From Cellulomonas taurus (GTDB lineage Bacteria > Actinomycetota > Actinomycetes > Actinomycetales > Cellulomonadaceae), in NCBI RefSeq assembly GCF_012931845.1, contig NZ_CP051884.1:1860001-1924000 (forward strand): a stretch of DNA of 64,000 bases, given 5' to 3'. Positions within the stretch are counted from its first letter, which is position 1; each line of letters opens with the position of its first letter. The translations under genes and the position numbers were made by a program. The notes below the pieces were generated by a model. The model saw only the letters and a list, made by a program, of their open reading frames with translations, made no database searches and was not told the DNA's origin. Shown in pieces: positions 1 through 64,000 of this stretch.

Positions 1-588
1 GTGGCGCCCATGGACAACAACATCTACCTGATCCAGTGCACGGCGACCGGCGCCGGACTGTTGGTGGACGCCGCGGCGGAGGCTGATCGGGTGCTCGCAC
101 TGCTGGGGGCGACCGAGCCGGTGGGGGTGGTGACCACGCATCGGCACGGCGACCACCTGGGTGCGTTGGCCGAGGTGCTGACGGCGACCGGCGTCGGTTC
201 GTGGGCCGGGGCACCGGATGCGGCGGCCGTCGCCGCGGCGGCCGGGGTTCCGCTCCCCCGCCCGCTGTCCGACGGGGACCGCCTCACGGTGGGTGCGCTC
301 ACGATCTCCGTGATCGCCCTGCGTGGGCACACCCCCGGGTCGATCGCCCTGGCCTGGACCGATCCGGACGACGGGCTGACCCATCTGGTCACCGGTGACT
401 CGCTGTTCCCCGGCGGACCAGGCAGGACCCGGACACCGGAGGACTTCCGCACGCTGATGACCGACCTGGAGCAGCGGGTGTTCGCCCGGTTCGACGACGC
501 CACCGTGGTGCATCCCGGTCACGGGCTGCCGACCACCCTCGGCGCCGAACGGGGGTCGCTGCCCGACTGGTGGGCGCGCGGCTGGTGA
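1..588 (+). CDS. MBL-fold metallo-hydrolase (5' end probably outside window)
   Basis: Metallo-beta-lactamase-fold hydrolase. The signature H47-x-H49-x-D51-H52 is present, followed by a GHTPGS segment near residue 110, a GD metal ligand near 132 (TGDSLFPGG) and a PGHG near 171, so the binuclear metal site looks complete. Members of this glyoxalase II-like group usually have 20-30 residues before the DNNIYLI strand. Here only MAP precedes it and the frame is open to base 1, so the GTG at base 1 is probably internal and the true start lies upstream. The substrate cannot be told from sequence; glyoxalase II-like thioester hydrolysis is one option. The next gene follows after 100 bp on the same strand with its own ribosome binding site. 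Confidence 0.85.
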   Translation: MAPMDNNIYLIQCTATGAGLLVDAAAEADRVLALLGATEPVGVVTTHRHGDHLGALAEVLTATGVGSWAGAPDAAAVAAAAGVPLPRPLSDGDRLTVGALTISVIALRGHTPGSIALAWTDPDDGLTHLVTGDSLFPGGPGRTRTPEDFRTLMTDLEQRVFARFDDATVVHPGHGLPTTLGAERGSLPDWWARGW

Positions 589-688
589 GCCGACCACGAT
601 CGGGTGATCGTCTCGGATGGTGTCCGATTCGCCTGTTCTGCCATAGTGTCCGCGGTTTCAGTCCCGCCGTGCCCGAGGAGAACAGCCC

Positions 689-2053
689 ATGTCGACCGAC
701 GACGACAGCACCCGTCCGGAGGGCTCGTCGCAGCCAGCACCGGAGCACGAGTGGCCGACCAGCGACACCGGCGAGTCGTCGGGCACCGCCGACTCGGGCT
801 CCGACCAGGCGAGCACCGACCAGTTCACCCGGTGGAGCCAGCCGAGTGCCGCGCCGGAGACCGCCGCCTACGGAACCCCGGGCTACGGCGCGCAGCCCAG
901 CGGTGAGCAGACGGCCGCGTACGGGACCCCGGCCTACGGCGCCCCGCAGTCCGGCGTCGACCAGACCGCCGCCTACGGCACACCGGCGGCGCAGGCCTCG
1001 GGTGACGGCTCCGGCAGCGGTGAGACCCCGAGCTACGGCGAGCCCGCCGGCGAGGCTCCGAGCGCGCCGTCCTACGGTCAGCCCGCCGGCGACGCCCCCA
1101 GTGCACCCTCCTACGGTCAGCCCACCGGATACGGCCAGGCAGCGTCGTCCAGCCAGTCCGCGGCGGGTCAGGCTCCCTACGGCCAGGCACCGACCACCGG
1201 TGAGACCTCGTCCACCGGCTATGGCGCACCGGCCTACGGCCAGCAGCCCTACGGTGCGGCGCCGCAGGGGTACGGCTCCCCGCAGCAGGGTTACGGCCAG
1301 CCCGGTGCTCAGCAGCCCGGCTACGGCCAGCCCGGCAGCCAGGGTTACGGCCAGCCCGGGTACCCGGCACCCGGCGCACCCGGTGGCAGCTACCCCGGCT
1401 ACGCCCCCTACCCGGGCCCCGGGTCGAGCTCGCGCTGGGACGGCCCCTCGATCGCCTCGCTGGTCACCGCCGTGCTCGGCATCGGTCCGGCCGCTGTGGT
1501 GCTCGGCATCATCGGCCTGCGCCGCACCAAGAAGAACGCCACCCAGGGCAAGTGGATGGCCATCGTCGGTCTGATCTACGGCGGGCTGCAGACCCTGCTG
1601 TACCTGACCCTGGCGATCGCGATCCCGCTGGCGATCAACCACGAGAACGCCCAGGAGCGCGCCGAGCTCGACCGCCTGTACAACAACTGCGCCGACGGCT
1701 CGATGTCCGCCTGCGACGACCTGTACTGGGAGGCCGACATCAACTCGCCGGAGGAGGAGTTCGCCTCCACCTGTGGCGGCACCACCACCGACTCCGGCGG
1801 TGTCTGCGAGCTGCAGAGCATCGGCCCGGACGACGACACCGGCACCACCGACTCCAGCGCCATCGACCCGGACGCCCAGTCGTACGGCGACGACCCGACC
1901 CTGGACGCCTACTGGGACGCCTGCGAGGCCGGCGACCCGGACGCCTGCGACAACCTGTCCTGGGAGTCGCCCTGGGACTCGGAGTACGAGCAGTTCGGCA
2001 TCACCTGCGGCAACCGCGCCGAGGAGTACGCGTACTGCGCCGACGAGATGTGA
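689..2053 (+). CDS. DUF4190-type membrane protein, Tyr/Gly/Pro/Gln-rich N-terminus, two C-terminal Cys repeats
   Basis: A 454-residue protein in three parts. Residues 1-250 are low complexity, built on recurring YGQP, YGTP and YGAP units. Residues about 254-276 and 290-313 are two membrane helices with a short basic RRTKK linker, the DUF4190 arrangement. The tail carries two copies of a four-cysteine repeat (pattern C-A-x-G-x3-A-C-D-x-L, then F-x3-C-G, then C). The topology would place the Y/G/P/Q-rich segment and the repeats on the same face, but the sequence does not fix which. ATG is preceded by GAGGAG at 675-680. The next gene is a shorter paralogue with three repeats and no long Tyr-rich segment. 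Function is unknown; the conserved even number of cysteines suggests disulfides if the tail is outside. Confidence 0.8.
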
Positions 2054-2057
2054 CCTG

Positions 2058-2094
2058 CGACGACGGGCCGGTGAACAGGACCGGCCCGTCGTCG
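2058..2094 (+). terminator. Perfect 15-bp hairpin after the first DUF4190 gene
   Basis: Bases 2058-2072 pair without mismatch with 2080-2094 around a 7-nt loop. The hairpin starts 4 nt after the stop codon. There is no U tract, which is common for actinobacterial terminators. It could act as terminator or attenuator before the downstream paralogue, whose TAGAGT -10-like box lies at 2102-2107. Confidence 0.7.
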
Positions 2095-2133
2095 CACCGG
2101 TAGAGTCGCCGCGCACCCGTCCCGAGGAGTTCG

Positions 2134-2952
2134 ATGTCCGGCTACCCCGCCCCGGCGCCGATGATGGCCTTCCCGCCCCCGGTGCGCGCGCCCCGGGACG
2201 GTCGCGGCACCGCCGCCCTGATCACCGGCCTGGTCGGACTCGGGCCGCTGCCGATCGCGCTGGGTGTCTCCGCGATCCGGCACCGGCGCCGCAGCTACGG
2301 CCTCGGCTCCGGGATGGGCCTGACCGGCATCATCCTGGGCAGTCTGCAGGTCGGCCTCTACGTGCTGATCGGGCTGGTCCTGCTCGGCACCACCGCGTCG
2401 GGCAACACCGAGCGCGCGGAGCTGCGGGCGGCGTGCGCGGACGGCGACCTGCAGTCCTGCGACGACCTGTACCTCGCCGCGCCGCGCTACTCCGACGACG
2501 AGGCATTCGGGTCCAGTTGCGCCGGGCGGCAGGCGGTGAACGCCGGCGGGTACTGCACCGACCTCGGGACCGGGAACGTGATCCCGCTCGGGTACGGCGA
2601 CGACAGCACGCTGGACGGACTTTGGGACGCCTGCAACGCGGGTGATCTCACCTCCTGTGACGACCTGTACGCCCTGTCGCCGAGCAGCAGCGCCTACCTC
2701 GACTTCGGGGCGAGCTGCGGCAACCGTGGCAACGACGCGCGCTGGTGCGTGAACGACCCGGGTGACGACGCCCGGATGGACGGTCTGTACCAGGCGTGCG
2801 CCGCCGGGGACTGGACGTCCTGCGACGATCTGTACGAGGCGGCCCGACCGGGCAGCGGGTACCAGGCGTTCGCGGACACCTGCGGTAACCGGATCGAGCC
2901 CGGCGGCCAGTTGTGGTGCGAACAGGTGCCGGGGCTGGACCCGAACGTCTGA
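2134..2952 (+). CDS. DUF4190-type membrane protein with three Cys repeats
   Basis: Paralogue of the preceding gene, 272 residues. A short Pro-rich N-terminus is followed by two membrane helices (about 26-48 and 62-88) and three tandem copies of the four-cysteine repeat, each reading roughly C-A-x-G-D-x2-S-C-D-D-L-Y-x(10-15)-F-x3-C-(A/G)-x-R-x(5-8)-C. The repeats are much closer to each other than in the first gene, suggesting local duplication. ATG at 2134 follows GAGGAG directly upstream. No enzymatic motif is visible. The C-x-x-G-D-x-x-x-C spacing loosely recalls Sel1/Hcp-type cysteine repeats, but the units are longer and I do not assign that family. Confidence 0.78.
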   Translation: MSGYPAPAPMMAFPPPVRAPRDGRGTAALITGLVGLGPLPIALGVSAIRHRRRSYGLGSGMGLTGIILGSLQVGLYVLIGLVLLGTTASGNTERAELRAACADGDLQSCDDLYLAAPRYSDDEAFGSSCAGRQAVNAGGYCTDLGTGNVIPLGYGDDSTLDGLWDACNAGDLTSCDDLYALSPSSSAYLDFGASCGNRGNDARWCVNDPGDDARMDGLYQACAAGDWTSCDDLYEAARPGSGYQAFADTCGNRIEPGGQLWCEQVPGLDPNV

Positions 2953-2974
2953 CGCGGTCGGATGGGGCGAACGC

Positions 2975-4114
2975 TCAGGCCGGACCGAGCAGGGCGGTGG
3001 CGACCGTCGCGTGCGCCGACTCGTCGTCCGAGGGGTGGAACATCCCGGCCAGCACGTCCCGGTACAGCCGCCCGAGCTCGTTCCCGGCGAAGTAGCTGCC
3101 GCCGCCGCTGACCCGGATCGCCCGGTCGACCACCTCGCGGGCGGTCTCGGTGGCCCGCACCTTCAGCCCGACCACCTGCGCGAACCACAGCGCACCGTGC
3201 TCGACGCCCTGATCGACGTCGCGGGCCAGCGACCAGACCTGCGGCTCGATGCCGTGCTGGAGGATCCCGGCGTCCGCCACCCGCCAGCGGATGTCCGGGT
3301 CGGTGGCGTAGCTGGCGCCACCGCGCTTCATCGACGTGCGCCGGTGCGCGGCGGCGATGCCCAGCTCCAACGCGCGGCGGCCGATGCCGGTGTACACGGC
3401 CGCGAGCAGGATCTCGAACACCTGGAACAGGCGGAGCAGGTACGGGTCGGCGCTCGGGCCGACCGGCAGGGTGCGCACCAGACGTTCGGGCTTGGCCAGG
3501 GCGCCGTCCAGCACGGTGGTGCAGCTCTGGGTGGCGCGCATGCCGAGGGTGTCCCAGTCGTCCTTGCTGCTGGTGCCACCGTCCTCGCGGGCGACCACGC
3601 CGTGCACCAGCACCGGGTTCGTCGGGTCGGAGTCATCGCGGCCGAAGGTCGCCAGTCGGGTCCAGGCGGGCGAGAGCGAGGTGAAGATCTTGGTCCCGGT
3701 GAACCGGTAGCCGCCGTCCGGTTGCCGCTCGGCGCGGGTCCGGGAGTCGAACATCACCAGGTCGTTGCCGCCCTCGGAGTTCCCGAAGGCGAAGACCTCC
3801 CCCGCCGCCGCGTCCTCCAGGACGAAGCGCAGCGAGTCGTCGCCGGAGCGGTGCAGCAGGGCAGCGATCCCGGTGACCACCAGGTGCATGTTCACCGACA
3901 GCGCGGTCGCCGGGGCAGCGCCCGCCAGTCGAGCCTGTTCCCGGGCCACCTCCTCCAGGCTCAGGTCGGCCCCACCGAGCGACGCCGGGACGAAGGCAGT
4001 CAGGTAGCCGGCCGCCCGCAGGTCCTTCAGGTCGTCGTGCGGGAAGGTGTTCTCCCGGTCGTGGACGGCCGCCCGGGCGGCGATGTCGGCCAGCAGCTGC
4101 TCGGTGAGGATCAT
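2975..4114 (-). CDS. Acyl-CoA dehydrogenase family protein
   Basis: A 379-residue flavoprotein of the acyl-CoA dehydrogenase superfamily. The N-terminal helical domain (FPHDDLKDLRAAGYL), the middle beta domain (GTKIFTSLSP, WDTLGMRATQS) and the C-terminal helical bundle (ARDVDQGVEHG, VSGGGSYF) are all recognisable. The classical catalytic Glu is not obvious at the usual place, so the protein may belong to the monooxygenase or hydroxylase-like side of the family (DszC or HpaB-like) rather than act in beta-oxidation. An open frame continues far upstream but is a shadow of the TerC gene; ATG at 4114 matches where homology begins. It diverges from the YciI gene with 35 bp between starts. Confidence 0.82.
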   Translation of the reverse strand: MILTEQLLADIAARAAVHDRENTFPHDDLKDLRAAGYLTAFVPASLGGADLSLEEVAREQARLAGAAPATALSVNMHLVVTGIAALLHRSGDDSLRFVLEDAAAGEVFAFGNSEGGNDLVMFDSRTRAERQPDGGYRFTGTKIFTSLSPAWTRLATFGRDDSDPTNPVLVHGVVAREDGGTSSKDDWDTLGMRATQSCTTVLDGALAKPERLVRTLPVGPSADPYLLRLFQVFEILLAAVYTGIGRRALELGIAAAHRRTSMKRGGASYATDPDIRWRVADAGILQHGIEPQVWSLARDVDQGVEHGALWFAQVVGLKVRATETAREVVDRAIRVSGGGSYFAGNELGRLYRDVLAGMFHPSDDESAHATVATALLGPA

Positions 4115-4137
4115 GTCGTCCAGACTGCCACCGCGGG

Positions 4138-4149
4138 TAGCGTGACGCC
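4138..4149 (+). promoter_or_regulatory. -10 box (TAGCGT) for a leaderless yciI transcript
   Basis: TAGCGT at 4138-4143 lies exactly 6 nt before the ATG at 4150, with no Shine-Dalgarno in between. This spacing puts transcription start at the first base of the start codon. No clear -35. Confidence 0.55.
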
Positions 4150-4434
4150 ATGAGCCTCTACGCCGTGCAGTACCGCTACGACCAGCGCACCGACCTCCAG
4201 GACGAGGTCCGCCCCACCCACCGCGCCTACCTGCAGCAGGTCGCCGAACGCGGGCAGCTGCACGGCTCCGGCCCGTACACCGACGGGGAGCCGGGGGCGC
4301 TGCTGGTGTTCGACGCTCCGGACCGGGCGGCACTGGACGCCCTGCTGGCCGATGACCCCTTCGCCCGGGCCGGGGTGATCGCCGAGACGACCGTGCGGGA
4401 GTGGAAGCTCGTGATCGGCCCCTGGGCGGGCTGA
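4150..4434 (+). CDS. YciI family protein
   Basis: A 94-residue YCII-domain protein, the usual size for the ferredoxin-like dimeric fold. The conserved His (PTHRAYL), the G-x-L-x-G-S-G-P turn, an L-x-V-F-D-A strand and the DDPFARAGV segment are present, which include the His/Asp pair proposed as a catalytic or binding site in this family. It starts with ATG and has no ribosome binding site, consistent with a leaderless transcript. Family members range from peroxidase-like or dehydrochlorinase-like enzymes to uncharacterised proteins, so no substrate is assigned. It shares its upstream region with the divergent acyl-CoA dehydrogenase-like gene. Confidence 0.82.
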   Translation: MSLYAVQYRYDQRTDLQDEVRPTHRAYLQQVAERGQLHGSGPYTDGEPGALLVFDAPDRAALDALLADDPFARAGVIAETTVREWKLVIGPWAG

Positions 4435-4500
4435 GACCGACCCCGTCGAGAGGCGACGCGGACCTGACGCCGATCCCGGAAAGGCGCCGCACCGGGCGTG

Positions 4501-5505
4501 TCAGCTGTCGACAGCTGCCCGTCGCTCGTCCCGCCGGGCGGCCGCCACGCTGGTCAGCGCGGTCACGCCGAGGATCAGCACGATCACGACCAGGGAGACC
4601 CAGGTCGGCGGCTCCGGTGCCCAGGAGACCTCCTGGCCCCCGTTGATGAACGGCAGCGTGTTCTCGGCCAGCGCCTGCAGCACCAGCTTCACGCCGATGA
4701 AGCCGAGCAGCACACCGAGGCCGATGTTCAGGTAGCGGAGTCGGGTCAGAAGTCCACCGAGCAGGAAGTACAGCTGGCGCAGCCCCATCAGCGCGAAGAC
4801 GTTCGCCATCAGGACCAGGTACGGCTCGCGGGTCACGCCGAAGACCGCGGGGATCGAGTCGAAGGCGAACAGCAGGTCGGTGGCGCCGATCGCGATCAGC
4901 ACCAGCAGCATCGGGGTGATCACCCGGCGACCGTTCTCCCGCGCGGTCAGGTGCACGCCCTCGAACCGGTCGCTGGTCGGCAGCACGCGCTGCACGATCC
5001 GGACCAGCGCGGGCGGCGTGTAGTCGTCGTCCTCCCCTGCCTCGTCGCCGACGCCCTCCCGGGCGACCTTGATCGCGGTCCAAACCAGGAACAGGCCGAA
5101 GAGGTAGAACACCCAGGAGAAGTGCGCGATCACCGTGGCACCGAGGGCGATGAAGATCCCCCGGAACACCAGCGCCAGGATGATCCCGACCAGGAGGGCG
5201 GTCTGCTGGTACTGCCGTGGCACGGCGAACCGGGTCATGATCAGCAGGAAGACGAACAGGTTGTCGACGCTCAGCGAGTACTCGGTCAGCCAGCCCGCGA
5301 CGAACTCGCCCGCCGGTGCCGTCCCCCAGGTCAGGGCGACGACACCGGCGAAGACCAACGCCAATCCGATGTAGACCCCCAGGTACCGCAGGCACTCGGC
5401 GGTGCTCGGGACGTGCGGTCGTCGGCCGACCACCGCCACGTCCACGACCAGGATCGCCAGTGCTGCGCCGATCGAGACGAGCCAGACCAGGGGGGAGACA
5501 TCCAT
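4501..5505 (-). CDS. TerC family integral membrane protein (distal)
   Basis: A 334-residue TerC/Alx family protein with about nine hydrophobic helices. The family hallmarks EYSLSVDNLFVFLLIM and FAFDSIPAVFGVT contain the acidic residues thought to bind metal. Characterised relatives export Mn2+ or supply metal to exported enzymes. A charged loop (EAGEDDDY) separates the two halves. It starts 9 bp after the stop of the upstream TerC paralogue and so is almost certainly cotranscribed and under the same manganese riboswitch. A second, non-identical TerC copy may allow a hetero-oligomer or different metal affinity; this is inference. Confidence 0.88.
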   Translation of the reverse strand: MDVSPLVWLVSIGAALAILVVDVAVVGRRPHVPSTAECLRYLGVYIGLALVFAGVVALTWGTAPAGEFVAGWLTEYSLSVDNLFVFLLIMTRFAVPRQYQQTALLVGIILALVFRGIFIALGATVIAHFSWVFYLFGLFLVWTAIKVAREGVGDEAGEDDDYTPPALVRIVQRVLPTSDRFEGVHLTARENGRRVITPMLLVLIAIGATDLLFAFDSIPAVFGVTREPYLVLMANVFALMGLRQLYFLLGGLLTRLRYLNIGLGVLLGFIGVKLVLQALAENTLPFINGGQEVSWAPEPPTWVSLVVIVLILGVTALTSVAAARRDERRAAVDS

Positions 5506-5514
5506 GCGGGTGGG

Positions 5515-6558
5515 TCAGCTCTCCTTGGCGACGGGGGTGGTGTCCTCGGACACGGTAGCGACCTCGGCGTCCCGGCCGTCGCGACGGGTCTTGATCAGCG
5601 AGGCGATGGTGGCGACGGTCAAGGTGCCGAGGATCACCAGCAGCGAGACCACCGTGGGGATCTCCGGCGCCCACTCGAAGTGCTCGCCGCCGTTGATGAA
5701 GCTCAGCTCGTTGGTGTGCATGGCGTGCAGCACCAGCTTCACGCCGATGAAGCCGAGGATGAACGCCAGCCCCTGGGACAGGTAGACCAGACGCTCCAGC
5801 AGACCACCGAGCAGGAAGTACAGCTGGCGCAGGCCCAGCAGGGCGAAGGCGTTCGCGGTGAAGACGATGTACGGCTCCTGGGTGATGCCGTAGATCGCCG
5901 GGATCGAGTCCAGCGCGAAGATCACGTCGGTGGAGCCGATGGCCGCCATCACCAGCAGCATCGGGGTGATGAACCGCTTGCCGTCGATCCGGGTGGTGAG
6001 CCGGTCGCCGTGGTACTCGTCGACGGTGGGCAGCACGCGCTTGAGCAGCCGGACCGTCAGGCCGTCCTTGCGTTCGCTCGCATGATCGACCTCACCGGGC
6101 TCGTGCTTCTCCCGGGCCAGGTTGATGCCGGTGTACACCAGGTACGCGCCGAAGATGTAGAACACCCAGGACCACTGCTCGATGGCGGCGGCACCGACCA
6201 GGATGAACACGGTGCGCAGGACCAGCGCGATCGCCACGCCGACCAGCAGCACCTTCTGCTGGTACTCCCGGGGCACCGCGAACTTGGTCATGATGATCAG
6301 GAAGATGAACAGGTTGTCCACCGAGAGCGCCTTCTCCGTGACGTACCCGGTGAAGTACTCGGTGCCGTGTCCCCAGCCCCACACCGCGCCCAGGCCGACG
6401 CCGAAGACCACGGCGAGGCCGATGTAGACCGCCGACCAGATCGCCGATTCCTTGAAGGTCGGTGCGTGCGGGGTCCGCACATGCGCGTAGAAGTCGAAGA
6501 TGACGAGGCCGAGCACAGCGGCGCCCGTGACCAGCCAGACCCACAGGTCAACTGACAT
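5515..6558 (-). CDS. TerC family integral membrane protein (riboswitch-proximal)
   Basis: A 347-residue TerC/Alx homologue, first gene of the pair. It has the same two signature motifs (EKALSVDNLFIFLIIM and FALDSIPAIYGIT) and several membrane helices; the C-terminus is a soluble tail. Expected role is manganese efflux or loading, by analogy with Alx and MntP-regulated systems. The ATG at 6558 is preceded by GGAGG at 6567-6571 (minus strand), which forms part of a 10-bp hairpin of the yybP-ykoY leader. Translation is therefore probably switched on by Mn2+. Confidence 0.9.
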   Translation of the reverse strand: MSVDLWVWLVTGAAVLGLVIFDFYAHVRTPHAPTFKESAIWSAVYIGLAVVFGVGLGAVWGWGHGTEYFTGYVTEKALSVDNLFIFLIIMTKFAVPREYQQKVLLVGVAIALVLRTVFILVGAAAIEQWSWVFYIFGAYLVYTGINLAREKHEPGEVDHASERKDGLTVRLLKRVLPTVDEYHGDRLTTRIDGKRFITPMLLVMAAIGSTDVIFALDSIPAIYGITQEPYIVFTANAFALLGLRQLYFLLGGLLERLVYLSQGLAFILGFIGVKLVLHAMHTNELSFINGGEHFEWAPEIPTVVSLLVILGTLTVATIASLIKTRRDGRDAEVATVSEDTTPVAKES

Positions 6559-6566
6559 GGATGTTT

Positions 6567-6690
6567 CCTCCGGTACAGGGGTTGACGAAGTACCGGAGGT
6601 CTCTCCCTACCCTGACGGGCCGGTGACCCCGGGCCGACGACGCAGTCGACCGTGATGACGGGGGCACCGTGACGGGATACTCCCCTCCAC
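6567..6690 (-). promoter_or_regulatory. yybP-ykoY manganese riboswitch controlling the TerC pair
   Basis: The minus-strand leader contains the two conserved pieces of the yybP-ykoY class: GGGGAGTAT at 6685-6677 and CAGGGTAGGGAGAGACCT around 6615-6598. A 5' GGAGG (6688-6684) can pair with CCTCC (6599-6595) to form the closing helix. The same CCTCC belongs to a perfect 10-bp stem 6590-6599 with 6567-6576, which buries the GGAGG ribosome binding site 8 nt before the TerC start. The two helices exclude each other, so ligand binding would free the ribosome binding site. Recognition is by eye; no covariance search was run. Confidence 0.85.
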
Positions 6691-6743
6691 AGCGCGCTCA
6701 GCCTAGGCCATCAGTCCTAGAACGACGAGCTGACCTGCGCGTG

Positions 6744-7187
6744 TCATGTGACACAGAATTCGTTGCCCTCGGGATCGGCGAGCACCACCCAGGCGCCCTC
6801 CCGCTCGTCGTCCACCTCGGTCAGCACGGTGGCGCCGGCCTCGACCAGGGTGGCCGCGTGCTCGCGGGCGGCGGCGAGCTTGGCGGCCCGGTCGCTCGGT
6901 GCGATGCCGCGCTCGGCGGAGAACCGCACGTCCAGGTGCAGCCGGTTCTTGACCGTCTTGGCCTCGGGCACCTTCTGGAAGAAGATCCGCGGCCCGCGAC
7001 CGGCGGGGTCGACGATCGCGTAGGCGGGGTCACGGTCGCCGTCCGGGCCGATCCCCCAGGCGTCCATCGCCTCGTCCCAGGAGCCGAAGGGCGGTCGCGG
7101 CGGTTCCTCCACGTAGCCGAGGGCGGTGATCCAGAACGCGCCGAGCGCGCGCGGGCCGTGGCAGTCGATCACGATCTGGACGTCCAT
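6744..7187 (-). CDS. VOC (glyoxalase-like) family protein
   Basis: About 147 residues with the two-fold beta-alpha-beta-beta-beta arrangement of the vicinal oxygen chelate superfamily: CHGPRALGAFWITALGY in the first half, RLHLDVRF in the middle and VLADPEGNEFCV at the C-terminus, typical of Glyoxalase_6-like proteins. The His of RLHLD and the Glu of GNEFC are candidate metal ligands. GTG (7190) and ATG (7187) are adjacent; GAGGGAG at 7193-7199 gives proper spacing only to the ATG, so 7187 is chosen. It lies 16 bp downstream of uvrB and may be read through from it. No substrate assigned. Confidence 0.78.
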   Translation of the reverse strand: MDVQIVIDCHGPRALGAFWITALGYVEEPPRPPFGSWDEAMDAWGIGPDGDRDPAYAIVDPAGRGPRIFFQKVPEAKTVKNRLHLDVRFSAERGIAPSDRAAKLAAAREHAATLVEAGATVLTEVDDEREGAWVVLADPEGNEFCVT

Positions 7188-7203
7188 CACGCGCTCCCTC
7201 GAG

Positions 7204-9306
7204 TCAGGCGGTCGCCGCCGTCATCTGTCGCAGTTCCTTCTTCAGGCCGGAGATCTCGTCCCGGAGCCGGGCGGCCAGCTCGAACTGCAGCTCCGCGGCG
7301 GCCGCGTGCATCTGGTCCGAGAGCTCCTGGATCAGATCGCCCAGCTCACCGGCGGCGGCACCGGCGAGCTTGGCCCGCTCGGTGGTCGGCGCCTTGGAGC
7401 CGAGGCCCGGGACCGGTGCCTTGCCCCGCGACGACTGCCGCCCGGCGCCACCGAGCAGCTCGGCGGTGTCGGCGTCCTCCCGGGCCAGCAGGTCGGTGAT
7501 GTCGCCGATCCGCTTGCGCAGCGGCTGCGGGTCGATGCCGTGCTCGGTGTTGTAGGCGATCTGGATCTCGCGGCGGCGGTTGGTCTCCTCGATGGCCTTG
7601 GCCATTCCGGCGGTGACCTTGTCCGCGTACATGTGCACCTGGCCGGAGACGTTACGGGCGGCACGGCCGATGGTCTGGATCAGCGAGGTGTCCGAACGCA
7701 GGAAGCCCTCCTTGTCGGCGTCCAGGATCGCGACCAGGGACACCTCCGGCAGGTCGAGGCCCTCGCGCAGCAGGTTGATGCCGACCAGGACGTCGTACTC
7801 GCCCATCCGCAGTTCCCGCAGCAGTTCGACCCGGCGCAGGGTGTCCACCTCGGAGTGCAGGTAGCGGACCCGGACACCCTTCTCCAGGAAGTAGTCGGTG
7901 AGGTCCTCCGCCATCTTCTTGGTCAGGGTGGTGACCAGCACGCGCTCGTCCTTCTCCACCCGGGTGCGGATCTCCTCCAGCAGGTCGTCGATCTGGCCCT
8001 GGGTGGGCTTGACCACCACCTCCGGGTCGATCAGGCCGGTGGGTCGGATGATCTGCTGCACCACACCGTCGGACTGGGACAGCTCGTAGTTGCCCGGCGT
8101 GGCCGACAGGTACACGGTCTGGCCGATCCGGTCGACGAACTCCTCCCAGCGCAGCGGCCGGTTGTCGGTGGCGGAGGGCAGGCGGAAGCCGTAGTCGACC
8201 AGGTTCCGCTTGCGGGACATGTCGCCCTCGTACATCGCACCGATCTGCGGCACGGTCACGTGCGACTCGTCGATCACCAGGAGGAAGTCCTCCGGGAAGT
8301 AGTCCAGCAGCGTGTTGGGCGCGGTGCCCGCCGCGCGGCCGTCGATGTGCCGGGAGTAGTTCTCGATCCCGGAGCAGCTGCCGATCTGGCGCATCATCTC
8401 GATGTCGTAGGTGGTGCGCATGCGCAGCCGCTGGGCCTCCAGCAGCTTGTTCTGCCGCTCCAGCTCGGCCAGGCGCTCCTCCAGCTCCAGCTCGATCCCG
8501 GCGATGGCGCGCTCCATCCGCTCCGGGCCGGCGACGTAGTGCGTGGCCGGGAAGACGTGCACCTGGGTCTCGTTGCGGACCACGTCACCGGTCAGCGGGT
8601 GCAGGGTCTGGATCGCCTCGATCTCGTCCCCGAAGAACTCGATCCGGATCGCCAGCTCCTCGTACACCGGGATGATCTCGACCGTGTCGCCCCGCACCCG
8701 GAAGGTGCCGCGGGTGAAGGCCATGTCGTTCCGGCTGTACTGCTGGGTCACGAAGTCGCGGAGCAGCTGGTCGCGGTCGATCACGTCGCCGACGCTCAGC
8801 GTGATCATCCGGTCGACGTACTCCTGCGGGGTGCCCAGACCGTAGATGCAGGACACTGACGCCACTACGACCACGTCGCGCCGGGTCAGCAGCGAGGAGG
8901 TGGCCGAGTGCCGGAGCCGCTCGACCTCGTCGTTGATCGACGAGTCCTTCTCGATGTAGGTGTCCGTCTGCGCGATGTACGCCTCGGGCTGGTAGTAGTC
9001 GTAGTACGAGACGAAGTACTCGACGGCGTTGTTGGGCAGCAGCTCGCGGAACTCGTTCGCCAACTGCGCGGCCAGGGTCTTGTTCGGCGCCATCACCAGG
9101 GTGGGGCGCTGCAGCTTCTCGATCAGCCAGGCCGTGGTGGCCGACTTACCGGTTCCGGTGGCGCCCAGCAGGACGACGTCCTTCTCCCCCGCGGTGATCC
9201 GCTCGGCCAGCTCCGCGATCGCGGTCGGCTGGTCACCGGAGGGGGTGTACTCGGACACCACCTCGAACGGGGCGACGGTGCGCTGGAGATCGGTGACGGG
9301 ACGCAT
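7204..9306 (-). CDS. uvrB: Excinuclease ABC subunit B
   Basis: UvrB, the damage-verifying helicase-like subunit of nucleotide excision repair, 700 residues and full length. Walker A GATGTGKS is at residues 48-55, the beta-hairpin region [11 protein letters not shown] follows, then VIDESH (Walker B/DEAD-type) and the helicase motifs [12 protein letters not shown] and QTIGRAARN. The C-terminal UVR domain (about residues 660-695, [14 protein letters not shown]) that contacts UvrA and UvrC is intact. TAGGGT lies 6 nt before the ATG, so the mRNA is probably leaderless. No LexA-type palindrome was recognised upstream. Confidence 0.97.
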
Positions 9307-9318
9307 GGGTAGACCCTA
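9307..9318 (-). promoter_or_regulatory. -10 box (TAGGGT) for leaderless uvrB
   Basis: On the minus strand TAGGGT (9318-9313) is followed by 6 nt (CTACCC) and the uvrB ATG at 9306. There is no ribosome binding site in the spacer. A -35 is not evident. Confidence 0.5.
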
Positions 9319-9403
9319 CGTCCGGGGTCTGACACCGGCGCTGGCAGCCCAGTCCACGACGGGTCAGTGCTACTCAGCGCTGGTCAGCGCCAGTCACTGC
9401 CGA

Positions 9404-10150
9404 TCAGTGCTCCGCGCCCGCGGCGACCACCGCGTCGTCGGCGGTGCTCAACGCCGCGCCCAGGATCGCCGCGAGTGCCCGAGCCGCGTCCCTCGCCGCC
9501 ATCGCGGGCGCACCCGCCGGCATCTGCTCCGGCAGCCGCGGCACATGCACGAACCCGCCCCGCACCCCCAGGTCGCCCACCGTGTAGGCGATCGTGTTGC
9601 AGACGTAGGTGCCCGCGGTGTTCGACACCTCCACCGGCACGCCGGTCGCCCGGGCCGCCAGCAGCGCCGCCTTGATCGGCAGCGTGGCGAAGTGGGCCGC
9701 CGGGCCGTGCGCGACCACCGGGACGTCGACCGGCTGGGCGCCGTCCTCGTCCGGGATGCGGGCGTCCTGGACATTGATGCCCACGCGTTCGATGGACACC
9801 CGGGCGCGTCCGCCCGCCTCGCCCACGCAGAGCACCAGGTCGGGGCGGTGCTCCGCGATCAGTTCGGCGAGGCGGCGGGGTGCCCGGGCGAAGGACACCG
9901 GGAGCATGCGGGCGATCAACCTCGGGGCGGGTGCGATCTCGCCCGAGCCGCTCTCCGGGGCGTCGTGGCAGCGCTCGTCGGCCACCGGTCCAGCCTCCCC
10001 GGCTGCATCACCCGGCTCCGCGGCGGGCAGGTGGTCCGCCACGTCCGACGGCCCCGCCCACAGGGCGGCCACCTCGCGCACCGCCGCCCAGGACGCGTTC
10101 ACCGGCTGGCCGTCGAAGGGTTCGAAGCCGGTCAGGAGCACCGTGGTCAT
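9404..10150 (-). CDS. pcp: Pyrrolidone-carboxylate peptidase (pyroglutamyl peptidase I)
   Basis: Cysteine peptidase of family C15 that removes N-terminal pyroglutamate. The N-terminal TGFEPFDG motif, the Glu region (GEAGGRARVSIERVG), the Cys in TAGTYVCNTIAY and the His in GFVHVPRLPEQ supply the catalytic triad. At 248 residues it is some 30 longer than typical enzymes; the extra residues form an acidic, Gly/Ala/Glu-rich insertion at about residues 35-75, between the N-terminal strand and the region preceding the Glu. Start at 10150 overlaps the coaE stop by 4 bp (ATGA), indicating translational coupling. An in-frame extension upstream lies inside coaE and is ignored. Confidence 0.92.
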   Translation of the reverse strand: MTTVLLTGFEPFDGQPVNASWAAVREVAALWAGPSDVADHLPAAEPGDAAGEAGPVADERCHDAPESGSGEIAPAPRLIARMLPVSFARAPRRLAELIAEHRPDLVLCVGEAGGRARVSIERVGINVQDARIPDEDGAQPVDVPVVAHGPAAHFATLPIKAALLAARATGVPVEVSNTAGTYVCNTIAYTVGDLGVRGGFVHVPRLPEQMPAGAPAMAARDAARALAAILGAALSTADDAVVAAGAEH

Positions 10151-10764
10151 CCGCGCTCGGCCTCCCGCTCGGCGGCGATCCGCTGCCACAGCTCGTCGAC
10201 CTGCGCACGCAGGTCCTCCGGGCTGCCAGTGCCGTCCAGCACCAGGTCCGCGGCGGCGACCCGCACGTCGTCGGACACCTGGGCGGCGATCCGGGCGCGG
10301 GCGTCGGCCTCGGACAGTCCGCGCCCGTCGACCAGGCGGCGCACCCGCAGCTCGACGTCCGCGACGATGGCGATCACCAGGTGGAACGAGTCGTCCCGGC
10401 CGGACTCGGCCAGCAGCGGGATGTCGTGCACGATCACCGCGTCCGGGTCGGCGGCGGCCGCTGCCGCCTCCCGCTCCGCCGCCAGTCGGCGCACGACCGG
10501 GTGCACGATGTGGTTGAGCGTCGTCCGCGCCGCGTCGTCGCCGAAGACGATGCTGCCGAGCGCCGGGCGGTCCAGCGCACCGTCGGTGGTCAGCACCTGC
10601 GGGCCGAAGGCGGCGGCGACGGCATCGAGGCCGGCGGAGCCCGGCGCGACCGCCTCGCGGGAGAGCAGGTCGTAGTCGATCACCACCGCACCCAGTCCGG
10701 CGAAGTGGGCCGCGGCGACCGACTTGCCGGCCGCGATACCCCCGGTCAGTCCGATGCGTTGCAT
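10147..10764 (-). CDS. coaE: Dephospho-CoA kinase
   Basis: CoaE phosphorylates the 3'-hydroxyl of dephospho-CoA in the last step of coenzyme A synthesis. 205 residues, with P-loop GLTGGIAAGKS at residues 5-15, the D-x-D region (VIDYDLLSREAV), the CoA-binding HPVVRR segment and VHDIPLLAESG. Unlike mycobacterial CoaE there is no C-terminal GrpB-like extension. It is translationally coupled to pcp downstream. Upstream, CAGGAT sits 6 nt before the ATG, a weak version of the leaderless pattern seen elsewhere in the window. Confidence 0.95.
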   Translation of the reverse strand: MQRIGLTGGIAAGKSVAAAHFAGLGAVVIDYDLLSREAVAPGSAGLDAVAAAFGPQVLTTDGALDRPALGSIVFGDDAARTTLNHIVHPVVRRLAAEREAAAAAADPDAVIVHDIPLLAESGRDDSFHLVIAIVADVELRVRRLVDGRGLSEADARARIAAQVSDDVRVAAADLVLDGTGSPEDLRAQVDELWQRIAAEREAERG

Positions 10765-10834
10765 CCGCCCATCCTGCCCCGGTGAGCGTCCGGCGCGCAG
10801 CCGCGGCCGGATGCGCCGAGCCGCCCCCCCGGCG

Positions 10835-11605
10835 TCAGCGGACCGCGAAACCCCGCGAGCGGAGGTGGTCCTTGACCTCGGTGATGCTGAGCGTGCCGAA
10901 GTGGAAGACGCTGGCGGCGAGCACCGCGTCCGCCCCGGCCTCGGCTGCCTGCGCGAAGTGCTCGACGGTCCCGGCGCCGCCGGAGGCGATCAGCGGGATG
11001 CGCACCTCGCGGCGCACGGCGCGGAGCATCTCCAGGTCGAAGCCGTCGGTGGTGCCGTCGGCGTCCATCGAGTTCAGCAGGATCTCCCCCGCGCCGAGCT
11101 CCGCCGCGCGGGCGGCCCACGCCACCGCGTCGATGCCGGTGCCCCGGCGACCGCCGTGCGTGGTGACCTCGTAGCCGGAGTCGGTGGCGGCGCCGTCCCG
11201 GACCCGGCGGGCGTCCACGGACAGCACCAGCACCTGGGAGCCGAAGCGCTCGGCGATCTCCCCGATCAGTTCCGGCCGGGCGATGGCGGCGGTGTTCACT
11301 CCGACCTTGTCGGCACCGGCGCGCAGCAGCTTGTCGACGTCCTCGGGCGAACGCACGCCGCCCCCGACGGTCAGCGGGACGAAGACCTGTTCGGCGGTGC
11401 GCCGCACCACGTCGTAGGTGGTCTCCCGGTCCGAGGACGAGGCCGACACGTCGAGGAAGGTGACCTCGTCGGCACCGCTGCGGTCGTAGGTCGCCGCGAG
11501 CTCCACCGGATCACCGGCGTTCCGCAGGTTCTCGAAGTTGACGCCCTTGACCACGCGGCCGGCGTCGACGTCCAGGCACGGGATCACCCGCAGTGCGACG
11601 GACAC
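10835..11605 (-). CDS. hisF: Imidazole glycerol phosphate synthase, cyclase subunit
   Basis: HisF, the (beta/alpha)8 barrel that with HisH makes imidazole glycerol phosphate and AICAR in histidine synthesis. 256 residues, full length. The catalytic Asp of the first strand ([14 protein letters not shown]) and that of the fifth strand (VLSVDARR) are present, as are the two phosphate-binding loops ([11 protein letters not shown] and [11 protein letters not shown]). It starts with GTG 1 bp after the stop of the FKBP gene, so the two are probably cotranscribed. No other his gene is nearby, so the histidine pathway is dispersed in this genome. Confidence 0.96.
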
Positions 11606-11606
11606 G

Positions 11607-12503
11607 TCACTCTCCCTCGGTGGGTGCGGCGGTGGGCGCCGGGCTGGCGGACGGACTGCGGGTGGCGAGCAGGTCGATCACGAAGACCACGGTCTGCCCG
11701 GCGAACTCCTCGGACTGGGTGACGCCGAGGGCGTAGGACGGCGGCACCACGACCATGACCTGCGAGCCGACCGACTGCTCCAGCAGCGCCTCGGACCAGG
11801 CGGGCACGTCGGAGAGGGTGAAGGTCTGCGGGCTGCCGGAGGTCCAGGTGGTGTCGATCTCCTGACCGTCGGACCAGGTGAAGCCGCTGTACTGCACGGT
11901 GATCACGTCGCCCTCGCTGATCTGCTGGCCGGTGCCGCGGATCAGGGGCTGGACCGTCAGGTCGGTGGGCGGCTCGGTGCCGGTCGGCGTGATGGTCGGC
12001 GCGCCGTCCTCGCTCAGGGTGACCGCCGGCATCCCGTCCCGGGGGGCGACCGGCTCGCCGGAGGCGCGGGTGGGCAGCACGTCCAGCACGGTGACCGTCG
12101 GGTAGGAGGTGGCTGAGGCGCTGCTGGCCGGGGAGATCTGCACCAGGCGTGCACCGACCTGCTGGCCGCTGAGCGTGGCGTAGAGGTCCTTGCCCAGGTC
12201 CTCCTCGGTCAGCATCCGCGGGGTCGGGCTGGAGGTGTAGGACTCCTTGACCAGGCTGGCGTCGTTCGCGTTCTCCAGCCAGAAGTCGAGCAGCACCGGG
12301 CGACCGTCGACCAGGTCGGGTCCGGTGCCCTCCCACACGGTCTCCCGGGTGGTCTCGGAGACCTTGAGCGGAGTGCGGTACGTCACCGTGGGCGGTGCGT
12401 CGACCTCTCCGGTCACCACCACCTCGGGGTCCTCCGGCGCGTTGTCACCGCATCCGGCGAGCAACAGCACGGCGGCGGCGCACAGGGCCACGATCCGGCG
12501 CAC
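11607..12503 (-). CDS. FKBP-type peptidyl-prolyl isomerase lipoprotein
   Basis: Secreted lipoprotein with a lipobox LLLAGC (Cys18 from the chosen start) and, at the C-terminus (about residues 195-280), an FKBP fold: [38 protein letters not shown]. The preceding 170 residues look like a degenerate, second FKBP-like unit, as in other actinobacterial two-domain FKBPs. The tail is Pro/Ala/Thr-rich. GTG at 12503 is chosen because GAGAGGA lies just upstream; the longer open frame from 12530 has no signal for initiation. Being next to the proteasome locus is a recurrent actinobacterial arrangement. Likely acts as a folding factor outside the membrane. Confidence 0.85.
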
Positions 12504-12581
12504 GTCGATCCTCTCTCCTCCAGCTTGCACGACCGGGCAACCCTACTGGTCATGCGTGAGGGGCCGGTGTGCACCCGGTGT

Positions 12582-13949
12582 TCACATCGACTCGATCAGC
12601 CGTTCCACCCGCTCGTCGACATGGCGGAACGGGTCCTTGCACAGCACGGTGCGCTGAGCCTGGTCGTTCAGCTTCAGGTGCACCCAGTCCACCGTGTAGT
12701 CGCGGTGCGCCTCCTGGGCCGCTTGCACGAACTGCCCGCGCAGCTTCGCCCGGGTGGTCTGCGGCGGGACCGACATCGCCTCGAAGACCTCGACGTCGGT
12801 GGTGATCCGCTCGACCAGGCCGCGCTGGGCGAGCAGGTTGTACAGCCCCTCGGTCCGGGAGATGTCGTGGTACGCCAGGTCCATCCGCTGCACCCGCACG
12901 TCGCTCAGGTCGAGGCCGTGCTTGGCCCGGTAGCGCTCGATCAGCCGGTACTTGATCACCCAGTCCAGCTCGCGCTCGACCAGTGAGAGATCGTCGGTGC
13001 GCAGCGCCCGCAGCCCGCGCTCCCACAGGTCGAGCACGCGGGCGATCTGCGGGGTGGTCGCCTCCGGCCCCTGCGAGGCCAGGAAGTCGGTCACCCGGCC
13101 CAGGTACTCCTCCTGCAGGTCGATCGCGGTGACGGTCCGACCGTTCGCCAGGGTGATCGGCTGCATGCCGGTCAGGTCGTGGCTGATCTCCCGGATCGCC
13201 CGGATCGGGTTCTCCAGGGTGAGGTCACGCATCGGCAGCCCGGCCTCGATCAGCCGGAGCACCAGGTCGGTCGCCCCGACCTTGAGCATCGTGGTGGTCT
13301 CGGACATCGAGGAGTCCCCGACGATCACGTGCAGCCGCCGGAAGTGCTCGGCGTCGGCGTGCGGCTCGTCCCGGGTGTTGATGATCGGCCGCGACCGGGT
13401 GGTGGCCGAGGACACCGACTCCCAGATGTGGTCGGCACGCTGGGAGAAGCAGAACGTCGCCCCGCGCGGGGTGGTGAGCACCTTGCCCGCGCCGGTGAGG
13501 ATCTGCCGGGTGATCAGGAACGGCACCAGCACGTCGGAGGTGCGGGCGAAGTCGCCCTGGCGGCGCACCAGGTAGTTCTCGTGGCAGCCGTACGAGTTGC
13601 CGGCCGAGTCGGTGTTGTTCTTGAACAGGTGGATCCGCCCGGGCAGACCCTCGTGCTCCAGCCGCACCTGGGCGTCCGCGATCAGGCCCTCCAGGATGCG
13701 CTCGCCCGCACGGTCGTGGGTGACCAGCTGCCGCCAGTCGTCGCATTCGGCGGTGGCGTACTCCGGGTGCGATCCGACGTCCAGGTACAGCCGGGAGCCG
13801 TTGCGCAGGAAGACGTTGGACGAGCGGCCCCAGGCGACCACCTTGCGGAACAGGTACCGCGCGACTTCGTCGGCCGACAGGCCCCGGCCCTCGTCGGCGG
13901 CGCAGGTCACGCCGTACTCGGTCTCCAGGCCGAAGATCCGCCGGTCCAT
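12582..13949 (-). CDS. pafA: Pup--protein ligase
   Basis: PafA joins the C-terminal Glu of Pup to lysines of target proteins, the prokaryotic counterpart of ubiquitination. 455 residues, near the family norm. The glutamine synthetase-like core is seen in GLETEYGV at the N-terminus, [37 protein letters not shown] and [13 protein letters not shown] at 13949 overlaps the prcA stop by one base (TGATG). Together with dop it belongs to the carboxylate-amine ligase family, but it lacks the extended loop seen in Dop near residues 40-100. It is the last gene of the pup-prcB-prcA-pafA operon. Confidence 0.97.
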
Positions 13950-14656
13950 CACTGCGCCCCGAGCAGTTCGGTGAGCACCGGACCGGTGAGGCGGCGGAAC
14001 GCGCGGCGCGGCCGGGTCCGGTCCAGTACGGCGACCTCCAGTTGGGCCGCCGGGATCACCCGCCGGTCGTCGGCATCCGCCCCCTCGGCCGGTGCGCCCA
14101 GCACCCGCACCGCCAGGTCGAGCACCCCGGCCAGCGGCATCCCGGGCTGCCACTGCCCGGCGATCTCCTCACGCAGCCGCTCGGACTGGCCGCCCATCAC
14201 CACGAAGCCCTGCTCGTCGGTGACCGACCCGTCGTAGGACAGCCGGTAGATCTGGTCGGCGTCCGGGCCGTCGCCGACCTCGGCGACCACCAGCTCCACC
14301 TCCAGCGGCTTGGACTCGGTGGTGAAGACGGTGCCGAGGGTCTGGGCGTAGGCGTTCGCCAGCCCGCGGGCGGTCACGTCGCGGCGGTCGTAGGAGAACC
14401 CGCGCAGGTCGGCGTAGCGCACCCCGGCGACCCGGAGGTTCTCGAACTCGTTGTACTTGCCGACTGCCGCGAAGGCGATCCGGTCGTAGATCTCGGAGAC
14501 CTTGTGCAGGGCGCGGGACGGGTTCTCGGTGGCGAAGGCGATCCCGTCGTCGTAGGCGAGCACCACCACGGACCGGCCCCGCGCGATGCCCTTGCGGGCG
14601 TAGTCGGCCCGGTCCTTCATCAACTGCTCGGGCGAGACGTAGAACGGCATGCTCAT
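13949..14656 (-). CDS. prcA: Proteasome alpha subunit
   Basis: Alpha-type 20S subunit, 235 residues. The N-terminal gate segment [19 protein letters not shown] is characteristic, followed by [19 protein letters not shown] and the inactive proteasome fold without a catalytic Thr. The C-terminal extension is short. ATG overlaps the prcB stop by 4 bp and the prcA stop overlaps pafA by 1 bp, so stoichiometric coupled translation is expected. Forms the outer rings and docks the ARC ATPase. Confidence 0.97.
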
Positions 14657-15495
14657 CGCTGTGCTCCGTCCTGTCGATCCTGTCGGTGCTGCCGGTGCTG
14701 CTCGGCGCGGGCTGCCAGGACCTCGGTCACCGTCGCCGCCAGCTGGGTGTCGGGCACCCGCAGGTACCCGGCGGCGGTGACCGTGGCGACCACGGGGTAG
14801 ATCGCGCGCGACTCGTCCGGTCCCCCGGTGGCGGAGTCGTCGTCGGCGGCGTCGACCAGGGCCTCGACCGCGACCCGGACCGCGTGGTCGGCGTCCAGGC
14901 CGGGGCGCCAGAGCTTCTTCAACGAACCGCGGGCGAAGACCGATCCGGAGCCGACCGAGTGGTGCTGGTGCTCCTCGTACCGGCCACCGGTGACGTCGTA
15001 GCTGAAGATCCGGCCGATCGTGCGGTCGGTGTCGTACCCGGCGAACAGCGGGACCACGGCGAGCCCCTGCATCGCCAGGCCGAGGTTGCCCCGGATCATC
15101 GTGCTCAGCCGGTTCGCCTTGCCGTCCAGGGACAGCAACGAGCCCTCGATCTTCTCGTAGTGCTCGAGTTCCAGCTGGAACAGCCGGACCAGCTCCACCG
15201 CGAGACCGGCGGTGCCGGCGATCCCCACCGCGGAGAACTCGTCGGCCGGGAAGACCTTCTCGATCTCCCGGGAGGCGATCTGGGAGCCCATCGTGGCGCG
15301 CCGGTCACCGGCCATCACCACGCCGCCGTCGAAGGCCAGCGCGACGATCGTGGTGCCGTGCGGGGCGGCCGGGATCTCACCCACCGGCAGTGCCGTCCCG
15401 CGGCCCGGCAGCAGCTCGGGCGCGTACCCGGCCAGGAACTCGGTGAAGGAGGACGATCCGGGGGTGGTGAAGGCGGCGGGCAGGCGGCCGGTCAC
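14653..15495 (-). CDS. prcB: Proteasome beta subunit (with propeptide)
   Basis: Catalytic 20S beta subunit, 280 residues. The propeptide comprises residues 1-47; autocleavage at G47-T48 in the sequence [10 protein letters not shown] would expose the nucleophile Thr48. [13 protein letters not shown] supplies the conserved Asp and Arg, and the [11 protein letters not shown] segment completes the active site region. The GTG start directly abuts the pup stop. The C-terminus is Gln/Arg/His-rich (about 15 residues) and unrelated to the fold; its role is unknown. Confidence 0.97.
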
Positions 15496-15699
15496 TCACT
15501 GACCACCCTTCTGCACGAAGCCGCGCACGAACTGCTCGGCGTTGGACTCCAGCACGTCCTCGATGTCGTCCAGCAGGGCGTCCACGTCGGCGTCCCGCTG
15601 CTGCGCGGTCGCCTGGGCGTTCGCGACTCCGGAGTCGTCAGATCCGTCGACAGGCTCGTCCTCGCGCCGGGCGCCCTGTGCGTGCTCCTGACCAGCCAT
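15496..15699 (-). CDS. pup: Prokaryotic ubiquitin-like protein Pup
   Basis: Intrinsically disordered 67-residue tag. The C-terminal half (DVDALLDDIEDVLESNAEQF) is the helix-forming ARC- and ligase-binding region and the protein ends in GGQ. The terminal Gln means Dop must deamidate it to Glu before PafA can use it, in agreement with the dop gene just upstream. GAGGGAGAAG lies before the ATG. A TAGGGT -10-like box at 15735-15730 on the minus strand suggests a promoter serving pup-prcB-prcA-pafA separately from dop. Confidence 0.97.
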   Translation of the reverse strand: MAGQEHAQGARREDEPVDGSDDSGVANAQATAQQRDADVDALLDDIEDVLESNAEQFVRGFVQKGGQ

Positions 15700-15812
15700 G
15701 TTCTTCTCCCTCGATCTGTCGTGCAGCCCACCCTAGGCCCTGGTGTCACCGGGAACGCGGTGGGCGCGACCACGGTGTGGACCACGGGCGGCGCCACCCG
15801 CCTGTGGACAGC

Positions 15813-17438
15813 TCAGCCGCCCAGTCTCGCCAGCAACGTCGTCGCGTCTGGGCTGGACGCGAGCAGCTCGCCGACGTGCTCCCGGGTCCCGCGCAGCGGA
15901 TCGCGCATCGGCACCCGTTGCAGCGAGGTCGAGCCGGGCAGGTCGAAGACCACCGAGTCCCAGCTGGCCGCGGTGATCTGGCTGCCGAACCGGGCCATCA
16001 CCTCGCCGCGGAAGAACGCCCGGGTGTCGGTGGGCGGGTGCACGACCGCGTCCTCGACCTCGGCCTCGGTGGTGAGGCGCTCGACCGCACCGGCGGCGGC
16101 GAGACGGTGGTACAGACCGCGTTCGGGGCGGACGTCGGACCACTGCAGGTCGACGGCGTGCAGCTTGGGGTGGTCCCAGGCCAGCTGCTCCCGGCGGCGC
16201 ATCCCGTCCAGCAGGCGCAGTTTGCCGACCCATTCGACTTCCCGCGCGCAGGAGGAGGGGTCGGTCGCCAGTCGGTCCAGGATCGACGACCAGCGGTCCA
16301 GCACCTCGGCGGTCTCCGGGTCCGGGTCGGGCAGCAGTCCGCGCACCGCCGCCAGGTACGCGCGCTGGATGTCCAGGGCGGTCATCGCCCGGCCGTCGGC
16401 CAGGTCCAGGGGTTCGCGCAGACTCAGGTCGTGGCTCACCCGGCCGAAGGCGTACACCGGGTCGGCCAGGGTGAGGGCGTCCAGCTGGGTGGCCAGGTGC
16501 GAGGCCGATCCGGCGGCGATCTGCTCGATCAGCCACAGCACCAGCGAGGTGGTGCCGGTCTTGAGGTAGGTCGCCACCTCGAACAGGTTGGCGTCGCCGA
16601 CGATCACGTGCAGGCGGCGCCACAGGTCCGGATCGGCGTGCGGCTCGTCCCGGGTGTTCACGATCGGGCGGCGCAGGGTGGTCTCCAGTCCGATCTCGGC
16701 CTCGACGTAGTCGGCGCGCTGGGACAGCTGGTACCCGGGCCGCTCCCCGCGCTGACCGAGGCCGACCCGGCCGGAGCCGGTGAACACCTGACGGCTGACC
16801 AGGAACGGGGTGATCCAGCTCGCCAGGTCGCCGAAGGGCACGGCGCGGTCGACCAGGTAGTTCTCGTGGGTGCCGTAGGTGGCGCCCTTGCCGTCGACGT
16901 TGTTCTTGTACAGCGCGACATCCGGCAGCGCCTGCACCGATGACAGCGCCCGCACCGAGTCCAGCATCACCCGCTCCCCCGCGACGTCCCAGCGCACGAT
17001 GTCCCGCGGGCTGGTCACCTCCGGCGAGGAGTACTCGGGGTGCGCGTGGTCGACGTAGAGCCGGGCGCCGTTGGTCAGGATGACGTTGACCGCGCCCGGG
17101 TCCTCGTACTCGTCGAACTCGGGGCGGGGACGGGGCTGGGGCGCCGAGGGCCCGGTGGCCGCTCCCGAGTCCGGGTCGTCACCGCTCGGGGCCGGACGAG
17201 CCGGGTCGTCGGTCAACAGCGACGGGTGCGCAGCCGCCCGCTGCAGGTGGAACCCGCGCGCGTCCTGCAGCGGGTCCTCGTCGTCGTAGTCCCACCGGGC
17301 CTTGGTGCGGCCCGCCTGCTTGGCCGGGGCGTGCACCGCCACCACATGGGACGACAGCAGCATCGGGTTGGCAGGCGCCTTCCCCGGTTGCAGGACGCCG
17401 TACTCGGTCTCGATCCCCATCACGCGCCGCACAGTCAC
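15813..17438 (-). CDS. dop: Deamidase/depupylase of Pup
   Basis: Dop deamidates the C-terminal Gln of Pup and removes Pup from substrates. 541 residues. The glutamine synthetase-like core ([64 protein letters not shown]) is intact. The Dop-loop region between the first strand and the metal-binding segment (about residues 40-110) is longer than in many homologues and contains an acidic, Pro-rich stretch. The GTG at 17438 is selected because TAGGCT lies exactly 6 nt upstream, the leaderless pattern. It is 113 bp upstream of pup, and it follows the hairpin that ends the Cthe_2159-like gene. Confidence 0.96.
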   Translation of the reverse strand: MTVRRVMGIETEYGVLQPGKAPANPMLLSSHVVAVHAPAKQAGRTKARWDYDDEDPLQDARGFHLQRAAAHPSLLTDDPARPAPSGDDPDSGAATGPSAPQPRPRPEFDEYEDPGAVNVILTNGARLYVDHAHPEYSSPEVTSPRDIVRWDVAGERVMLDSVRALSSVQALPDVALYKNNVDGKGATYGTHENYLVDRAVPFGDLASWITPFLVSRQVFTGSGRVGLGQRGERPGYQLSQRADYVEAEIGLETTLRRPIVNTRDEPHADPDLWRRLHVIVGDANLFEVATYLKTGTTSLVLWLIEQIAAGSASHLATQLDALTLADPVYAFGRVSHDLSLREPLDLADGRAMTALDIQRAYLAAVRGLLPDPDPETAEVLDRWSSILDRLATDPSSCAREVEWVGKLRLLDGMRRREQLAWDHPKLHAVDLQWSDVRPERGLYHRLAAAGAVERLTTEAEVEDAVVHPPTDTRAFFRGEVMARFGSQITAASWDSVVFDLPGSTSLQRVPMRDPLRGTREHVGELLASSPDATTLLARLGG

Positions 17439-17450
17439 CCCATCAGCCTA
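17439..17450 (-). promoter_or_regulatory. -10 box (TAGGCT) for leaderless dop
   Basis: TAGGCT (17450-17445, minus strand), 6-nt spacer GATGGG, then the GTG of dop. Identical in sequence and spacing to the boxes before mshC and the PAC2 gene. Confidence 0.6.
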
Positions 17451-17496
17451 GGCCGCACCCGCGACCGGCGGCCCACGCCCGGCGCACCGACGGCCG

Positions 17497-17530
17497 CACG
17501 TCCCCCGCCCGCGTCGGGGCCGGGGACGTG
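17497..17530 (-). terminator. Hairpin between the Cthe_2159-like gene and dop
   Basis: CACGTCCCC at 17497-17505 pairs perfectly with GGGGACGTG at 17522-17530. It begins 10 bp after the stop of the upstream lipoprotein gene and ends before the dop promoter, so it insulates dop from the inserted module. Confidence 0.6.
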
Positions 17531-17539
17531 GGCCGCAGC

Positions 17540-19312
17540 TCAGTTCCGGCCGGGTGCCGCGGGCATCCCGCCGCCGGGTCCGCCACCCATCCCGCCGCCA
17601 GCCGACTCGCCCGCGGTGACCGTCGCCGCGACACTGCTCCCGGTGCTGTCGCCACCGAGCGAGAAGCCGCCGACCGCCTCCCCGGCCGCCGTCCCACCGG
17701 TGAGCACCTGGTACTCCTCGCCCTCGGTGATCCCGGCCATGCTGACCACCACCGAGCCGACCGACTCCTCGGTGACCAGGGTGGCGAGCACCGTGCCGTC
17801 GGCGTCCGCGATCTGCACGGTCTCCCCGGCGTCCAGCTGCACCTGGGCGCTGATCCACCCCTGGTCGCCGGTGGCGGGCTCCTGCACCATGCCGACCACA
17901 CCGACCGCGACCAGGGTGCCCCCGGTGACGGTGAAGGTGCCGTCGTAGTCCATCGCGCCGTTCGCACCGGTCTCGGGGCCGTGCACGATCACCGTGCCGC
18001 CGGTCATGGTCGCCGAGCCGTTCACGTCCAGCCCGTCCCCGCCCGCGTGCACCACCACCGAGCCGCCGGTGATGTCCAGGGTGGCGGTGCCGGTGCTCTG
18101 CGACCAGTCGCCCTGGGCGTCCTCGGTCTCGCCGGCGGCCGCGTTGATCCCGTCGTCGGAGGCGGTGACCTCGATGGTGCCGCCGGACAGCGTGATCGCC
18201 TCGGCCTCCAACCCCTCGTACGACCCGGCCACCTGGACCGATCCTCCGGTGACGTCGAGCGCGGTGTCGGCGTGGATGCCGTCGTCCCCGGTGGTCAGCG
18301 TCAGATCACCGCCGCTGACCGTGGCGGTGCCGTTGGTGTGCACCGCGTCATCCGAGGAGTCGACGGTGATCGTCCCGTCCTCGATCACGGTGACCACGCC
18401 GGACTTCAGGCCCTTGGTCGACACCGCGTCGTCGACGGCCGCCCTCGCTCCGCCACCGGCGGTCAGGTCCAGGGTGCCACCGGTGACCACCAGATCCGTC
18501 TCGGCCTGCACGGCGTCCCCGTCGGCGACCACGGTGATCGTGCCGCCGGAGAGCAGGACGTAGCCCTCGGTGGCGTCCACGTCCTCGTTCGCGGTCAGAC
18601 CGTCGCCGCCGGATGTCACGTCCAGGGTCCCCCCGCTGACCACCAGCGAATGCTTGCCGCGCACCCCGTCGTCGACAGCGGCGACGGTGATCGTGCCGCC
18701 CTCGATGGTCAGCCCGTCGGAGGAGGCGATGCCGTCCTCGGCGTTCGCGCTCACCGACAGCGCCCCGGTGCCGGAGACGACCAGGTCGACATCGGCGGAC
18801 AGGGCAGCGGTCGGACCCTCGGTGTTCGTGTACCCGGCGGCGTCGGTCAGGGTGGTGGTGCTGCCGTCAGCGAGCTCCACCCCCACGGCGTTCGCCGTGC
18901 TGACCAGGATCGCCGAACCGGTGGACCCGGTGATCTCGGCATCGTCCAGGATCAGCACCACGTCGTCCTCGGCCCCGGCGGCCACCACCAGTTGTCCGGT
19001 CAGCGATCCGGTGACGGTGTAGGTCCCGGCGGCGGTGACGGTGACGGTGCTGCCGTCCACGGTGACCCCCGCGCCGTCCACGGTGGCCGAGTCGCCGGTC
19101 AGGGTGATCGTGCTGGTGGCCTCGCCCGGGTCGAGGTCGGCGGACGTCAGGTGCTCGGCGTTCTCGGCCAGCACGGCTTCGGCGGTGGTGGCGGTGTCCG
19201 ACGCTGCCCCGACCGTGGCGGCGACCGGGTCGGCGCTCGGCGCGGAACACCCGGCCAGGGCCAGCGTGAGGGCGGTCGAGACGGCGATGACGGTGTGGAT
19301 CGAACGGCGCAT
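17540..19312 (-). CDS. Cthe_2159-like carbohydrate-binding beta-helix lipoprotein
   Basis: A 590-residue lipoprotein: signal sequence with lipobox ALAGC (Cys22), then repeating T-G-G-x-V/L and S-D-D-G-I/V rungs of a right-handed parallel beta-helix, as in the Cthe_2159 family (polygalacturonate- and cellulose-binding calcium protein of Clostridium thermocellum). At least ten rungs contain DDG or DDA turns that could bind Ca2+. The end is a Gly/Met-rich tail (GGGMGGGPGGGMP). It closes a three-gene module with a VTC-domain protein and a DUF4956 membrane protein, a combination that recurs in bacteria. Binding to a surface polysaccharide or polyphosphate-linked function is inferred from neighbours only. 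Confidence 0.82.
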   Translation of the reverse strand: MRRSIHTVIAVSTALTLALAGCSAPSADPVAATVGAASDTATTAEAVLAENAEHLTSADLDPGEATSTITLTGDSATVDGAGVTVDGSTVTVTAAGTYTVTGSLTGQLVVAAGAEDDVVLILDDAEITGSTGSAILVSTANAVGVELADGSTTTLTDAAGYTNTEGPTAALSADVDLVVSGTGALSVSANAEDGIASSDGLTIEGGTITVAAVDDGVRGKHSLVVSGGTLDVTSGGDGLTANEDVDATEGYVLLSGGTITVVADGDAVQAETDLVVTGGTLDLTAGGGARAAVDDAVSTKGLKSGVVTVIEDGTITVDSSDDAVHTNGTATVSGGDLTLTTGDDGIHADTALDVTGGSVQVAGSYEGLEAEAITLSGGTIEVTASDDGINAAAGETEDAQGDWSQSTGTATLDITGGSVVVHAGGDGLDVNGSATMTGGTVIVHGPETGANGAMDYDGTFTVTGGTLVAVGVVGMVQEPATGDQGWISAQVQLDAGETVQIADADGTVLATLVTEESVGSVVVSMAGITEGEEYQVLTGGTAAGEAVGGFSLGGDSTGSSVAATVTAGESAGGGMGGGPGGGMPAAPGRN

Positions 19313-19339
19313 GGCGGAGCTCCTTGGGGTGGTGGGGGT

Positions 19340-20092
19340 TCAGCCGACGACCCGGCGCAGGGTGCGGCGCCAGGGTCGTCCGGTCACGTCGGGGTGCAGC
19401 AGCAGCAGGCCGGTGGCGTACTTGGAGATCCGGTCCGGGCGGTGACCGTTGCGCCACAGCAGGTGGTCCAGCGGGCCGGCACCGTGGGCGCTCTTGGTCT
19501 CGACGATCACCCGGCGCGGGAGGCCGGTCCGGTCGACACCGCACGGGGTGGAGAACGCCAGGTCGGTGTCGATGGTGGCCCGGTTGCCGTCCGGCAGGCG
19601 CAGGGTGGTCCGGCGGTACTCGGTGACCAGCACCGGTGCCAGGTCCAGCACCTCGGGCGGCTGCACCCCGGCCTCGGACAGGGCGGCCCGGACGAAGGGC
19701 AGTCCGGCGGCCAGCCCCTCCGGATCCGGGTGCTCGCGGCGCTGCTTCACCGTGTTCCCCCGGGGGCCGCGGGTCTTGACCTCCAACCAGCAGCTGTCGG
19801 TGTCCAGGTAGCTGCGGGTGCGGATCTTGAACCGGCGTCGCCGCCGACCCGCCGCCGAGTGGAAGGCGTCCAGGGCGCCGGTGTCCAGGTACACCGATCG
19901 GTAGCCGAAGCACTGCCGGTCGCCGATGGTCAGGCAACGGGTGCCGGTCGGGAGCTCGGCCAGCAGCGGGGCCAGCGCGTCCACCGGGAGCACGTACTTG
20001 CGGTCGATCCTGGTCAGCAGCTCGGCCTCGGCGGTCAGCTCCGTCAGGCCGATCGGGGCCAGGTCCAGGCGGTCGACGATCGTGGTGCTCAT
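19340..20092 (-). CDS. VTC-domain polyphosphate polymerase-like protein
   Basis: A 250-residue protein of the VTC domain family, related to the catalytic tunnel of the yeast vacuolar transporter chaperone that makes polyphosphate. Typical features are the N-terminal R-x-D-x-K-Y (RIDRKYVLP), YRSVYLDT, the basic strand RRRRRFKIRTRSY, WLEVKTRG, and VIVETKS, which supply the basic and acidic tunnel residues. ATG at 20092 overlaps the DUF4956 stop by 4 bp. Bacterial homologues are mostly untested; synthesis of polyphosphate or another triphosphate-tunnel reaction is possible. Confidence 0.85.
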   Translation of the reverse strand: MSTTIVDRLDLAPIGLTELTAEAELLTRIDRKYVLPVDALAPLLAELPTGTRCLTIGDRQCFGYRSVYLDTGALDAFHSAAGRRRRRFKIRTRSYLDTDSCWLEVKTRGPRGNTVKQRREHPDPEGLAAGLPFVRAALSEAGVQPPEVLDLAPVLVTEYRRTTLRLPDGNRATIDTDLAFSTPCGVDRTGLPRRVIVETKSAHGAGPLDHLLWRNGHRPDRISKYATGLLLLHPDVTGRPWRRTLRRVVG

Positions 20093-20682
20093 CGGGCATC
20101 GACCAGCGCACACGCCGGGACCGCGGCGCTGATCGCGCGGGCGCCTTCCTCGTACCGCACATCCACCCAGGTGACGTCGTCCACCAGGTCCAGACGGAGC
20201 ACGCTCACGTCCCGGACCCCGGCACCGAGCAGTTCCTCCAACCGGGCGGTCAGCTCCGCGCGATCCGGGTAGGCGCGGTCCAGCACCACGGTCTGCTGCC
20301 GGTAGCGGCACAGCAGCCGGGGGTGATCGCCGATGTACAGCGCGACCAGGATCAGCCCCATCATCGCCGCGGCCGACCAGCCCAGGGTCGCGCCGAGGCC
20401 ACCCAGCAGGCCGAGGGCCAGCGCGGCGAAGTAGTACGCCACCTCGTGCTGGGTGATCTCCGACGAGCGCAGCCGGATGATCGACAGCACGCCGAACAGG
20501 CCGAGGCCGAGGCCCGCGCCGACGGTGCTGGTGGACAGTGCACCGGCCACGGCGAGCACCCCGACGTTCACCCCGATGAAGGCGGCGACCAGATCACGTC
20601 GACGGTGTCGGGGGAAGTAGAGGACGAAGGTGAGGACGACGACCGCGGCCAGGTCGAGGGCGAACAGGGCAAGGGTGGGCAT
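20089..20682 (-). CDS. DUF4956 membrane protein
   Basis: A 197-residue protein with four or five membrane helices in the first 125 residues, containing the conserved GLFGVLSIIRLRSSEITQ segment of DUF4956, and a cytosolic alpha/beta tail. Partner of the VTC-domain protein in many genomes. GTG (20688) and ATG (20682) are possible starts; AAGGGG at 20687-20692 gives usable spacing only for the ATG. First gene of the inserted module between arc and dop. Confidence 0.85.
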   Translation of the reverse strand: MPTLALFALDLAAVVVLTFVLYFPRHRRRDLVAAFIGVNVGVLAVAGALSTSTVGAGLGLGLFGVLSIIRLRSSEITQHEVAYYFAALALGLLGGLGATLGWSAAAMMGLILVALYIGDHPRLLCRYRQQTVVLDRAYPDRAELTARLEELLGAGVRDVSVLRLDLVDDVTWVDVRYEEGARAISAAVPACALVDAR

Positions 20683-20693
20683 GAGCACCCCTT

Positions 20694-20731
20694 CGGGTGG
20701 GAGAAGCGGACGTCGTCCATCTCCCCACCCG
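20694..20731 (-). terminator. Hairpin between arc and the DUF4956 module
   Basis: CGGGTGGG (20694-20701) pairs with CCCACCCG (20724-20731), extendable by three pairs with one bulge. It lies 38 bp after the arc stop and just upstream of the DUF4956 ribosome binding site, so it may end the arc transcript. Confidence 0.5.
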
Positions 20732-20768
20732 GCACTGTGTCGTCGCTGTGACCGACCTCAGCGAGGAC

Positions 20769-22394
20769 TCAGAGGTACTGCCCGGTGCTCTGCACGTTCT
20801 CGATCCGCCGGGGTGCCGCCGCGCCAGCCTTCTTCTTGTTCTCCTGCACGATCGTCCGGATGAAGACGATCCGCTCGCCCTTCTTGCCCGAGATCCGGGC
20901 CCAGTCGTCCGGGTTCGTGGTGTTCGGCAGGTCCTCGTTCTCGGTGAACTCGTCCACGCAGGCGGTGAGCAGGTGCTCCACCCGCAGGCCGCGCTGCCCG
21001 GTGGCGAGCAGATCCTTGATCGCGGACTTCTTGGCCCGGTCGACGACGTTCTGGATCATCGCGCCGGAGGTGAAGTCCTTGAAGAACAGGATCTCCTTGT
21101 CGCCGCTGGCGTAGGTGACCTCCAGGAAGCGGTTCACGTCCTCCTCGGAGTACATCCGCTCCACGGTGCGGTGGATCATCGCCTCCACCGCCTCGGCCTG
21201 CGATCCGTGGTGCTCGGCCAGGTCGTCCGGGTGGATCGGCAGGTCGGGGGTGAGGTACTTGGCGAAGATCTCCCTGGCCCCCTCGGCGTCCGGGCGCTCG
21301 ATCTTGATCTTCACGTCCAGTCGACCCGGCCGCAGGATGGCCGGATCGATCATGTCCTCACGGTTCGAGGCGCCGATCACGATCACGTTCTCCAGCCGCT
21401 CCACGCCGTCGATCTCGGCCAGCAGCTGCGGGACGATCGTGGTCTCGGTGTCCGATGACACCCCGGTGCCGCGGGTGCGGAACAGCGATTCCATCTCATC
21501 GAAGAACACCACCACCGGGTGACCCTGCGACGCCTTCTCCCGGGCGCGGCTGAAGATCAGCCGGATGTGCCGCTCGGTCTCGCCGACGTACTTGTTCAGC
21601 AGCTCCGGACCCTTGACGTTCAGGAAGTAGCTGGTCGCCGAGGCCGGGTCCTCGCCCCGCACCTGCGCGGAGGTGGCAGCGAGCGAGTGGGCGACGGCCT
21701 TGGCGATCAGGGTCTTGCCGCAGCCGGGCGGGCCGTACAGCAGCACACCCTTCGGCGGCTTGAGCCCGTGCTCGCGGAACAGCTCCGGGTGCAGGAACGG
21801 CAGCTCGACGGCGTCGCGGATCTGCTCGATCTGCGGACCCAGGCCGCCGATGTCGGTGTAGTCGATGTCCGGCACTTCCTCCAGCACCAGGTCCTCGACC
21901 TCGGAGCGCGGCACCCGCTCGAAGACGAAGTTGGACCGGGTCTCGATGGTCAGCGCGTCACCGACCCGCACCCGGCCGCCGAGCAGCGGACCCGCCAGCC
22001 GGACCACCCGCTCGTCGTCCCCGCGTCCGACCACCAGCGCGCGGTCGGTGCCGATGAGTTCCTTGACGGTGACCAGTTCCCCGACCCGCTCGTAGCCGCC
22101 GGCCTCGACCACGGTCATCGCCTCGTTCAGGCGGACCTCCTGGCCCGGCCGCAGCGCGCGGGTGTTGACGCTGGGGCTGACCCCGACGTGCATCTTGCGC
22201 CCGGCCGAGATCACCTCCACCGTGCCGTCACCGCGCGGCGACAGGAAGGTGGCGAAGGTGGCCGGCGGCTTGGCGAGGTCGTCGATCTGCCGCTTCAGCT
22301 CGATGATCTGGTCCCGCGCGGCGACCAGCGCGTCGGACAACCGCTGGTTCTTGGCCTGGAGCAGCTGGAATTCCTGCGGGGTCGGTTCCGTCAT
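20769..22394 (-). CDS. arc: Proteasomal AAA ATPase (ARC/Mpa)
   Basis: Hexameric unfoldase that recruits pupylated proteins to the 20S core. 541 residues: an N-terminal coiled coil (about residues 5-45) that binds Pup, two OB folds (about 50-180), then the AAA module with Walker A GPPGCGKT near residue 221-228, Walker [12 protein letters not shown] and the arginine finger region [11 protein letters not shown]. The C-terminus ends GQYL, the proteasome-docking motif. ATG follows AGGAGGGA; TAGCCT at 22433-22428 on the minus strand is a candidate -10. Unlike the common actinobacterial order, arc is separated from dop by three unrelated genes. Confidence 0.96.
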
Positions 22395-22484
22395 GGCGCG
22401 GTCCCTCCTGGCTGATGGCGTTGCGGCAGGCTAACCACGCGGGCGGACATTCCGCGCGATGCGGTCAGCGGGTGGACCGGCGTG

Positions 22485-24824
<2,340 letters not shown>

Positions 24825-24825
24825 C

Positions 24826-24837
24826 TACGCTCGACCC
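24826..24837 (+). promoter_or_regulatory. -10 box (TACGCT) for the leaderless recB-like gene
   Basis: TACGCT at 24826-24831, spacer CGACCC, GTG at 24838. This placement selects 24838 over the longer open frame from 24748. Confidence 0.55.
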
Positions 24838-25779
24838 GTGACCGACACCGACCCGCTGCTGCTCGACGGACCCGCCATCGACGGGCCGGTCGTGGTGCCC
24901 GGAGAGACGGCTGCCGAGGCGGAGGAGTCCGCCGGACACGAGGCGGTCAGGACCAGGGTGCCCGGGCTCTCCCCTTCCCGCGCGAACGACTTCCAGCAGT
25001 GCCCGCTGCTGTTCCGGTTCCGGGTGGTCGACCGACTGCCCGAGCCGCCGAGTTCCGCGGCCGCGCGCGGCACGCTGGTGCACACCGTGCTGGAACGGCT
25101 GTACGACCTGCCGCTCGGGCAGCGCACCCCGGCGGCCGCCCACGACCTGGTGCCCGCGGCCTGGGACGCCCTGGTGGAACGCCAGCCCGAGGTGGTCGAG
25201 CTGTTCGCGGACGAGGCGGGTCGGCAGGAGTGGCTGACCAGCGCCCGGCTGTTGCTGGACACCTACTTCACCTTGGAGGACCCGAACCGGTTGCAGCCCG
25301 GCGAGCGGGAGCTGAACGTGCGCACCCAGTTGGCGGACGGACCGCAGCTGCGCGGCATCGTGGACCGGCTGGACATCGCGCCGGACGGGCGGCTCCGGGT
25401 GGTCGACTACAAGACCGGCAAGTCGCCCCGCGCCGGTTACGAGGGCAACGCGCTGTTCCAGATGCGGTTCTACTCCTACGTGCTCTGGCGCGAACGCGGG
25501 GTGCTGCCGACCCTGTTGCAGCTGGTCTACCTCGGCGATGGGACGGTGGTGCGGCACGCGCCCAGCGAGGCGGAGATGCGCACCCTGGAACAGCGGTTGC
25601 GCGCACTCTGGGAGCGGATCGAGGAGTGTGCCCGCACCGGCGAGTGGGCCCCGCGCACGTCGAAGCTCTGCGACTGGTGTGCGCACCGCAGCATCTGCCC
25701 GGCCTTCGGCGGGGTGCCGCCGGAGATCCCCACCGGTGCGGTGGAGTCGGCGCTCGGGGTGGTGCCGCTCGCCGGCTGA
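24838..25779 (+). CDS. RecB-like PD-(D/E)XK exonuclease with probable Fe-S clasp
   Basis: A 313-residue stand-alone nuclease domain related to RecB/AddB. The active site reads GIVDRLDI followed by VVDYKTGK (D-x(n)-D-Y-K). Four cysteines, C55 in FQQCPLLF and C278, C281, C287 in LCDWCAHRSIC, match the one-plus-three arrangement of the AddB 4Fe-4S clasp. No helicase domain is attached. Such short actinobacterial RecB-family proteins are annotated as exonucleases without firm function. It diverges from the site-2 protease gene and is not in an operon with recombination genes. Confidence 0.88.
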   Translation: MTDTDPLLLDGPAIDGPVVVPGETAAEAEESAGHEAVRTRVPGLSPSRANDFQQCPLLFRFRVVDRLPEPPSSAAARGTLVHTVLERLYDLPLGQRTPAAAHDLVPAAWDALVERQPEVVELFADEAGRQEWLTSARLLLDTYFTLEDPNRLQPGERELNVRTQLADGPQLRGIVDRLDIAPDGRLRVVDYKTGKSPRAGYEGNALFQMRFYSYVLWRERGVLPTLLQLVYLGDGTVVRHAPSEAEMRTLEQRLRALWERIEECARTGEWAPRTSKLCDWCAHRSICPAFGGVPPEIPTGAVESALGVVPLAG

Positions 25780-25823
25780 CCGGGAGGTCCTGACAGGGCC
25801 TCCTGGCGCGGGCCCACCCGTCG

Positions 25824-25836
25824 TACCGTGGTCGGC
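25824..25836 (+). promoter_or_regulatory. -10 box (TACCGT) for the leaderless XRE regulator
   Basis: TACCGT at 25824-25829 with a 7-nt spacer to ATG 25837. It favours this ATG over the in-frame GTG at 25828. Confidence 0.5.
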
Positions 25837-26742
25837 ATGGACAACCGCGAGGAGGTGCGCGACTTCCTCCGGTCACGTCGCGCCAGGATCACCCCGGAAC
25901 AGGCGGGCCTGCCGACCTACGGGTCGAACCGCCGGGTGCCGGGTCTGCGCCGCGAGGAGGTCGCGATGCTCGCCGGGATGTCGAGCGACTACTACATCCG
26001 GCTGGAACGCGGGAACCTCGGCGGGGCGTCCGACCAGGTGTTGGACGCGCTCGCCCGGGTCCTGCGCCTGGACGACGCCGAGCAGCGTCACCTGAGCGAT
26101 CTGGCGGCGGCCGCCCGAGGGCCACGCAGTCGGCGCGCCCGTACCCCGGATCTCACCGTCCCGACCAGCATCCGGGTGCTGTTGGACTCGATCACCGGGA
26201 CCCCGGCCGTGGTCCGGGACGACCGGCTCACCGTGCTGGCGACCAACCCCCTCGGCCGTGCGCTGTACCACCCGCTGGTGACCAGCCCGGCCGGCCCGGC
26301 GAACCACGCCCGATTCGTGTTCCTGGACCCGGCGTCGCAGGACTTCTGGGTGAACTGGGAGCGGGCGGCCGACGACACGGTGGGTGTCCTGCGGTCGGCA
26401 GCCGGTCGGATGCCGCACGACCGGGAGCTGAACCTGCTGATCGGCGAGCTGTCCACCCGCTCAGAGGACTTCCGCACCCGGTGGGCGGCGCACCACGTGC
26501 ACCTGCACACCGGCGGCGTGAAGCAGATCCGGCACCCCGTGGTCGGACGGGTCGAGCTGATGTACGACTCCCTGTCGATCGCCGCCGCCCCGGACCTGAC
26601 CCTGCTGGTGTACACCGCGCAGCCGGGCAGCCCCAGCGCGGACGCCCTCACATTGCTCGCATCCTGGTCGGTGACCGAGGGGTACTCCCAGTACCCCGGT
26701 TCAGCAGGGACTCCCCTGGTCACGCCGCCGGTGGTCGACTGA
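25837..26742 (+). CDS. XRE-family regulator with MmyB-like ligand-binding domain
   Basis: A 301-residue transcription factor. Residues about 5-80 are a helix-turn-helix of the XRE class (RRVPGLRREEVAMLAGMSSDYYIRLERG is the diagnostic stretch, shortened here: LRREEVAMLAG). Residues about 105-275 match the MmyB-type PAS-like domain (PAVVRDDRLTVLATN, FVFLDP, HPVVGRVELMYDSL). In Streptomyces, such regulators sit next to short-chain or aldo/keto reductases they control, and here the next gene, 27 bp downstream, is an aldo/keto reductase. Control of that gene is therefore likely, with a small hydrophobic ligand. Confidence 0.88.
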   Translation: MDNREEVRDFLRSRRARITPEQAGLPTYGSNRRVPGLRREEVAMLAGMSSDYYIRLERGNLGGASDQVLDALARVLRLDDAEQRHLSDLAAAARGPRSRRARTPDLTVPTSIRVLLDSITGTPAVVRDDRLTVLATNPLGRALYHPLVTSPAGPANHARFVFLDPASQDFWVNWERAADDTVGVLRSAAGRMPHDRELNLLIGELSTRSEDFRTRWAAHHVHLHTGGVKQIRHPVVGRVELMYDSLSIAAAPDLTLLVYTAQPGSPSADALTLLASWSVTEGYSQYPGSAGTPLVTPPVVD

Positions 26743-27754
<1,012 letters not shown>

Positions 27755-27756
<2 letters not shown>

Positions 27757-27806
27757 CCCGACACGGGCCGGTACCGGGGATGTCCCCGATGCCGGCCCGT
27801 CGGGTC
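27755..27806. terminator. Bidirectional terminator hairpin between aldo/keto reductase and rtcB
   Basis: GACCCGAC and CGGGCCGG on the left arm (27755-27771) pair with CCGGCCCG and CGGGTC on the right (27792-27806) with a 2-nt bulge; an inner GGGGA/TCCCC adds a second stem. It spans the stop codons of the two convergent genes. Confidence 0.65.
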
Positions 27807-29037
27807 AGCCCTTGACGCAGAGGATCGTGCGCAGCCGCGCCACGACCTCGACCAGGTCGCTCTGCGCGGCGATCACCGAGTCGAGGTCCTTGTACGCACC
27901 CGGGATCTCATCCAGCACCCCGGCATCCTTCCGACACTCCACCCCGGCGGTCTGCTCGGCCAGGTCGTCCAGCGTGAAGTGCTTCTTCGCCGCGGTCCGG
28001 GACATCCGCCGACCGGCACCGTGCGACGCCGACCAGTACGACTCCGGGTTGCCCAGGCCCCGCACCACGTAGGACCCGGTGCCCATCGACCCGGGGATCA
28101 GACCGAGGTCACCGGCACCGGCCCGGATCGCCCCCTTCCGGGTCACGATCAGGTCGGCGCCGTCGATCCGCTCGGTGGCGACGTAGTTGTGGTGCACGTT
28201 CACCGCCTCGTCGAAGGTCACCTCCCGGTCGGCGAACTCCGCCCGGACCGCCTCCGCGACCAGGGTGATCATCACCGCCCGGGACCGGGCCGCGTACTCC
28301 TGCGCCCACCACAGGTCGTTCAGGTAGGCATCCATCTCCGGGGTCCCGGCCAGGAACACCGCCAGATCCCGGTCCGGCAGCGCCCGGTTGTGCTCCAGAC
28401 CCTTGGCGATCCCGGCATGGTGCTCGGCCAGCGTCTTGCCGATGTTCCGCGACCCGGAGTGCAGTTGCAGCCACACCTGGTCCTCGGTGTCGAGGCAGAC
28501 CTCGATGAAGTGATTGCCGCCGCCCAGGGTGCCCATCTGCTGCTGCACCCGGGTCTCGATCCGGTCCACCCCGCCGCTGAGCGTGCCGAACCGGGACCAG
28601 AACGCGTCCTCGCCGGACAGCACCTCCGCGGACCGGGCGCCCCGGGCCAGCGGGTGCAGCCGCCGCAGGTCCACCGGGGTCTTGTGCCCGTGGTGGCCCA
28701 CCGGCACCTCGCGCTCGATCCGCGACCGCAGCCGGTGCAGGTCGTCCGGCAGGTCGGCAGCGGTCAGCGAGGTGCGCACCCCGACCATCCCGCAGCCGAT
28801 GTCCACCCCGACCGCGTTCGGCGACACGGCGTCGCGCATCGCGATCACCGACCCGACCGTCGCCCCCTTGCCGAGGTGGACGTCCGGCATCACGCGGATG
28901 CCGTGCACCCACGGCAGCGCGGCGATCTGGCGCAGCTGCTGCGCAGCGGCCGGTTCGACCTCGTGCTCGGGCGCCCACATCAGGGTGGACGCGCGGGTAC
29001 CGGACAGCTGGACGGGGAACACGGGAGTGCCTTTCAC
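27805..29037 (-). CDS. rtcB: RNA-splicing ligase RtcB family protein
   Basis: GTP- and Mn2+-dependent RNA ligase joining 2',3'-cyclic phosphate (or 3'-phosphate) to 5'-OH ends. 410 residues, within the family range for the shorter bacterial RtcB2-like type. Metal ligands are in MPDVHLGKG, VGVDIGCGM (Cys), GGGNHFIEV and SGSRNIG; HHNYV and SHGAGRRMSR carry the guanylylated His. No archease or RtcR/RtcA is adjacent, so the system appears solitary; RNA repair rather than tRNA splicing is the usual inference in bacteria. Starts with GTG; a 9-bp hairpin separates it from the HAD gene upstream. Confidence 0.93.
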   Translation of the reverse strand: MKGTPVFPVQLSGTRASTLMWAPEHEVEPAAAQQLRQIAALPWVHGIRVMPDVHLGKGATVGSVIAMRDAVSPNAVGVDIGCGMVGVRTSLTAADLPDDLHRLRSRIEREVPVGHHGHKTPVDLRRLHPLARGARSAEVLSGEDAFWSRFGTLSGGVDRIETRVQQQMGTLGGGNHFIEVCLDTEDQVWLQLHSGSRNIGKTLAEHHAGIAKGLEHNRALPDRDLAVFLAGTPEMDAYLNDLWWAQEYAARSRAVMITLVAEAVRAEFADREVTFDEAVNVHHNYVATERIDGADLIVTRKGAIRAGAGDLGLIPGSMGTGSYVVRGLGNPESYWSASHGAGRRMSRTAAKKHFTLDDLAEQTAGVECRKDAGVLDEIPGAYKDLDSVIAAQSDLVEVVARLRTILCVKG

Positions 29038-29053
29038 GACGACGACAAGAGCC

Positions 29054-29078
29054 GCCGACGGTAGACCCGACCGTCGGC
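29054..29078 (-). terminator. 9-bp hairpin between the HAD gene and rtcB
   Basis: GCCGACGGT (29054-29062) pairs with ACCGTCGGC (29070-29078), 7-nt loop, 5 bp after the HAD stop on the minus strand. Possible terminator, or a leader structure of rtcB. Confidence 0.45.
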
Positions 29079-29083
29079 GCAGG

Positions 29084-29758
29084 TCAGCTCAATTTGTCCA
29101 GCACGTCACCGGCACCGATCCGGGCCAGGTCCGCGACCGTGATGTCGGTCAGCGAGCTGGTGACGCTCAGCTCCGGCAGGTCCGGGATCGGGGTGAACAC
29201 CTCCACCGCGAGCACCCGGCCCCCGGCCGCCACCGCCGACCCGATGCCGGACGGCGAGTCCTCCACGATCACGCACCGGGTCACGTCCACCCCGAGGTGC
29301 TCGGCCGCCATCAGATACGGCTCCGGGTGCGGCTTCGCGTGCTGCACGTCGTCCCCGGCGACCACCGTGGCGAACACCCCGGCGACCTCGGCGAAGGGCA
29401 GCGCCAGATTGCGGTACGACGACGTCACCAGCGCCTGCGGCACCCCGGCCTCGGCCAGCGCCCGCAGCAGTGCTTCGGCGCCCGGCTGCCATGGGGTGCT
29501 GGCGGCGACCCCGGCGCGCACCCGCACGCTCAGGTAGTCGATGATCTCGTCCAGGCTCAGGTCGACACCGCGCTCCTGCAGGATGCTCGCCGAGGTGGTC
29601 AGCGGGTTGCCGACCAGCGACAACCCGTCCTCGTGCGACCACTGCCCACCCCAGGAGTGCACCAGCTCGGTCTCCGCCGCCATCCACAGCGGCTCGGTGT
29701 TGACCAGGGTGCCGTCCATGTCCCAGAGCACAGCGGTGGGAAGGGCGGGGTGGGTCAC
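29084..29758 (-). CDS. HAD-superfamily phosphatase (subfamily IA)
   Basis: A 224-residue haloacid dehalogenase-type hydrolase. Motif I is LWDMDGTLVNTE, motif II LVTSS, motif III the Lys of AKPHPEPY and motif IV VIVEDSPSG. The cap is the alpha-helical C1 type between residues 20 and 90. It resembles beta-phosphoglucomutase/phosphatase-like members acting on sugar phosphates. AGGAG lies before the GTG start. Substrate cannot be set. Confidence 0.9.
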   Translation of the reverse strand: MTHPALPTAVLWDMDGTLVNTEPLWMAAETELVHSWGGQWSHEDGLSLVGNPLTTSASILQERGVDLSLDEIIDYLSVRVRAGVAASTPWQPGAEALLRALAEAGVPQALVTSSYRNLALPFAEVAGVFATVVAGDDVQHAKPHPEPYLMAAEHLGVDVTRCVIVEDSPSGIGSAVAAGGRVLAVEVFTPIPDLPELSVTSSLTDITVADLARIGAGDVLDKLS

Positions 29759-29963
29759 GGGGTTCTCCTGTCGGGCGGGCTGCGGGGATTCCGACCACCG
29801 TAACCCGGGCGGGTGGACGGCAGGTGAAGCGACGGCGGTGGCCGGGCGGGGCGGGGCCGTGCGCCGGTGGTGGAAAGTTCCCGCCGCACGCCGGTTTCAC
29901 CCTGTGAGGACGCCCACCGGCCCGGTTGCTCGATCACGGTGAGCCGGCGCCGATCAGGCGGGC

Positions 29964-31556
29964 ATGACCCCCCGCAGCTCCTGGTTCGCCAACCGCCCGA
30001 TCGCGCAGAAGATCGGTGCGATCGTCGCCGTCCTGACCATCGTCGCCGCCGGCATGGGCCTGCTCGCGATCAGCAGCGTGCAGCAGCTCGGCGAGGGGCA
30101 GCGCACCCTGTACCAGGCCGACGTGCAGCCGTTGCAGGAGCTGGACCAGATCCAGCGCACGCTGCAGGGCAGCCGGGTGCGCGCGAACCAGTACGGCTTC
30201 ACCGCCGCCGCGGACCGGGCCGACCTGGCGGCCGAGATCGCCGACCGGGGCGACCAGCTGCTGGACGAGCTGGCCGACTACCGGCCGCACGCGGCCGACC
30301 CGGGGCGGGTGGACGACGCGATCGACCTGGCCACCGCCTTCCACCGGAACTTCGCCGAGCAGTTCGTCCCGGCCGTGGACGCGGGAGCGAGCGACGGCGC
30401 GCTGTCGGCGCTGTACACCGAGCAGATCTACCCGAACGCCGATGGGGCGCTGGACGCGATCTCGGGCGAGGCGGAGGCCAAGTCGGAGGCCGCCGCCACC
30501 GAGTTCGCCCACGGAAACGCGCTGGTGTCCAGCACCCGCACCCTGCTGATCGCCGCGCTCGCCGCCGGGGTCCTGATCGCGCTGGTGATCGCGGCCCTGG
30601 TCACCCGGCAGATCACCAGGACCGTCCGTCAGGTCGGTCGCTCCCTGGACGCGCTGGCCGAGGGTGACCTCACGGTCGCACCCGACGTGCGCTCCACCGA
30701 CGAGCTCGGCCGGATGGCCGCCGCCCTGGCCGCCGCCCAGCAGTCACTGCGCAGCACCCTGTCGTCCGTCGCAGGGGTGTCCACCACCATCGCCGGTGCC
30801 GCCGCACAGATGTCCGGTGCCAGTCAGGCGGTGCTCGGCCGGGCCCAGGAGACGTCGAACCAGGCCGGGGTGGTCGCCGCCGCCGCGGAGCAGGTGTCGC
30901 GGAACGTGCAGACCGTCGCCGCCGGTGCGGAGGAGATGGGCGCCAGCATCCGGGAAATCGCGCAGAACGCCTCGCAGGCGGCCAAGGTCGCGGGTGAGGC
31001 CACCAACGCCGCCGCGCTCACCAACGAGCAGGTCGCCCGGCTCGGCGCGTCGTCGGCAGAGATCGGCAACGTCATCAAGGTGATCACCAGCATCGCCGAG
31101 CAGACGAACCTGTTGGCATTGAACGCGACCATCGAGTCCGCGCGCGCCGGGGAGGCTGGCAAGGGCTTCGCGGTCGTGGCCGGGGAAGTCAAGGAACTGG
31201 CGCAGGAGACCGCCAAGGCCACCGAGGACATCGCCCGCCGGGTCGAGGCGATCCAGGCCGACACCACCGGCGCCGTCGGGGCGATCGGCGAGATCTCCAG
31301 CATCATCGCCCGGATCAACGACTACCAGCTGACCATCGCCTCGGCGGTGGAGGAGCAGACTGCGACCACCAACGAGATGTCCCGCTCGGTCGCGGAGGCC
31401 GCCACCGGCTCCGGGGAGATCGCCAGCACCATCACCGGGGTGGCGGGGGCCGCCGAACGGTCGACCGACGTGCTGCGCGAGGTGGAGACCGCGGTGCGCG
31501 ACCTGGCGGGGATGTCCGCCGAGCTGCGGGACCGGGTGGCGGCGTTCCGGTACTGA
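29964..31556 (+). CDS. Methyl-accepting chemotaxis protein
   Basis: A 530-residue chemoreceptor. TM1 at about residues 15-37, a four-helix-bundle type ligand domain (about 40-185), TM2 at about 190-213, HAMP to about 267, then the cytoplasmic signalling coil with the hairpin tip [20 protein letters not shown] near residue 379. Repeated A/E-rich heptads on both sides contain possible methylation sites. There are no che or flagellar genes in the window. A GCCGATCA at 29947-29954 resembles the -10 of flagellar sigma-28 promoters, but the -35 fit is poor. If the organism is non-motile, a different readout would be needed. Confidence 0.93.
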
Positions 31557-31600
31557 GACGCCGACGGTCGCGGTGAGATGACCGAGGGCTCGGCCGACGC

Positions 31601-32473
31601 CTAGCTGGCGTCCTCGCCCACGACGGCCGCCGCGACGGCGACGATCCGCCCCCGGATCCCCGCCGCCCGCTCCGCGAACCCCCGCTGCCGCCGCACGTAC
31701 TCCGCCTTGCCCTCCGGCGTCTCGATCGCCACCGGCTCCAACCCGTAGCCGGACACGTCGTAGGGCGATGCCTGCATGTCGGTCACCCGGATCTCGGCCG
31801 CCAGCTCGAAGCTGTCCAGCAGCAGGTCGCCGGGGCAGAGCGGGCCGAGCTTCTGCGCCCACTTGTACAGGTCCATGTTGGCGTGCAGGCACCCGCCCTG
31901 GTCGTCGGCGATCTGGGTCTCACGGGTGGGTCGCAGGGCGTTCAGCGGCGCGGCCTCCGGGGTGAAGAACCGGTACGCGTCGATGTGGGTGCAGCGGATC
32001 CGGTGCGTCTCGACCACGGTGTCGGTGCCGGACTCGCCCAGCCGCAGCGGCAGGGCGTGTCGGTGCTGTCCGGGTGCCTCGCGGTAGACCATCGCCCATT
32101 CGTGCAGGCCGAAGCAGCCGGTGGCGATCGGCCGGGACGCGGTGGCCGACAGCAGGCCGTGCACGAACCGCACGGTGCTGCCCCGGTCGGCCACGAACGC
32201 CGCGACGTCCAGTGTCACGGAGCCGTCGGGCGCCGTGCGGTACCAGCGCCAGTCGGCGTGCGGGATCCCGTCGCCGGGGAGCAGGGTGACACCGGCGCCG
32301 GGGTGCCAGCGGCGCAGCTGACCGGGTTTGGCGGAGTAGTAGTCGAACAGGAAGTCGTCGATCGCGTGTCGCTCCCGCCGGGCGGTGCGGTCCCGGTGCC
32401 CGGCGGTCAGGGCGTCGGCCCGGGCCTCGTGGGCGGCGGCCAGCGGCTGCCAGTCGGCGGCGGTCAGGATCAC
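31601..32473 (-). CDS. Actinobacterial protein annotated as 3-methyladenine DNA glycosylase
   Basis: A 290-residue protein that matches, from memory of the family, an actinobacterial group carried in databases as 3-methyladenine DNA glycosylase (typical stretches: HAIDDFLFDYYSAKPGQLRRWHPG, here shortened as DFLFDYY and LRRWHPG; GLHEWAMVYR; HANMDLYKWA). I see no helix-hairpin-helix or classical glycosylase motif, so the enzymatic name is weak. TACCCT lies 6 nt before the GTG start, indicating a leaderless transcript. The neighbouring gene is a DNA polymerase homologue on the same strand, 14 bp upstream, which weakly favours a DNA repair role. Confidence 0.7.
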   Translation of the reverse strand: MILTAADWQPLAAAHEARADALTAGHRDRTARRERHAIDDFLFDYYSAKPGQLRRWHPGAGVTLLPGDGIPHADWRWYRTAPDGSVTLDVAAFVADRGSTVRFVHGLLSATASRPIATGCFGLHEWAMVYREAPGQHRHALPLRLGESGTDTVVETHRIRCTHIDAYRFFTPEAAPLNALRPTRETQIADDQGGCLHANMDLYKWAQKLGPLCPGDLLLDSFELAAEIRVTDMQASPYDVSGYGLEPVAIETPEGKAEYVRRQRGFAERAAGIRGRIVAVAAAVVGEDAS

Positions 32474-32485
32474 GGTGCCAGGGTA
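32474..32485 (-). promoter_or_regulatory. -10 box (TACCCT) for the leaderless glycosylase-like gene
   Basis: TACCCT (32485-32480, minus strand), 6-nt spacer GGCACC, GTG at 32473. The box lies in the short gap after the polymerase gene, so this gene may have its own promoter. Confidence 0.5.
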
Positions 32486-32487
32486 GG

Positions 32488-34203
32488 TCAGCCCGCCTGG
32501 TCGTAGGAGTCGACCACCGCCAGGTCCAGCGCGAACTCCACCGGGGTGTCACCGAACAGCAGGCGGCCCGCTTCCACCGCCGAGTCCCGCACCGCCTGGG
32601 CGACGATCTCCGCCTGGTCCACCGGGCTGTGCACCATCAGCTCGTCGTGCAGGAAGAAGACCAGGTGCGGGCGCCCGGGCAGCCCGACCAGCCGTTGCCG
32701 CAGCACCGCCATCCAGCAGAGTGCCCATTCGGCGGCGGTGCCCTGGACGACGAAGTTGCGGGTGAACCGACCCCAGTCGCGGGCGTGCCGTCGGGCCTCC
32801 CGGGCGGTCGACTCGTCGCCGCCCTCTCCCCCGGCCGCGAGGCGCTCGGCCCGGCTGTCGGCGGAGGGCAGCGGTGAGGACCTGCCGAGCCAGGTGGTGA
32901 CCTGTTCGCCGCGCTCACCGGCCCGGGCCGCCCGTTCGACCAGTTCCACCGCCTGCGGGTATCCCCGGGCGAGCTGGGGCATCAGCATCGCGCTCGCACC
33001 GGTGGTCGCGCCGTAGATCGCGCCGAGCATGGCGTACTTCGCCTGCTGCCGGTCCTGGACGATCCCGGCCTGGACCACCGCCTCATAGAGGTCGGCCTGA
33101 CGACCGGCGGCGGCCATCGCCCGGTCGCCGGACATCGCCGCCAGCACCCGCGGCTCCAGCTGGGCGGCGTCGGCGACCACCAGGACATGGCCGGGATCGG
33201 CCCGCACCGCCGACCGGATCCCGGCGGGCAGTTGCAGGGCTCCCCCGCCGCTGGACGCCCACCGACCTGTGACCACCCCGGCGGGTACGTAGTCCGGCCG
33301 GAACCGGCCACCGGTCGCCCAGCGGTCCATCCAGGCCCAGCCGTTGGCGGTCAGCAGCCGGGCCAGCTTCTTGTAGGCCAGCAGCGGCTCGATCACGGGG
33401 TGGTCGTGCTGGCGCAGCTCCCACTTGCGGGTGGTGGCGACGTCGAGCCCGGCGGCCCGCAGGGCGCGCAGCAGTTCGGGGGGCGAGTCGGGGTTGAGCC
33501 CGGGGCGTTCGAGGGCGGCGGCGATGACCTGCGCGAGTTCCTGCAGCTTGGCCGGCCGTTGGCCCTCGGGTGGCCGGGGTCCGAGCAGGTCGGTGAGCAG
33601 CACGTCGTGCAGGTCGGCCCGCCAGGGCAGGCCGTCGAAGCGCAGTTCGTCCGCGATCAGGGCGCCGACGGACTCCGCGGCCAGCAGCAGGCGCAGTCGC
33701 CCGTCGTCCTGGGAATCGACCAGGCAGCGGAGTTGCTCGCGGTACTCGGTCGCGGGGTCGGGCAGTCCGGCGACGGCCGGTTCCAGGTCGTCGAACAGGC
33801 TGGGCGGTGCCGGCTCGACCGTCGGACCGGCGGCGTCCCAGGCGGTGGGCGGCGCGGCGGCGAACCGGGTGCCGGTGGTGCGGCTGGACCGGCGCAGGAT
33901 GGCGTGGCAGAGCCGCAGGTCGTGGGCGCGGCGCACCCGGACCCCGGCGGCGAGCAGCTCCGGGTACCAGCGTTCGGTGTCGTCCCAGACCCAGCGTGGA
34001 TGCTCCGCCTCCTCCAGCGCTGCCACCGATGCGGCCAGCTGCTCGCGCGGAACCGTCCGGCCGGCCCCGAGCCCCTCGGCCACGACCGTCGCGGTGTCGG
34101 GTGCCGACCGGAGCTCGACCACACCCGGGCGGGTGGGATCGGCGGCGACCAGGACGACGGACACCGGGACATCCCACCACCCGTCGCCCACACCGCGGTG
34201 CAT
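32488..34203 (-). CDS. Family-A DNA polymerase homologue (bifunctional 3'-5' exonuclease/DNA polymerase type)
   Basis: A 571-residue actinobacterial DNA polymerase I-like protein lacking the 5' nuclease domain. Motif A (DAAQLEPR, about residue 345), motif B (RQQAKYAMLGAIYGATTG) and motif C (HDE at residues 519-521) carry the two catalytic Asp. The N-terminal third (about residues 1-170) occupies the exonuclease position, but the usual D-x-E metal site is not clear. ATG at 34203 has no strong ribosome binding site; a GTG at 34164 preceded by GGTGGG is an alternative. Its role alongside PolA is unknown; gap repair is an inference. Confidence 0.85.
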   Translation of the reverse strand: MHRGVGDGWWDVPVSVVLVAADPTRPGVVELRSAPDTATVVAEGLGAGRTVPREQLAASVAALEEAEHPRWVWDDTERWYPELLAAGVRVRRAHDLRLCHAILRRSSRTTGTRFAAAPPTAWDAAGPTVEPAPPSLFDDLEPAVAGLPDPATEYREQLRCLVDSQDDGRLRLLLAAESVGALIADELRFDGLPWRADLHDVLLTDLLGPRPPEGQRPAKLQELAQVIAAALERPGLNPDSPPELLRALRAAGLDVATTRKWELRQHDHPVIEPLLAYKKLARLLTANGWAWMDRWATGGRFRPDYVPAGVVTGRWASSGGGALQLPAGIRSAVRADPGHVLVVADAAQLEPRVLAAMSGDRAMAAAGRQADLYEAVVQAGIVQDRQQAKYAMLGAIYGATTGASAMLMPQLARGYPQAVELVERAARAGERGEQVTTWLGRSSPLPSADSRAERLAAGGEGGDESTAREARRHARDWGRFTRNFVVQGTAAEWALCWMAVLRQRLVGLPGRPHLVFFLHDELMVHSPVDQAEIVAQAVRDSAVEAGRLLFGDTPVEFALDLAVVDSYDQAG

Positions 34204-34228
34204 CCCGGGCGGTGTCGCCGCCAGGTCC

Positions 34229-34240
34229 TAGGCTGGTCGG
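34229..34240 (+). promoter_or_regulatory. -10 box (TAGGCT) for the leaderless PAC2 gene
   Basis: TAGGCT at 34229-34234, spacer GGTCGG, ATG at 34241. Same hexamer and spacing as dop and mshC. Confidence 0.6.
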
Positions 34241-35113
34241 ATGAGCGACCAGTCGACCACCCCCGCGGCGATGCCCGCCCTGCCCGGTGACGGTCCGATC
34301 CTGCTCGCCGCCTTCGAGGGGTGGAACGACGCCGGGTCCGCCGCGAGCCAGGCACTGGAACACCTGCACGAGGTCTGGGGCGCCGAGCAGGTGGACGAGC
34401 TCGACCCGGAGGAGTACCACGACTTCCAGGTGAACCGCCCGGTGATCGCCCTGACCCCGGAGGGCAACCGGGAGATCACCTGGCCGTCCACCGCGGTCGC
34501 GGTCGCCACCGCCCCGCGCACCGGCCGGACGATCGTCCTGGTGCACGGCATCGAGCCGTCGATGCGCTGGCGCCGGTACTGCGGTGAGCTGCTGGACATC
34601 GCCGGCGGCCTGCGCACCGAGACGGTGATCACCCTGGGCGCACTGCTGGCCGACGTGCCGCACACCCGGCCGATCCCGGTCACGGTGACCAGCGAGGACC
34701 GGGCGGTGCGCGGCCTGCTGGACGTGGAGTCGAACAGCTACGAGGGCCCGACCGGCATCGTCGGGGTGCTGCAGCACGAGGCTGCCGCCCGGGGGCTGCG
34801 CACCCTGTCGCTGTGGGCGGCGGTGCCGCACTACGTCGCCCACCCGCCGTCGCCCAAGGCGGTGCTCGCCATGCTGCACAAGATCGAGCAGCTGATCGGT
34901 GAGCCGATCCCGCTGGGCGATCTGCCGGAGGACGCGGCAGCATGGCAGGACGGCGTGGACGAACTCGCGGGGGAGGACAGCGAGATCGCCGAGTACGTGC
35001 GCCAGCTGGAGGAGGCGAAGGACACCGCCGATCTCCCGGAGGCCAGCGGCGAGGCGATCGCGCAGGAGTTCGAGCGCTACCTGAGACGCCGGGACAAGGG
35101 CCTAGGGGGCTGA
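34241..35113 (+). CDS. PAC2 family protein
   Basis: A 290-residue PAC2-domain protein (proteasome assembly chaperone 2 fold, related to archaeal PbaA/PbaB). Diagnostic segments are ILLAAFEGWNDAGSAAS, VLVHGIEPSMRWRRY, ITLGALLADVPHTRPIPV and LWAAVPHYVAHPPSPKA. In actinobacteria this family co-occurs with the 20S proteasome, but direct chaperone activity is not established. The C-terminal 60 residues are acidic and helical. It forms a two-gene unit with a phosphotransferase-like gene 2 bp downstream. Confidence 0.9.
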   Translation: MSDQSTTPAAMPALPGDGPILLAAFEGWNDAGSAASQALEHLHEVWGAEQVDELDPEEYHDFQVNRPVIALTPEGNREITWPSTAVAVATAPRTGRTIVLVHGIEPSMRWRRYCGELLDIAGGLRTETVITLGALLADVPHTRPIPVTVTSEDRAVRGLLDVESNSYEGPTGIVGVLQHEAAARGLRTLSLWAAVPHYVAHPPSPKAVLAMLHKIEQLIGEPIPLGDLPEDAAAWQDGVDELAGEDSEIAEYVRQLEEAKDTADLPEASGEAIAQEFERYLRRRDKGLGG

Positions 35114-35115
35114 GC

Positions 35116-35856
35116 ATGACCGCCGCGCCGGAACCGCAGGAGCACCCGCTGGACGGCGGGCACGTCAACGAGGTGGTCCGGATCGGCGACACCGTGCGCC
35201 GCACCGCCGGCCCGTGGACCCCCACGGTGCACGCCGTGCTCGCCTGGGCGCGCGCCCGGGGCGCCTGGATGGTCCCCACCCCGCTGGGCGTCGACGACCA
35301 GGGCCGGGAGATGCTCAGCTTGATCCCGGGCGACACCGGCGACTTCCCGCTGCCGGACTGGGTGTGGCACCCGCGCACCGTGCAGCAGGCGGGGACGTTC
35401 CTGCGGATCTGGCACGACGCGACCGAGGGGTTCCCGGTGGACGCCGGGCCGTGGCGGATGGCCGCCCATCAGCCCGCCGAGGTGATCTGCCTGAACGACG
35501 CGGCACCGTACAACATGGTCCATGCCGCCGGTCGGCTGGTCGGGTTCATCGATGTGGACATGGCCTCCCCCGGACCCCGGGTGTGGGACCTGGCCTACCT
35601 GGCGTACCGGCTGTGTTCGTTCTGCTCGGACACCCCGACCCCCGGTGGCCTGGATCCGCTGCACCGCCTGGACAGCCTGCTCGCCTCCTACGGCGACGAC
35701 GCGCCGACCCGGGCCGAGGTGCTGGCGACGATGGTCGACCGGCTGGCCGAGCTGGCGGACTGGACCGACGAGCACGCGCGGGCGAGCGGGCAGCCGGAGC
35801 TGCACCGGCACGCGCAGATGTACCGCCGCGACGCGCGACACCTGCCCACCCGGTGA
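35116..35856 (+). CDS. Aminoglycoside phosphotransferase-like kinase
   Basis: A 246-residue APH/choline kinase-like protein. The catalytic loop reads CLNDAAPYNMV: Asp and the metal-binding Asn are kept, while the His that usually begins this motif is Leu. The second metal Asp is in GFIDVDMASPGPRVWDLA. The N-terminal lobe is short, and the ATP-binding Lys is not clear (VVRIGDTVRR). It is likely a small-molecule kinase rather than an antibiotic resistance gene; nothing points to a substrate. ATG at 35116 lies 2 bp after the PAC2 stop. Confidence 0.82.
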   Translation: MTAAPEPQEHPLDGGHVNEVVRIGDTVRRTAGPWTPTVHAVLAWARARGAWMVPTPLGVDDQGREMLSLIPGDTGDFPLPDWVWHPRTVQQAGTFLRIWHDATEGFPVDAGPWRMAAHQPAEVICLNDAAPYNMVHAAGRLVGFIDVDMASPGPRVWDLAYLAYRLCSFCSDTPTPGGLDPLHRLDSLLASYGDDAPTRAEVLATMVDRLAELADWTDEHARASGQPELHRHAQMYRRDARHLPTR

Positions 35857-35907
35857 GTCGGCCCGCCGACGACCCGGCCGTCCCCGATCCGCGGCGCCCG
35901 GGCGCGA

Positions 35908-36552
35908 TCAGCTGAGCTCGGCCACCGCGCGGTCGAAGTCCGCCACCGCGGCATCGGTCAGCGGCTCGTCGAACAGCCCCCGCGCCACCGCGGCACCCAC
36001 GGTCACCGCGTCGACCCCGGCCAGGGCCAGGCGGCGCACGTCGTCGGTGCTGCGGATGCTCGCTGCCAGCACCGCGGTGCCGGTCCCGGCGAGCAGGCGG
36101 TGCATCTGGGCCACCTGCTCGTGCCCGTCACGACCCTGCTCGGTCATCCGCCCGACGTAGGGCGCGATCCACCTCGCCCCGGCAGCGGCGGCGGTGAGGG
36201 CCTGCTTCGGGTGGTAGACCGCCGTGATCAGCACCGGCACTCCCTCGTCGCTGAGGCGCCGGGCCGCGCTCAGGCCGTCCCTGGTCGCCGGGATCTTCAC
36301 GACGAGCCGGTCCGAGAGCCGCCGCAGGTCACGGCCCTCGGCCACGATCGCGGTCGTGTCGGCAGCGGTGGTCTGCACGAACACCTCCGCACTTCCCCGG
36401 TCCAGCAGCCAGCGCACCAGCTGTGGCACCTCGGCCAGTCGGACGCCGCCGCGCTGGAGGATCAGCGGGTTGGTGGTCACCCCCGCGAACAGTCCGGTGT
36501 CGAGCAGCGGGCCGAGGTCCGCCCGGTCGGCGCAGTCCAGGTACAGCCGCAT
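35908..36552 (-). CDS. Transaldolase / fructose-6-phosphate aldolase-like protein
   Basis: A 214-residue short transaldolase-family barrel, the size of FSA/TalC enzymes rather than the 330-residue classical transaldolase. LYLDCADRADLGPLL and GVTTNPLIL are the N-terminal signatures, VVKIPAT contains the Schiff-base Lys, and AASIRSTDDV and VTVGAAV form the phosphate site. It lies 1 bp after the kinase stop and is the last gene of the sugar operon. Expected reaction: transfer or aldol cleavage of a dihydroxyacetone unit from a ketose phosphate. Confidence 0.88.
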   Translation of the reverse strand: MRLYLDCADRADLGPLLDTGLFAGVTTNPLILQRGGVRLAEVPQLVRWLLDRGSAEVFVQTTAADTTAIVAEGRDLRRLSDRLVVKIPATRDGLSAARRLSDEGVPVLITAVYHPKQALTAAAAGARWIAPYVGRMTEQGRDGHEQVAQMHRLLAGTGTAVLAASIRSTDDVRRLALAGVDAVTVGAAVARGLFDEPLTDAAVADFDRAVAELS

Positions 36553-36553
36553 G

Positions 36554-38023
36554 TCACTCCTTCTCGGTCGGTTGCCGCCACTCGGCTAGCGCCCGGTAGC
36601 GGTCGAGCACGGATTCGGGCAGCGCCGCCGCCGGGTCGGTGGTCGTGGTGGTGGCGGGGGCCCAGCTGTCGCGCACGGTGGTGACCGGCGCACGGGCGAG
36701 CACGGCCGCTGCTTGGATCGCCGCACCGCGGGCGGTGGCCTCCGGGGCTTCCCGGGTGGAGACCGGGCGGCCCAGCGCGTCGGCCAGCACCTGCCGATAG
36801 GCGGCGGAGCGTGCACCGCCCCCGGCGACCACCACCTCGCCGTCGGCGGCCGCCCCCGCCGCCCGGATGGCCCGGTGCCCGCGGAGCAGGCCGAGGATCA
36901 CCCCTTCGTGGGCGGCCAGGGCCAGTTCCTCGCGGGTGACGTCCGAGCGCAGTCCGCCCAGCAGCCCGCGCGCGTCCGGGCGGTCGGGAGTCCGCTCGCC
37001 GTCCAGGTAGGCGGCCAGCACCATCCGGTCGGGTCGCCGCTCGGCCGCGAGCGCCAGCGCCGCCAGCCCGGGCAGGTCGACGCCGAGCAGCCGGGCGACG
37101 GTGTCGGTGACCTTGGTGGAGTTGAGCGAGCACATCAGCGGCAACCAGCCGCCGGTGGCGTCGGCGACACCGTCCACCCAGCCGGTGCCGTCGTGCACCG
37201 GGGTCGCGGACGTGGTCATCACCACCCCGGAGGTGCCGAGGGAGTAGAGCACCTGTCCGGGTCCGAGCCCGATGCCGAGCGCTCCGGCGTGCTGGTCCCC
37301 CGCCCCGGCGCCGACCAGCACGTCCCGGCGCAGGCCCAGTGCGGTGGCGGCCCGGGTGTCGGCCCGTCCGACGGCCTCGTCGGGGCCGGCCACCCGGGGC
37401 AGCATCGGCGCCCAGTCCCGATCGGACCGGACCCAGCGCTCCAGCAAGTCGGTGCGGTAGCGGTCCTCGTGGGCGGCGAAGTACCCCGTGCCGGATGCCT
37501 CGGAGCGGTCGGTGACCGCCTCGCCGGTCAGGCGGAAGGTGAGCCAGTCGTGCGGGAGCAGCACCCGGTGTGCCCGATCCAGCAGCGCGGGCTCGTGGGC
37601 GGCCACCCAGGCGAGTTTGGTGATCGTGAACGCGGCGGTGGGCACCGAGCCGACCGCCTCCGCCCAGCCGGACGCTCCGAGGTCCGCCACCATCGCGGCC
37701 GCCTGGGGCGCCGACGTCGTGTCGTTCCACAGCTTCGCCGCCCGGAGCACCCGGTCGGCCTCGTCCAGCAGCACCAGGCCGTGGCACTGGGCGGCGATGC
37801 TCACCGCGTCGATCCGGTCGGCGGTCAGCCCTGCCTGGTCCAGGGCAGCGGCCAGGGCGAGCCGGAGCGCCGACCACCAGTCCTCCGGGTCCTGCTCGGA
37901 GACCGGGGGCGCGGTGGCCGGATGCGGCGACCGTCCGGCGCCGAGCACCCGACCGTCGTCGGCGTCCCGCAGTTCCACGGTGCACGACTGGGTGGAGGAG
38001 TCCACCCCCGCCACCACGCCCAT
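36554..38023 (-). CDS. FGGY-family carbohydrate kinase (xylulokinase-like)
   Basis: A 489-residue sugar kinase of the FGGY family. The N-terminal domain begins GVDSSTQSCTVEL; GAGDQHAGALG contains the catalytic Asp; the C-terminal ATP-binding region has VVVAGGGARSAAYRQVLADALGRPV. Its overall pattern resembles xylulokinase more than glycerol kinase. ATG overlaps the stop of the SIS gene by one base (TGATG). Together with the ABC importer and isomerase it should phosphorylate an imported pentulose, pentitol or related sugar. Confidence 0.9.
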   Translation of the reverse strand: MGVVAGVDSSTQSCTVELRDADDGRVLGAGRSPHPATAPPVSEQDPEDWWSALRLALAAALDQAGLTADRIDAVSIAAQCHGLVLLDEADRVLRAAKLWNDTTSAPQAAAMVADLGASGWAEAVGSVPTAAFTITKLAWVAAHEPALLDRAHRVLLPHDWLTFRLTGEAVTDRSEASGTGYFAAHEDRYRTDLLERWVRSDRDWAPMLPRVAGPDEAVGRADTRAATALGLRRDVLVGAGAGDQHAGALGIGLGPGQVLYSLGTSGVVMTTSATPVHDGTGWVDGVADATGGWLPLMCSLNSTKVTDTVARLLGVDLPGLAALALAAERRPDRMVLAAYLDGERTPDRPDARGLLGGLRSDVTREELALAAHEGVILGLLRGHRAIRAAGAAADGEVVVAGGGARSAAYRQVLADALGRPVSTREAPEATARGAAIQAAAVLARAPVTTVRDSWAPATTTTTDPAAALPESVLDRYRALAEWRQPTEKE

Positions 38024-38655
38024 CAGCGGTCGCCGATCGGCGGGAGCTCGTCCGGCAGGTCGGCGCGCTTGCCCACCGCCCCGGCCGGGTGGGTGAACAG
38101 CACCTGTTCCCACCCGTACCCCCGGCGTCGCATCAGCACAGCGGCCAGGGCGTCGCCCCACACCGCGGTGGCCAGGGTCGACCCCATCGCGATCACCCCA
38201 CCGGGGTCGACCTCCGGCCCGGGGTCGATCACCACGGTGAGGTCGGCGAGCAGACCCAGGGTGGATCCTGGCGTCGCCGTGAGGGCGATCACCGGCACAC
38301 CGCGGCGCTGCACCCGGGCCGAGAGGTCGTTCAGCTCGTCCGACTCCCCGCCCCGGGAGATGGTGATCAGCAGGTCCCCGGCGGCGACCGCGCCCATCGT
38401 GCCGTGCAGGGCGTCCATCCCGGGCAGGAACACCGCCGGTGTCCCGCAGACCGACAGCAGATGGGCCATCCGGCGTGCCACCGCACCGGAGGTGCCGGAA
38501 CCGGTGACGAACACCTTCCCGGTGCAGGCGTCGACGAGTTCCACCGCCCGCAGGAAGGTGTCGTCGAGCTGCTCGGCCACGGCTGCCACGCCGCCGCCCT
38601 CCCGTCGCACCAGCTCGCGGGCGGTGCGCAGGGTGTCCTCGGCGCTGCTGGTCAT
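38023..38655 (-). CDS. SIS-domain sugar phosphate isomerase (KdsD/GutQ-like)
   Basis: A 210-residue SIS protein. The sugar isomerase motif VFVTGSGTSGAVARRMAHLL, ISRGGESDELN, and the C-terminal FTHPAGAVGKR resemble arabinose-5-phosphate isomerases (HPGGALGRR in KdsD), but the CBS pair of KdsD is absent. 6-phospho-3-hexuloisomerase-like activity is an alternative. ATG at 38655 is chosen over in-frame GTG/ATG codons upstream because GGAGG lies 7 nt before it. It is 17 bp from the ABC ATPase gene. Confidence 0.85.
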   Translation of the reverse strand: MTSSAEDTLRTARELVRREGGGVAAVAEQLDDTFLRAVELVDACTGKVFVTGSGTSGAVARRMAHLLSVCGTPAVFLPGMDALHGTMGAVAAGDLLITISRGGESDELNDLSARVQRRGVPVIALTATPGSTLGLLADLTVVIDPGPEVDPGGVIAMGSTLATAVWGDALAAVLMRRRGYGWEQVLFTHPAGAVGKRADLPDELPPIGDR

Positions 38656-38672
38656 GGTGGTGCCTCCGGGGG

Positions 38673-40208
38673 TCATGCCGCGGTCCACGCGGCGCGGCGC
38701 AGTGACTGGGGGGTGCGGTCCTTGGCGGTCAGCGGGGTCCCGCTCGTGCGGCCGTGCGACATCACCACCACGTCGTCGGCGACCTCGGCCACCTCGTCCT
38801 CCTCGGAGGAGACCAGGACCACGGTGAGGCCCGACTCGTGCGCGAGGGCCCGGACGATCCGGTGGATCTCCGCCTTCACGCCCAGGTCGACGCCCTTGGT
38901 GGGTTCGTCCAGGAGCAGGATCCGGGGCCGCTGCGCGATCGCCCGCGCCAGGAGCACCTTCTGCTGGTTACCACCGGACAGCCGGACCACCGGTCCGTGC
39001 CGGTCGCCCCGGACCCGGAGCCGTTCCAACAGGTCCTCGGCATCGCGCTGCACCGCCGCCCGGTCGAGGAATCCCGCCCGCCGGTACCGGCCGAGCACCG
39101 GCAGCGCCACGTTCTGCGGCGAGGACAGCCCGGGGACGATCCCGTCGTGCTTGCGTTCCTCGGTCAGGTACACCAGCCCGGCACGCTGCGCCCCTGCCGG
39201 GGTGCGTGGCCGGTGGTGCTGCCCGTCGAGCAGCACCCGTCCGGCCGTGATCGGGTTCAGTCCGACCAGGGCGCGCAGGGTCTCGGTCCGCCCGGCACCG
39301 ACCAGGCCGTAGATGCCGAGCACCCGGCCCGGCTCGGCGCGCAGGCTGACCCCGTGCACCCCGCCGGCGTGCAGGTCGTGCACCTCGAGGAGGCGGCCGC
39401 CCCGGCCCTTCGACGGCAGGGCGGCCACCACCTCGCGGGTCTCCCGGCCCACTTCGGCCGGGACCGGTGAGGAGGCGGACGCGGGGGCCGCCGCCTCCTC
39501 ACCGGCGATCGCGGTGACCACGTCGTCCCGGGACACTTCGTCCACCCGGGCGTCGATCCGCAGTCGACCGTCCACCAGCGCCGCCACCCGGTTGCACACC
39601 GCGTACAGCTCGTCGAGTTTGTGATCGACGAACACGATGCCCAGCCCACGCTCCTGCGCCAGGTGCCGGACCATCTCCAGCAGCCGGTCGACCTGGGTGC
39701 CCTCCAGGGCGGTCGTCGGCTCGTCCAGCAGCAGGAACCGCGCCTTGCGGTGGGTGGCGACCGCGATCTCCAGCATCTGCCGGGTCGCGACCGGGTACTC
39801 ACCGAGCTTGCGGTCGACGTCCAGGTCCAGCCCGAAGGACGCCACCAGCTCCCGGGCACCGGTACGCATCTCCTCCCGGCGGAGCATCCCGGCACGGGAC
39901 CGCTCGTCGCCCAGGTAGACGTTCTGGGTGACGGTCAGGTTCGGCAGCAGCGAGAGCTCCTGGTACACGGTGGCGACTCCGGCCGCGATGGCGTCCCGGG
40001 GCCCGGCGATGTCCTGCCGGACCCCGTCCACCTCGATGTTCCCCTGGTCGGGGGTGGTGGCGCCGGAGATCACCCGGAGCAGGGTCGACTTGCCCGCACC
40101 GTTGTGCCCGACCAGCCCGACCACGTCTCCTGGCCGGACCTCCAGGTCGATCCCGTGCAACACGGTGACCCCGGAGTACCGCTTGACGATCTTCCGCACG
40201 CCGAGCAT
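38673..40208 (-). CDS. Sugar ABC transporter ATP-binding protein (RbsA type)
   Basis: A 511-residue CUT2-class ATPase with two nucleotide-binding halves. The first has Walker [10 protein letters not shown] and Walker [12 protein letters not shown], with a degenerate signature ([13 protein letters not shown]). The second has the deviant P-loop GLVGAGRTE usual in this class, the signature [14 protein letters not shown] and [12 protein letters not shown]. The linker (about residues 240-280) is Ala/Pro/Glu-rich. ATG at 40208, 4 bp after the binding protein stop, is preferred to the overlapping GTG at 40226. Confidence 0.93.
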
Positions 40209-40212
40209 CGGA

Positions 40213-41223
40213 TCAGCCCACCTCACCCGGACCGGGGGTCTGCCCGGTGGTGAACTCCTTGAGGGACTTCAGCACCTCCGGCTGGACCTCCTTGCCGTCC
40301 ACGTAGTCCCGGACCTGCTGCACCACGTCGGCGCCGTAGGCCTCCGGCTCCTGGGCCACGCAGCCCGGGTACTGGTCGGTCAGCGCGGTCTCCGCGGCGC
40401 AGAACCCGTAGACCTTCACCGTGGAGTTGCTGCCCAGCGCCTGCAACGCGCCGTAGGCGGCCGGACCGGTGGACGCGAAGATCACGTTGATGTCCGGGTT
40501 GCCGGACAGCATCTCCGTGGTGGCCCGGAGCGAGTCGTCCGGCTTGACGTTGCCGTCCACCCGGGCGACCACCTTCGCGTTGGGGTCGGCGGCGATCGCG
40601 TCCTCGAAGCCCTGGTCGCGCTGCTGGGTGGGCGTCTCGTCGGGCTCGGTGACGAAGCCGATCGTCAGCTCCGCGTCGGCCCCGAAGTCGGCCAGGACCT
40701 GCTCCGCCGACTGCTTGCCGCCCTCGGCGTTGTCGGCACCGAGGTACTGCACGATGTGCCCACCCTGCGCCTGCAGCGCGTCCGGGTCGACCCCGACGTT
40801 CACCACGAACACCGGCACCCCGGCGTCGTTGGCGGCCTTGACCAGCGCGGCGGCCGGCTCCGACTTCACCGGGTTCAGGGCCAGCGCGCACGGCTTCTTC
40901 TGGAGCATCGACTGCACCTGCGAGAGCTGGTTGGCGTCGTCGTCGTCGGCGATCTGCACCTCGACGGTGAAGCCCTGCTCCTTGCCGGCGTCCTCGAAGC
41001 CCTGCTTCATCGCCACGTAGTACGGATTGGTCAGGTTGGGCAGGGCCACGGCCAGGAAGGGGATGTCGTCCGAGCAGCTGGCGGGCAGTTCCTGGGCGGC
41101 GGTGGTGTCACCGTCGGTGGAACCGCCGCCGGAGCCGGCTCCGGTGTCCACGGCACCGCAGGCGCTCAGCGCCCAGATCACGCCGATCGTGGCGGGGCCG
41201 GTCAGCAGGTGGCGTCGCTTCAT
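40213..41223 (-). CDS. Sugar ABC transporter substrate-binding lipoprotein
   Basis: A 336-residue periplasmic-binding-protein-type (ribose/LacI fold) lipoprotein. The signal peptide ends in LSAC (Cys22). A disordered Gly/Ser/Thr linker is followed by the two-lobed domain: FLAVALPNLTNPYYVAMKQGFEDAG, ALNPVKSEPAAALVKAANDAGVPVFVVN, GDN-like VIFASTGPAAYGALQALG. It carries internal cysteines (Cys50, Cys112, and two late ones), two of which could form disulfides. GAGGAG is present before the ATG. Ligand unknown; pentoses and pentitols are typical for this class. Confidence 0.92.
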   Translation of the reverse strand: MKRRHLLTGPATIGVIWALSACGAVDTGAGSGGGSTDGDTTAAQELPASCSDDIPFLAVALPNLTNPYYVAMKQGFEDAGKEQGFTVEVQIADDDDANQLSQVQSMLQKKPCALALNPVKSEPAAALVKAANDAGVPVFVVNVGVDPDALQAQGGHIVQYLGADNAEGGKQSAEQVLADFGADAELTIGFVTEPDETPTQQRDQGFEDAIAADPNAKVVARVDGNVKPDDSLRATTEMLSGNPDINVIFASTGPAAYGALQALGSNSTVKVYGFCAAETALTDQYPGCVAQEPEAYGADVVQQVRDYVDGKEVQPEVLKSLKEFTTGQTPGPGEVG

Positions 41224-41257
41224 TGCTCTGTCTCCTCGTGCTGGTGGGGGGTGGGGA

Positions 41258-42301
41258 TCAGCTCCGTGCGGCCGCGGTGTCGCGGCTCGCCGGACTGGGG
41301 CTGTCGGGGGTGCTGGACGCAGGGCCGTCGGGCCGGCGCAGGGTCCGTCTGAGCAGGTCGCTGAGCGACGACTGGCGACGGTAGGTGTCGATGATCACGC
41401 CGCCGAGGATGATCAGACCGATCACCAGCGGCTGCCAGTAGGACTGGACCCCGACCACATTCATGCCGTTCGAGACGGTGGCGATCAGGATGGCGCCCAG
41501 CAGCGCACCGGGCAGGGACCCGATCCCGCCGAACAGCGACACCCCGCCGACCACCGCGGCGGCGATCGAGTAGAAGAGCTCGTTGCCGGATCCGGCGGAG
41601 GGGTAGCCGACCATCAGGCGGCTGGTGGTGATCAGCCCGCCCATCCCGGCACAGAACCCGCTGATCGCGTAGACCAGCATCGTGACCCGGCCGATCGCGA
41701 TGCCGGACAGCCGGGCGGTCTCGGCATTGCCGCCCACCGCGTAGATCCGCACGCCGGTGGGGGTCAACCGCAGCAGGACGGTGAGGATCACCACGAAGAC
41801 CGCGACCAGCACCACCGGCATCGGGATGCCGAACAGCGACCCGCGCCCGATCACCGCGAACATCGGGTCGGTCACGTTGACCGAGCTCGCCCCGGTGAGG
41901 ATCAGCGGGATGCTGGCGGCGACGCCGAAGGCGGCGAAGGTGACGATGAACGGTGGCAGTTTCAGGTAGTGGATCAGGGCGCCGTTGATGACGCCGACCA
42001 GAGCGCCGACCGCCAGTGCGGCGAGGGCCGCGAGCCACCAGGGCAGTCCGGCCCGCATGGTGAGCGCGGCGATCATGCCGGTCAGCGCGATGTTGGACCC
42101 GGTGGACAGGTCGATGCCGCCGGTGAGCAGCACGAATGCCTGTCCCATCGCCAGGAAGGCGATCACCGCGCCGTTCAGCAGCAGCAGGTTCGCGTTGTCC
42201 ACTGTCCGGAACGTGGGCGACATCAGGGAGAAGATCGCCACCACCAGGACGATGACCACCCCGATCCCGAGCTCTTCGGGGAACCGTCGTCGCTTCGCCA
42301 T
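41258..42301 (-). CDS. Sugar ABC transporter permease (RbsC type)
   Basis: A 347-residue BPD_transp_2 family permease with nine or ten membrane helices. AFLAMGQAFVLLTGGIDLSTGS, GVRIYAVGGNAETARLSGI and AAAVVGGVSLFGGIGSLPGALLGA are the usual signatures. The C-terminus is Pro/Ser-rich. ATG at 42301 has GGAGG 7 nt upstream; the open frame continues upstream but without initiation signals. It is the first gene of the six-gene sugar operon, preceded by a promoter (TTGAGT, 17 nt, TAGTGT) and palindromic operators. Confidence 0.93.
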   Translation of the reverse strand: MAKRRRFPEELGIGVVIVLVVAIFSLMSPTFRTVDNANLLLLNGAVIAFLAMGQAFVLLTGGIDLSTGSNIALTGMIAALTMRAGLPWWLAALAALAVGALVGVINGALIHYLKLPPFIVTFAAFGVAASIPLILTGASSVNVTDPMFAVIGRGSLFGIPMPVVLVAVFVVILTVLLRLTPTGVRIYAVGGNAETARLSGIAIGRVTMLVYAISGFCAGMGGLITTSRLMVGYPSAGSGNELFYSIAAAVVGGVSLFGGIGSLPGALLGAILIATVSNGMNVVGVQSYWQPLVIGLIILGGVIIDTYRRQSSLSDLLRRTLRRPDGPASSTPDSPSPASRDTAAARS

Positions 42302-42327
42302 GCCTCTGCCTCCTCGCAGTGGACCGG

Positions 42328-42341
42328 TGCTCATGTGAGCA
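42328..42341. promoter_or_regulatory. Palindromic operator 1 (TGCTCATGTGAGCA)
   Basis: Perfect palindrome with 6-bp arms TGCTCA/TGAGCA, located in the leader between the permease promoter and the permease start. Proposed site for the divergent SorC regulator. Confidence 0.7.
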
Positions 42342-42348
42342 GTTCTGG

Positions 42349-42362
42349 CGCTCACCTGACAG
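42349..42362. promoter_or_regulatory. Degenerate operator half-site at the permease transcription start
   Basis: CGCTCACCTGACAG keeps the left arm (GCTCA) and part of the right (TGA) of the operator. Its centre lies 21 bp (two helical turns) from operator 1 and it overlaps the predicted transcription start near 42361. Confidence 0.35.
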
Positions 42363-42367
42363 CTTGG

Positions 42368-42396
42368 ACACTACGCGGCGATGCGACCCAACTCAA
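42368..42396 (-). promoter_or_regulatory. Predicted promoter of the sugar operon
   Basis: On the minus strand TTGAGT (42396-42391) and TAGTGT (42373-42368) are separated by 17 nt, the best -35/-10 pair in the region. Confidence 0.6.
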
Positions 42397-42431
42397 GCCC
42401 TCAATGTCACAAATGTGCGTCGGATTCGGTC

Positions 42432-42437
42432 TACAGT
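42432..42437 (+). promoter_or_regulatory. -10 box (TACAGT) for the leaderless SorC regulator
   Basis: TACAGT ends 6 nt before the ATG at 42444, and the spacer is the left arm of operator 2, so there is no room for a ribosome binding site. Confidence 0.65.
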
Positions 42438-42451
42438 GCTCACATGAGCAC
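42438..42451. promoter_or_regulatory. Palindromic operator 2 (TGCTCACATGAGCA) over the regulator start codon
   Basis: Arms identical to operator 1 with the central dinucleotide in reverse complement. The ATG of the regulator lies inside it, immediately after the -10 box, so a bound regulator would block its own transcription. Confidence 0.7.
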
Positions 42452-43397
42452 TTCGGAGGACTGGGAGCAGATGGTCCGCGCCGCCCGGCGCTACTACCTG
42501 GACGACGCCCCCAAGAAGCTGATCGGCGAGGAGCTGGGCGTCTCCCGGTTCAAGGTCGCCCGGCTGCTGGAACAGGCCCGCGACCAAGGGGTGGTCACGA
42601 TCACCATCCAGGACGGCGGACTACGCCTGCCCGGCATCTCGGCGCAGGTCCAGGACCACCTGGGTCTGTCCCGGGTCACGGTGATCGAGTCCAGCGGCGA
42701 CGACTCCGAGGTCCGACGCCAGGTCGGCGAGGCGGCCGCGGAGCTGCTCGGAGCCACCCTGCGTCCGGGTGAGGTGCTCGGCCTCGCCTGGGGGCGCACC
42801 CTCACCGCGATGAGCGCCTCGATGCCACCGCTGCCGCCCCTGGACGTGGTGCAGCTGACCGGGGCGATCGGCACCGACCTGGCCGACTCACCGGTGGAGG
42901 TGGTCCGGCGGGTGGCCCTGAGCTCCGGCGGCACCGCCCGGCCGATCTTCGCCCCCTTGGTGGTCGACTCGCCGGAGACCGCCGAGGCGCTGCGCCGCCA
43001 ACCCGACGTCGCCGCCGCCCTCGACCAGTTCGACGCCCTGTCCACCGCCGTGGTCAGTGTCGGGTCGTGGGACCCGCCCGAGTCCCAGCTGCTGCGCACG
43101 GTCGGCGAGCGGGAACAGGCCGACCTGCTCGCGCGCGGGGTGGTCGCCGAGGTCGCCTCGATCCTGGTCGCCGACGACGGCGAGGCGGTGGCGCCGGACT
43201 TCCAGGCACGGTGCCTGACCATCTCCCCCGATCAGATGCGCCGGATCCCCCGGGTGGTGGCCGTCGCCGGTGGGGCGCGCAAGGCCCGGGCGCTCGCCGC
43301 GGTGGTGCGGGCCGGGCTGGTCACCGAACTGGTCTGCGACCGCGCCCTGGCCGAGGCGGTCCTGACCCTCCCCCGGGTCGAGCAGGGACGACGGTGA
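42444..43397 (+). CDS. SorC/DeoR-family sugar-binding transcriptional regulator
   Basis: A 317-residue regulator. Residues about 8-55 form a winged helix-turn-helix (AARRYYLDDAPKKLIGEELGVSRFKVARLLEQA, diagnostic core IGEELGVSRFKVARLL); residues about 60-315 are the SorC sugar-phosphate-binding domain with VLGLAWGRTLTAM and VVAVAGGARKARAL. It is transcribed divergently from the sugar operon, shares the two palindromes, and overlaps the epimerase gene by 4 bp. Expected role: repressor or dual regulator released by a phosphorylated intermediate. ATG 42444 is preferred over the upstream in-frame ATG 42381 because of the TACAGT box. Confidence 0.9.
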   Translation: MSTSEDWEQMVRAARRYYLDDAPKKLIGEELGVSRFKVARLLEQARDQGVVTITIQDGGLRLPGISAQVQDHLGLSRVTVIESSGDDSEVRRQVGEAAAELLGATLRPGEVLGLAWGRTLTAMSASMPPLPPLDVVQLTGAIGTDLADSPVEVVRRVALSSGGTARPIFAPLVVDSPETAEALRRQPDVAAALDQFDALSTAVVSVGSWDPPESQLLRTVGEREQADLLARGVVAEVASILVADDGEAVAPDFQARCLTISPDQMRRIPRVVAVAGGARKARALAAVVRAGLVTELVCDRALAEAVLTLPRVEQGRR

Positions 43398-44044
43398 CCC
43401 TGGTCGCCGCGTCGCTGTGGTCGGTGCCGCCCGCCGAGCGCCCGGTCCTGGCCGACCGGCTGGCGGCCGCCGGACTGCGGCGCTGGCACTGGGACGTCTC
43501 CGACGGGGACTTCGCCGCACCGGGTGGCTTCACCCCGGACGAGGCGGCCGCGATCACGGCCCGGACCGGGCTGCCCGGCGAGGCGCATCTGATGGTGACC
43601 GAACCGGCGGAGCAGGTCGCCGCCTGGGCGGCGGTGTGCGAGCGGGTGATCGTGCACGTGGAGGCCACCGGCTGGCGCGCGGCGCTGGACCTGGTGGTGG
43701 CACTCGGTGCGACACCGGGGATCGCCCTGTCCCCGCACACCCCCGCCGCACTGCCGGCGGGTCTGCCCGCCGGGACGGTGGTGCTGCTGATGTCGATCAC
43801 CCCGGGCCGGGCCGGAGCGGCCTTCCGCCCGGACACCCTGGCGCGGCTGGCTGCGCTGCGGTCGGGCACACAACCGGGCCCGGCTGCGTCAGCCACCGCC
43901 ACCCGAGGGGAGCTGGGGGTCGACGGCGGGGTCACCCCGGCACTGGCCAGATCCTGCGCGGCGCACGGTGCCGATTGGGTCGTCTCGGGCGGTTCGCTGT
44001 GCACCGCGGCCGACCCGCGAGCATGGCTCGACTCCGTCCAGTGA
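43394..44044 (+). CDS. Ribulose-phosphate 3-epimerase family protein
   Basis: A 216-residue (beta/alpha)8 epimerase-like protein. The metal site residues of RPE can be placed: His and Asp in WHWDVSDGDF, His in EAHLMV and Asp in LGVDGGVTP. The SVNPGFGGQ loop of true Rpe is changed to SITPGRAGAAF, so the substrate may differ, for example allulose-6-phosphate or another ketose phosphate. GTG overlaps the regulator stop by 4 bp (GTGA), so regulator and enzyme are translated as a pair. It should act after the kinase and isomerase of the divergent operon. Confidence 0.82.
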   Translation: MTLVAASLWSVPPAERPVLADRLAAAGLRRWHWDVSDGDFAAPGGFTPDEAAAITARTGLPGEAHLMVTEPAEQVAAWAAVCERVIVHVEATGWRAALDLVVALGATPGIALSPHTPAALPAGLPAGTVVLLMSITPGRAGAAFRPDTLARLAALRSGTQPGPAASATATRGELGVDGGVTPALARSCAAHGADWVVSGGSLCTAADPRAWLDSVQ

Positions 44045-44056
44045 CCCGGCGGAGCG

Positions 44057-44074
44057 CCGGCCACCTCCGGCCGG
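44057..44074. terminator. Hairpin between the epimerase gene and mshC
   Basis: CCGGCC (44057-44062) pairs with GGCCGG (44069-44074) around ACCTCC, between two convergent stop codons. Confidence 0.4.
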
Positions 44075-44099
44075 ACTCCCCGCCGACGCGCACGACCGC

Positions 44100-45353
44100 C
44101 TAGAGCCGCACGCCCAGCAGCGCGTTCACCGCCCGGGCGATCACACCCGGAGCGCCCTCGACCAGCTCGGCGTCCGGCACCGAGCCGGACAGCGACAGTT
44201 CGGCCCAGGCGTCCACGGCGCGCAGCGCACGGGGTGCGTCCAGGTCGTCGGCCAGCGCGGCGCGGATCGCGGCGAGGGTGTCGTCGGCAGCCGGGCCGCC
44301 GTTCCCGGACACCGCCGCCCGCCAGCGCTCCCAGCGCGCGACCGCCTCGGCCAGCACGGTGTCGGTCCACTCCCAGTCGGCGGCGTAGTGGTGCGCCAGG
44401 ATCGCGAGCCGCACCGCCATCGGGTCGACGCCCTGCTCCCGAAGCCTGGAGACCAGCACCAGGTTGCCCAGGGACTTGCTCATCTTCTCCCCGTGCAGCC
44501 CCACCATGCCGGTGTGCACGTGGGTGCGGGCGCCGTGACCCTCGTCCAGCAGCCGCGCGTGCGAGGTGGACATCTCGTGGTGCGGGAAGCGCAGATCGTT
44601 GCCGCCGCCCTGCACGTCGAAGGGCAGACCGAGGCCGTCCCGCGCGATCACCGCGCACTCGATGTGCCAGCCGGGCCGCCCGGCACCCAGAGTCCCGCCG
44701 TCCCAGGCGGGCTCACCCGCGCGGGCGGCACGCCACAGCAGCGGGTCCAGCTCGTGTCGCTTGCCGGGCCGGTCGGGGTCGCCACCGCGCTCACCGAAGA
44801 ACGTCCGCATCGTCTCGGCGTCCAGGCGGGCCACCCGCCCGAAGTCCGGGTCGACGGACAGGTCGGCGTAGTAGTCGTCACCGGCGTCCACGCTGGGCAC
44901 CCGGTAGGCGGCACCCGCGGCGACCAGTGCCTCCACCGCGCGCACCACGTCCGGCACCGACTCCACGGCACCGGTGTAGACATCCGGCGGGATGACGCCG
45001 AGGGCCGTCATGTCCTCGCGGTACAGCGCGATCTGGTCGGTGGCCAGGTCCTGCCAGTCGACGCCGGTGGCCTGCGCGCGTTCCAGCAGCGGGTCGTCCA
45101 CATCGGTGACGTTGGAGGCGTAACGCACCGTCTTGCCCTCGTCGATCCAGCCGCGCAGCAGCAGGTCGAAGGCCACGTAGGTCGACGCGTGCCCGAGGTG
45201 GGTCGCGTCGTACGGGGTGATGCCGCAGACGTACAGCCGGGCGTCCTGCCCCGGGGCGGCGACCACCAGCTCACCGGTGGAGCTGTCCCGCACCTGGATC
45301 GGCCGGCCCTCGCCGGGGAGTTCGGGAATCTGCGGGGCGGGCCAGGTCAGCAC
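44100..45353 (-). CDS. mshC: Cysteine--1-D-myo-inosityl 2-amino-2-deoxy-alpha-D-glucopyranoside ligase
   Basis: MshC adds cysteine to GlcN-Ins in mycothiol synthesis. 417 residues with the class I synthetase core derived from Cys[18 protein letters not shown] (zinc Cys and HIGH-like region), [10 protein letters not shown] and [12 protein letters not shown] (zinc ligands), and the KMSKS signature [10 protein letters not shown]. It lacks the DALR/anticodon-binding portions of CysRS. TAGGCT lies 6 nt before the GTG start, so leaderless. It confirms an actinobacterial origin of the window. Confidence 0.95.
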
Positions 45354-45365
45354 CCCGGAAGCCTA
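45354..45365 (-). promoter_or_regulatory. -10 box (TAGGCT) for leaderless mshC
   Basis: TAGGCT (45365-45360, minus strand), spacer TCCGGG, GTG at 45353. On the opposite strand CACAAT sits 6 nt before the corA GTG, a weaker version. Confidence 0.6.
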
Positions 45366-45382
45366 ACCGGCACAATGCCCGG

Positions 45383-46366
45383 GTGGAGAACGCATGGGTG
45401 CACGGCCAGGACGGCTGGCAGCAGATCGACGTCGACGGACTGCTCCCCCGGTTGGCCGGTGCCGAGCCGCCCGCCGCGTGGGTGCATGTCGACTCCTTCG
45501 AGGCGTTGGCCGACGCCGCCCGGCAGGCAGGCATCCCGGAGTCGTCGGTCCGGCGCTCGGTGGCGGTGCCCGGCGAGCGGCATCCGCGCCGGGCGCAGTT
45601 GCGCAAACTCCCCGGCGGCGGGCGGTTCCTGCTCAGCCAGACCCTGCACTGGGATGCCGACACCCAGCAGGTGAGCACCGGGATGTGGGCCACCCTGGTC
45701 GTCGACGACGTGACCCTCACCGCCGAGGAGGGCCCGGGTAACCTGCTGCAGGACGTCCTGGACCGGCTGGACGGCGACGACCACCTGCCCGAACCACCCG
45801 GGGCACAGGTCTTCGCGGCCGCACTGGTCGCCCTGGTCGGCCGCGCCAGCGACGTCGAGGTCGGCATCGGGGAGGCGGTGGCGGACACCGAACGGGTGAT
45901 CTTCGGCGACCGCGCCGCCGCCGACCCGGCGCAGGTGGTCTACGACCTCAAACGGGAGATCGCCGAGGCTCGCCGCGCCCTGGTGCCACTGCTCGCGGCC
46001 TTCCCCGAACTGATCGCCGACCAGGAGGAGTCGAGCAAGGAGACCAGGACCATGCGCTGGATGCGGCGGCTGGACACCGCGCTGGACAAGGTCGACCGGC
46101 ACCTCGACTCCCACGACGACCTGCTCGGCGACATGCTGTCGGTGTACCTGTCGCAGGTGTCGGTCCGGCAGAACGAGGACATGCGCAAGATCTCGGCCTG
46201 GGCGGCGATCATCGCCGTGCCCACCCTGATCGCCGGGATCTACGGGATGAACTTCCGGCACATGCCCGAGCTGCACTGGCTGATCGGTTACCCGGCGTCG
46301 CTGGTGCTGATGGCGGGATCCGCCTTCGTGCTGTTCCGGCTGTTCAAGCGGTCGGGCTGGCTCTGA
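45383..46366 (+). CDS. corA: CorA-type Mg2+/Co2+ transporter
   Basis: A 327-residue pentameric divalent cation channel. The long cytosolic alpha/beta and helical domain ends in the gating helix (about residues 215-265), followed by two membrane helices. The selectivity motif GMN is found in GIYGMNFRHMPEL, and a basic KRSGWL tail ends the protein. GTG start with no ribosome binding site. Divergent from mshC with 29 bp between starts. Confidence 0.93.
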   Translation: MENAWVHGQDGWQQIDVDGLLPRLAGAEPPAAWVHVDSFEALADAARQAGIPESSVRRSVAVPGERHPRRAQLRKLPGGGRFLLSQTLHWDADTQQVSTGMWATLVVDDVTLTAEEGPGNLLQDVLDRLDGDDHLPEPPGAQVFAAALVALVGRASDVEVGIGEAVADTERVIFGDRAAADPAQVVYDLKREIAEARRALVPLLAAFPELIADQEESSKETRTMRWMRRLDTALDKVDRHLDSHDDLLGDMLSVYLSQVSVRQNEDMRKISAWAAIIAVPTLIAGIYGMNFRHMPELHWLIGYPASLVLMAGSAFVLFRLFKRSGWL

Positions 46367-46376
46367 GCCGGACGGG

Positions 46377-47258
46377 TCACGCCCCGGCGAGCGGGTGCAG
46401 CACCCCGAAGACCAGCAGCAGGACGACCACCGCCGCCAGCGCGATCCGGTAGATCACGAACGGCCGGTAGGAGTAGGTGGAGACGATCTTCAGGAACGCG
46501 ATGATCACCACGTACCCGACCACGAAGGCCACGATGGTGGCGACCAGGGTGGCCGCGACCCCGGGGGTCCCGGCGGTGCCGAAGTCACCGACGCTCTTGC
46601 CCAGCTGGTAGAGCCCCGAGCCGAGCACCGCGGGCACCGCAAGGAAGAACGAGTACCGGGCGGACGCCTCGCGGGAGTAGCCCATCAGGCGTCCGGCGGT
46701 GATGGTGCCCCCGGAGCGGGACACCCCCGGCACCAGGGCCATCGCCTGCGCCAGACCGAAGAACACCGCGTGCTTGGGCGTCAGGTCGGTCAGCACCCGG
46801 TCGTTCGCGCCGCGTCGGTCGGCCCAGTCCAGGATCAGCGCGAACACCACCAGGGTCGCCGCGATCACCCACAGGCTGCGGAACGGCGCCTCGATCGCGT
46901 CCTGGAACAGCACGCCGAGCACCACGATCGGGATCGACCCCAGCGCGATGAACCAGGCCATCAGCGCGTCCGGGTCCTTCGCGCGACCCTCCGGCATGCC
47001 GATCCGCGACTTCCAGTCCGAGCCGAGGTCACCACGGACCGCCCGCCACCAGTGCACGCAGATCCGCTTGATGTCGTTGCGGAAGTAGAGCAGCACCGCG
47101 ACCTCGGTGCCGATCTGGGTGATGGCCGTGAACGCCGCCCCCGGGTCACCGGAGCCGATCAGCTCCCCCACGATCCGCAGGTGCGCACTCGACGACACCG
47201 GCAGGAACTCGGTCAGACCCTGGACCAGGCCCAGGACGATGGCTTCCCAGATGCTCAC
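46377..47258 (-). CDS. uppP: Undecaprenyl-diphosphatase
   Basis: UppP/BacA removes a phosphate from undecaprenyl pyrophosphate, recycling the lipid carrier for wall synthesis; also linked to bacitracin tolerance. 293 residues, eight or so helices. Both conserved motifs are present: [19 protein letters not shown] near the N-terminus and [19 protein letters not shown] start; TAGGGT lies 8 nt upstream on the minus strand, leaving at most a one-base leader. Confidence 0.96.
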
Positions 47259-47309
47259 GGGGAGTCACCCTAACCGCGCGGCGCCCGGAAGCACGGGAGC
47301 CGGGGCCGA

Positions 47310-47321
47310 TAACCTGCGGGC
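47310..47321 (+). promoter_or_regulatory. -10 box (TAACCT) for the leaderless aldo/keto reductase
   Basis: TAACCT at 47310-47315, spacer GCGGGC, ATG at 47322. Confidence 0.5.
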
Positions 47322-48272
47322 ATGGAACAGCGCCAGCTCGGACGCACCGGCCTACGGGTCTCCCACCTCGGTCTGGGCACCCTCACCTGGTCCCGGGACA
47401 CCGATGAGCACGACGCCGCCGAACAGCTGCGCGACTTCGCGGAGGCCGGTGGCACCCTGGTGGACACCTCGGCCTCCTACGCCGACGGCGGCGCGGAGGA
47501 ACTGCTCGGCAGCCTGATCGGTCAGGTGGTCGACCGGGACGAGCTGGTGCTGTGCAGCAAGGCGGGTGCGCGGCACGGCGTGGTGGACGCCTCGCGCGGG
47601 TCGCTGCTGAGCACGTTGGACGCCTCGCTGCGCCGGCTCGGCACCGACCACGTCGACCTCTGGCTGGTGCAGACCCCCGACCCGCGCACACCGCTGGCCG
47701 AGACGGTGTCCGCGCTGCGTCGTGCCGTGGACTCCGGCCGGGCTCGGTACGTCGGGCTGTCCAACCACGCCGGGTGGCAGGTGGCGCGGGCGGCGACCCT
47801 GCTCAGCGACGACCCGGGGCTGGCAGCGGTGGAGGCCGAGTACTCGCTGCTGCAGCGCGGGATCGAACGCGAGGTGCTGCCGGCGGCCGCCGACCTGGGC
47901 GTGGGCGTGCTCGCCTGGTCGCCGCTCGGCCGTGGCGTGCTGACCGGCAAGTACCGGCGCACGGTGCCCGCCGACTCCCGGGCCGCCTCCCCGCACCTGG
48001 CGGGCTTCGTGCAGCCGTACCTCGGTGGTGAGTCGGCGGGCGTGGTCGAGGCCGTGGTCACCGCGGCGCGAGGCCTGGACCGGACGCCCCTGGAGGTGGC
48101 GCTGGCCTGGCTGCGGGTGCGGTCGCAGGTGGCGTCGTCGATCGTCGGCGCCCGGACCCCGGCGCAGCTGCGCGATTCGCTGGCCGCCGACGACCTGGTG
48201 CTGCCGCCGGAGATCGTGCTGGCGCTGGACGAGGTCAGCGCCCCGGCGATGGGCTACCCCGAGCGCCGCTGA
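47322..48272 (+). CDS. Aldo/keto reductase lacking the catalytic His
   Basis: A 316-residue AKR barrel. The catalytic Tyr is in VDTSASYADGG, the Lys in LVLCSKAGA, and the NADPH end is IVGARTPAQL. At the position of the catalytic His (LxxHxxD in most family members) it reads LVQTPDPRT, so the His is Gln. Some AKR lineages tolerate replacement at this position, and activity may be altered. It is a single gene with a probable leaderless transcript. It shares only distant similarity with the aldo/keto reductase at 26.8 kb. Confidence 0.88.
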   Translation: MEQRQLGRTGLRVSHLGLGTLTWSRDTDEHDAAEQLRDFAEAGGTLVDTSASYADGGAEELLGSLIGQVVDRDELVLCSKAGARHGVVDASRGSLLSTLDASLRRLGTDHVDLWLVQTPDPRTPLAETVSALRRAVDSGRARYVGLSNHAGWQVARAATLLSDDPGLAAVEAEYSLLQRGIEREVLPAAADLGVGVLAWSPLGRGVLTGKYRRTVPADSRAASPHLAGFVQPYLGGESAGVVEAVVTAARGLDRTPLEVALAWLRVRSQVASSIVGARTPAQLRDSLAADDLVLPPEIVLALDEVSAPAMGYPERR

Positions 48273-48588
48273 CCGGCCCCCATCCGACGGCCCCGTCCCC
48301 CGAGCCAACCGGGCCCGCCGTCCCCCGTCCGCCGCGCCAGCTCGGCCCGCCGTCAGCCGTGAAGTCGTCACTCTGCGCCAATGAGGGCCCGGCCAACTGC
48401 CGACTTCGGGCGCGAACTGCCGACCTCGGCGCGGCGGCGGCGCGAGGTGCCGACCTCGGCGCGGCGGCGGCGCGAGGTGCCGACCTCAGCGCGGCGGTGG
48501 CGCGAACTGCCGACCTCAGCGCGGCGGCGGCGCGAGCTGCCGAGGTCGGCAGGATGCCGACCCCCAGGTCCCCCGGGAAGGGCGGAGG
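48273..48588. other. Gene-free gap containing the 30-bp repeat array
   Basis: No convincing gene. The only feature is the tandem array at 48421-48540 with decayed copies on both flanks. Open frames here consist of the repeat only and continue into antisense of the acidic protein gene. Confidence 0.6.
48421..48540. repeat. Four 30-bp tandem repeats with palindromic core
   Basis: Four head-to-tail units at 48421, 48451, 48481 and 48511. The first two are identical; the others differ at a few bases. Each junction holds GCCGACCTCGGC (or a one-base variant), a 5-bp-arm palindrome, and a final GCCGAGGTCGGC at 48539-48550 closes the array. A truncated unit precedes at 48401-48420. Confidence 0.9.
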
Positions 48589-48921
48589 TCAGTCCTCGTC
48601 CTCGTCCAGGTGGTCGTCGAGGTCGTAGTCGAGCTCATCGTCGTCGACGCCGTCGGCATCGTCGTGCTCGTCGTCATCGTGCTCGTCATCGTCGTCGTCG
48701 TGCTCGTCGTCCTCGAGGTCCTCGTCCTCGAGGAAGAACGGCGTCGACTCGCCGTGGATGGTGACCAGCGCCTCGTCGTAGACCTCGAAGGCGTCGGCCA
48801 GCACGTCGTAGGCGTCGTCCACCCGGGAGTCGTCCTCGGTCTGCCGGGTCGCCACGGCCGTGTAGTGCGCCTCGAGCGCGGCGATGAATCGGTCGAGTGC
48901 CGCACGGGGATCGATAGCCAT
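48589..48921 (-). CDS. Small acidic protein with Asp/His-rich tail
   Basis: 110 residues. The first 65 are probably helical (AALDRFIAALEAHYTAVATRQ begins the domain; DDAYDVLADAFEVYDEALVTIHG follows). The remaining 45 are almost entirely Asp, Glu and His, including runs of HDDDDDEH and EHDDDEHDD. It may bind metal or basic partners; I do not recognise a family. Start at ATG 48921 is backed by TACCGT 7 nt upstream. The DNA behind the tail is a degenerate GTC/GTCATC trinucleotide repeat on the plus strand. It diverges from the DUF5703 gene. Confidence 0.75.
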   Translation of the reverse strand: MAIDPRAALDRFIAALEAHYTAVATRQTEDDSRVDDAYDVLADAFEVYDEALVTIHGESTPFFLEDEDLEDDEHDDDDDEHDDDEHDDADGVDDDELDYDLDDHLDEDED

Positions 48922-48934
48922 GACCTGAACGGTA
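48922..48934 (-). promoter_or_regulatory. -10 box (TACCGT) for the leaderless acidic protein
   Basis: TACCGT (48934-48929, minus strand), 7-nt spacer, ATG at 48921. Confidence 0.45.
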
Positions 48935-48995
48935 GCCCCCGAACAGGCACAATGGCACGGGCATAGGTCCGGCCGGGCAAGTGTTGGGGTGGTCG

Positions 48996-49220
48996 ATGGC
49001 ACGCAGCAGAGCAACAGACACGCGGCAGTACGAGTACCGGGTGGTGTCGATCCCGCGCAGCACGACGCGGAACGACGCCCGGCGGCTGCTCACGGACGAG
49101 GCCGAGTACGGGCGGTGGGAACTCGCCCGCACCAGCATCTACACCGGCGGCGACCGCAAGGTGTGGCTGCGCCGCCGGATCATCCGGGTGGAGTCCACCC
49201 TGGGTGTGTACGCGGACTGA
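48996..49220 (+). CDS. DUF5703 family protein
   Basis: A 74-residue protein with the DUF5703 pattern (YEYRVVSIPRSTTRNDARRLLTDEAEYGRWELAR begins at residue 9; core YGRWELARTSIYTGGDRKVWLRRRI). This is a small conserved actinobacterial family without known function, usually next to peptidase genes as here. ATG 48996 is chosen because GGGGTGG precedes it; an in-frame GTG at 48981 exists. Confidence 0.82.
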   Translation: MARSRATDTRQYEYRVVSIPRSTTRNDARRLLTDEAEYGRWELARTSIYTGGDRKVWLRRRIIRVESTLGVYAD

Positions 49221-49285
49221 GGGCGCACGACGCGCGGATCCGCGACGCCGACCTGCGGTTCGGCGATGCCGACGCGCCCGTGCGC

Positions 49286-50641
49286 TCAGGCCTCGCGCAG
49301 CAGCCCGTCCAGCACCCGCACCCCGAACCGCAGCGAGTCGGTCGGCACCCGCTCGTCCACGCCGTGGAACAGCGCGGTGAAGTCCAGGTCGGCCGGCAGG
49401 CGCAGCGGCGCGAAGCCGTAACCGGTGATCCCGAGCCGGGCCAGCGACTTGTTGTCGGTGCCGGCGCTCAGCATGTACGGCAACACGACGGCGCCCGGGT
49501 CCTGCTCGCGCAGCACGCGGGTCATGGTGTCCACCAGGTCACCGGTGGCCGGGACCTCCAGACCGATGTCCATGTGCTCCGGCTCGACGCGGACGTGCGG
49601 TCCGGCCAGCTCGCGCACCTTCGCCAGCACGGCGTCGTGGTCCCCGGGCAGCGGACGCACGTCGACGGTGGCGGTCGCCCGGGAGGGGACCACGTTGCTC
49701 TTGTAGCCGGCGTGCAGCTGGGTCGGGTTCGCCAGCGTGCGGATCGAGGAGCCGACGAAGCGCCGGGCCGGGCCGAGCGCACCGATCAGCCGGTCGATCG
49801 CCAGCGGGTCGTCCACGTCCAGCGGCAGGCCGGTGAGGTCGGCGACCCCCTCCAGCAGCGCCAGCACGGTCGGGGTCAGCCGGATGTCCCACTGGTACGC
49901 GCCGACCCGCGCCACCGCCGCCGCCAGCTCGCTGACCGCGTTGTCCGGGTTTACCGCCGAGCCGTGCCCCGCCTGACCGTCGGCGATCAGCTTGAGCCAG
50001 GCGATGCCCTTCTCCGCCGTCTGCAGCAGGTAGGCGCGCTGCCCGTCGACGTCGACCGAGAAGCCGCCGACCTCGCTGATCGCCTCGGTGGCACCCTCGA
50101 ACAGCTCCGGCCGGTGGTCCACCGCGTACCGGGCACCGAACTTCCCGCCCGCCTCCTCGTCGGCGAACATCGCCACGATCAGGTCGCGGGCGGGCCGACG
50201 GCCCTCGCGGATCATCTGGCGGACCACCGCCAGGATCATCGCGTCCATCCCCTTCATGTCCACGGCACCGCGGCCCCAGACCATGCCGTCGAACTCCTCG
50301 CCGCCGAAGGGGTCGACCTTCCAGTCCTTCGCCTCGGCCGGGACCACGTCGGTGTGCCCGTGCAGCACCAGCGCGCCGCGCTCCGGGTGCTCGCCCGGGA
50401 TCCGCACGACCACGTTCGCCCGTCCCGGAGCCGACTCGAACAGCTCGGGGTCGAGGCCGACCTCCTGCAGCTGCCCGACCACGAACTCCGCGGCCGCCCG
50501 CTCCCCCGGTCCGGAGCCGTCACCGTAGTTCGAGGTGTCGATCCGGATCAGGTCCTGGGTCAACCGGACCACCTCGGCCTCGGCGGCTGACAGGTGGGAG
50601 TCGTCGGCAGGGGTGGGCGCGGCGCCGGGCAGGGGGGTCAT
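49286..50641 (-). CDS. M20/M25/M40 family metallopeptidase
   Basis: A 451-residue zinc peptidase or amidohydrolase. Metal ligands are in VLHGHTDVVP and RGAVDMKG; the general base Glu pair is in MFADEEAGG; the dimerisation domain follows at about residues 200-320 (GQAGHGSAVNPDNAV). The closest functional analogues are DapE- or carnosinase-like. TACGGT lies 7 nt before the ATG, so the start at 50641 is chosen over 50668. It is separated from the upstream M3 peptidase gene by 44 bp. Confidence 0.92.
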   Translation of the reverse strand: MTPLPGAAPTPADDSHLSAAEAEVVRLTQDLIRIDTSNYGDGSGPGERAAAEFVVGQLQEVGLDPELFESAPGRANVVVRIPGEHPERGALVLHGHTDVVPAEAKDWKVDPFGGEEFDGMVWGRGAVDMKGMDAMILAVVRQMIREGRRPARDLIVAMFADEEAGGKFGARYAVDHRPELFEGATEAISEVGGFSVDVDGQRAYLLQTAEKGIAWLKLIADGQAGHGSAVNPDNAVSELAAAVARVGAYQWDIRLTPTVLALLEGVADLTGLPLDVDDPLAIDRLIGALGPARRFVGSSIRTLANPTQLHAGYKSNVVPSRATATVDVRPLPGDHDAVLAKVRELAGPHVRVEPEHMDIGLEVPATGDLVDTMTRVLREQDPGAVVLPYMLSAGTDNKSLARLGITGYGFAPLRLPADLDFTALFHGVDERVPTDSLRFGVRVLDGLLREA

Positions 50642-50654
50642 GCGCCCCACCGTA
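50642..50654 (-). promoter_or_regulatory. -10 box (TACGGT) for the leaderless M20 peptidase gene
   Basis: TACGGT (50654-50649, minus strand), 7-nt spacer, ATG at 50641. Confidence 0.45.
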
Positions 50655-50685
50655 CCCGGCGCCACCACGGCTCAGACCGGGACGC

Positions 50686-52749
50686 TCAGACCGCCAGGCC
50701 GCGACGGGCCAGCAGCGGCTCGGTGCGCGGCTCCCGGCCCCGGAGCTCGCGGAACGCGTCCATCGGGTCCACCGATCCGCCCTTGCTCAGCAGCACGCTG
50801 CGGAACCGGTCGCCGTTCTCCCGGCGCAGCCCGCCGTTCTCCTCGAACCAGGTCACGGTGTCCGCGTCCAGCACCTCGGACCAGATGTAGGAGTAGTACC
50901 CCGCGGAGTAGCCGCTGCCGAACACGTGGTTGAAGTACGTGGTGCGGTAACGCGGCGGCACCGGGGCGAAGTCCACCCCGGCCTCGGCCAGCGCCGCCGC
51001 CTCGAACCGCTGCACCTCGTCCACGTCGGTCGGCACCTGCTCCGGCGACAGCCGGTACCAGGCCTGGTCCAGCAGCGCCGCGGCGAGGTACTCGGTGGTG
51101 GCGAAGCCCTCACCGTCCTGCCGGGCGGCGATCAGGGTGTCGATCCACGCCTGCGGCATCGGCTCCCCGGTCTGGTGGTGCACGGCGTAGGCGGCCAGGA
51201 TGCTCGGCTCCCAGGCCCAGATCTCGTTCACCTGCGAGGGGTACTCCACGAAGTCGCGCGGCACCTCGGTGCCCGACTGCGAGGGGTACCGCACGTCGGA
51301 GAACAGCCCGTGCAGCGCGTGGCCGAACTCGTGGAACATCGTGATGACCTCGTCCCAGGTGAGCAGGGTGGGCTCACCTGCCGGGGGCTTGGGGATGTTG
51401 AGGTTGTTCACGACGACCGGCTTCTCGGCCAGCAGGTGCGACTGGTCCACCAGGTTGTTCATCCAGGCACCGCCGCGCTTGGAGTCCCGGGTCCAGTAGT
51501 CGCCGAGGAACAGGCCCAGCCCGGAGCCGTCGGCGTTGAACACCTCGAAGACCCGCACGTCCGGGTGGTAGCCGACCAGGTCGGTGCGCTCGGTGAAGCT
51601 CAGGCCGTAGAGCTCGTGGGCGGCACGGAAGACGCCCTCGGTCAGCACCCGGTCCAGCTCCAGGTAGGGCCGCAGCAGGCTGTCGTCCAGCGAACGGACC
51701 TCCTTGCGGACCTGCTCGGCGTAGTACGACCAGTCCCAGGCCTCCAGCGTCGCCCCGGGCACGTCGCGGCGCAGGGCGGCCTCCAGGACGGCGGCCTCGG
51801 TGCGGGCGTTGGCGACCGCCGCCGGGGCGAGCGGGCGCAGGATGCCGTCCACGGCGTCGACGGTCTTGGCGGTGGCGTCCTCCACCACGTAGGCCGCGTG
51901 GTGCTGGTAGCCGAGCAGCTGGGCGCGCTCGGCCCGGGCCCTGGCCAGCGCGAGCAGGGTGGCGCGGGTGTCGTGCTCACCGCCCTTGCCCCCGCGGGTG
52001 ACCGAGGCGGTGTGCAGCCGCTCGCGCAGCCCGCGGTGCTGGAGCTGGGCAAGCAGCGGCTGCTGGGTGGGCAGGATCAGGTCGATCAGCCAGGCACCCT
52101 CGTGTCCGCGACGGGTGGCGGCCTCCGCGGCGGCGGCGATCGCGTCCTCGGGCAGCCCGGCCAGCTCCGCCCGGTCGGTGACCAGGACGGCGGCGGCATT
52201 CGTCTCATCCAGCAGCAACCGCCCGAAGACGGTCTCCAGCCGGGTGATCTCCGCGTTCAGCTCCCGCAGACGGGTCTGCGCCGCCTCGTCCAGGCGGATG
52301 CCCGCCCGGATGAAGTCGGTGTGCAGGGTCGTCAACAGGTAGTCGGTGTCGGCGTCCAGGGCCAGTTCCGCGCGCTGGTCCATCAGGGCGTCCACCCGGG
52401 CGAACAGGCGCTGGTCCAGGAAGATCGCGTCCTGGTGGGCCGCCAGCAGCGGGGCGATCTCCTCCTCCAGCTCGGCGAGCTCGTCGGTGGAGTCGGCGGA
52501 GGCCACGTTGTAGAAGACGGTCGCGGCGACGTGCAGCAGATGACCCGAACGCTCCAGCGCCACCAGGGTGTTCTCCACCGTCGGCTCAGCCGGGTCGGTG
52601 GCGATCGCCTCCACCTCCGCGCGCTCGGCCGCCATCCCGGCCAGCAGGGCCGGCCGGTAGTGCTCGGTGCGGATGGCGGTGAAGTCCGGCAGGCCGTAGG
52701 GCAGCGTGGACGGAGCGGCGAAGGGGTTCGTGGGATCGAGGGTCGTCAT
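50686..52749 (-). CDS. M3 family metallopeptidase (oligopeptidase A/Dcp-like)
   Basis: A 687-residue cytosolic oligopeptidase. The zinc motif HEFGH is at about residues 473-477, with the third ligand Glu in VEYPSQVNE-type downstream sequence. NPFAAPSTLPYGLPDF at the N-terminus and FNHVFGSGYSAGYYSYIWSE near the C-terminus (shortened: HVFGSGYSAGYYSY) are typical of peptidyl-dipeptidase Dcp and OpdA. Degrades short peptides such as those released by the proteasome. ATG at 52749 is where homology begins; the open frame beyond it is a shadow of the GNAT gene. Confidence 0.95.
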   Translation of the reverse strand: MTTLDPTNPFAAPSTLPYGLPDFTAIRTEHYRPALLAGMAAERAEVEAIATDPAEPTVENTLVALERSGHLLHVAATVFYNVASADSTDELAELEEEIAPLLAAHQDAIFLDQRLFARVDALMDQRAELALDADTDYLLTTLHTDFIRAGIRLDEAAQTRLRELNAEITRLETVFGRLLLDETNAAAVLVTDRAELAGLPEDAIAAAAEAATRRGHEGAWLIDLILPTQQPLLAQLQHRGLRERLHTASVTRGGKGGEHDTRATLLALARARAERAQLLGYQHHAAYVVEDATAKTVDAVDGILRPLAPAAVANARTEAAVLEAALRRDVPGATLEAWDWSYYAEQVRKEVRSLDDSLLRPYLELDRVLTEGVFRAAHELYGLSFTERTDLVGYHPDVRVFEVFNADGSGLGLFLGDYWTRDSKRGGAWMNNLVDQSHLLAEKPVVVNNLNIPKPPAGEPTLLTWDEVITMFHEFGHALHGLFSDVRYPSQSGTEVPRDFVEYPSQVNEIWAWEPSILAAYAVHHQTGEPMPQAWIDTLIAARQDGEGFATTEYLAAALLDQAWYRLSPEQVPTDVDEVQRFEAAALAEAGVDFAPVPPRYRTTYFNHVFGSGYSAGYYSYIWSEVLDADTVTWFEENGGLRRENGDRFRSVLLSKGGSVDPMDAFRELRGREPRTEPLLARRGLAV

Positions 52750-52757
52750 GCCCGCCA

Positions 52758-53294
52758 TCATCGCCGATCCGTCGCCAGCAGGGTGCCGACCCAGTCGTCG
52801 CGCCGGGTCTCGCCGTCGACGGCGCCGCCGCGGATGCAGCCCTCGACGGTGAAGCCCGACCGCTCGGCCACCGCCCGCGACGGGTCGTTGCCGACGAACG
52901 CCCGCCACTCGATCCGGTCCAGCGCCAGGCGGCCGAAGGCGGCATCCACCACCAGCTCCACCGCACGGGCCATCAGTCCGCGGCCCCGGGCCTCGGGCGC
53001 CAGCCACCAGCCGATCTCCGCCGAGCGCACCGGCTGGGCGGTCAGGCCGATCATGCCGACCAGGCGGGCGTTATCGGCGAGCTCGCGGATCGCCCAGGTC
53101 GGGCTGCCCTTGGTCCAGCCGCCGGCCACGAACTCCTCGACGAAGCCCACCCCGATCTCGCGGGTGTACGGCGAGGGGACGGTGGTCCACTCCTGGATCG
53201 TCGGGTCCTGGCAGATGCGGGTGATGTCGTCGACGTCCTCGGCTCCAGGGATGCGGAGCAGGACGGTGCCGTCGGTCAGCTCGAAGGGGTCCAT
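52758..53294 (-). CDS. GNAT family N-acetyltransferase
   Basis: A 178-residue RimJ/RimL-type acetyltransferase. The acetyl-CoA loop is in EARGRGLMARAVEL (R-G-x-G-L/M), preceded by the IGWWLAPEA strand and followed by LDRIEWRAFVGNDPSRAVAERSGF (core NDPSRAVAERSGF). It lies 8 bp upstream of the M3 peptidase gene. Acceptor unknown; N-terminal residues of proteins or small amines are usual. Confidence 0.9.
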   Translation of the reverse strand: MDPFELTDGTVLLRIPGAEDVDDITRICQDPTIQEWTTVPSPYTREIGVGFVEEFVAGGWTKGSPTWAIRELADNARLVGMIGLTAQPVRSAEIGWWLAPEARGRGLMARAVELVVDAAFGRLALDRIEWRAFVGNDPSRAVAERSGFTVEGCIRGGAVDGETRRDDWVGTLLATDRR

Positions 53295-53344
53295 CCGAGC
53301 ACTCTGCCAGGCGAAACGCCCTGGTGGTGACACAATTTCCACCC

Positions 53345-54118
53345 ATGGCAGCCAGCTACCGGAAACAGCGCGGCGGGGCGCCGCACGGGTTCTTCGCCTG
53401 CGAGGCCGCCGGGCTCCGCTGGCTCCGGGTACCGGGTGGGCCGCCGGTGGTGGAGGTGATCGAGGTCGCCGACGACCACCTGGACCTGGTGCGACTGGAC
53501 CCGGTGACACCGACCCCGGCAGCGGCACGGGAGTTCGGGGCGCGGCTGGCGGTGCTGCACGACGCGGGCGCGCCGGCGTTCGGCAGCCCGCCGGCCGGGT
53601 GGTCGGGTGACGGGTTCTTCGGGCCGCTGGACCAGCCGTGGCCGATGCGGTCCGGGGGGTACGCCTCGTGGGGCGAATTCCTGGCCGAGTGCCGGATCGA
53701 GCCGTTGGCCGAGGCGCTGGGCTCGCCGGGTCCGAGGTCCGCCGGAGACTCGGACCTGCGACGGCTGGCGGACCTGCTGCGGTCCGGGGCGCTGGACGAC
53801 GACGACTCCCCCACGCGGCTGCACGGCGACCTGTGGTCCGGCAACGTGCTCTGGACACCGGACGGCGCGACCCTGATCGATCCGGCGGCGCACGGCGGTC
53901 ATCGCGAGTCCGATCTGGCGATGCTCGCGTTGTTCGGCCTGCCGGAGCTGGATGCGGTGCTCGCCGGGTACCAGCGGGTGCGTCCGCTGCGGCGCGGCTG
54001 GCGGGAGCGGGTCGGTCTGCACCAGATCTACCCGGTGGGGATGCACGCGGTGCTGTTCGGCGGCGGCTACCGGGCGCAGCTGGACCGACTGGTCGCCGAG
54101 GCGCTCGCCCGGAGCTGA
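53345..54118 (+). CDS. Fructosamine kinase family protein
   Basis: A 257-residue protein of the fructosamine-3-kinase/ketosamine kinase family. The catalytic loop LHGDLWSGNVLW and the metal Asp in LIDPAAHGGHRESDLAM are intact. Members phosphorylate glycated amines so that the sugar is released (deglycation). ATG at 53345 is selected; the in-frame GTG at 53324 is less likely. Transcription ends at a strong hairpin at 54192-54219. Divergent from the GNAT gene. Confidence 0.9.
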   Translation: MAASYRKQRGGAPHGFFACEAAGLRWLRVPGGPPVVEVIEVADDHLDLVRLDPVTPTPAAAREFGARLAVLHDAGAPAFGSPPAGWSGDGFFGPLDQPWPMRSGGYASWGEFLAECRIEPLAEALGSPGPRSAGDSDLRRLADLLRSGALDDDDSPTRLHGDLWSGNVLWTPDGATLIDPAAHGGHRESDLAMLALFGLPELDAVLAGYQRVRPLRRGWRERVGLHQIYPVGMHAVLFGGGYRAQLDRLVAEALARS

Positions 54119-54130
54119 CCTGGAGCTGAC

Positions 54131-54170
54131 CGGGCCTGACCGGGCCTGACCGGGCCTGACCGGGCCTGAG
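54131..54170. repeat. Four 10-bp tandem repeats after the fructosamine kinase gene
   Basis: CGGGCCTGAC repeats at 54131, 54141, 54151 and (last base changed) 54161, directly after two GAGCTGACC copies. Probably slippage; no coding role. Confidence 0.85.
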
Positions 54171-54191
54171 CGTCGATGTCCGGACACCGGA

Positions 54192-54219
54192 ACGGCGACC
54201 CCCTCGTGGGGGTCGCCGT
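54192..54219 (+). terminator. Perfect 12-bp hairpin with TCGT loop
   Basis: ACGGCGACCCCC (54192-54203) pairs with GGGGGTCGCCGT (54208-54219) around a 4-nt loop. Terminator of the fructosamine kinase transcript. Confidence 0.75.
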
Positions 54220-54449
54220 CAGTGTGGGACAGCATCCGTACGCCACCGTCCACCGCGCCCGCTTGTCCTTCTCCCGCGCGGCTTGAACCGTCCCGGCCTC
54301 GTTGAGGACCGTCGGTGACGAGCCACCCGTCCCGCGTCCGTCCAACCCTCGTGAGGGAAGCGTGCTCCGCGTCCGGGCCGGTCCTTCCGCGGCGGGATGC
54401 TGCCACCGCCGCGCGGACCGGGTGAGACCAAGTCTCGCCGGGTACAGCA
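54220..54449. other. Non-coding, structured interval between two terminators
   Basis: No gene seen. Short inverted repeats occur at 54421-54439 (GGTGAGAC/GTCTCGCC, 3-nt loop), around CCCTCGTGAGGG, and GGCCTCGT with ACGAGCC. The sequence does not match RNase P, tmRNA, SRP RNA or tRNA signatures I could test by eye. Confidence 0.4.
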
Positions 54450-54482
54450 CACGGCGTCCAGGGATTATTCCTGGACGCCGTG
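54450..54482 (-). terminator. Perfect 13-bp hairpin downstream of the PASTA lipoprotein
   Basis: CACGGCGTCCAGG (54450-54462) pairs with CCTGGACGCCGTG (54470-54482); the loop is the AT-rich GATTATT. It lies 17 bp after the lipoprotein stop on the minus strand. Confidence 0.75.
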
Positions 54483-54499
54483 CGGCGGTGCTGGGTGCC

Positions 54500-54886
54500 T
54501 CAGTTGGCGGGGGTGGCCGGGTCCGTGGTCATCCGAGCGGTGAGGGTCACGGTCGACCCGGCGGGCAGGGTGCCGTCGATCGGGTCCTGGGTGACGACGA
54601 CCCACTGGGTCGGGTCGTCGATCGAGCGGCCCTGGCCGGTGGCGTCGGCGACGTCCACGGTCAGGCCCTTGCCCTCGAAGGTCTCCTGCGCGGTGACCAG
54701 CAGCAGGCCGGTCTGGTCGTAGACGGTCACCTCGGCGGCGGCGGAGGCGGAGGCGCCCGAGCCGGAGGTGGTGTCGTCGGAGGTGCCGTTACCGGAGGCG
54801 CAGGCGCCCAGCAGACCGACGGCGACCAGCGCGGTGGCGCCGATCGACAGGGCGCGGGCGGGGCGGCGGGTCAGGGACATGGTCAT
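54500..54886 (-). CDS. Single PASTA-like domain lipoprotein
   Basis: A 128-residue lipoprotein. Signal peptide with lipobox LLGAC (Cys29), a short Ser/Gly/Thr linker, and one PASTA-like unit: TGLLLVTAQETFEGKGLTV, VVVTQDPIDGTLPAGSTVTLTA (pattern VVTQDP-x-D-G-T-L-P-A-G-S). PASTA units in penicillin-binding proteins and PknB kinases sense peptidoglycan; single-domain lipoproteins are common in actinobacteria and of unknown role. ATG 54886 is chosen because GGAGGG is 5 nt upstream; another ATG lies six bases in. Confidence 0.82.
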   Translation of the reverse strand: MTMSLTRRPARALSIGATALVAVGLLGACASGNGTSDDTTSGSGASASAAAEVTVYDQTGLLLVTAQETFEGKGLTVDVADATGQGRSIDDPTQWVVVTQDPIDGTLPAGSTVTLTARMTTDPATPAN

Positions 54887-55116
54887 CGAAGCCCTCCTGG
54901 GGCGGATCGTCTGGTCAGTGACCGCGGTCCCCAGGGTCTCCAGAGCCGCGGAGGGTGGGGCAGTGCCACGCAGATGGCCCCCCACAGGCGGTGCCGCACC
55001 GCCCGACCTGGACGGAAGCACCCTCGCTCACAGGGTACGCGCAGTGACCTGCATGTTTCGCCAGGATTTCCCGGTCGTGACGCGGAACACGTCCACGATG
55101 ACCGGTTCCTCCCGGT

Positions 55117-56076
55117 TCACCCGTGCAGGGCGGGCTCCTCCGGTTCGGAGAGCGAGAGCACTGCCCCGATCACGCCGGGCGTCCGCGCCACCTCGCGCTC
55201 GATGGCGGCCAGGGCGTGCGAGGCGTCGTCCTCAGCGGGATTCCCGGTCAGGTCGACGGCGCCGGTGAGGAACACCCGCCCGGCCCCGACGAACTCCAGC
55301 CGCACCTGGGTCACCCGGGCCACCCCGGGCAGTCCGAGCAGGGTGCGCACCGCCGCCCGCTCCAGCTCCGGGTCGGCGCTCTCCCCGACCAGGAACCGGC
55401 GGTTGCGGTCGATCAGCACCAGCGCCACCACCCCCAGCAGCACACCGACCAGGATCGACCCGACGGCATCCGGCACCGAGGACCCGGTCAGCTGATGCGC
55501 CGCGATCCCGGCCGCGGCGATCACGATGCCGACCAGCGCCGCCGCATCCTCGAAGAACACCGCGCGCACCGTCGGGTCCGAGGTGCTCAGGATGTGCTCC
55601 CACAGCTCGCGGTCGCGGCTGTCGGCCGCCGCTCTGGCCTGCCGCCATGCCTGCAGGAAGGAGATGCCCTCCAGCACGAAGGCGACGCCGAGCACCACGT
55701 AGGCCACGGTGAAGTTCTCCGCCGGCTCCGGGTGCACGAGTTCCTGGATGCCGTGGGTGATCGACACCCCGGCACCGACGGCGAACAGCCCGATCGCCGC
55801 GAACAGCGACCAGATGTAGATCTCCCGGCCGTAGCCGACCGGGTGGCCGCTGTCGGCGGGCCGGGCACCTCGACGCTGCGCCACCAGCAGGAAGACCTCG
55901 TTGCCCGTGTCCGCCCACGAGTGCGCCGCCTCGGCCACCATCGACGCCGCGCCGGTGAGCACCGCCGCGACGGTCTTGGCGAGCGCGACCAGGGCATTGG
56001 CCGCCAGGGCCAGCACCACGGTGAGGGTGCTCTCCTGCTGCGGCGTCCGGTCGCCCGTGGCACTGTCCTGCGTCAT
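55117..56076 (-). CDS. Cation diffusion facilitator family transporter
   Basis: A 319-residue CDF transporter, six membrane helices and a C-terminal cytosolic metallochaperone-like domain (about residues 225-310). The metal site in TM2 reads HSWADTGNE, and in TM5 EDAAALVG, a pattern closer to the SLC30A9/ZnT9-like branch than to the H-x3-D pairs of ZitB/YiiP. Metal ion specificity cannot be stated, Zn, Fe or Mn being usual. It diverges from the metallophosphatase gene. Confidence 0.88.
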   Translation of the reverse strand: MTQDSATGDRTPQQESTLTVVLALAANALVALAKTVAAVLTGAASMVAEAAHSWADTGNEVFLLVAQRRGARPADSGHPVGYGREIYIWSLFAAIGLFAVGAGVSITHGIQELVHPEPAENFTVAYVVLGVAFVLEGISFLQAWRQARAAADSRDRELWEHILSTSDPTVRAVFFEDAAALVGIVIAAAGIAAHQLTGSSVPDAVGSILVGVLLGVVALVLIDRNRRFLVGESADPELERAAVRTLLGLPGVARVTQVRLEFVGAGRVFLTGAVDLTGNPAEDDASHALAAIEREVARTPGVIGAVLSLSEPEEPALHG

Positions 56077-56109
56077 GGCACTGGATTACCACGTCTACAG
56101 TCGATCGGG

Positions 56110-57822
56110 ATGACCGAGAACGCCGCCCCCCGTCGCGCCCGCCCCCGACTCGGGTGGGTGCTGGGCACCCTGCTCGCCGTCGTCGTGGCCCTCGCCTTCG
56201 GGATCACCACCGCCAGCGCCCGGCTCAGCTTCGGGCCGCACGAGGCGCAGTACGACGTCACCACCGACCAGCAGCTGACCCTGGATCTCGGGCCGCTGGG
56301 GACCGTGGAACTCGACTCGCCGCTGCCGCTCGGACTCGGCGCCCGGGTGACGGTGCAGGAGATCCCGGAGAACATCGACGCGCTGGACGACATCGACACG
56401 CTGCAACAGCTCAGCGACGACGCCGCGTCCTACCTCCAGTTCTTCACCGGCCCGCAGGCGACCATCGAGAACGCCGCCCGTGCGCTGATCGTCGATGCAC
56501 TGTGGCGGACCGGCTTCGCGCTGCTGGTGATCGCGGCCGGGGTGATCGCGGCCCGGGCGCTGCTCGGCGCACCGCGCCGGACCGAGTTGGCCGAGGCCGG
56601 CCGTCGCAACCGCGGGACGCTGCTGTCGGTGACCGCCACGGTGCTGGTCGTCGCGCTGGCCCTGACCGTGTCCACCGTGCGGGAGCGCCGGGCGGCCGTG
56701 CTCGCCACCCCGGTGTCCACCGTCTTCGCCGACACCCCGCTGGACGGCGCCCGGGTCACCGGGCGGTTGGGCGGCATCATCGACACCTATGGCGGCCTGC
56801 TGGTGGACGCCTACCGGGAGAACGAGGACTTCTACGACCAGGCGGACGACGCCCTGGTCGCCGCTTGGGACGACTGGTCCGCCAAGCCCGCGGTCGAGCC
56901 CTCCGACGAGCCGACCGCGCTGGACGGGACGCCCCCGCCGTCCCCCGCCCCGTCGGCCTCCGGCTCGCCCGCCCCGTCGCCGAGCGCCACCGAGGAACCG
57001 TCCGAGCCGATCACGATGCTGCTGATCTCCGACCTGCACTGCAATGTCGGCATGGCACCGCTGATCACCTCGATGGTGGAGCTGTCGGGGGCGCAGATCG
57101 TGCTGGACGCCGGGGACACCACGATGAACGGCACCTCGGTGGAGCAGTACTGCGTCACCACCTTCGCCCGGGCGATCCCGTCCGGCGTCGACCTGATCAC
57201 CGCCCCCGGCAACCACGACTCCTCGGAGACGACCGCCCAGTACGCCAAGGCCGGGGCCACCGTGCTGGACGGCAGCGTGATCGACGTGCGCGGTGTCCGG
57301 ATCCTCGGTGACCACGACCCCAAGGCCACTCGGCTGATCATCGAACAGCAGCAGGACGAGTCGTACTCCGCGGTGGCGCGGCGGCTGCACGACGTGGCCT
57401 GCGAGGACCCGGACGGGGTGGACCTGGTGATGTTCCACAACCCCCGGGTGCCGAGCATGCTCGACGACGGGTGTGTGCCCGCGCTGCTGTCCGGCCACCT
57501 GCACTCGCGCACCGACCCGGAACAGGTCGGCGAGGGCATCCGGTACATCAGCTCCTCCACCGCCGGGGCGCAGGAGAACGAACCGCGGATCGGCCCGCTC
57601 AAGGGCACCGCGGAGATGACCCTGCTGCGCTTCGACCCGGACACCCGGTCGATCATGGACTGGCAGCTGATCGAGATCGGCACCGACGCCTCGGTGACGG
57701 TGCACAACCGCACCGCGTGGCCCACGGTCGAACCGGTGGCGGACGAGGACTCCGCGGACCCGAGCGGCGATGCGGGCGACGACCCGACCGCAGCACCGAC
57801 CGACGCGCCGACAGCGGGCTGA
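56110..57822 (+). CDS. Membrane-anchored metallophosphoesterase
   Basis: A 570-residue protein. N-terminal TM at about residues 14-35, an extracytoplasmic segment, two further helices (about 135-155 and 178-198), a Pro/Ser/Ala-rich linker (about 275-300), and a calcineurin-like phosphoesterase domain (about 302-520). The dinuclear metal motifs are all present: SDLHCN, DAGDTT, APGNHDSS, MFHNP and LSGHLHS. The phosphatase domain is probably outside the membrane. Acidic tail. TACAGT at 56096-56101 is 8 nt before the ATG, so the leader is no more than one base. Glycerate kinase follows 3 bp later. Confidence 0.9.
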   Translation: MTENAAPRRARPRLGWVLGTLLAVVVALAFGITTASARLSFGPHEAQYDVTTDQQLTLDLGPLGTVELDSPLPLGLGARVTVQEIPENIDALDDIDTLQQLSDDAASYLQFFTGPQATIENAARALIVDALWRTGFALLVIAAGVIAARALLGAPRRTELAEAGRRNRGTLLSVTATVLVVALALTVSTVRERRAAVLATPVSTVFADTPLDGARVTGRLGGIIDTYGGLLVDAYRENEDFYDQADDALVAAWDDWSAKPAVEPSDEPTALDGTPPPSPAPSASGSPAPSPSATEEPSEPITMLLISDLHCNVGMAPLITSMVELSGAQIVLDAGDTTMNGTSVEQYCVTTFARAIPSGVDLITAPGNHDSSETTAQYAKAGATVLDGSVIDVRGVRILGDHDPKATRLIIEQQQDESYSAVARRLHDVACEDPDGVDLVMFHNPRVPSMLDDGCVPALLSGHLHSRTDPEQVGEGIRYISSSTAGAQENEPRIGPLKGTAEMTLLRFDPDTRSIMDWQLIEIGTDASVTVHNRTAWPTVEPVADEDSADPSGDAGDDPTAAPTDAPTAG

Positions 57823-57825
57823 CCC

Positions 57826-58986
57826 GTGCGGGTGGTGCTCGCGCCGGACTCATTCAAGGAGTCGATGAGCGCCACCCGCGCGGCGCGGGCGATGGCAGCT
57901 GGGGTCCTGGCCGCCCACCCGGAGGCCGTGTGCGTGCTCCGGCCGATGGCGGACGGCGGCGAGGGCACGGTCGCGGCGCTGCTGGGCGGCTGGGACGACC
58001 GGTCGGCGACGGCGGCGCGGCGGATCGTGGTGCCGGTGCTCGGCCCGCTCGGCGCAGGCGTCGAGGCCGAGCTGGCGTGGCTGCCCGAGCGACGAGTGGC
58101 GGTGATCGAGTCCGCGTCGGCCGTCGGTGTGCACCTGGTCCCGCCCGGCGCACGGGACGTGCTGCGGGCCGACTCCGGCGGGGTGGGCACCCTGGTGCGG
58201 GCGGCGCTCGACCTGGGCGCCGAGCGGATCGTGCTGGGTCTTGGCGGCACCCTGACCAGTGACGGCGGCGCGGGTCTGTTGCGGGAGCTGGGCGTCCGGG
58301 TGCTGGACCGGCACGGCGAGCCGCTGCCACCCGGGGTGCCGCTGGACGTCGCCACCCTCGACCCGACCGACCTCGACCCCCGACTGGCCCGCGCCCGGAT
58401 CGACCTGGCCTGCGACGTGACGAATCCGCTGCTCGGGCCGGAGGGGGCGGCGGCGGTCTTCGCCCCGCAGAAGGGGGCGACCCCGGAACAGGTGCCGATC
58501 ATCGAGGCGGCGCTGAGCCGGATGGCCGGGTTGCTGGACGGGGTGGCGGTGCGCGTGGGGTCGCGCGGCTCTGGCGGCTCTGGCGGCTCAGCGTCGGTTG
58601 CCGGGGGTGGCGCAGCAGGTGGGCTGGGTGCCGCGTTACTGGCCCTGGGCGCTCGGATGCGGCCGGGGGTGCAGGTGGTCGCCGAGGCGGTCGGGCTGGC
58701 CGAGGCGATCGCGGGGGCCGACCTGGTGCTCACCGGTGAGGGCCGGGTGGACCGGCAGACGCTGGCCGGGAAGGTGCCGTCCGGGGTGTCCGCCCTCGCC
58801 CGTGCGGCGGGGGTGCCGGTGATCGTCCTCGGCGGTGGGGTGGACAGCAGCGCCGACCTGTCGCCGTTGGGCGCCCGCGCGGTGCACGGCATCGCGGACG
58901 GGTTGCCGCTGGCCGAGGCGCTCCGGCGGGGTCCGGAGCTGCTCACCGCGGCCACCGCCCGCGTGCTCCGCGACCTCGCGACCTGA
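57826..58986 (+). CDS. Glycerate kinase (GarK/GlxK family)
   Basis: A 386-residue glycerate 2-kinase type I. Diagnostic strings are VVLAPDSFKESMSATRAA, RPMADGGEGTVAALL, SASAVGVHLVP, LGLGGTLTSDGGAGLL and LTGEGRVDRQTLAGKVPSGV (core GEGRVDRQTL). Phosphorylates D-glycerate, feeding photorespiratory-like or glyoxylate metabolism. Near residue 245 there is a Gly/Ser repeat (GSGGSGGS) that is probably a loop. GTG start 3 bp after the metallophosphatase stop. Confidence 0.94.
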   Translation: MRVVLAPDSFKESMSATRAARAMAAGVLAAHPEAVCVLRPMADGGEGTVAALLGGWDDRSATAARRIVVPVLGPLGAGVEAELAWLPERRVAVIESASAVGVHLVPPGARDVLRADSGGVGTLVRAALDLGAERIVLGLGGTLTSDGGAGLLRELGVRVLDRHGEPLPPGVPLDVATLDPTDLDPRLARARIDLACDVTNPLLGPEGAAAVFAPQKGATPEQVPIIEAALSRMAGLLDGVAVRVGSRGSGGSGGSASVAGGGAAGGLGAALLALGARMRPGVQVVAEAVGLAEAIAGADLVLTGEGRVDRQTLAGKVPSGVSALARAAGVPVIVLGGGVDSSADLSPLGARAVHGIADGLPLAEALRRGPELLTAATARVLRDLAT

Positions 58987-59196
58987 ACCAGCGGCCGCAC
59001 CCACCCGGACCACAGCGCCGATGGCGCTCGCCCCGCCCACCCCCTGGCCGCCCCGCCGACCGTGCTGACTCCGGCGACCCGCTGACCACGGTGACCTCGC
59101 CACCGGCTCTCCCCCTCCACGACCAGCGCCGATACCCTCGTGTCGTCATCGCACCACCCGTCCGTCCTCGCGGCGGACCCGGACCCGGGAGCACCC

Positions 59197-59643
59197 GTGG
59201 GCTACGAGCTCGGCACCGACGGACCGTCGTCGATCGTGGTGGGCGTGGACGGTTCGGATCCGTCGCTGCGCGCCGCGTCCTACGCGCTCGGCCAGGCCCG
59301 CCGACAGGGCTGCCGACTGGTGGCGGTGTACGCCCGCAGCACCACCGGAGGGATCGCCTCGGCGCTGGACGCCAGCGGGGCGGCCCGGGGCGCGATGCTC
59401 GCCGCGCAGGACGAGGTCGAGTTCCTGCTGCGCCGCGCCCACCTCACCGAGACGCACGGCGTCGACACCGAACTGCTGATCCGCCCGGGCGACCCGTTCC
59501 AGGTGCTCTCCGAGGTCGCCCACGAGGTACGCGCCGACTGCGTGGTGGTCGGCTCCTCGGCGTCCCTCGGCCACCGGATCGCGGGGTCGCTCGCGGTCCG
59601 GCTGGTCCGCAACGCGCACTGGCCGGTCACCGTCGTGCCCTGA
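59197..59643 (+). CDS. Universal stress protein family (UspA-like)
   Basis: A single-domain Usp of 148 residues. VVGVDGSDPSLRAASYAL is the N-terminal strand and helix; VVGSSASLGHRIAGSLAVRLVRNAHWPVTVV (core GSSASLGHRIAGS) is the ATP-loop region. In ATP-binding Usp the loop is G-x2-G-x9-G-S; here the second Gly is Ala and spacing is altered, so nucleotide binding is doubtful. GTG 59197 has GGGAG 5 nt upstream and gives standard length. A longer frame from GTG 59140 adds 19 residues of low similarity. Confidence 0.85.
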   Translation: MGYELGTDGPSSIVVGVDGSDPSLRAASYALGQARRQGCRLVAVYARSTTGGIASALDASGAARGAMLAAQDEVEFLLRRAHLTETHGVDTELLIRPGDPFQVLSEVAHEVRADCVVVGSSASLGHRIAGSLAVRLVRNAHWPVTVVP

Positions 59644-59724
59644 CCGCGGCGCGAACCCGCCCGGTGTGTCCTGGTTGGCGGTGATCCCTGGCGATTCGCG
59701 CCGACACCGACACCGCCCGGCGAA

Positions 59725-59747
59725 CGGGTGAGCTGCTCGTTCACCCG
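59725..59747. promoter_or_regulatory. Inverted repeat upstream of the subtilisin gene
   Basis: CGGGTGA (59725-59731) pairs with TCACCCG (59741-59747); CGGGTGAG recurs directly at 59746. It may be an operator for the protease gene or the terminator of the stress protein gene. Confidence 0.3.
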
Positions 59748-59884
59748 GGTGAGCGGTCACATTCGTCTGCAGTGAAGCGGTTCTGAACCGATGGAGACAG
59801 TAGCGCTGGGGGGCGTCGCGCTCGCCTCCCCCCGGCGGTCGCGGCCTTCCGGCGTCGTCTTGTCGTCGTCCGCGAGGAACCCTC

Positions 59885-61438
59885 ATGCGTCACCCCCTCC
59901 ACCGCTCGGCCCCCCGGCCCGCCCGGGGCCATGGCCCGTCCCGCGCCCTCGCGCTGGTGACCACGGCCGTCCTGCTCGGCACGCTCAGCCCCGCCGTGGC
60001 CCAGGCGGTCTCCGCCGACCCCGCCCCGTCCAGCACCGGAGCCGCCACCGCTGAGCCGACGCCTTGGGGCCAGTCGATCCGGCGCGACGAGTCCCAGCCC
60101 TCCCCCGCGCCGACGCAGGGCCCGACCGGGAGCGTGCCGGTGGACCCGACGATCTCCGGCCCGGCGGCCGGCAGCGGCACCCCGCAGGTCGGCGTCGGCC
60201 CCGATGCCCCGCTCCCGACGACCACCGAGGACCCGTCGTCGACGGCCGCGCCGACTCCGGAACCCGCACCGGCACAGGCACCGGTCGAGGGCGCCGTCAC
60301 CGACACCCCGGCGGACGAACCGACCACCCCCATGCTGGTCACCCTGGCGCCGGGCACCGATGTGGCGGCCGCCGCCGCCGACGCCACCGCCGGCGACGCC
60401 TCCGCGGTCGCGGACGTCTACCCCGCCGTCACCGGGTTCGCCGCCGACCTCACCGCGAGCGCCATCGCCGACCTGGACGCCGACCCACGGGTGATCGCCG
60501 TCGAGCCGGATGGCGCGGTGTCCGCCACCGCGACCGAGCGCCCGCCGACCTGGGGTCTGGACCGGATCGATCAGGCCGATCTCCCGCTGTCCGGCACCTA
60601 CACCTACACGTACACCGGCCGAGGCGTGACCGCCTACGTGCTGGACACCGGGATCCTGGCCACCCACCGCGAATTCGGCGGCCGGGTCGGATCCGGCTTC
60701 ACCGCGGTGCAGGACGGTCGGGGCACCACGGACTGCCACGGGCACGGCACCCACGTGGCCGGAACGATCGGCGGGGCGACCTACGGCGTCGCCAAGCAGG
60801 TCACGCTGGTGCCGGTCCGGGTGCTCGGTTGCGACGGCCGGGGCACCTTCAGCCAGCTCATCGCCGGGATCGACTGGATCATCGAGCACCACCAGCCCGG
60901 CCAGCCCGCGGTGGCGAACATCAGCCTCGGCGGGGTCGAGAACTCCGTGGTCAACGACGCGGTGGCCCGACTGGTCGCCAGCGGCGTCGTGGTCGCGGTC
61001 GCCGCGGGCAACGACAATCGGAACGCCTGCGAGACCTCCCCGGCCAGCGCCCCGGAGGCGATCACGGTGGGGGCGAGCACCACCAGCGATCGCCGGTGGG
61101 CCAGCTCCAACTGGGGGCCGTGCCTGGACCTGTTCGCCCCCGGCGAGTACATCTTGTCGGCGACCTACCGCAGCACGACGTCGACCGCCTCGATGTCCGG
61201 CACGTCGATGGCGGCCCCGCACGTGGCCGGTGCCGCCGCGTTGGCCCTCCAGAGCACTCCGCAGGCGACACCGGCGCAGGTGTGGCAGCAGCTGGCCTCG
61301 GTCAGTTCGGCGAACCGGATTACCGACGCCGGTGCCGGCTCGAACCCGCGGCTGCTGCGCATCCCGCCGTCGACGGTCACCGTCAACGCGGTGCTCGGCC
61401 GGGCGGTGTCCTACAGCTCGCTCACGGGTCGAGGGTGA
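59885..61438 (+). CDS. Secreted subtilisin-family serine protease (proteinase K-like)
   Basis: A 517-residue S8A peptidase. Signal peptide (about residues 1-42), a 105-residue Pro/Thr/Ala-rich region, an inhibitor I9 propeptide (about 147-215; [10 protein letters not shown]), then the catalytic domain from about 220. The triad is D254 (VLDTGI), H287 ([10 protein letters not shown]) and S441 ([11 protein letters not shown]). Three cysteine-bearing loops (DCHGH, LGCDG, NACETS) match the disulfides of proteinase K-like enzymes. GAGGA precedes ATG. Its end overlaps the remnant of a GNAT gene by 17 bp. Confidence 0.93.
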
Positions 61439-61745
61439 GCCACCGCTCCGTCACCCGGTAGCCGACCGCCTGGTTCATTCCCAGGCTGGCGGCGTTGCTC
61501 CCGGCACCCCCGGTCCCGAACACCCGCACCCCGTCCGCCGCGAGCGCGAGCACCGAGGCCGCCTTCACCGCCGTCGCCACCCCCGCCCCCCGGTGGGGGA
61601 CCGCACCGAGGTGAAGGCGGTCTCCGCGCCGCGCGCCCTCGGCGTCCAGGTCGGGTCGTGGGGTGGCCGGGCCGACCGGGTGATGACCGCGGGTGTCGAG
61701 AGCCAGCCGACCTGGGGAGGGACCACGGAATTCGGGTAACGTCGC
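61422..61745 (-). pseudogene. Decayed GNAT acetyltransferase (frameshift and missing N-terminus)
   Basis: The last 65 codons on the minus strand read as the C-terminal half of a GNAT domain: PHRGAGVATAVKAASVLALAADGVRVF is cut here as HRGAGVATAVKA, with SNAASLGMNQAVGYRV to follow. The preceding strand, WTPRARGAETAFTSVR, continues in a neighbouring frame and breaks at a run TCCCCC near 61598, so an indel separates the two parts. No N-terminal domain is found before the promoter of the GH3 gene. The residue of a formerly full-size gene is the simplest view. Confidence 0.6.
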
Positions 61746-61774
61746 CCGGACCACTCAGCGAGGAGAGCGCTTCC

Positions 61775-64000
61775 ATGAACGACGGCACGACCGGCCTGAC
61801 CCCCGATTCCCTGGCCCAGGCATCGACCACGGTGCTGGACGAGGACCGGCATGTCGACCCCGAACTCGCCCGGCTCGCCCGGCGCGCGGCAGCCGACGGG
61901 GCAGTGCTGCTCCGCAACGGTGGCACGCTGCCGCTGGCGACCGACGCGCGTGTGGCGCTGTTCGGCCGGGTGCAGATCGACTACTTCACCGTGGGCTACG
62001 GCTCCGGCGGCGACGTGAACGCCCCGTACTCGTGGAACCTGCTGGACGGTCTGCGGGACGCCGGCGTCGCCGTCGACGCCGAGCTGGCCGCCGTCTACAC
62101 CGACTGGTCCGCCGCGCACCGCCCCGACCCCGGCGAGTGGGGCACCTGGCCGCGGTCCTTCGACGAGATGCCGCTGGACGACACCCTGGTCGCCGCGGCG
62201 GCCGAGCGGACGGATCTGGCGGTGGTCGTCATCGGCCGGGCCGCGGGCGAGTCGCGGGACAACACCCTGGAGCAGGGCAGCTTCCTGCTCACCGACGACG
62301 AGCGCACCATGCTCACCCAGGTCACCGCCGCCTTCGACCGGGTGGTCCTGGTGCTGGACATCGGCAGCACGATGGACCTGAGCTGGCTGGAGGAGGACTT
62401 CGGCCGCCGGATCGACGCGGTGCTGCTCGCCTGGCAGGGCGGGATGGAGTCCGGCCGTGCGGTGGCTGACCTGCTCACCGGGACCGTCTCCCCCAGCGGA
62501 CGACTGACCGACTCCGTGGCGCTCAGCTACCCGGACTACCCCACCGCTGGGAACTTCGGGCACCCGGACGTCAACGTCTACGCCGAGGACATCTACGTCG
62601 GCTACCGGTTCTTCCAGACCTTCGCCCCCGAGCGGGTGCAGTTCCCCTTCGGCTTCGGCCTGGGCTACACCACCTTCGACCTGACCGACGACGGCTCGAC
62701 CGTCCAGGGCGAGACCGCCACCGTCCGCACCCGGGTCACCAACACCGGCGACCGGCCCGGGCGGCACACCGTGCAGGTGTACGCGGCCCGGCCGCAGGGC
62801 GCCCTCGGTCAGCCGCTGCTCACCCTGGCCGCCTTCGGCAAGACCGGCGAGCTGGCTCCCGGCGACTCCACCGTGGTCACCCTGACCGTCGACCTCGCGG
62901 AGCTGGCCAGTTACGACGACTCCGGCTCCACCGGTCACCGGCACGCCTGGGTGCTCGAGGCCGGTGAGTACGCCCTGCAGGTCGGTGCCGATGTCCGCGA
63001 CGCCGGTCAGCGACTCCCCGTGGCGACGTTCACCGTCGACGACACCCGGGTCGTCCAGCAGCTGCGGCAGGCCATCGCCCCCGACCCCGCCCACCCGTTC
63101 GTGCGGATGCGTCCCACCGCCGAGGACGGCAGCTTCCGGGTGACCTGGGAGGAGACGCCGACCAGCACCGTGGACCGGGCCGAGCGAATCACCGCCGACC
63201 TGCCGACCGAACTGACACCGACCGGGGCCCGCCTCACCCTCGCGGACGTCGCCGCCGGTCGGGCCACCGTCGAGGAGCTGGTCGCCGACCTCAGCCCGAT
63301 CGAGCTGGAGGCGCTCACCCGCGGCGACTACGTGATGGACAGCAAGCTCGGCGCCCCCGGCAACGCCGGTGTGCTCGGCGGCACCATCGAGTCGCTGCGC
63401 GCCCGGGGCATCGCGGCGGTCACCACCACCGACGGCCCCTCCGGCATCCGACTGTCCGCCTACGCCAGCCTGCTGCCCTGCGGCACCGCATTGGCCGCGA
63501 CCTGGGACCCGGAGCTGGTGCAGGCACTGGCCACCGCCCACGGCGCGGAGATGGTCGCCAAGGGCTCCGACATCCTGCTCAGCCCGGGGATGAACATCCA
63601 CCGCGACCCGCTGTGCGGCCGCAACTTCGAGTACCTGTCCGAGGACCCGCTGGTCACCGGCCGGATCGCCGGAGCCATCGTGCGCGGCATCCAGGCGAAC
63701 GGGGTCGCCGCCTGCCCCAAGCACTTCGCGGCGAACAACCAGGAGGAGAACCGCAACCGCAACGACTCCCGGGTGTCCGAGCGCGCCCTGCGGGAGATCT
63801 ACCTGCGCGGCTTCCAGATCGTCGTCACCGAGGCGCGGCCGCAGACGATCATGACCAGCTACAACAAGATCAACGGCGTGTGGGCGCACTACCACCACGA
63901 CCTGGTCACCACCGTGCTGCGCGAGGAGTGGGGCTACACCGGGCTGGTGATGACCGACTGGTGGATGCAGCCCGCCACCGACCCCGATTTCCCGGCGCTG
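61775..64000 (+). CDS. GH3 beta-glucosidase with swapped domain order (3' end outside window)
   Basis: 742 residues visible; the frame is open at the window end. Instead of the usual N- then C-terminal GH3 order, the C-terminal alpha/beta sandwich comes first (about residues 30-260: RAAADGAVLLRNGGTLPL, VVVIGRAAGESRDN), then a fibronectin type III-like domain (about 290-410: FPFGFGLGYTTF, TVQVYAARP), and then the TIM barrel from about 490 (RGIAAVTTTDGPSGIR, LLSPGMNIHRDPLCGRNFEYLSEDP cut as SPGMNIHRDPLCGRNFEY). The nucleophile Asp is D728 in VMTDWW. AGGAG lies upstream of ATG 61775. No signal peptide, so the enzyme is likely cytosolic and acts on imported oligosaccharides. Confidence 0.92.
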   Translation, partial: MNDGTTGLTPDSLAQASTTVLDEDRHVDPELARLARRAAADGAVLLRNGGTLPLATDARVALFGRVQIDYFTVGYGSGGDVNAPYSWNLLDGLRDAGVAVDAELAAVYTDWSAAHRPDPGEWGTWPRSFDEMPLDDTLVAAAAERTDLAVVVIGRAAGESRDNTLEQGSFLLTDDERTMLTQVTAAFDRVVLVLDIGSTMDLSWLEEDFGRRIDAVLLAWQGGMESGRAVADLLTGTVSPSGRLTDSVALSYPDYPTAGNFGHPDVNVYAEDIYVGYRFFQTFAPERVQFPFGFGLGYTTFDLTDDGSTVQGETATVRTRVTNTGDRPGRHTVQVYAARPQGALGQPLLTLAAFGKTGELAPGDSTVVTLTVDLAELASYDDSGSTGHRHAWVLEAGEYALQVGADVRDAGQRLPVATFTVDDTRVVQQLRQAIAPDPAHPFVRMRPTAEDGSFRVTWEETPTSTVDRAERITADLPTELTPTGARLTLADVAAGRATVEELVADLSPIELEALTRGDYVMDSKLGAPGNAGVLGGTIESLRARGIAAVTTTDGPSGIRLSAYASLLPCGTALAATWDPELVQALATAHGAEMVAKGSDILLSPGMNIHRDPLCGRNFEYLSEDPLVTGRIAGAIVRGIQANGVAACPKHFAANNQEENRNRNDSRVSERALREIYLRGFQIVVTEARPQTIMTSYNKINGVWAHYHHDLVTTVLREEWGYTGLVMTDWWMQPATDPDFPAL

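Follow-up and report, generated by a model that had tools for sequence, protein, structure and literature searches.

Organization of the terC1-terC2 locus

Within the window (the whole 64,000-nt stretch of the Cellulomonas taurus contig NZ_CP051884.1 that was analysed), two TerC genes lie behind a structured leader on the minus strand, terC1 at 6558–5515 and terC2 at 5505–4501; the original prediction had named a tandem of TerC genes here. Upstream on the same strand are a glyoxalase-like gene (6744–7190) and uvrB (7204–9306), and about 50 nt separate the end of the glyoxalase-like gene from the start of the riboswitch. The coordinates predicted for the three short strands of the switch proved correct (minus strand: GGAGG 6688–6684, CCUCC 6599–6595, and GGAGG 6571–6567 as the Shine-Dalgarno sequence, SD). 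The CCUCC strand does have two possible partners, namely the first GGAGG, in the closing helix of the aptamer, or the SD of TerC1. The start codon of TerC1 is the ATG at 6558–6556 (minus strand), with a spacing of 8 nt from the SD. The features of the locus are as follows.

6700–6705, minus strand: putative -10 element TAGGCT, directly upstream of the aptamer; conserved by eye in Cellulomonas leaders
6684–6688, minus strand: 5' strand GGAGG of the switch helix P1.1; helix paired in 99.2% of cells in 24 sequences, one pair changed on both sides
6678–6683, minus strand: 5' part of loop L1, GGAGUA (inside GGGGAGUA); invariant in the 24-row alignment
6674–6677, minus strand: 5' strand UCCC of P1.2, partner GGGA at 6607–6604; changes on both sides in 4 of 4 pairs
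6665–6669, minus strand: 5' strand CGGUG of P3.1, partner CACCG at 6625–6621; changes on both sides in 5 of 5 pairs
6651–6660, minus strand: loop L3, CGUCAUCACG; all 24 rows, E. coli alx among them, have CGUCA and ACG unchanged
6629–6632, minus strand: CCGG facing L3; second C invariant, other positions at least 90%
6609–6620, minus strand: P4 hairpin GCCC-GUCA-GGGU; present in constrained and free folds, length differing among relatives
6600–6603, minus strand: 3' part of loop L1, GAGA (of GAGACC); invariant
6595–6599, minus strand: 3' strand CCUCC of P1.1; common to the aptamer and the expression platform
6590–6599, minus strand: 5' arm of the SD-masking stem, CCUCCGGUAC; from folding and comparison of leaders
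6567–6576, minus strand: 3' arm of the SD-masking stem, GUACCGGAGG, with the SD GGAGG; from folding and comparison of leaders
5515–6558, minus strand: TerC1, 347-aa membrane protein of the TerC/Alx family; PF03741 6e-53, TIGR03718 380.4 bits
5521–5526, minus strand: AAGGAG, probable SD of TerC2 within the end of TerC1; kept in 11 of 15 junctions (window and L002–L011)
4501–5505, minus strand: TerC2, TerC/Alx family protein, 334 aa; PF03741 6e-50, TIGR03718 348.9 bits

No promoter emerged before the leader from a scan with the sigma-70 consensus; the putative -10 element is the TAGGCT listed above, which reads TATGCT in several relatives.

Structure and conservation of the aptamer

Covariation was computed on gap-free anchored columns of a set of 24 rows (A1), which included E. 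coli alx and was hand-picked for spread among the rows carrying the core. Across P1.1, P1.2 and P3.1 (14 pairs in 24 sequences, which are related and hence not independent), 97.0% of the cells were paired and 10 of the 14 pairs had changed on both sides. None of 500 shuffles matched the observed covariation on any of five measures, and sliding the partner strand lowered the pairing in the same sequences to 42–65%. The L1 core GGGGAGUA and the GAGAC on its 3' side were invariant in all 24 rows, including alx, as was the L3 sequence CGUCA-NN-ACG in the aligned rows. P1.1 and P1.2 flank L1, as expected of the yybP-ykoY family, and the helices covary. The metal-contacting adenosine is expected in L3, CGUCAUCACG (6651–6660). 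An invariable adenosine and an L3 loop have been described for yybP-ykoY RNAs (PMC6754395).

The modelled helices are P1.2, P3 and P4 with no further hairpin, and by eye E. coli alx looks alike in this respect; the crystallised members of the family have a four-way junction. A leader with GGGGAGTA followed by GAGAC was present at 41 of the 44 TerC loci collected by protein similarity. A search of 297 genomes across the order with the pattern GGGGAGTA-N40-70-GAGACCTCC yielded matches in eight, six with the full core and two chance-like (L050 and L053); the window leader itself escapes this pattern, as its own gap is 74.

Assignment to the yybP-ykoY family

The lack of a match to the yybP-ykoY covariance model had been named beforehand as a refutation, and the Rfam 15 model RF00080 gave no match at the leader. 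This was so in the window at the gathering cut-off, in 451 nt around the leader at E values up to 10 and, at the leader position, in a whole-genome search; none of 19 related loci was matched either. The same model, however, gave no match to the E. coli alx leader at E up to 0.1, and scored the E. coli mntP leader at 41.6 bits, below its gathering score of 45, even though both leaders are counted as members of the family (PMC9603457). Because RF00080 also misses E. coli alx, its silence at the Cellulomonas leader says little.

We built a covariance model, R1, from 23 actinobacterial rows, with the window included and alx held out. R1 matched the held-out E. coli alx leader from end to end (40.6 bits, E 1.2e-7) and gave no match to the E. 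coli mntP leader. In its own genome it found one convincing place, at 100 bits with the window in the training set, and the next matches had E > 5. One locus, L150, was matched by both models (RF00080 49.1 bits at 1501–1683, exceeding the gathering cut-off; R1 38.1 bits at 1507–1607); the element precedes an ORF with an AELGDKTQL stretch, which we read as GDT1. The two places that bear on the relation between the models are L054 (3874–4000) and L150 (1501–1683); L150, matched by both, shows that they describe one family. Since R1 finds the held-out alx and L150 joins both models, the window element is an alx-type yybP-ykoY RNA.

Thus the original proposal of a manganese riboswitch was largely supported: it held for the yybP-ykoY identity, by homology, and for the anatomy of a translational ON switch, and the check with RF00080 came out negative. 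The leader is very probably an ordinary manganese-sensing riboswitch, keeping the first gene's start signal covered as long as manganese is scarce. Its kind is already known, and the standard detection model overlooks the alx-type branch. Among 296 sampled actinobacterial genomes, RF00080 exceeded its cut-off in one and reached E 0.001 in ten, while R1 had matches at E ≤ 0.001 in 69.

Expression platform

The predicted competing stem, formed by CCUCCGGUAC (6599–6590) and GUACCGGAGG (6576–6567), was borne out as 10 perfect Watson-Crick pairs closing a 13-nt loop, and it appears in both the minimum free energy and the centroid folds of the free leader. For comparison we assembled 84 distinct leaders, consisting of 60 survey matches, 25 chosen loci and the window, minus L136 and L142, in which the script did not find GGAGTA. 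In 34 of the 84, the seven leading nucleotides of the P1.1 3' strand find a perfect Watson-Crick partner further downstream; 300 dinucleotide shuffles gave 0.68 such leaders on average and at most 6. When leaders were swapped, a Watson-Crick partner was matched in 419 of 5526 cases; the same control with G-U pairs allowed gave 1653 matches in 4904 and was too lax to discriminate. The counts permitting G-U were replaced by the Watson-Crick-only criterion, which was chosen after the lax result had been seen.

The three strands vary in concert: the trio GGAGG/CCUCC/GGAGG was found in 28 leaders, GAAGG/CCUUC/GAAGG in five and GAAGG/CUUUC/GAAAG in three, and nine further leaders carry GAAGG/CCUUC/GGAGG with the SD pairing by G-U. 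The SD-masking partner tracks the switch strand beyond chance. In 56 of the 84 leaders a partner to all five nucleotides was followed by a start codon 3–15 nt on. Stem positions 8–10, which were not used in this selection, were paired in 43, 38 and 33 of the 56, against shuffled means of 25.7, 29.1 and 22.9; positions 6–7 showed little gain over column shuffles. The remaining 28 of the 84 had no SD partner under the criteria used, several Micrococcaceae among them (L033, L037 and L039); therefore the platform is not universal, and these three must use another.

Four leaders (L126 and the three Micrococcaceae just named) retain the aptamer core but show no evident partner through which the P1.1 3' strand could mask the SD, and so would have another expression platform; L095 does have such a partner.

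Ensemble energies with either helix forced were obtained for 54 of the 56 leaders that have both the five-nucleotide partner and the start codon. By these predicted energies, the window leader prefers the masked (OFF) state by 8.3 kcal/mol; 50 of the 54 leaders likewise prefer it, and the median is 9.65 kcal/mol. The predicted probability that the SD is unpaired is about 0 in the free leader, versus 0.22–0.76 with the aptamer held. A predicted OFF preference of about 8 kcal/mol is large for an equilibrium switch. As the default is OFF, ligand binding would therefore act while P1.1 exists without the SD arm, or else add great tertiary stability; we prefer the former, in which the metal is bound before the SD arm appears. 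An intrinsic terminator was sought in 6450–6800 and none was found, and control by such a terminator was rejected.

Distribution and gene context of R1 matches

Of the 88 R1 matches listed, 60 were inspected, and the rest comprised the match in the genome of the window, five that were skipped or lay at the end of a contig, and the 22 with the weakest scores. TerC genes were assigned with an in-house profile, and the rest with Pfam on ten representatives and BLAST of the others to these. The first gene within 200 nt behind the inspected matches encoded TerC in 35 cases, a P-type ATPase in ten, GDT1 in nine, a CaCA protein in two and an M50 protease in two; at one of the remaining two matches a P-type gene follows at a distance of 511 nt, and the other lacks such a gene. 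A gene for TerC, a P-type ATPase, GDT1 or CaCA thus stood within 200 nt at 56 of the 60.

The CaCA genes (Na/Ca exchanger type) lie directly behind the matches at L106 (279–1613) and L123 (271–1602) and are candidate manganese exporters. The M50 proteases are likewise directly behind their matches, at L122 (291–1490, with a CBS domain) and at L140, where a P-type ATPase follows the protease. At L104 a match of 65.1 bits is located ahead of a 288-aa ORF without a Pfam match, and a metal transporter sought in the 3.6 kb read was not found.

The two TerC proteins

TerC1 and TerC2 both score over the curated cut-off of TIGR03718 (TerC/Alx; 246.4 bits) and are the only PF03741 genes in the genome. 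They are 54% identical to each other and 37–38% identical to Alx, and TerC1 is 94% identical to TerC1 of Cellulomonas sp. RIT-PI-Y. A search of the genome at E 0.001 for other manganese exporters, covering GDT1 and MntP, found neither. The terC1-terC2 pair was present in 14 of 18 Cellulomonas-like loci (L002–L019); three others have one TerC (L016–L018), and in L019 the second copy is broken.

In the TerC tree, from which 15 near-copy loci were left out, the TerC2 rows come together in one clade (100/99); this clade joins TerC proteins of Nocardioides, mycobacteria and others (100/98) and stands apart from TerC1. The tree thereby assigns TerC1 and TerC2 to different old subfamilies. A recent tandem duplication of terC was rejected, given that the two proteins fall in different, well-supported clades. 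The riboswitch also precedes members of the wider group of TerC2, at L020, L021, L088, L090–L092 and L094. Another tandem of TerC genes from different clades lies behind a single R1 match at L101, in genome G001 from another family of the order; judging by the tree, in which L101_rs1 and L089_rs1 are long branches of unsure placement, this pair apparently arose separately from the one in Cellulomonas.

In other genomes this switch also precedes relatives of both TerC subfamilies, and this makes it likelier that both proteins export manganese or load it onto other proteins. In Bacillus subtilis, TerC proteins supply exported enzymes with manganese and also show manganese efflux activity (PMC10550928). 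The gap between terC1 and terC2 is 9 nt and the genome has no second switch; the expression of TerC2 would follow that of TerC1. The AAGGAG inside the end of TerC1, together with the short gap, fits translational coupling without showing it.

Proposed mechanism and alternative explanations

We consider it highly likely that the terC1-terC2 leader is an alx-type yybP-ykoY manganese riboswitch acting on translation. The basis for this reading comprises homology, the helices, the conservation of both competing stems, the gene context and the predicted stabilities. From these we infer the ligand Mn2+, the direction of the response, the co-transcriptional timing and the effect on TerC2. Without Mn2+, CCUCCGGUAC would pair with GUACCGGAGG and cover the SD of TerC1; this OFF fold is predicted to be the more stable of the two. 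Binding of Mn2+ between L1 and L3 would hold P1.1 (GGAGG/CCUCC) in place, so that the SD would be free and TerC1 would be translated. The capture of P1.1 would most likely take place as the RNA emerges, before the SD arm has been made, and TerC2 would probably follow through translational coupling or escape from Rho polarity. In other members of the family the switch helix is also P1.1, and its 3' strand is taken by a competing hairpin (PMC6754395, PMC11087558).

The same aptamer may instead act mainly on transcription, with an untranslated, GC-rich message being cut short by Rho in the OFF state and Mn2+ restoring the coupling of transcription and translation. As there is no intrinsic terminator at the leader, Rho would be the route of any transcriptional control; such a route has been shown for E. 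coli mntP (PMC11647493), and its effect would extend to TerC2. However, the SD itself lies within the masking stem, so translation would be affected first in any case, and we regard a mainly transcriptional switch as possible but on the doubtful side. It is distinctly unlikely that the aptamer senses alkaline pH along with manganese or in its place: the nearest tested relative that we found, E. coli alx, is reported to respond to alkali as well (PMC9603457), yet the same report treats pH as a modulator of manganese binding by mntP, and the genes behind the actinobacterial R1 matches are mostly those of metal transporters. A constitutive hairpin or a sensor of another metal, resembling yybP-ykoY by chance, would agree with the lack of an RF00080 match but hardly with the covariation, the match to the held-out alx, the bridging locus L150 and the gene context, and is very improbable.

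Beyond the translational manganese switch itself, we tentatively suggest a wider interpretation, which as a whole we hold to be rather unlikely: that one such switch governs the whole TerC set of the genome; that two ancient paralogues have been paired under it at least twice independently (in Cellulomonas and in G001), forming a two-part manganese unit and not spare copies; and that a broad alx-type regulon escapes the present Rfam model. The unit could, for example, combine a manganese exporter with a metal loader linked to Sec, and the CaCA exchangers and the M50-CBS proteases would be further members of the actinobacterial alx-type regulon.

Apart from this wider interpretation, the placing of two different TerC subfamilies under one manganese signal argues that both handle manganese. 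The design is an unusually plain actinobacterial translational one, in which one 5-nt strand has two partners and one of these is the SD. Annotation with RF00080 of Rfam 15 will miss most such switches in the phylum, as well as E. coli alx.

Comparison with known systems

The yybP-ykoY element has been reported as widely distributed (PMC3766115), and in one Vibrio the manganese-induced exporters mneA and terC lie at separate loci behind such switches (PMC13274385). Within the literature covered (titles and abstract openings, most subscription journals being outside the coverage), nothing was found on a Cellulomonas leader or on tandem TerC genes under one switch.

The Lactococcus lactis yoaB and Xanthomonas oryzae aptamers have P1.1 as the switch helix, docking of L1 with L3 and an ON response to Mn2+ (PMC6754395, PMC11087558), as proposed for the window leader. 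They are reported to be transcriptional, with an antiterminator competing with a terminator, and to have a four-way junction, whereas in the window three helices were modelled and there is no terminator. E. coli mntP belongs to this family too and switches translation on (PMC9603457, PMC11647493), as predicted for the window leader, but represents another sequence subtype (RF00080 41.6 bits; unmatched by R1). In Corynebacterium glutamicum, cg2157 (terC) also has an actinobacterial yybP-ykoY leader, reported with an Rfam RF00080 score of 49.13 bits and RNAseq support (PMC3890552); in contrast to the window, one terC is named there, and the likeness is by description only.

E. coli alx, the nearest tested relative that we found, shares with the window leader the core GGGGAGUA ... 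CGUCAUUACG ... CCGG ... GAGACC and the helices P1.1, P1.2 and P3.1, and its gene also belongs to the TerC/Alx family. The two differ in the expression platform: past GAGA, the alx strand is able to fold into a local GACCUUGCC/GGCGAGGUC hairpin located well before the SD, whereas in the window leader the SD of TerC1 is itself part of the stem.

Follow-up and report, generated by a model that had tools for sequence, protein, structure and literature searches.

A conserved sugar-uptake locus in Cellulomonas and a possible route for pentulose cleavage through arabinose-5-phosphate

Gene order and operator-like repeats

The window, a 64,000-nucleotide stretch of Cellulomonas taurus DNA, carries an eight-gene sugar-uptake locus in which six minus-strand genes diverge from a plus-strand regulator–epimerase pair; every gene named in an earlier sequence-only reading was found, each on the strand given there. 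The minus strand encodes an FSA-like class I aldolase of 214 aa (35908–36552; annotated TAL_FSA; PF00923, 133 bits), a 489-aa FGGY pentulose kinase of the XylB type (36554–38023), a SIS sugar-phosphate isomerase of 210 aa (38023–38655; PF01380), and three importer components: an RbsA-type double ATPase (38673–40208; AraG, YtfR, and XylG models, each below its own cutoff), a sugar-binding lipoprotein with an RbsB-like fold (40213–41223; PF13407, 137 bits), and an RbsC/AraH-type permease (41258–42304; PF02653). On the plus strand, the gene for a SorC/DeoR-family regulator (42444–43397) overlaps by 4 bp that of a ribulose-phosphate 3-epimerase (RPE) homologue (43394–44044; PF00834, 86.6 bits).

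The minus-strand genes are closely packed: 1 bp separates the aldolase and kinase genes, the kinase and SIS genes overlap by 1 base, and gaps of 17, 4, and 34 bp separate SIS from ATPase, ATPase from binding protein, and binding protein from permease, respectively. This spacing agrees with the 1–34 bp gaps or overlaps previously described for six genes; however, only five of the six lie inside the interval then assigned to them (36554–44044), since the aldolase gene falls outside it.

Two operator-like inverted repeats, 109 bp apart, were identified: GTGCTCA-TG-TGAGCAG (42327–42342), upstream of the permease gene and a single mismatch short of a perfect 16-bp palindrome, and the perfect repeat GTGCTCA-CA-TGAGCAC (42436–42451), at the start of the regulator gene. 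The perfect repeat has no other exact match anywhere in the 3.44-Mb genome and the permease-side repeat is likewise unique to the locus, which would tie the regulator to these sugar genes. An operator search of the genome revealed no further regulon members beyond background, and no sigma-70-like promoter was found in the divergent region. The regulator carries the SorC/DeoR sugar-binding domain (PF04198, 185.9 bits) and is related to DeoR, LsrR, and SorC structures; its longest open reading frame opens at 42381, but considering the operator position and the sequence, translation probably starts at an internal ATG near 42444.

The lsr (autoinducer-2) operon is likewise built from an RbsA-type importer, an FGGY kinase, and a SorC/DeoR-family regulator, LsrR, and the window locus has the importer type, kinase family, and regulator family in common with it. 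However, neither LsrF nor LsrG is among the eight genes, and the LsrK, LsrA, and LsrR models all scored far below cutoff; an lsr/AI-2 system was therefore rejected.

Sequence features of the binding protein and enzymes

The kinase passed the xylulokinase XylB model (TIGR01312, 408.9 bits; cutoff 380.25) and is 48% identical to a second XylB homologue elsewhere in the same genome. The binding-protein pocket is altered relative to RbsB: at the positions of D89, R90, N190, and D215, which we take to be the ribose-binding pocket residues, it carries N142, V143, T252, and C275 (the alignment is partly gapped near D89/R90), and these four residues are kept in ten aligned binding proteins.

In the RPE homologue, the metal-ligand positions (H, D, H, D) are conserved. 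The altered phosphate loop noticed earlier is real: the loop reads TPG-x-AG-[SA]-xF in place of NPGFGGQxF, the active-site Met is replaced by Ser or Ala in HWDx[SA]DG, and both changes are conserved in orthologs. The protein missed the cutoffs of the RPE model TIGR01163 (97.5 vs 212.6 bits) and of D-allulose-6-phosphate 3-epimerase AlsE (42.1 vs 271 bits), the latter leading us to reject an allulose/AlsE system. A RuMP-type HxlA/HxlB pair was also rejected, given the HxlB score (51 vs 160 bits) and the retained RPE metal ligands.

The SIS isomerase belongs to the same SIS-domain family as KdsD and GutQ, as proposed in the sequence-only reading, and keeps their His positions (H88, H193). Unlike those enzymes it consists of one SIS domain without CBS domains, it is tied to sugar catabolism rather than KDO synthesis, and the KdsD Lys59 (GxGKSG) is replaced by Thr in all window-type SIS proteins (GxGTSG). 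Because of this substitution, and because E111 and E152 are not strictly conserved in the subfamily, it is not a canonical A5P (arabinose-5-phosphate) isomerase. Although KdsD is its best NCBIfam model, the curated A5P-isomerase models were missed (TIGR00393, 116.5 vs 203.7 bits; KdsD, 131.6 vs 505 bits). In Streptomyces, a Thr-motif SIS gene is flanked by kdsA and kdsB, a setting in which A5P is required. The nearest solved relative is the Listeria structure 3fxa, which has no functional name; Kentache et al. (2016) reportedly described Listeria pentitol operons with pentose-phosphate enzymes, where transport is of the PTS type. The change of the catalytic Lys across the whole GxGTSG subfamily, the unnamed Listeria relative, and a binding-protein pocket unlike that of RbsB would suit a new isomerase acting on another substrate (e.g., a tetrulose or deoxy sugar phosphate) in a pathway outside the readings considered here; its pentulokinase neighbours and the kdsA–SIS–kdsB context make this unlikely.

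The aldolase contains the FSA active-site residues (Lys85, Gln59, Ala129, Tyr131, Arg134, and Ser166), including the Schiff-base Lys and the Q59/A129/Y131 signature; the corresponding pattern in the T. maritima transaldolase is E/S/F, and the E and F of short transaldolases at positions 59 and 131 are replaced by Q and Y in the window protein and its orthologs. The protein missed the FSA model cutoff (TIGR00875, 158.4 vs 245.95 bits). These active-site residues are common to E. coli FsaA, whereas the window aldolase forms a separate actinobacterial clade linked to a pentulokinase and SIS. The assignment to the short FSA type thus held, while the C3 transfer once suggested for this enzyme did not: the aldolase signature makes aldol cleavage likelier than a transaldolase reaction.

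This bears on whether the locus is a private pentose-phosphate set, in which RPE, an Rpi-like SIS enzyme, and a transaldolase, together with chromosomal transketolase, would drain Xu5P from the kinase into F6P and GAP. An RPE homologue and a TAL_FSA member are indeed present and the input is a pentulose phosphate; nevertheless, we regard such a set as rather unlikely, since transaldolase residues are absent from the aldolase, SIS is a member of the KdsD family and not of the ribose-5-phosphate isomerases, and the host genome already encodes a housekeeping RPE and transaldolase.

Conservation and variant loci

Other Cellulomonas, Georgenia, and Actinotalea carry all eight genes in unchanged order, and in Microbacteriaceae and other Actinobacteria the set is found in rearranged form. 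The block is conserved across several families; since it is found again in independent genomes, the arrangement is not due to chance. In a set of 396 genomes from the order, 12 carry this SIS; 11 of these also encode the aldolase, vs 30 of the 384 others (p = 4e-11). The SIS and aldolase genes lie within 8.4 kb of each other in all 11, and 8.7 kb apart in genome G246. Outside the order, a phylum-wide SIS search returned only distant matches.

In the variant loci, the kinase and transporter are exchanged while SIS, aldolase, and SorC stay; the RPE homologue is missing in some. Three pentulokinase families (XylB, AraB, and FGGY-pentulose) are represented among the kinases adjoining SIS, one variant has an AraB–AraD–SIS–RPE operon with the aldolase nearby, and polyol dehydrogenases also occur. 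The three kinase families and this operon point to pentulose-5-phosphate as the common input. The earlier proposal of a pentulose or pentitol system with a kinase, a KdsD/GutQ-like isomerase, and a 3-epimerase, distinct from the standard ribose, xylose, or arabinose operons, is supported, and the kinase families and AraD make the allulose-type hexoses it also listed less likely.

A ketohexose route, in which the kinase, isomerase, and 3-epimerase turn an allose-, altrose-, or allulose-type hexose into F6P and the aldolase cleaves this to GAP and dihydroxyacetone, the latter then used by DhaK, fits the FSA residues, the presence of DhaK, and the fact that FSA can also make altrose-6-phosphate. 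However, it appears quite unlikely: the variants carry pentulokinases and AraD, the RPE homologue lies far below the AlsE cutoff, and DhaK occurs in 35/36 Cellulomonas regardless of the operon. DhaK does not discriminate between a C2 and a dihydroxyacetone fate, nor do GlcD-like (glycolate oxidase) genes, which do not track the operon; no glycolaldehyde enzyme linked to the operon was found.

Several SIS loci have no adjoining aldolase; the genomes of two (L037 and L040) encode none at all, and in that of a third (L034) the sole copy is distant and falls outside the clade. A Lacticaseibacillus plasmid operon that has neither kinase nor aldolase places a related SIS, RPE, and HxlB behind a PTS, and a plasmid search returned SIS–FGGY clusters without aldolase in Rhizobium, Pantoea, and Duffyella, along with many biosynthetic KpsF/KdsD genes. 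Conversely, members of the aldolase clade are also present in mannitol-dehydrogenase and L-fuconate-like clusters that have no SIS, so the clade as such is not A5P-specific. The aldolase-free loci would make sense if the kinase phosphorylated D-arabinose or another aldopentose at O5, SIS converted A5P to Ru5P, RPE formed Xu5P, and the aldolase were accessory; every reaction type fits, and the PTS–SIS–RPE plasmid operon fits direct entry of an aldose phosphate. We nonetheless consider this entry quite unlikely, as all three pentulokinase families would need to switch to an aldose, and AraD and the polyol dehydrogenases suggest ketose intermediates.

A candidate pathway through arabinose-5-phosphate

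Our preferred reading, at a probability of roughly 40%, is an inducible operon for the uptake and cleavage of a pentulose, or a pentulose precursor, via A5P. The genes of the block are real and conserved, and their identities, their linkage, the FSA-type residues, and the operator-like repeats can be read directly from the sequences; from these we infer each reaction, which way flux runs, binding by the regulator, and the imported sugar. The RbsABC-type importer would take up the sugar and the XylB-type kinase would yield D-xylulose-5-phosphate (Xu5P), which the RPE-like enzyme would convert to D-ribulose-5-phosphate (Ru5P) and the SIS enzyme to A5P; the FSA-like aldolase would then release glycolaldehyde and glyceraldehyde-3-phosphate (GAP). 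The net split, C5 to C2 and C3, would bypass transketolase and transaldolase, with the SorC regulator proposed to bind both operators of the divergent promoter region.

In favour of this route are the block conserved across several families, the three pentulokinase families beside SIS, the SIS–aldolase linkage, the retention of SIS, aldolase, and SorC where kinase and transporter change, the FSA-type residues of the aldolase, and the Streptomyces SIS gene flanked by kdsA and kdsB. Published enzymology is also consistent with it. E. coli FsaA cleaves A5P, for which it is reportedly more specific than for F6P (PMC6900487), and forms A5P as sole product from glycolaldehyde and GAP (PMC9947464); since FSA with a glycolaldehyde donor gives 2S,3R stereochemistry (PMC8208507), an isomerase of the A5P type, not of the Rpi type, would fit. 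KdsD, FsaA, and AldA convert Ru5P in vitro to glycolate via A5P and glycolaldehyde, and the window enzymes match step for step the KdsD/FsaA plus RPE module of the engineered E. coli 'glycoptimus' (PMC6900487). With this module and the synthetic Ara5P-dependent glycolaldehyde assimilation (PMC9947464), the proposed route has in common Xu5P entry, RPE, a SIS-family A5P isomerase, and FSA as A5P aldolase. Whereas both engineered routes combine scattered E. coli genes, here a single natural operon holds the homologues together with an importer and a regulator, and the window SIS lacks the KdsD lysine. The isomerase and aldolase would thus jointly correspond to the published A5P-cleavage module, which the earlier reading had overlooked; its statement that no described system has exactly this gene set stands, as our literature searches returned neither a natural system with the same genes nor a record of natural use of an A5P pentose-splitting route.

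Against the proposed route we count the missing KdsD lysine, the aldolase-free loci, the lack of a linked glycolaldehyde enzyme, and an aldolase clade that is not A5P-specific, as well as the Lacticaseibacillus PTS–SIS–RPE–HxlB operon and the divergence of the RPE homologue, which some variants lack altogether. The wider proposal, natural catabolic cleavage of A5P to glycolaldehyde and GAP by FSA-like A5P aldolases, with the GxGTSG subfamily serving as catabolic A5P isomerases, is accordingly put forward tentatively, at somewhat less than even odds. If true, a route known so far only as engineered (PMC6900487, PMC9947464) would be used in nature, giving a physiological role to an FSA-type aldolase (that of E. 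coli FsaA is termed unclear in one of these two papers) and to catabolic KdsD-like isomerases, and natural A5P-tuned enzymes would be useful for engineered glycolate and glycolaldehyde pathways.

Layout, conservation and regulation of the locus

The operon lies in the 1.86–1.92 Mb region of a 3.44-Mb, single-contig genome. The minus strand encodes a fructose-6-phosphate aldolase (FSA)-like aldolase (35908–36552), an FGGY kinase (36554–38023), a SIS isomerase (38023–38655), an RbsA-type ATPase (38673–40208), a binding lipoprotein (40213–41223) and a permease (41258–42304), and the plus strand a SorC-type regulator (ORF 42381–43397, probable start near 42444) and a ribulose-phosphate 3-epimerase (RPE) homologue (43394–44044); mshC (TIGR03447), next on the other side, is outside the operon. 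Pfam and NCBIfam confirmed the families proposed by the sequence-only reading, whose range had omitted the aldolase gene.

A genome-contig scan with the SIS protein as query returned 22 loci. Most Cellulomonas, Georgenia and Actinotalea-like loci keep the order RPE homologue–regulator, divergent from permease–binding protein–ATPase–SIS–kinase–aldolase. In Microbacteriaceae (Amnibacterium, Microbacterium testaceum) the block is rearranged, and in Propionibacteriaceae MAGs, Bifidobacteriaceae MAGs and Actinomyces it is present but has lost genes. The locus is real and conserved, and is patchy within the genus (close SIS in 6 of 37 genomes); no description of it was found in the searchable literature. 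One Amnibacterium flavum cluster (L038) holds two SIS paralogs (3797–4402, 10001–10597; ~50% and ~68% identity to the window copy), the first with GGAS replacing GGES. A mannose-isomerase-like AGE gene occupies the RPE homologue's place in Actinomyces culturomici (L044, 3853–5082). In a Bifidobacteriaceae MAG (L043, 7048–7908), inserted repeats resembling ATASQPADAD interrupt the middle of the aldolase gene without breaking its reading frame.

Two 16-bp inverted repeats, GTGCTCA-YR-TGAGCA(C/G), 109 bp apart, were exclusive to this locus; the search gave one more two-mismatch match, equal to the control count. With the repeats so confined, the SorC regulator seems dedicated to this locus alone.

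Association and residues of the isomerase and aldolase

Among 396 genomes of the order, a close SIS (E ≤ 1e-40) was present in 12, of which 11 carried the aldolase, versus 30 of the 384 others (Fisher p = 4e-11; 3e-9 without the own genus; 7e-4 by genus count). The two genes were 2.1–8.4 kb apart in all 11 genomes having both, and 8.7 kb apart in a further genome, G246, whose SIS is more distant. Isomerase and aldolase belong together as a pair across genomes. Five loci lacked a neighbouring aldolase: two (L042, L044) have a same-clade aldolase elsewhere in the genome, one (L034) a distant aldolase alone (34%), and two (L037, L040) none anywhere in the genome. Within the well-supported actinobacterial aldolase clade, SIS linkage was not monophyletic, with 5 changes of which at least 4 were forced, and was therefore repeatedly gained or lost.

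Judging from sequence, clade members without SIS lie in mannitol-dehydrogenase and L-fuconate-like clusters; the L-fuconate-pathway-like clusters (L141–L144) suggest further aldolase specificities. The FSA-like aldolase appears flanked by an SDR and a mannitol-dehydrogenase-family gene in L138 and L140 and adjoins an SDR in L145; all three seem to lack a kinase and to have an ABC importer of the polyol type.

The aldolase matches the FSA reference at Gln59, Lys85, Ala129, Tyr131, Arg134 and Ser166; the Thermotoga maritima transaldolase differs at three of these sites, with Glu at 59, Ser at 129 and Phe at 131. The SIS keeps both His positions but differs from biosynthetic isomerases in two motifs, with GxGTSG instead of GxGKSG and S[KR]GG instead of SNSGE. 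Its nearest solved structure, 3fxa (from Listeria), has the Thr motif in common and is named solely "SIS domain protein". On a Streptomyces plasmid, kdsA and kdsB flank a Thr-type SIS, a setting in which D-arabinose-5-phosphate (A5P) is needed. These consecutive genes (L160, Streptomyces sp. NBC_00440, 7066–9241), which have cytochrome P450 and terpene synthase genes nearby, constitute a KDO-type module in a Gram-positive. The RPE homologue keeps four metal-ligand positions, with Met replaced by Ser/Ala and the phosphate loop changed.

Kinase partners and the binding protein

A second set of loci combines SIS with partners other than the window's: AraB-type kinase, aldolase and SorC (L077, L078, L080); XylB-type kinase, RPE, zinc polyol-dehydrogenase-like protein, SDR and aldolase (L079); XylB-type kinase and zinc dehydrogenase (L081); and AraB, AraD and RPE, with aldolase nearby (L082). 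The ribulokinase model scored 614 bits in L082 and 629 bits in L078 (cutoff 583), and AraD in L082 269 bits (cutoff 257); adjoining a related SIS on a Pantoea plasmid, an FGGY pentulose-kinase family member scored 690 bits (cutoff 409). Because three pentulokinase families adjoin one isomerase family, these contexts point to pentulose-5-phosphate as the SIS family substrate; AraD and polyol dehydrogenases in the variants speak against entry by phosphorylation of an aldose. On a Lacticaseibacillus paracasei plasmid (L158, 5335–9790), successive genes encode PTS IIA/IIC/IIB, YjbQ, a Thr-type SIS, RPE and HxlB; in this related module a PTS takes the place of kinase and importer.

The binding protein is RbsB-like, with N142, V143, T252 and C275 at the positions of the RbsB pocket residues D89, R90, N190 and D215. 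All ten aligned orthologs, the most divergent at 62% identity, share the four replacements, so that the same ligand is probably bound at all their loci, in a mode probably unlike RbsB with D-ribose. Besides the lipobox Cys, C50, C112, C275 and C288 are invariant in the ten orthologs and possibly form two disulfides; one lies at the position of RbsB ligand Asp215.

A candidate pentulose pathway

The cheapest reading employing every operon gene, to which we assign a probability of about 0.4, is a route from a pentulose to glycolaldehyde and glyceraldehyde-3-phosphate (GAP). The pentulose would be converted to D-xylulose-5-phosphate, this to D-ribulose-5-phosphate (Ru5P), Ru5P to A5P, and A5P would be cleaved to glycolaldehyde and GAP. 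Escherichia coli KdsD and FsaA perform the last two steps in vitro; the reported FsaA specificity is A5P > F6P, and its physiological function is termed unclear (PMC6900487). FsaA has been used in the reverse direction with KdsD and RPE (PMC9947464), and with glycolaldehyde as donor, FSA products have 2S,3R configuration (PMC8208507). We infer that the Cellulomonas proteins would carry out this route, its least secure step being A5P isomerase activity, as the SIS lacks the KdsD lysine. DhaK, which would be needed if the reaction yields dihydroxyacetone, occurs in nearly all Cellulomonas and is non-discriminating, and the distribution of GlcD-like genes, considered for the fate of glycolaldehyde, did not track the operon. 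The pathway hypothesis for this operon is specific and cheaply testable.
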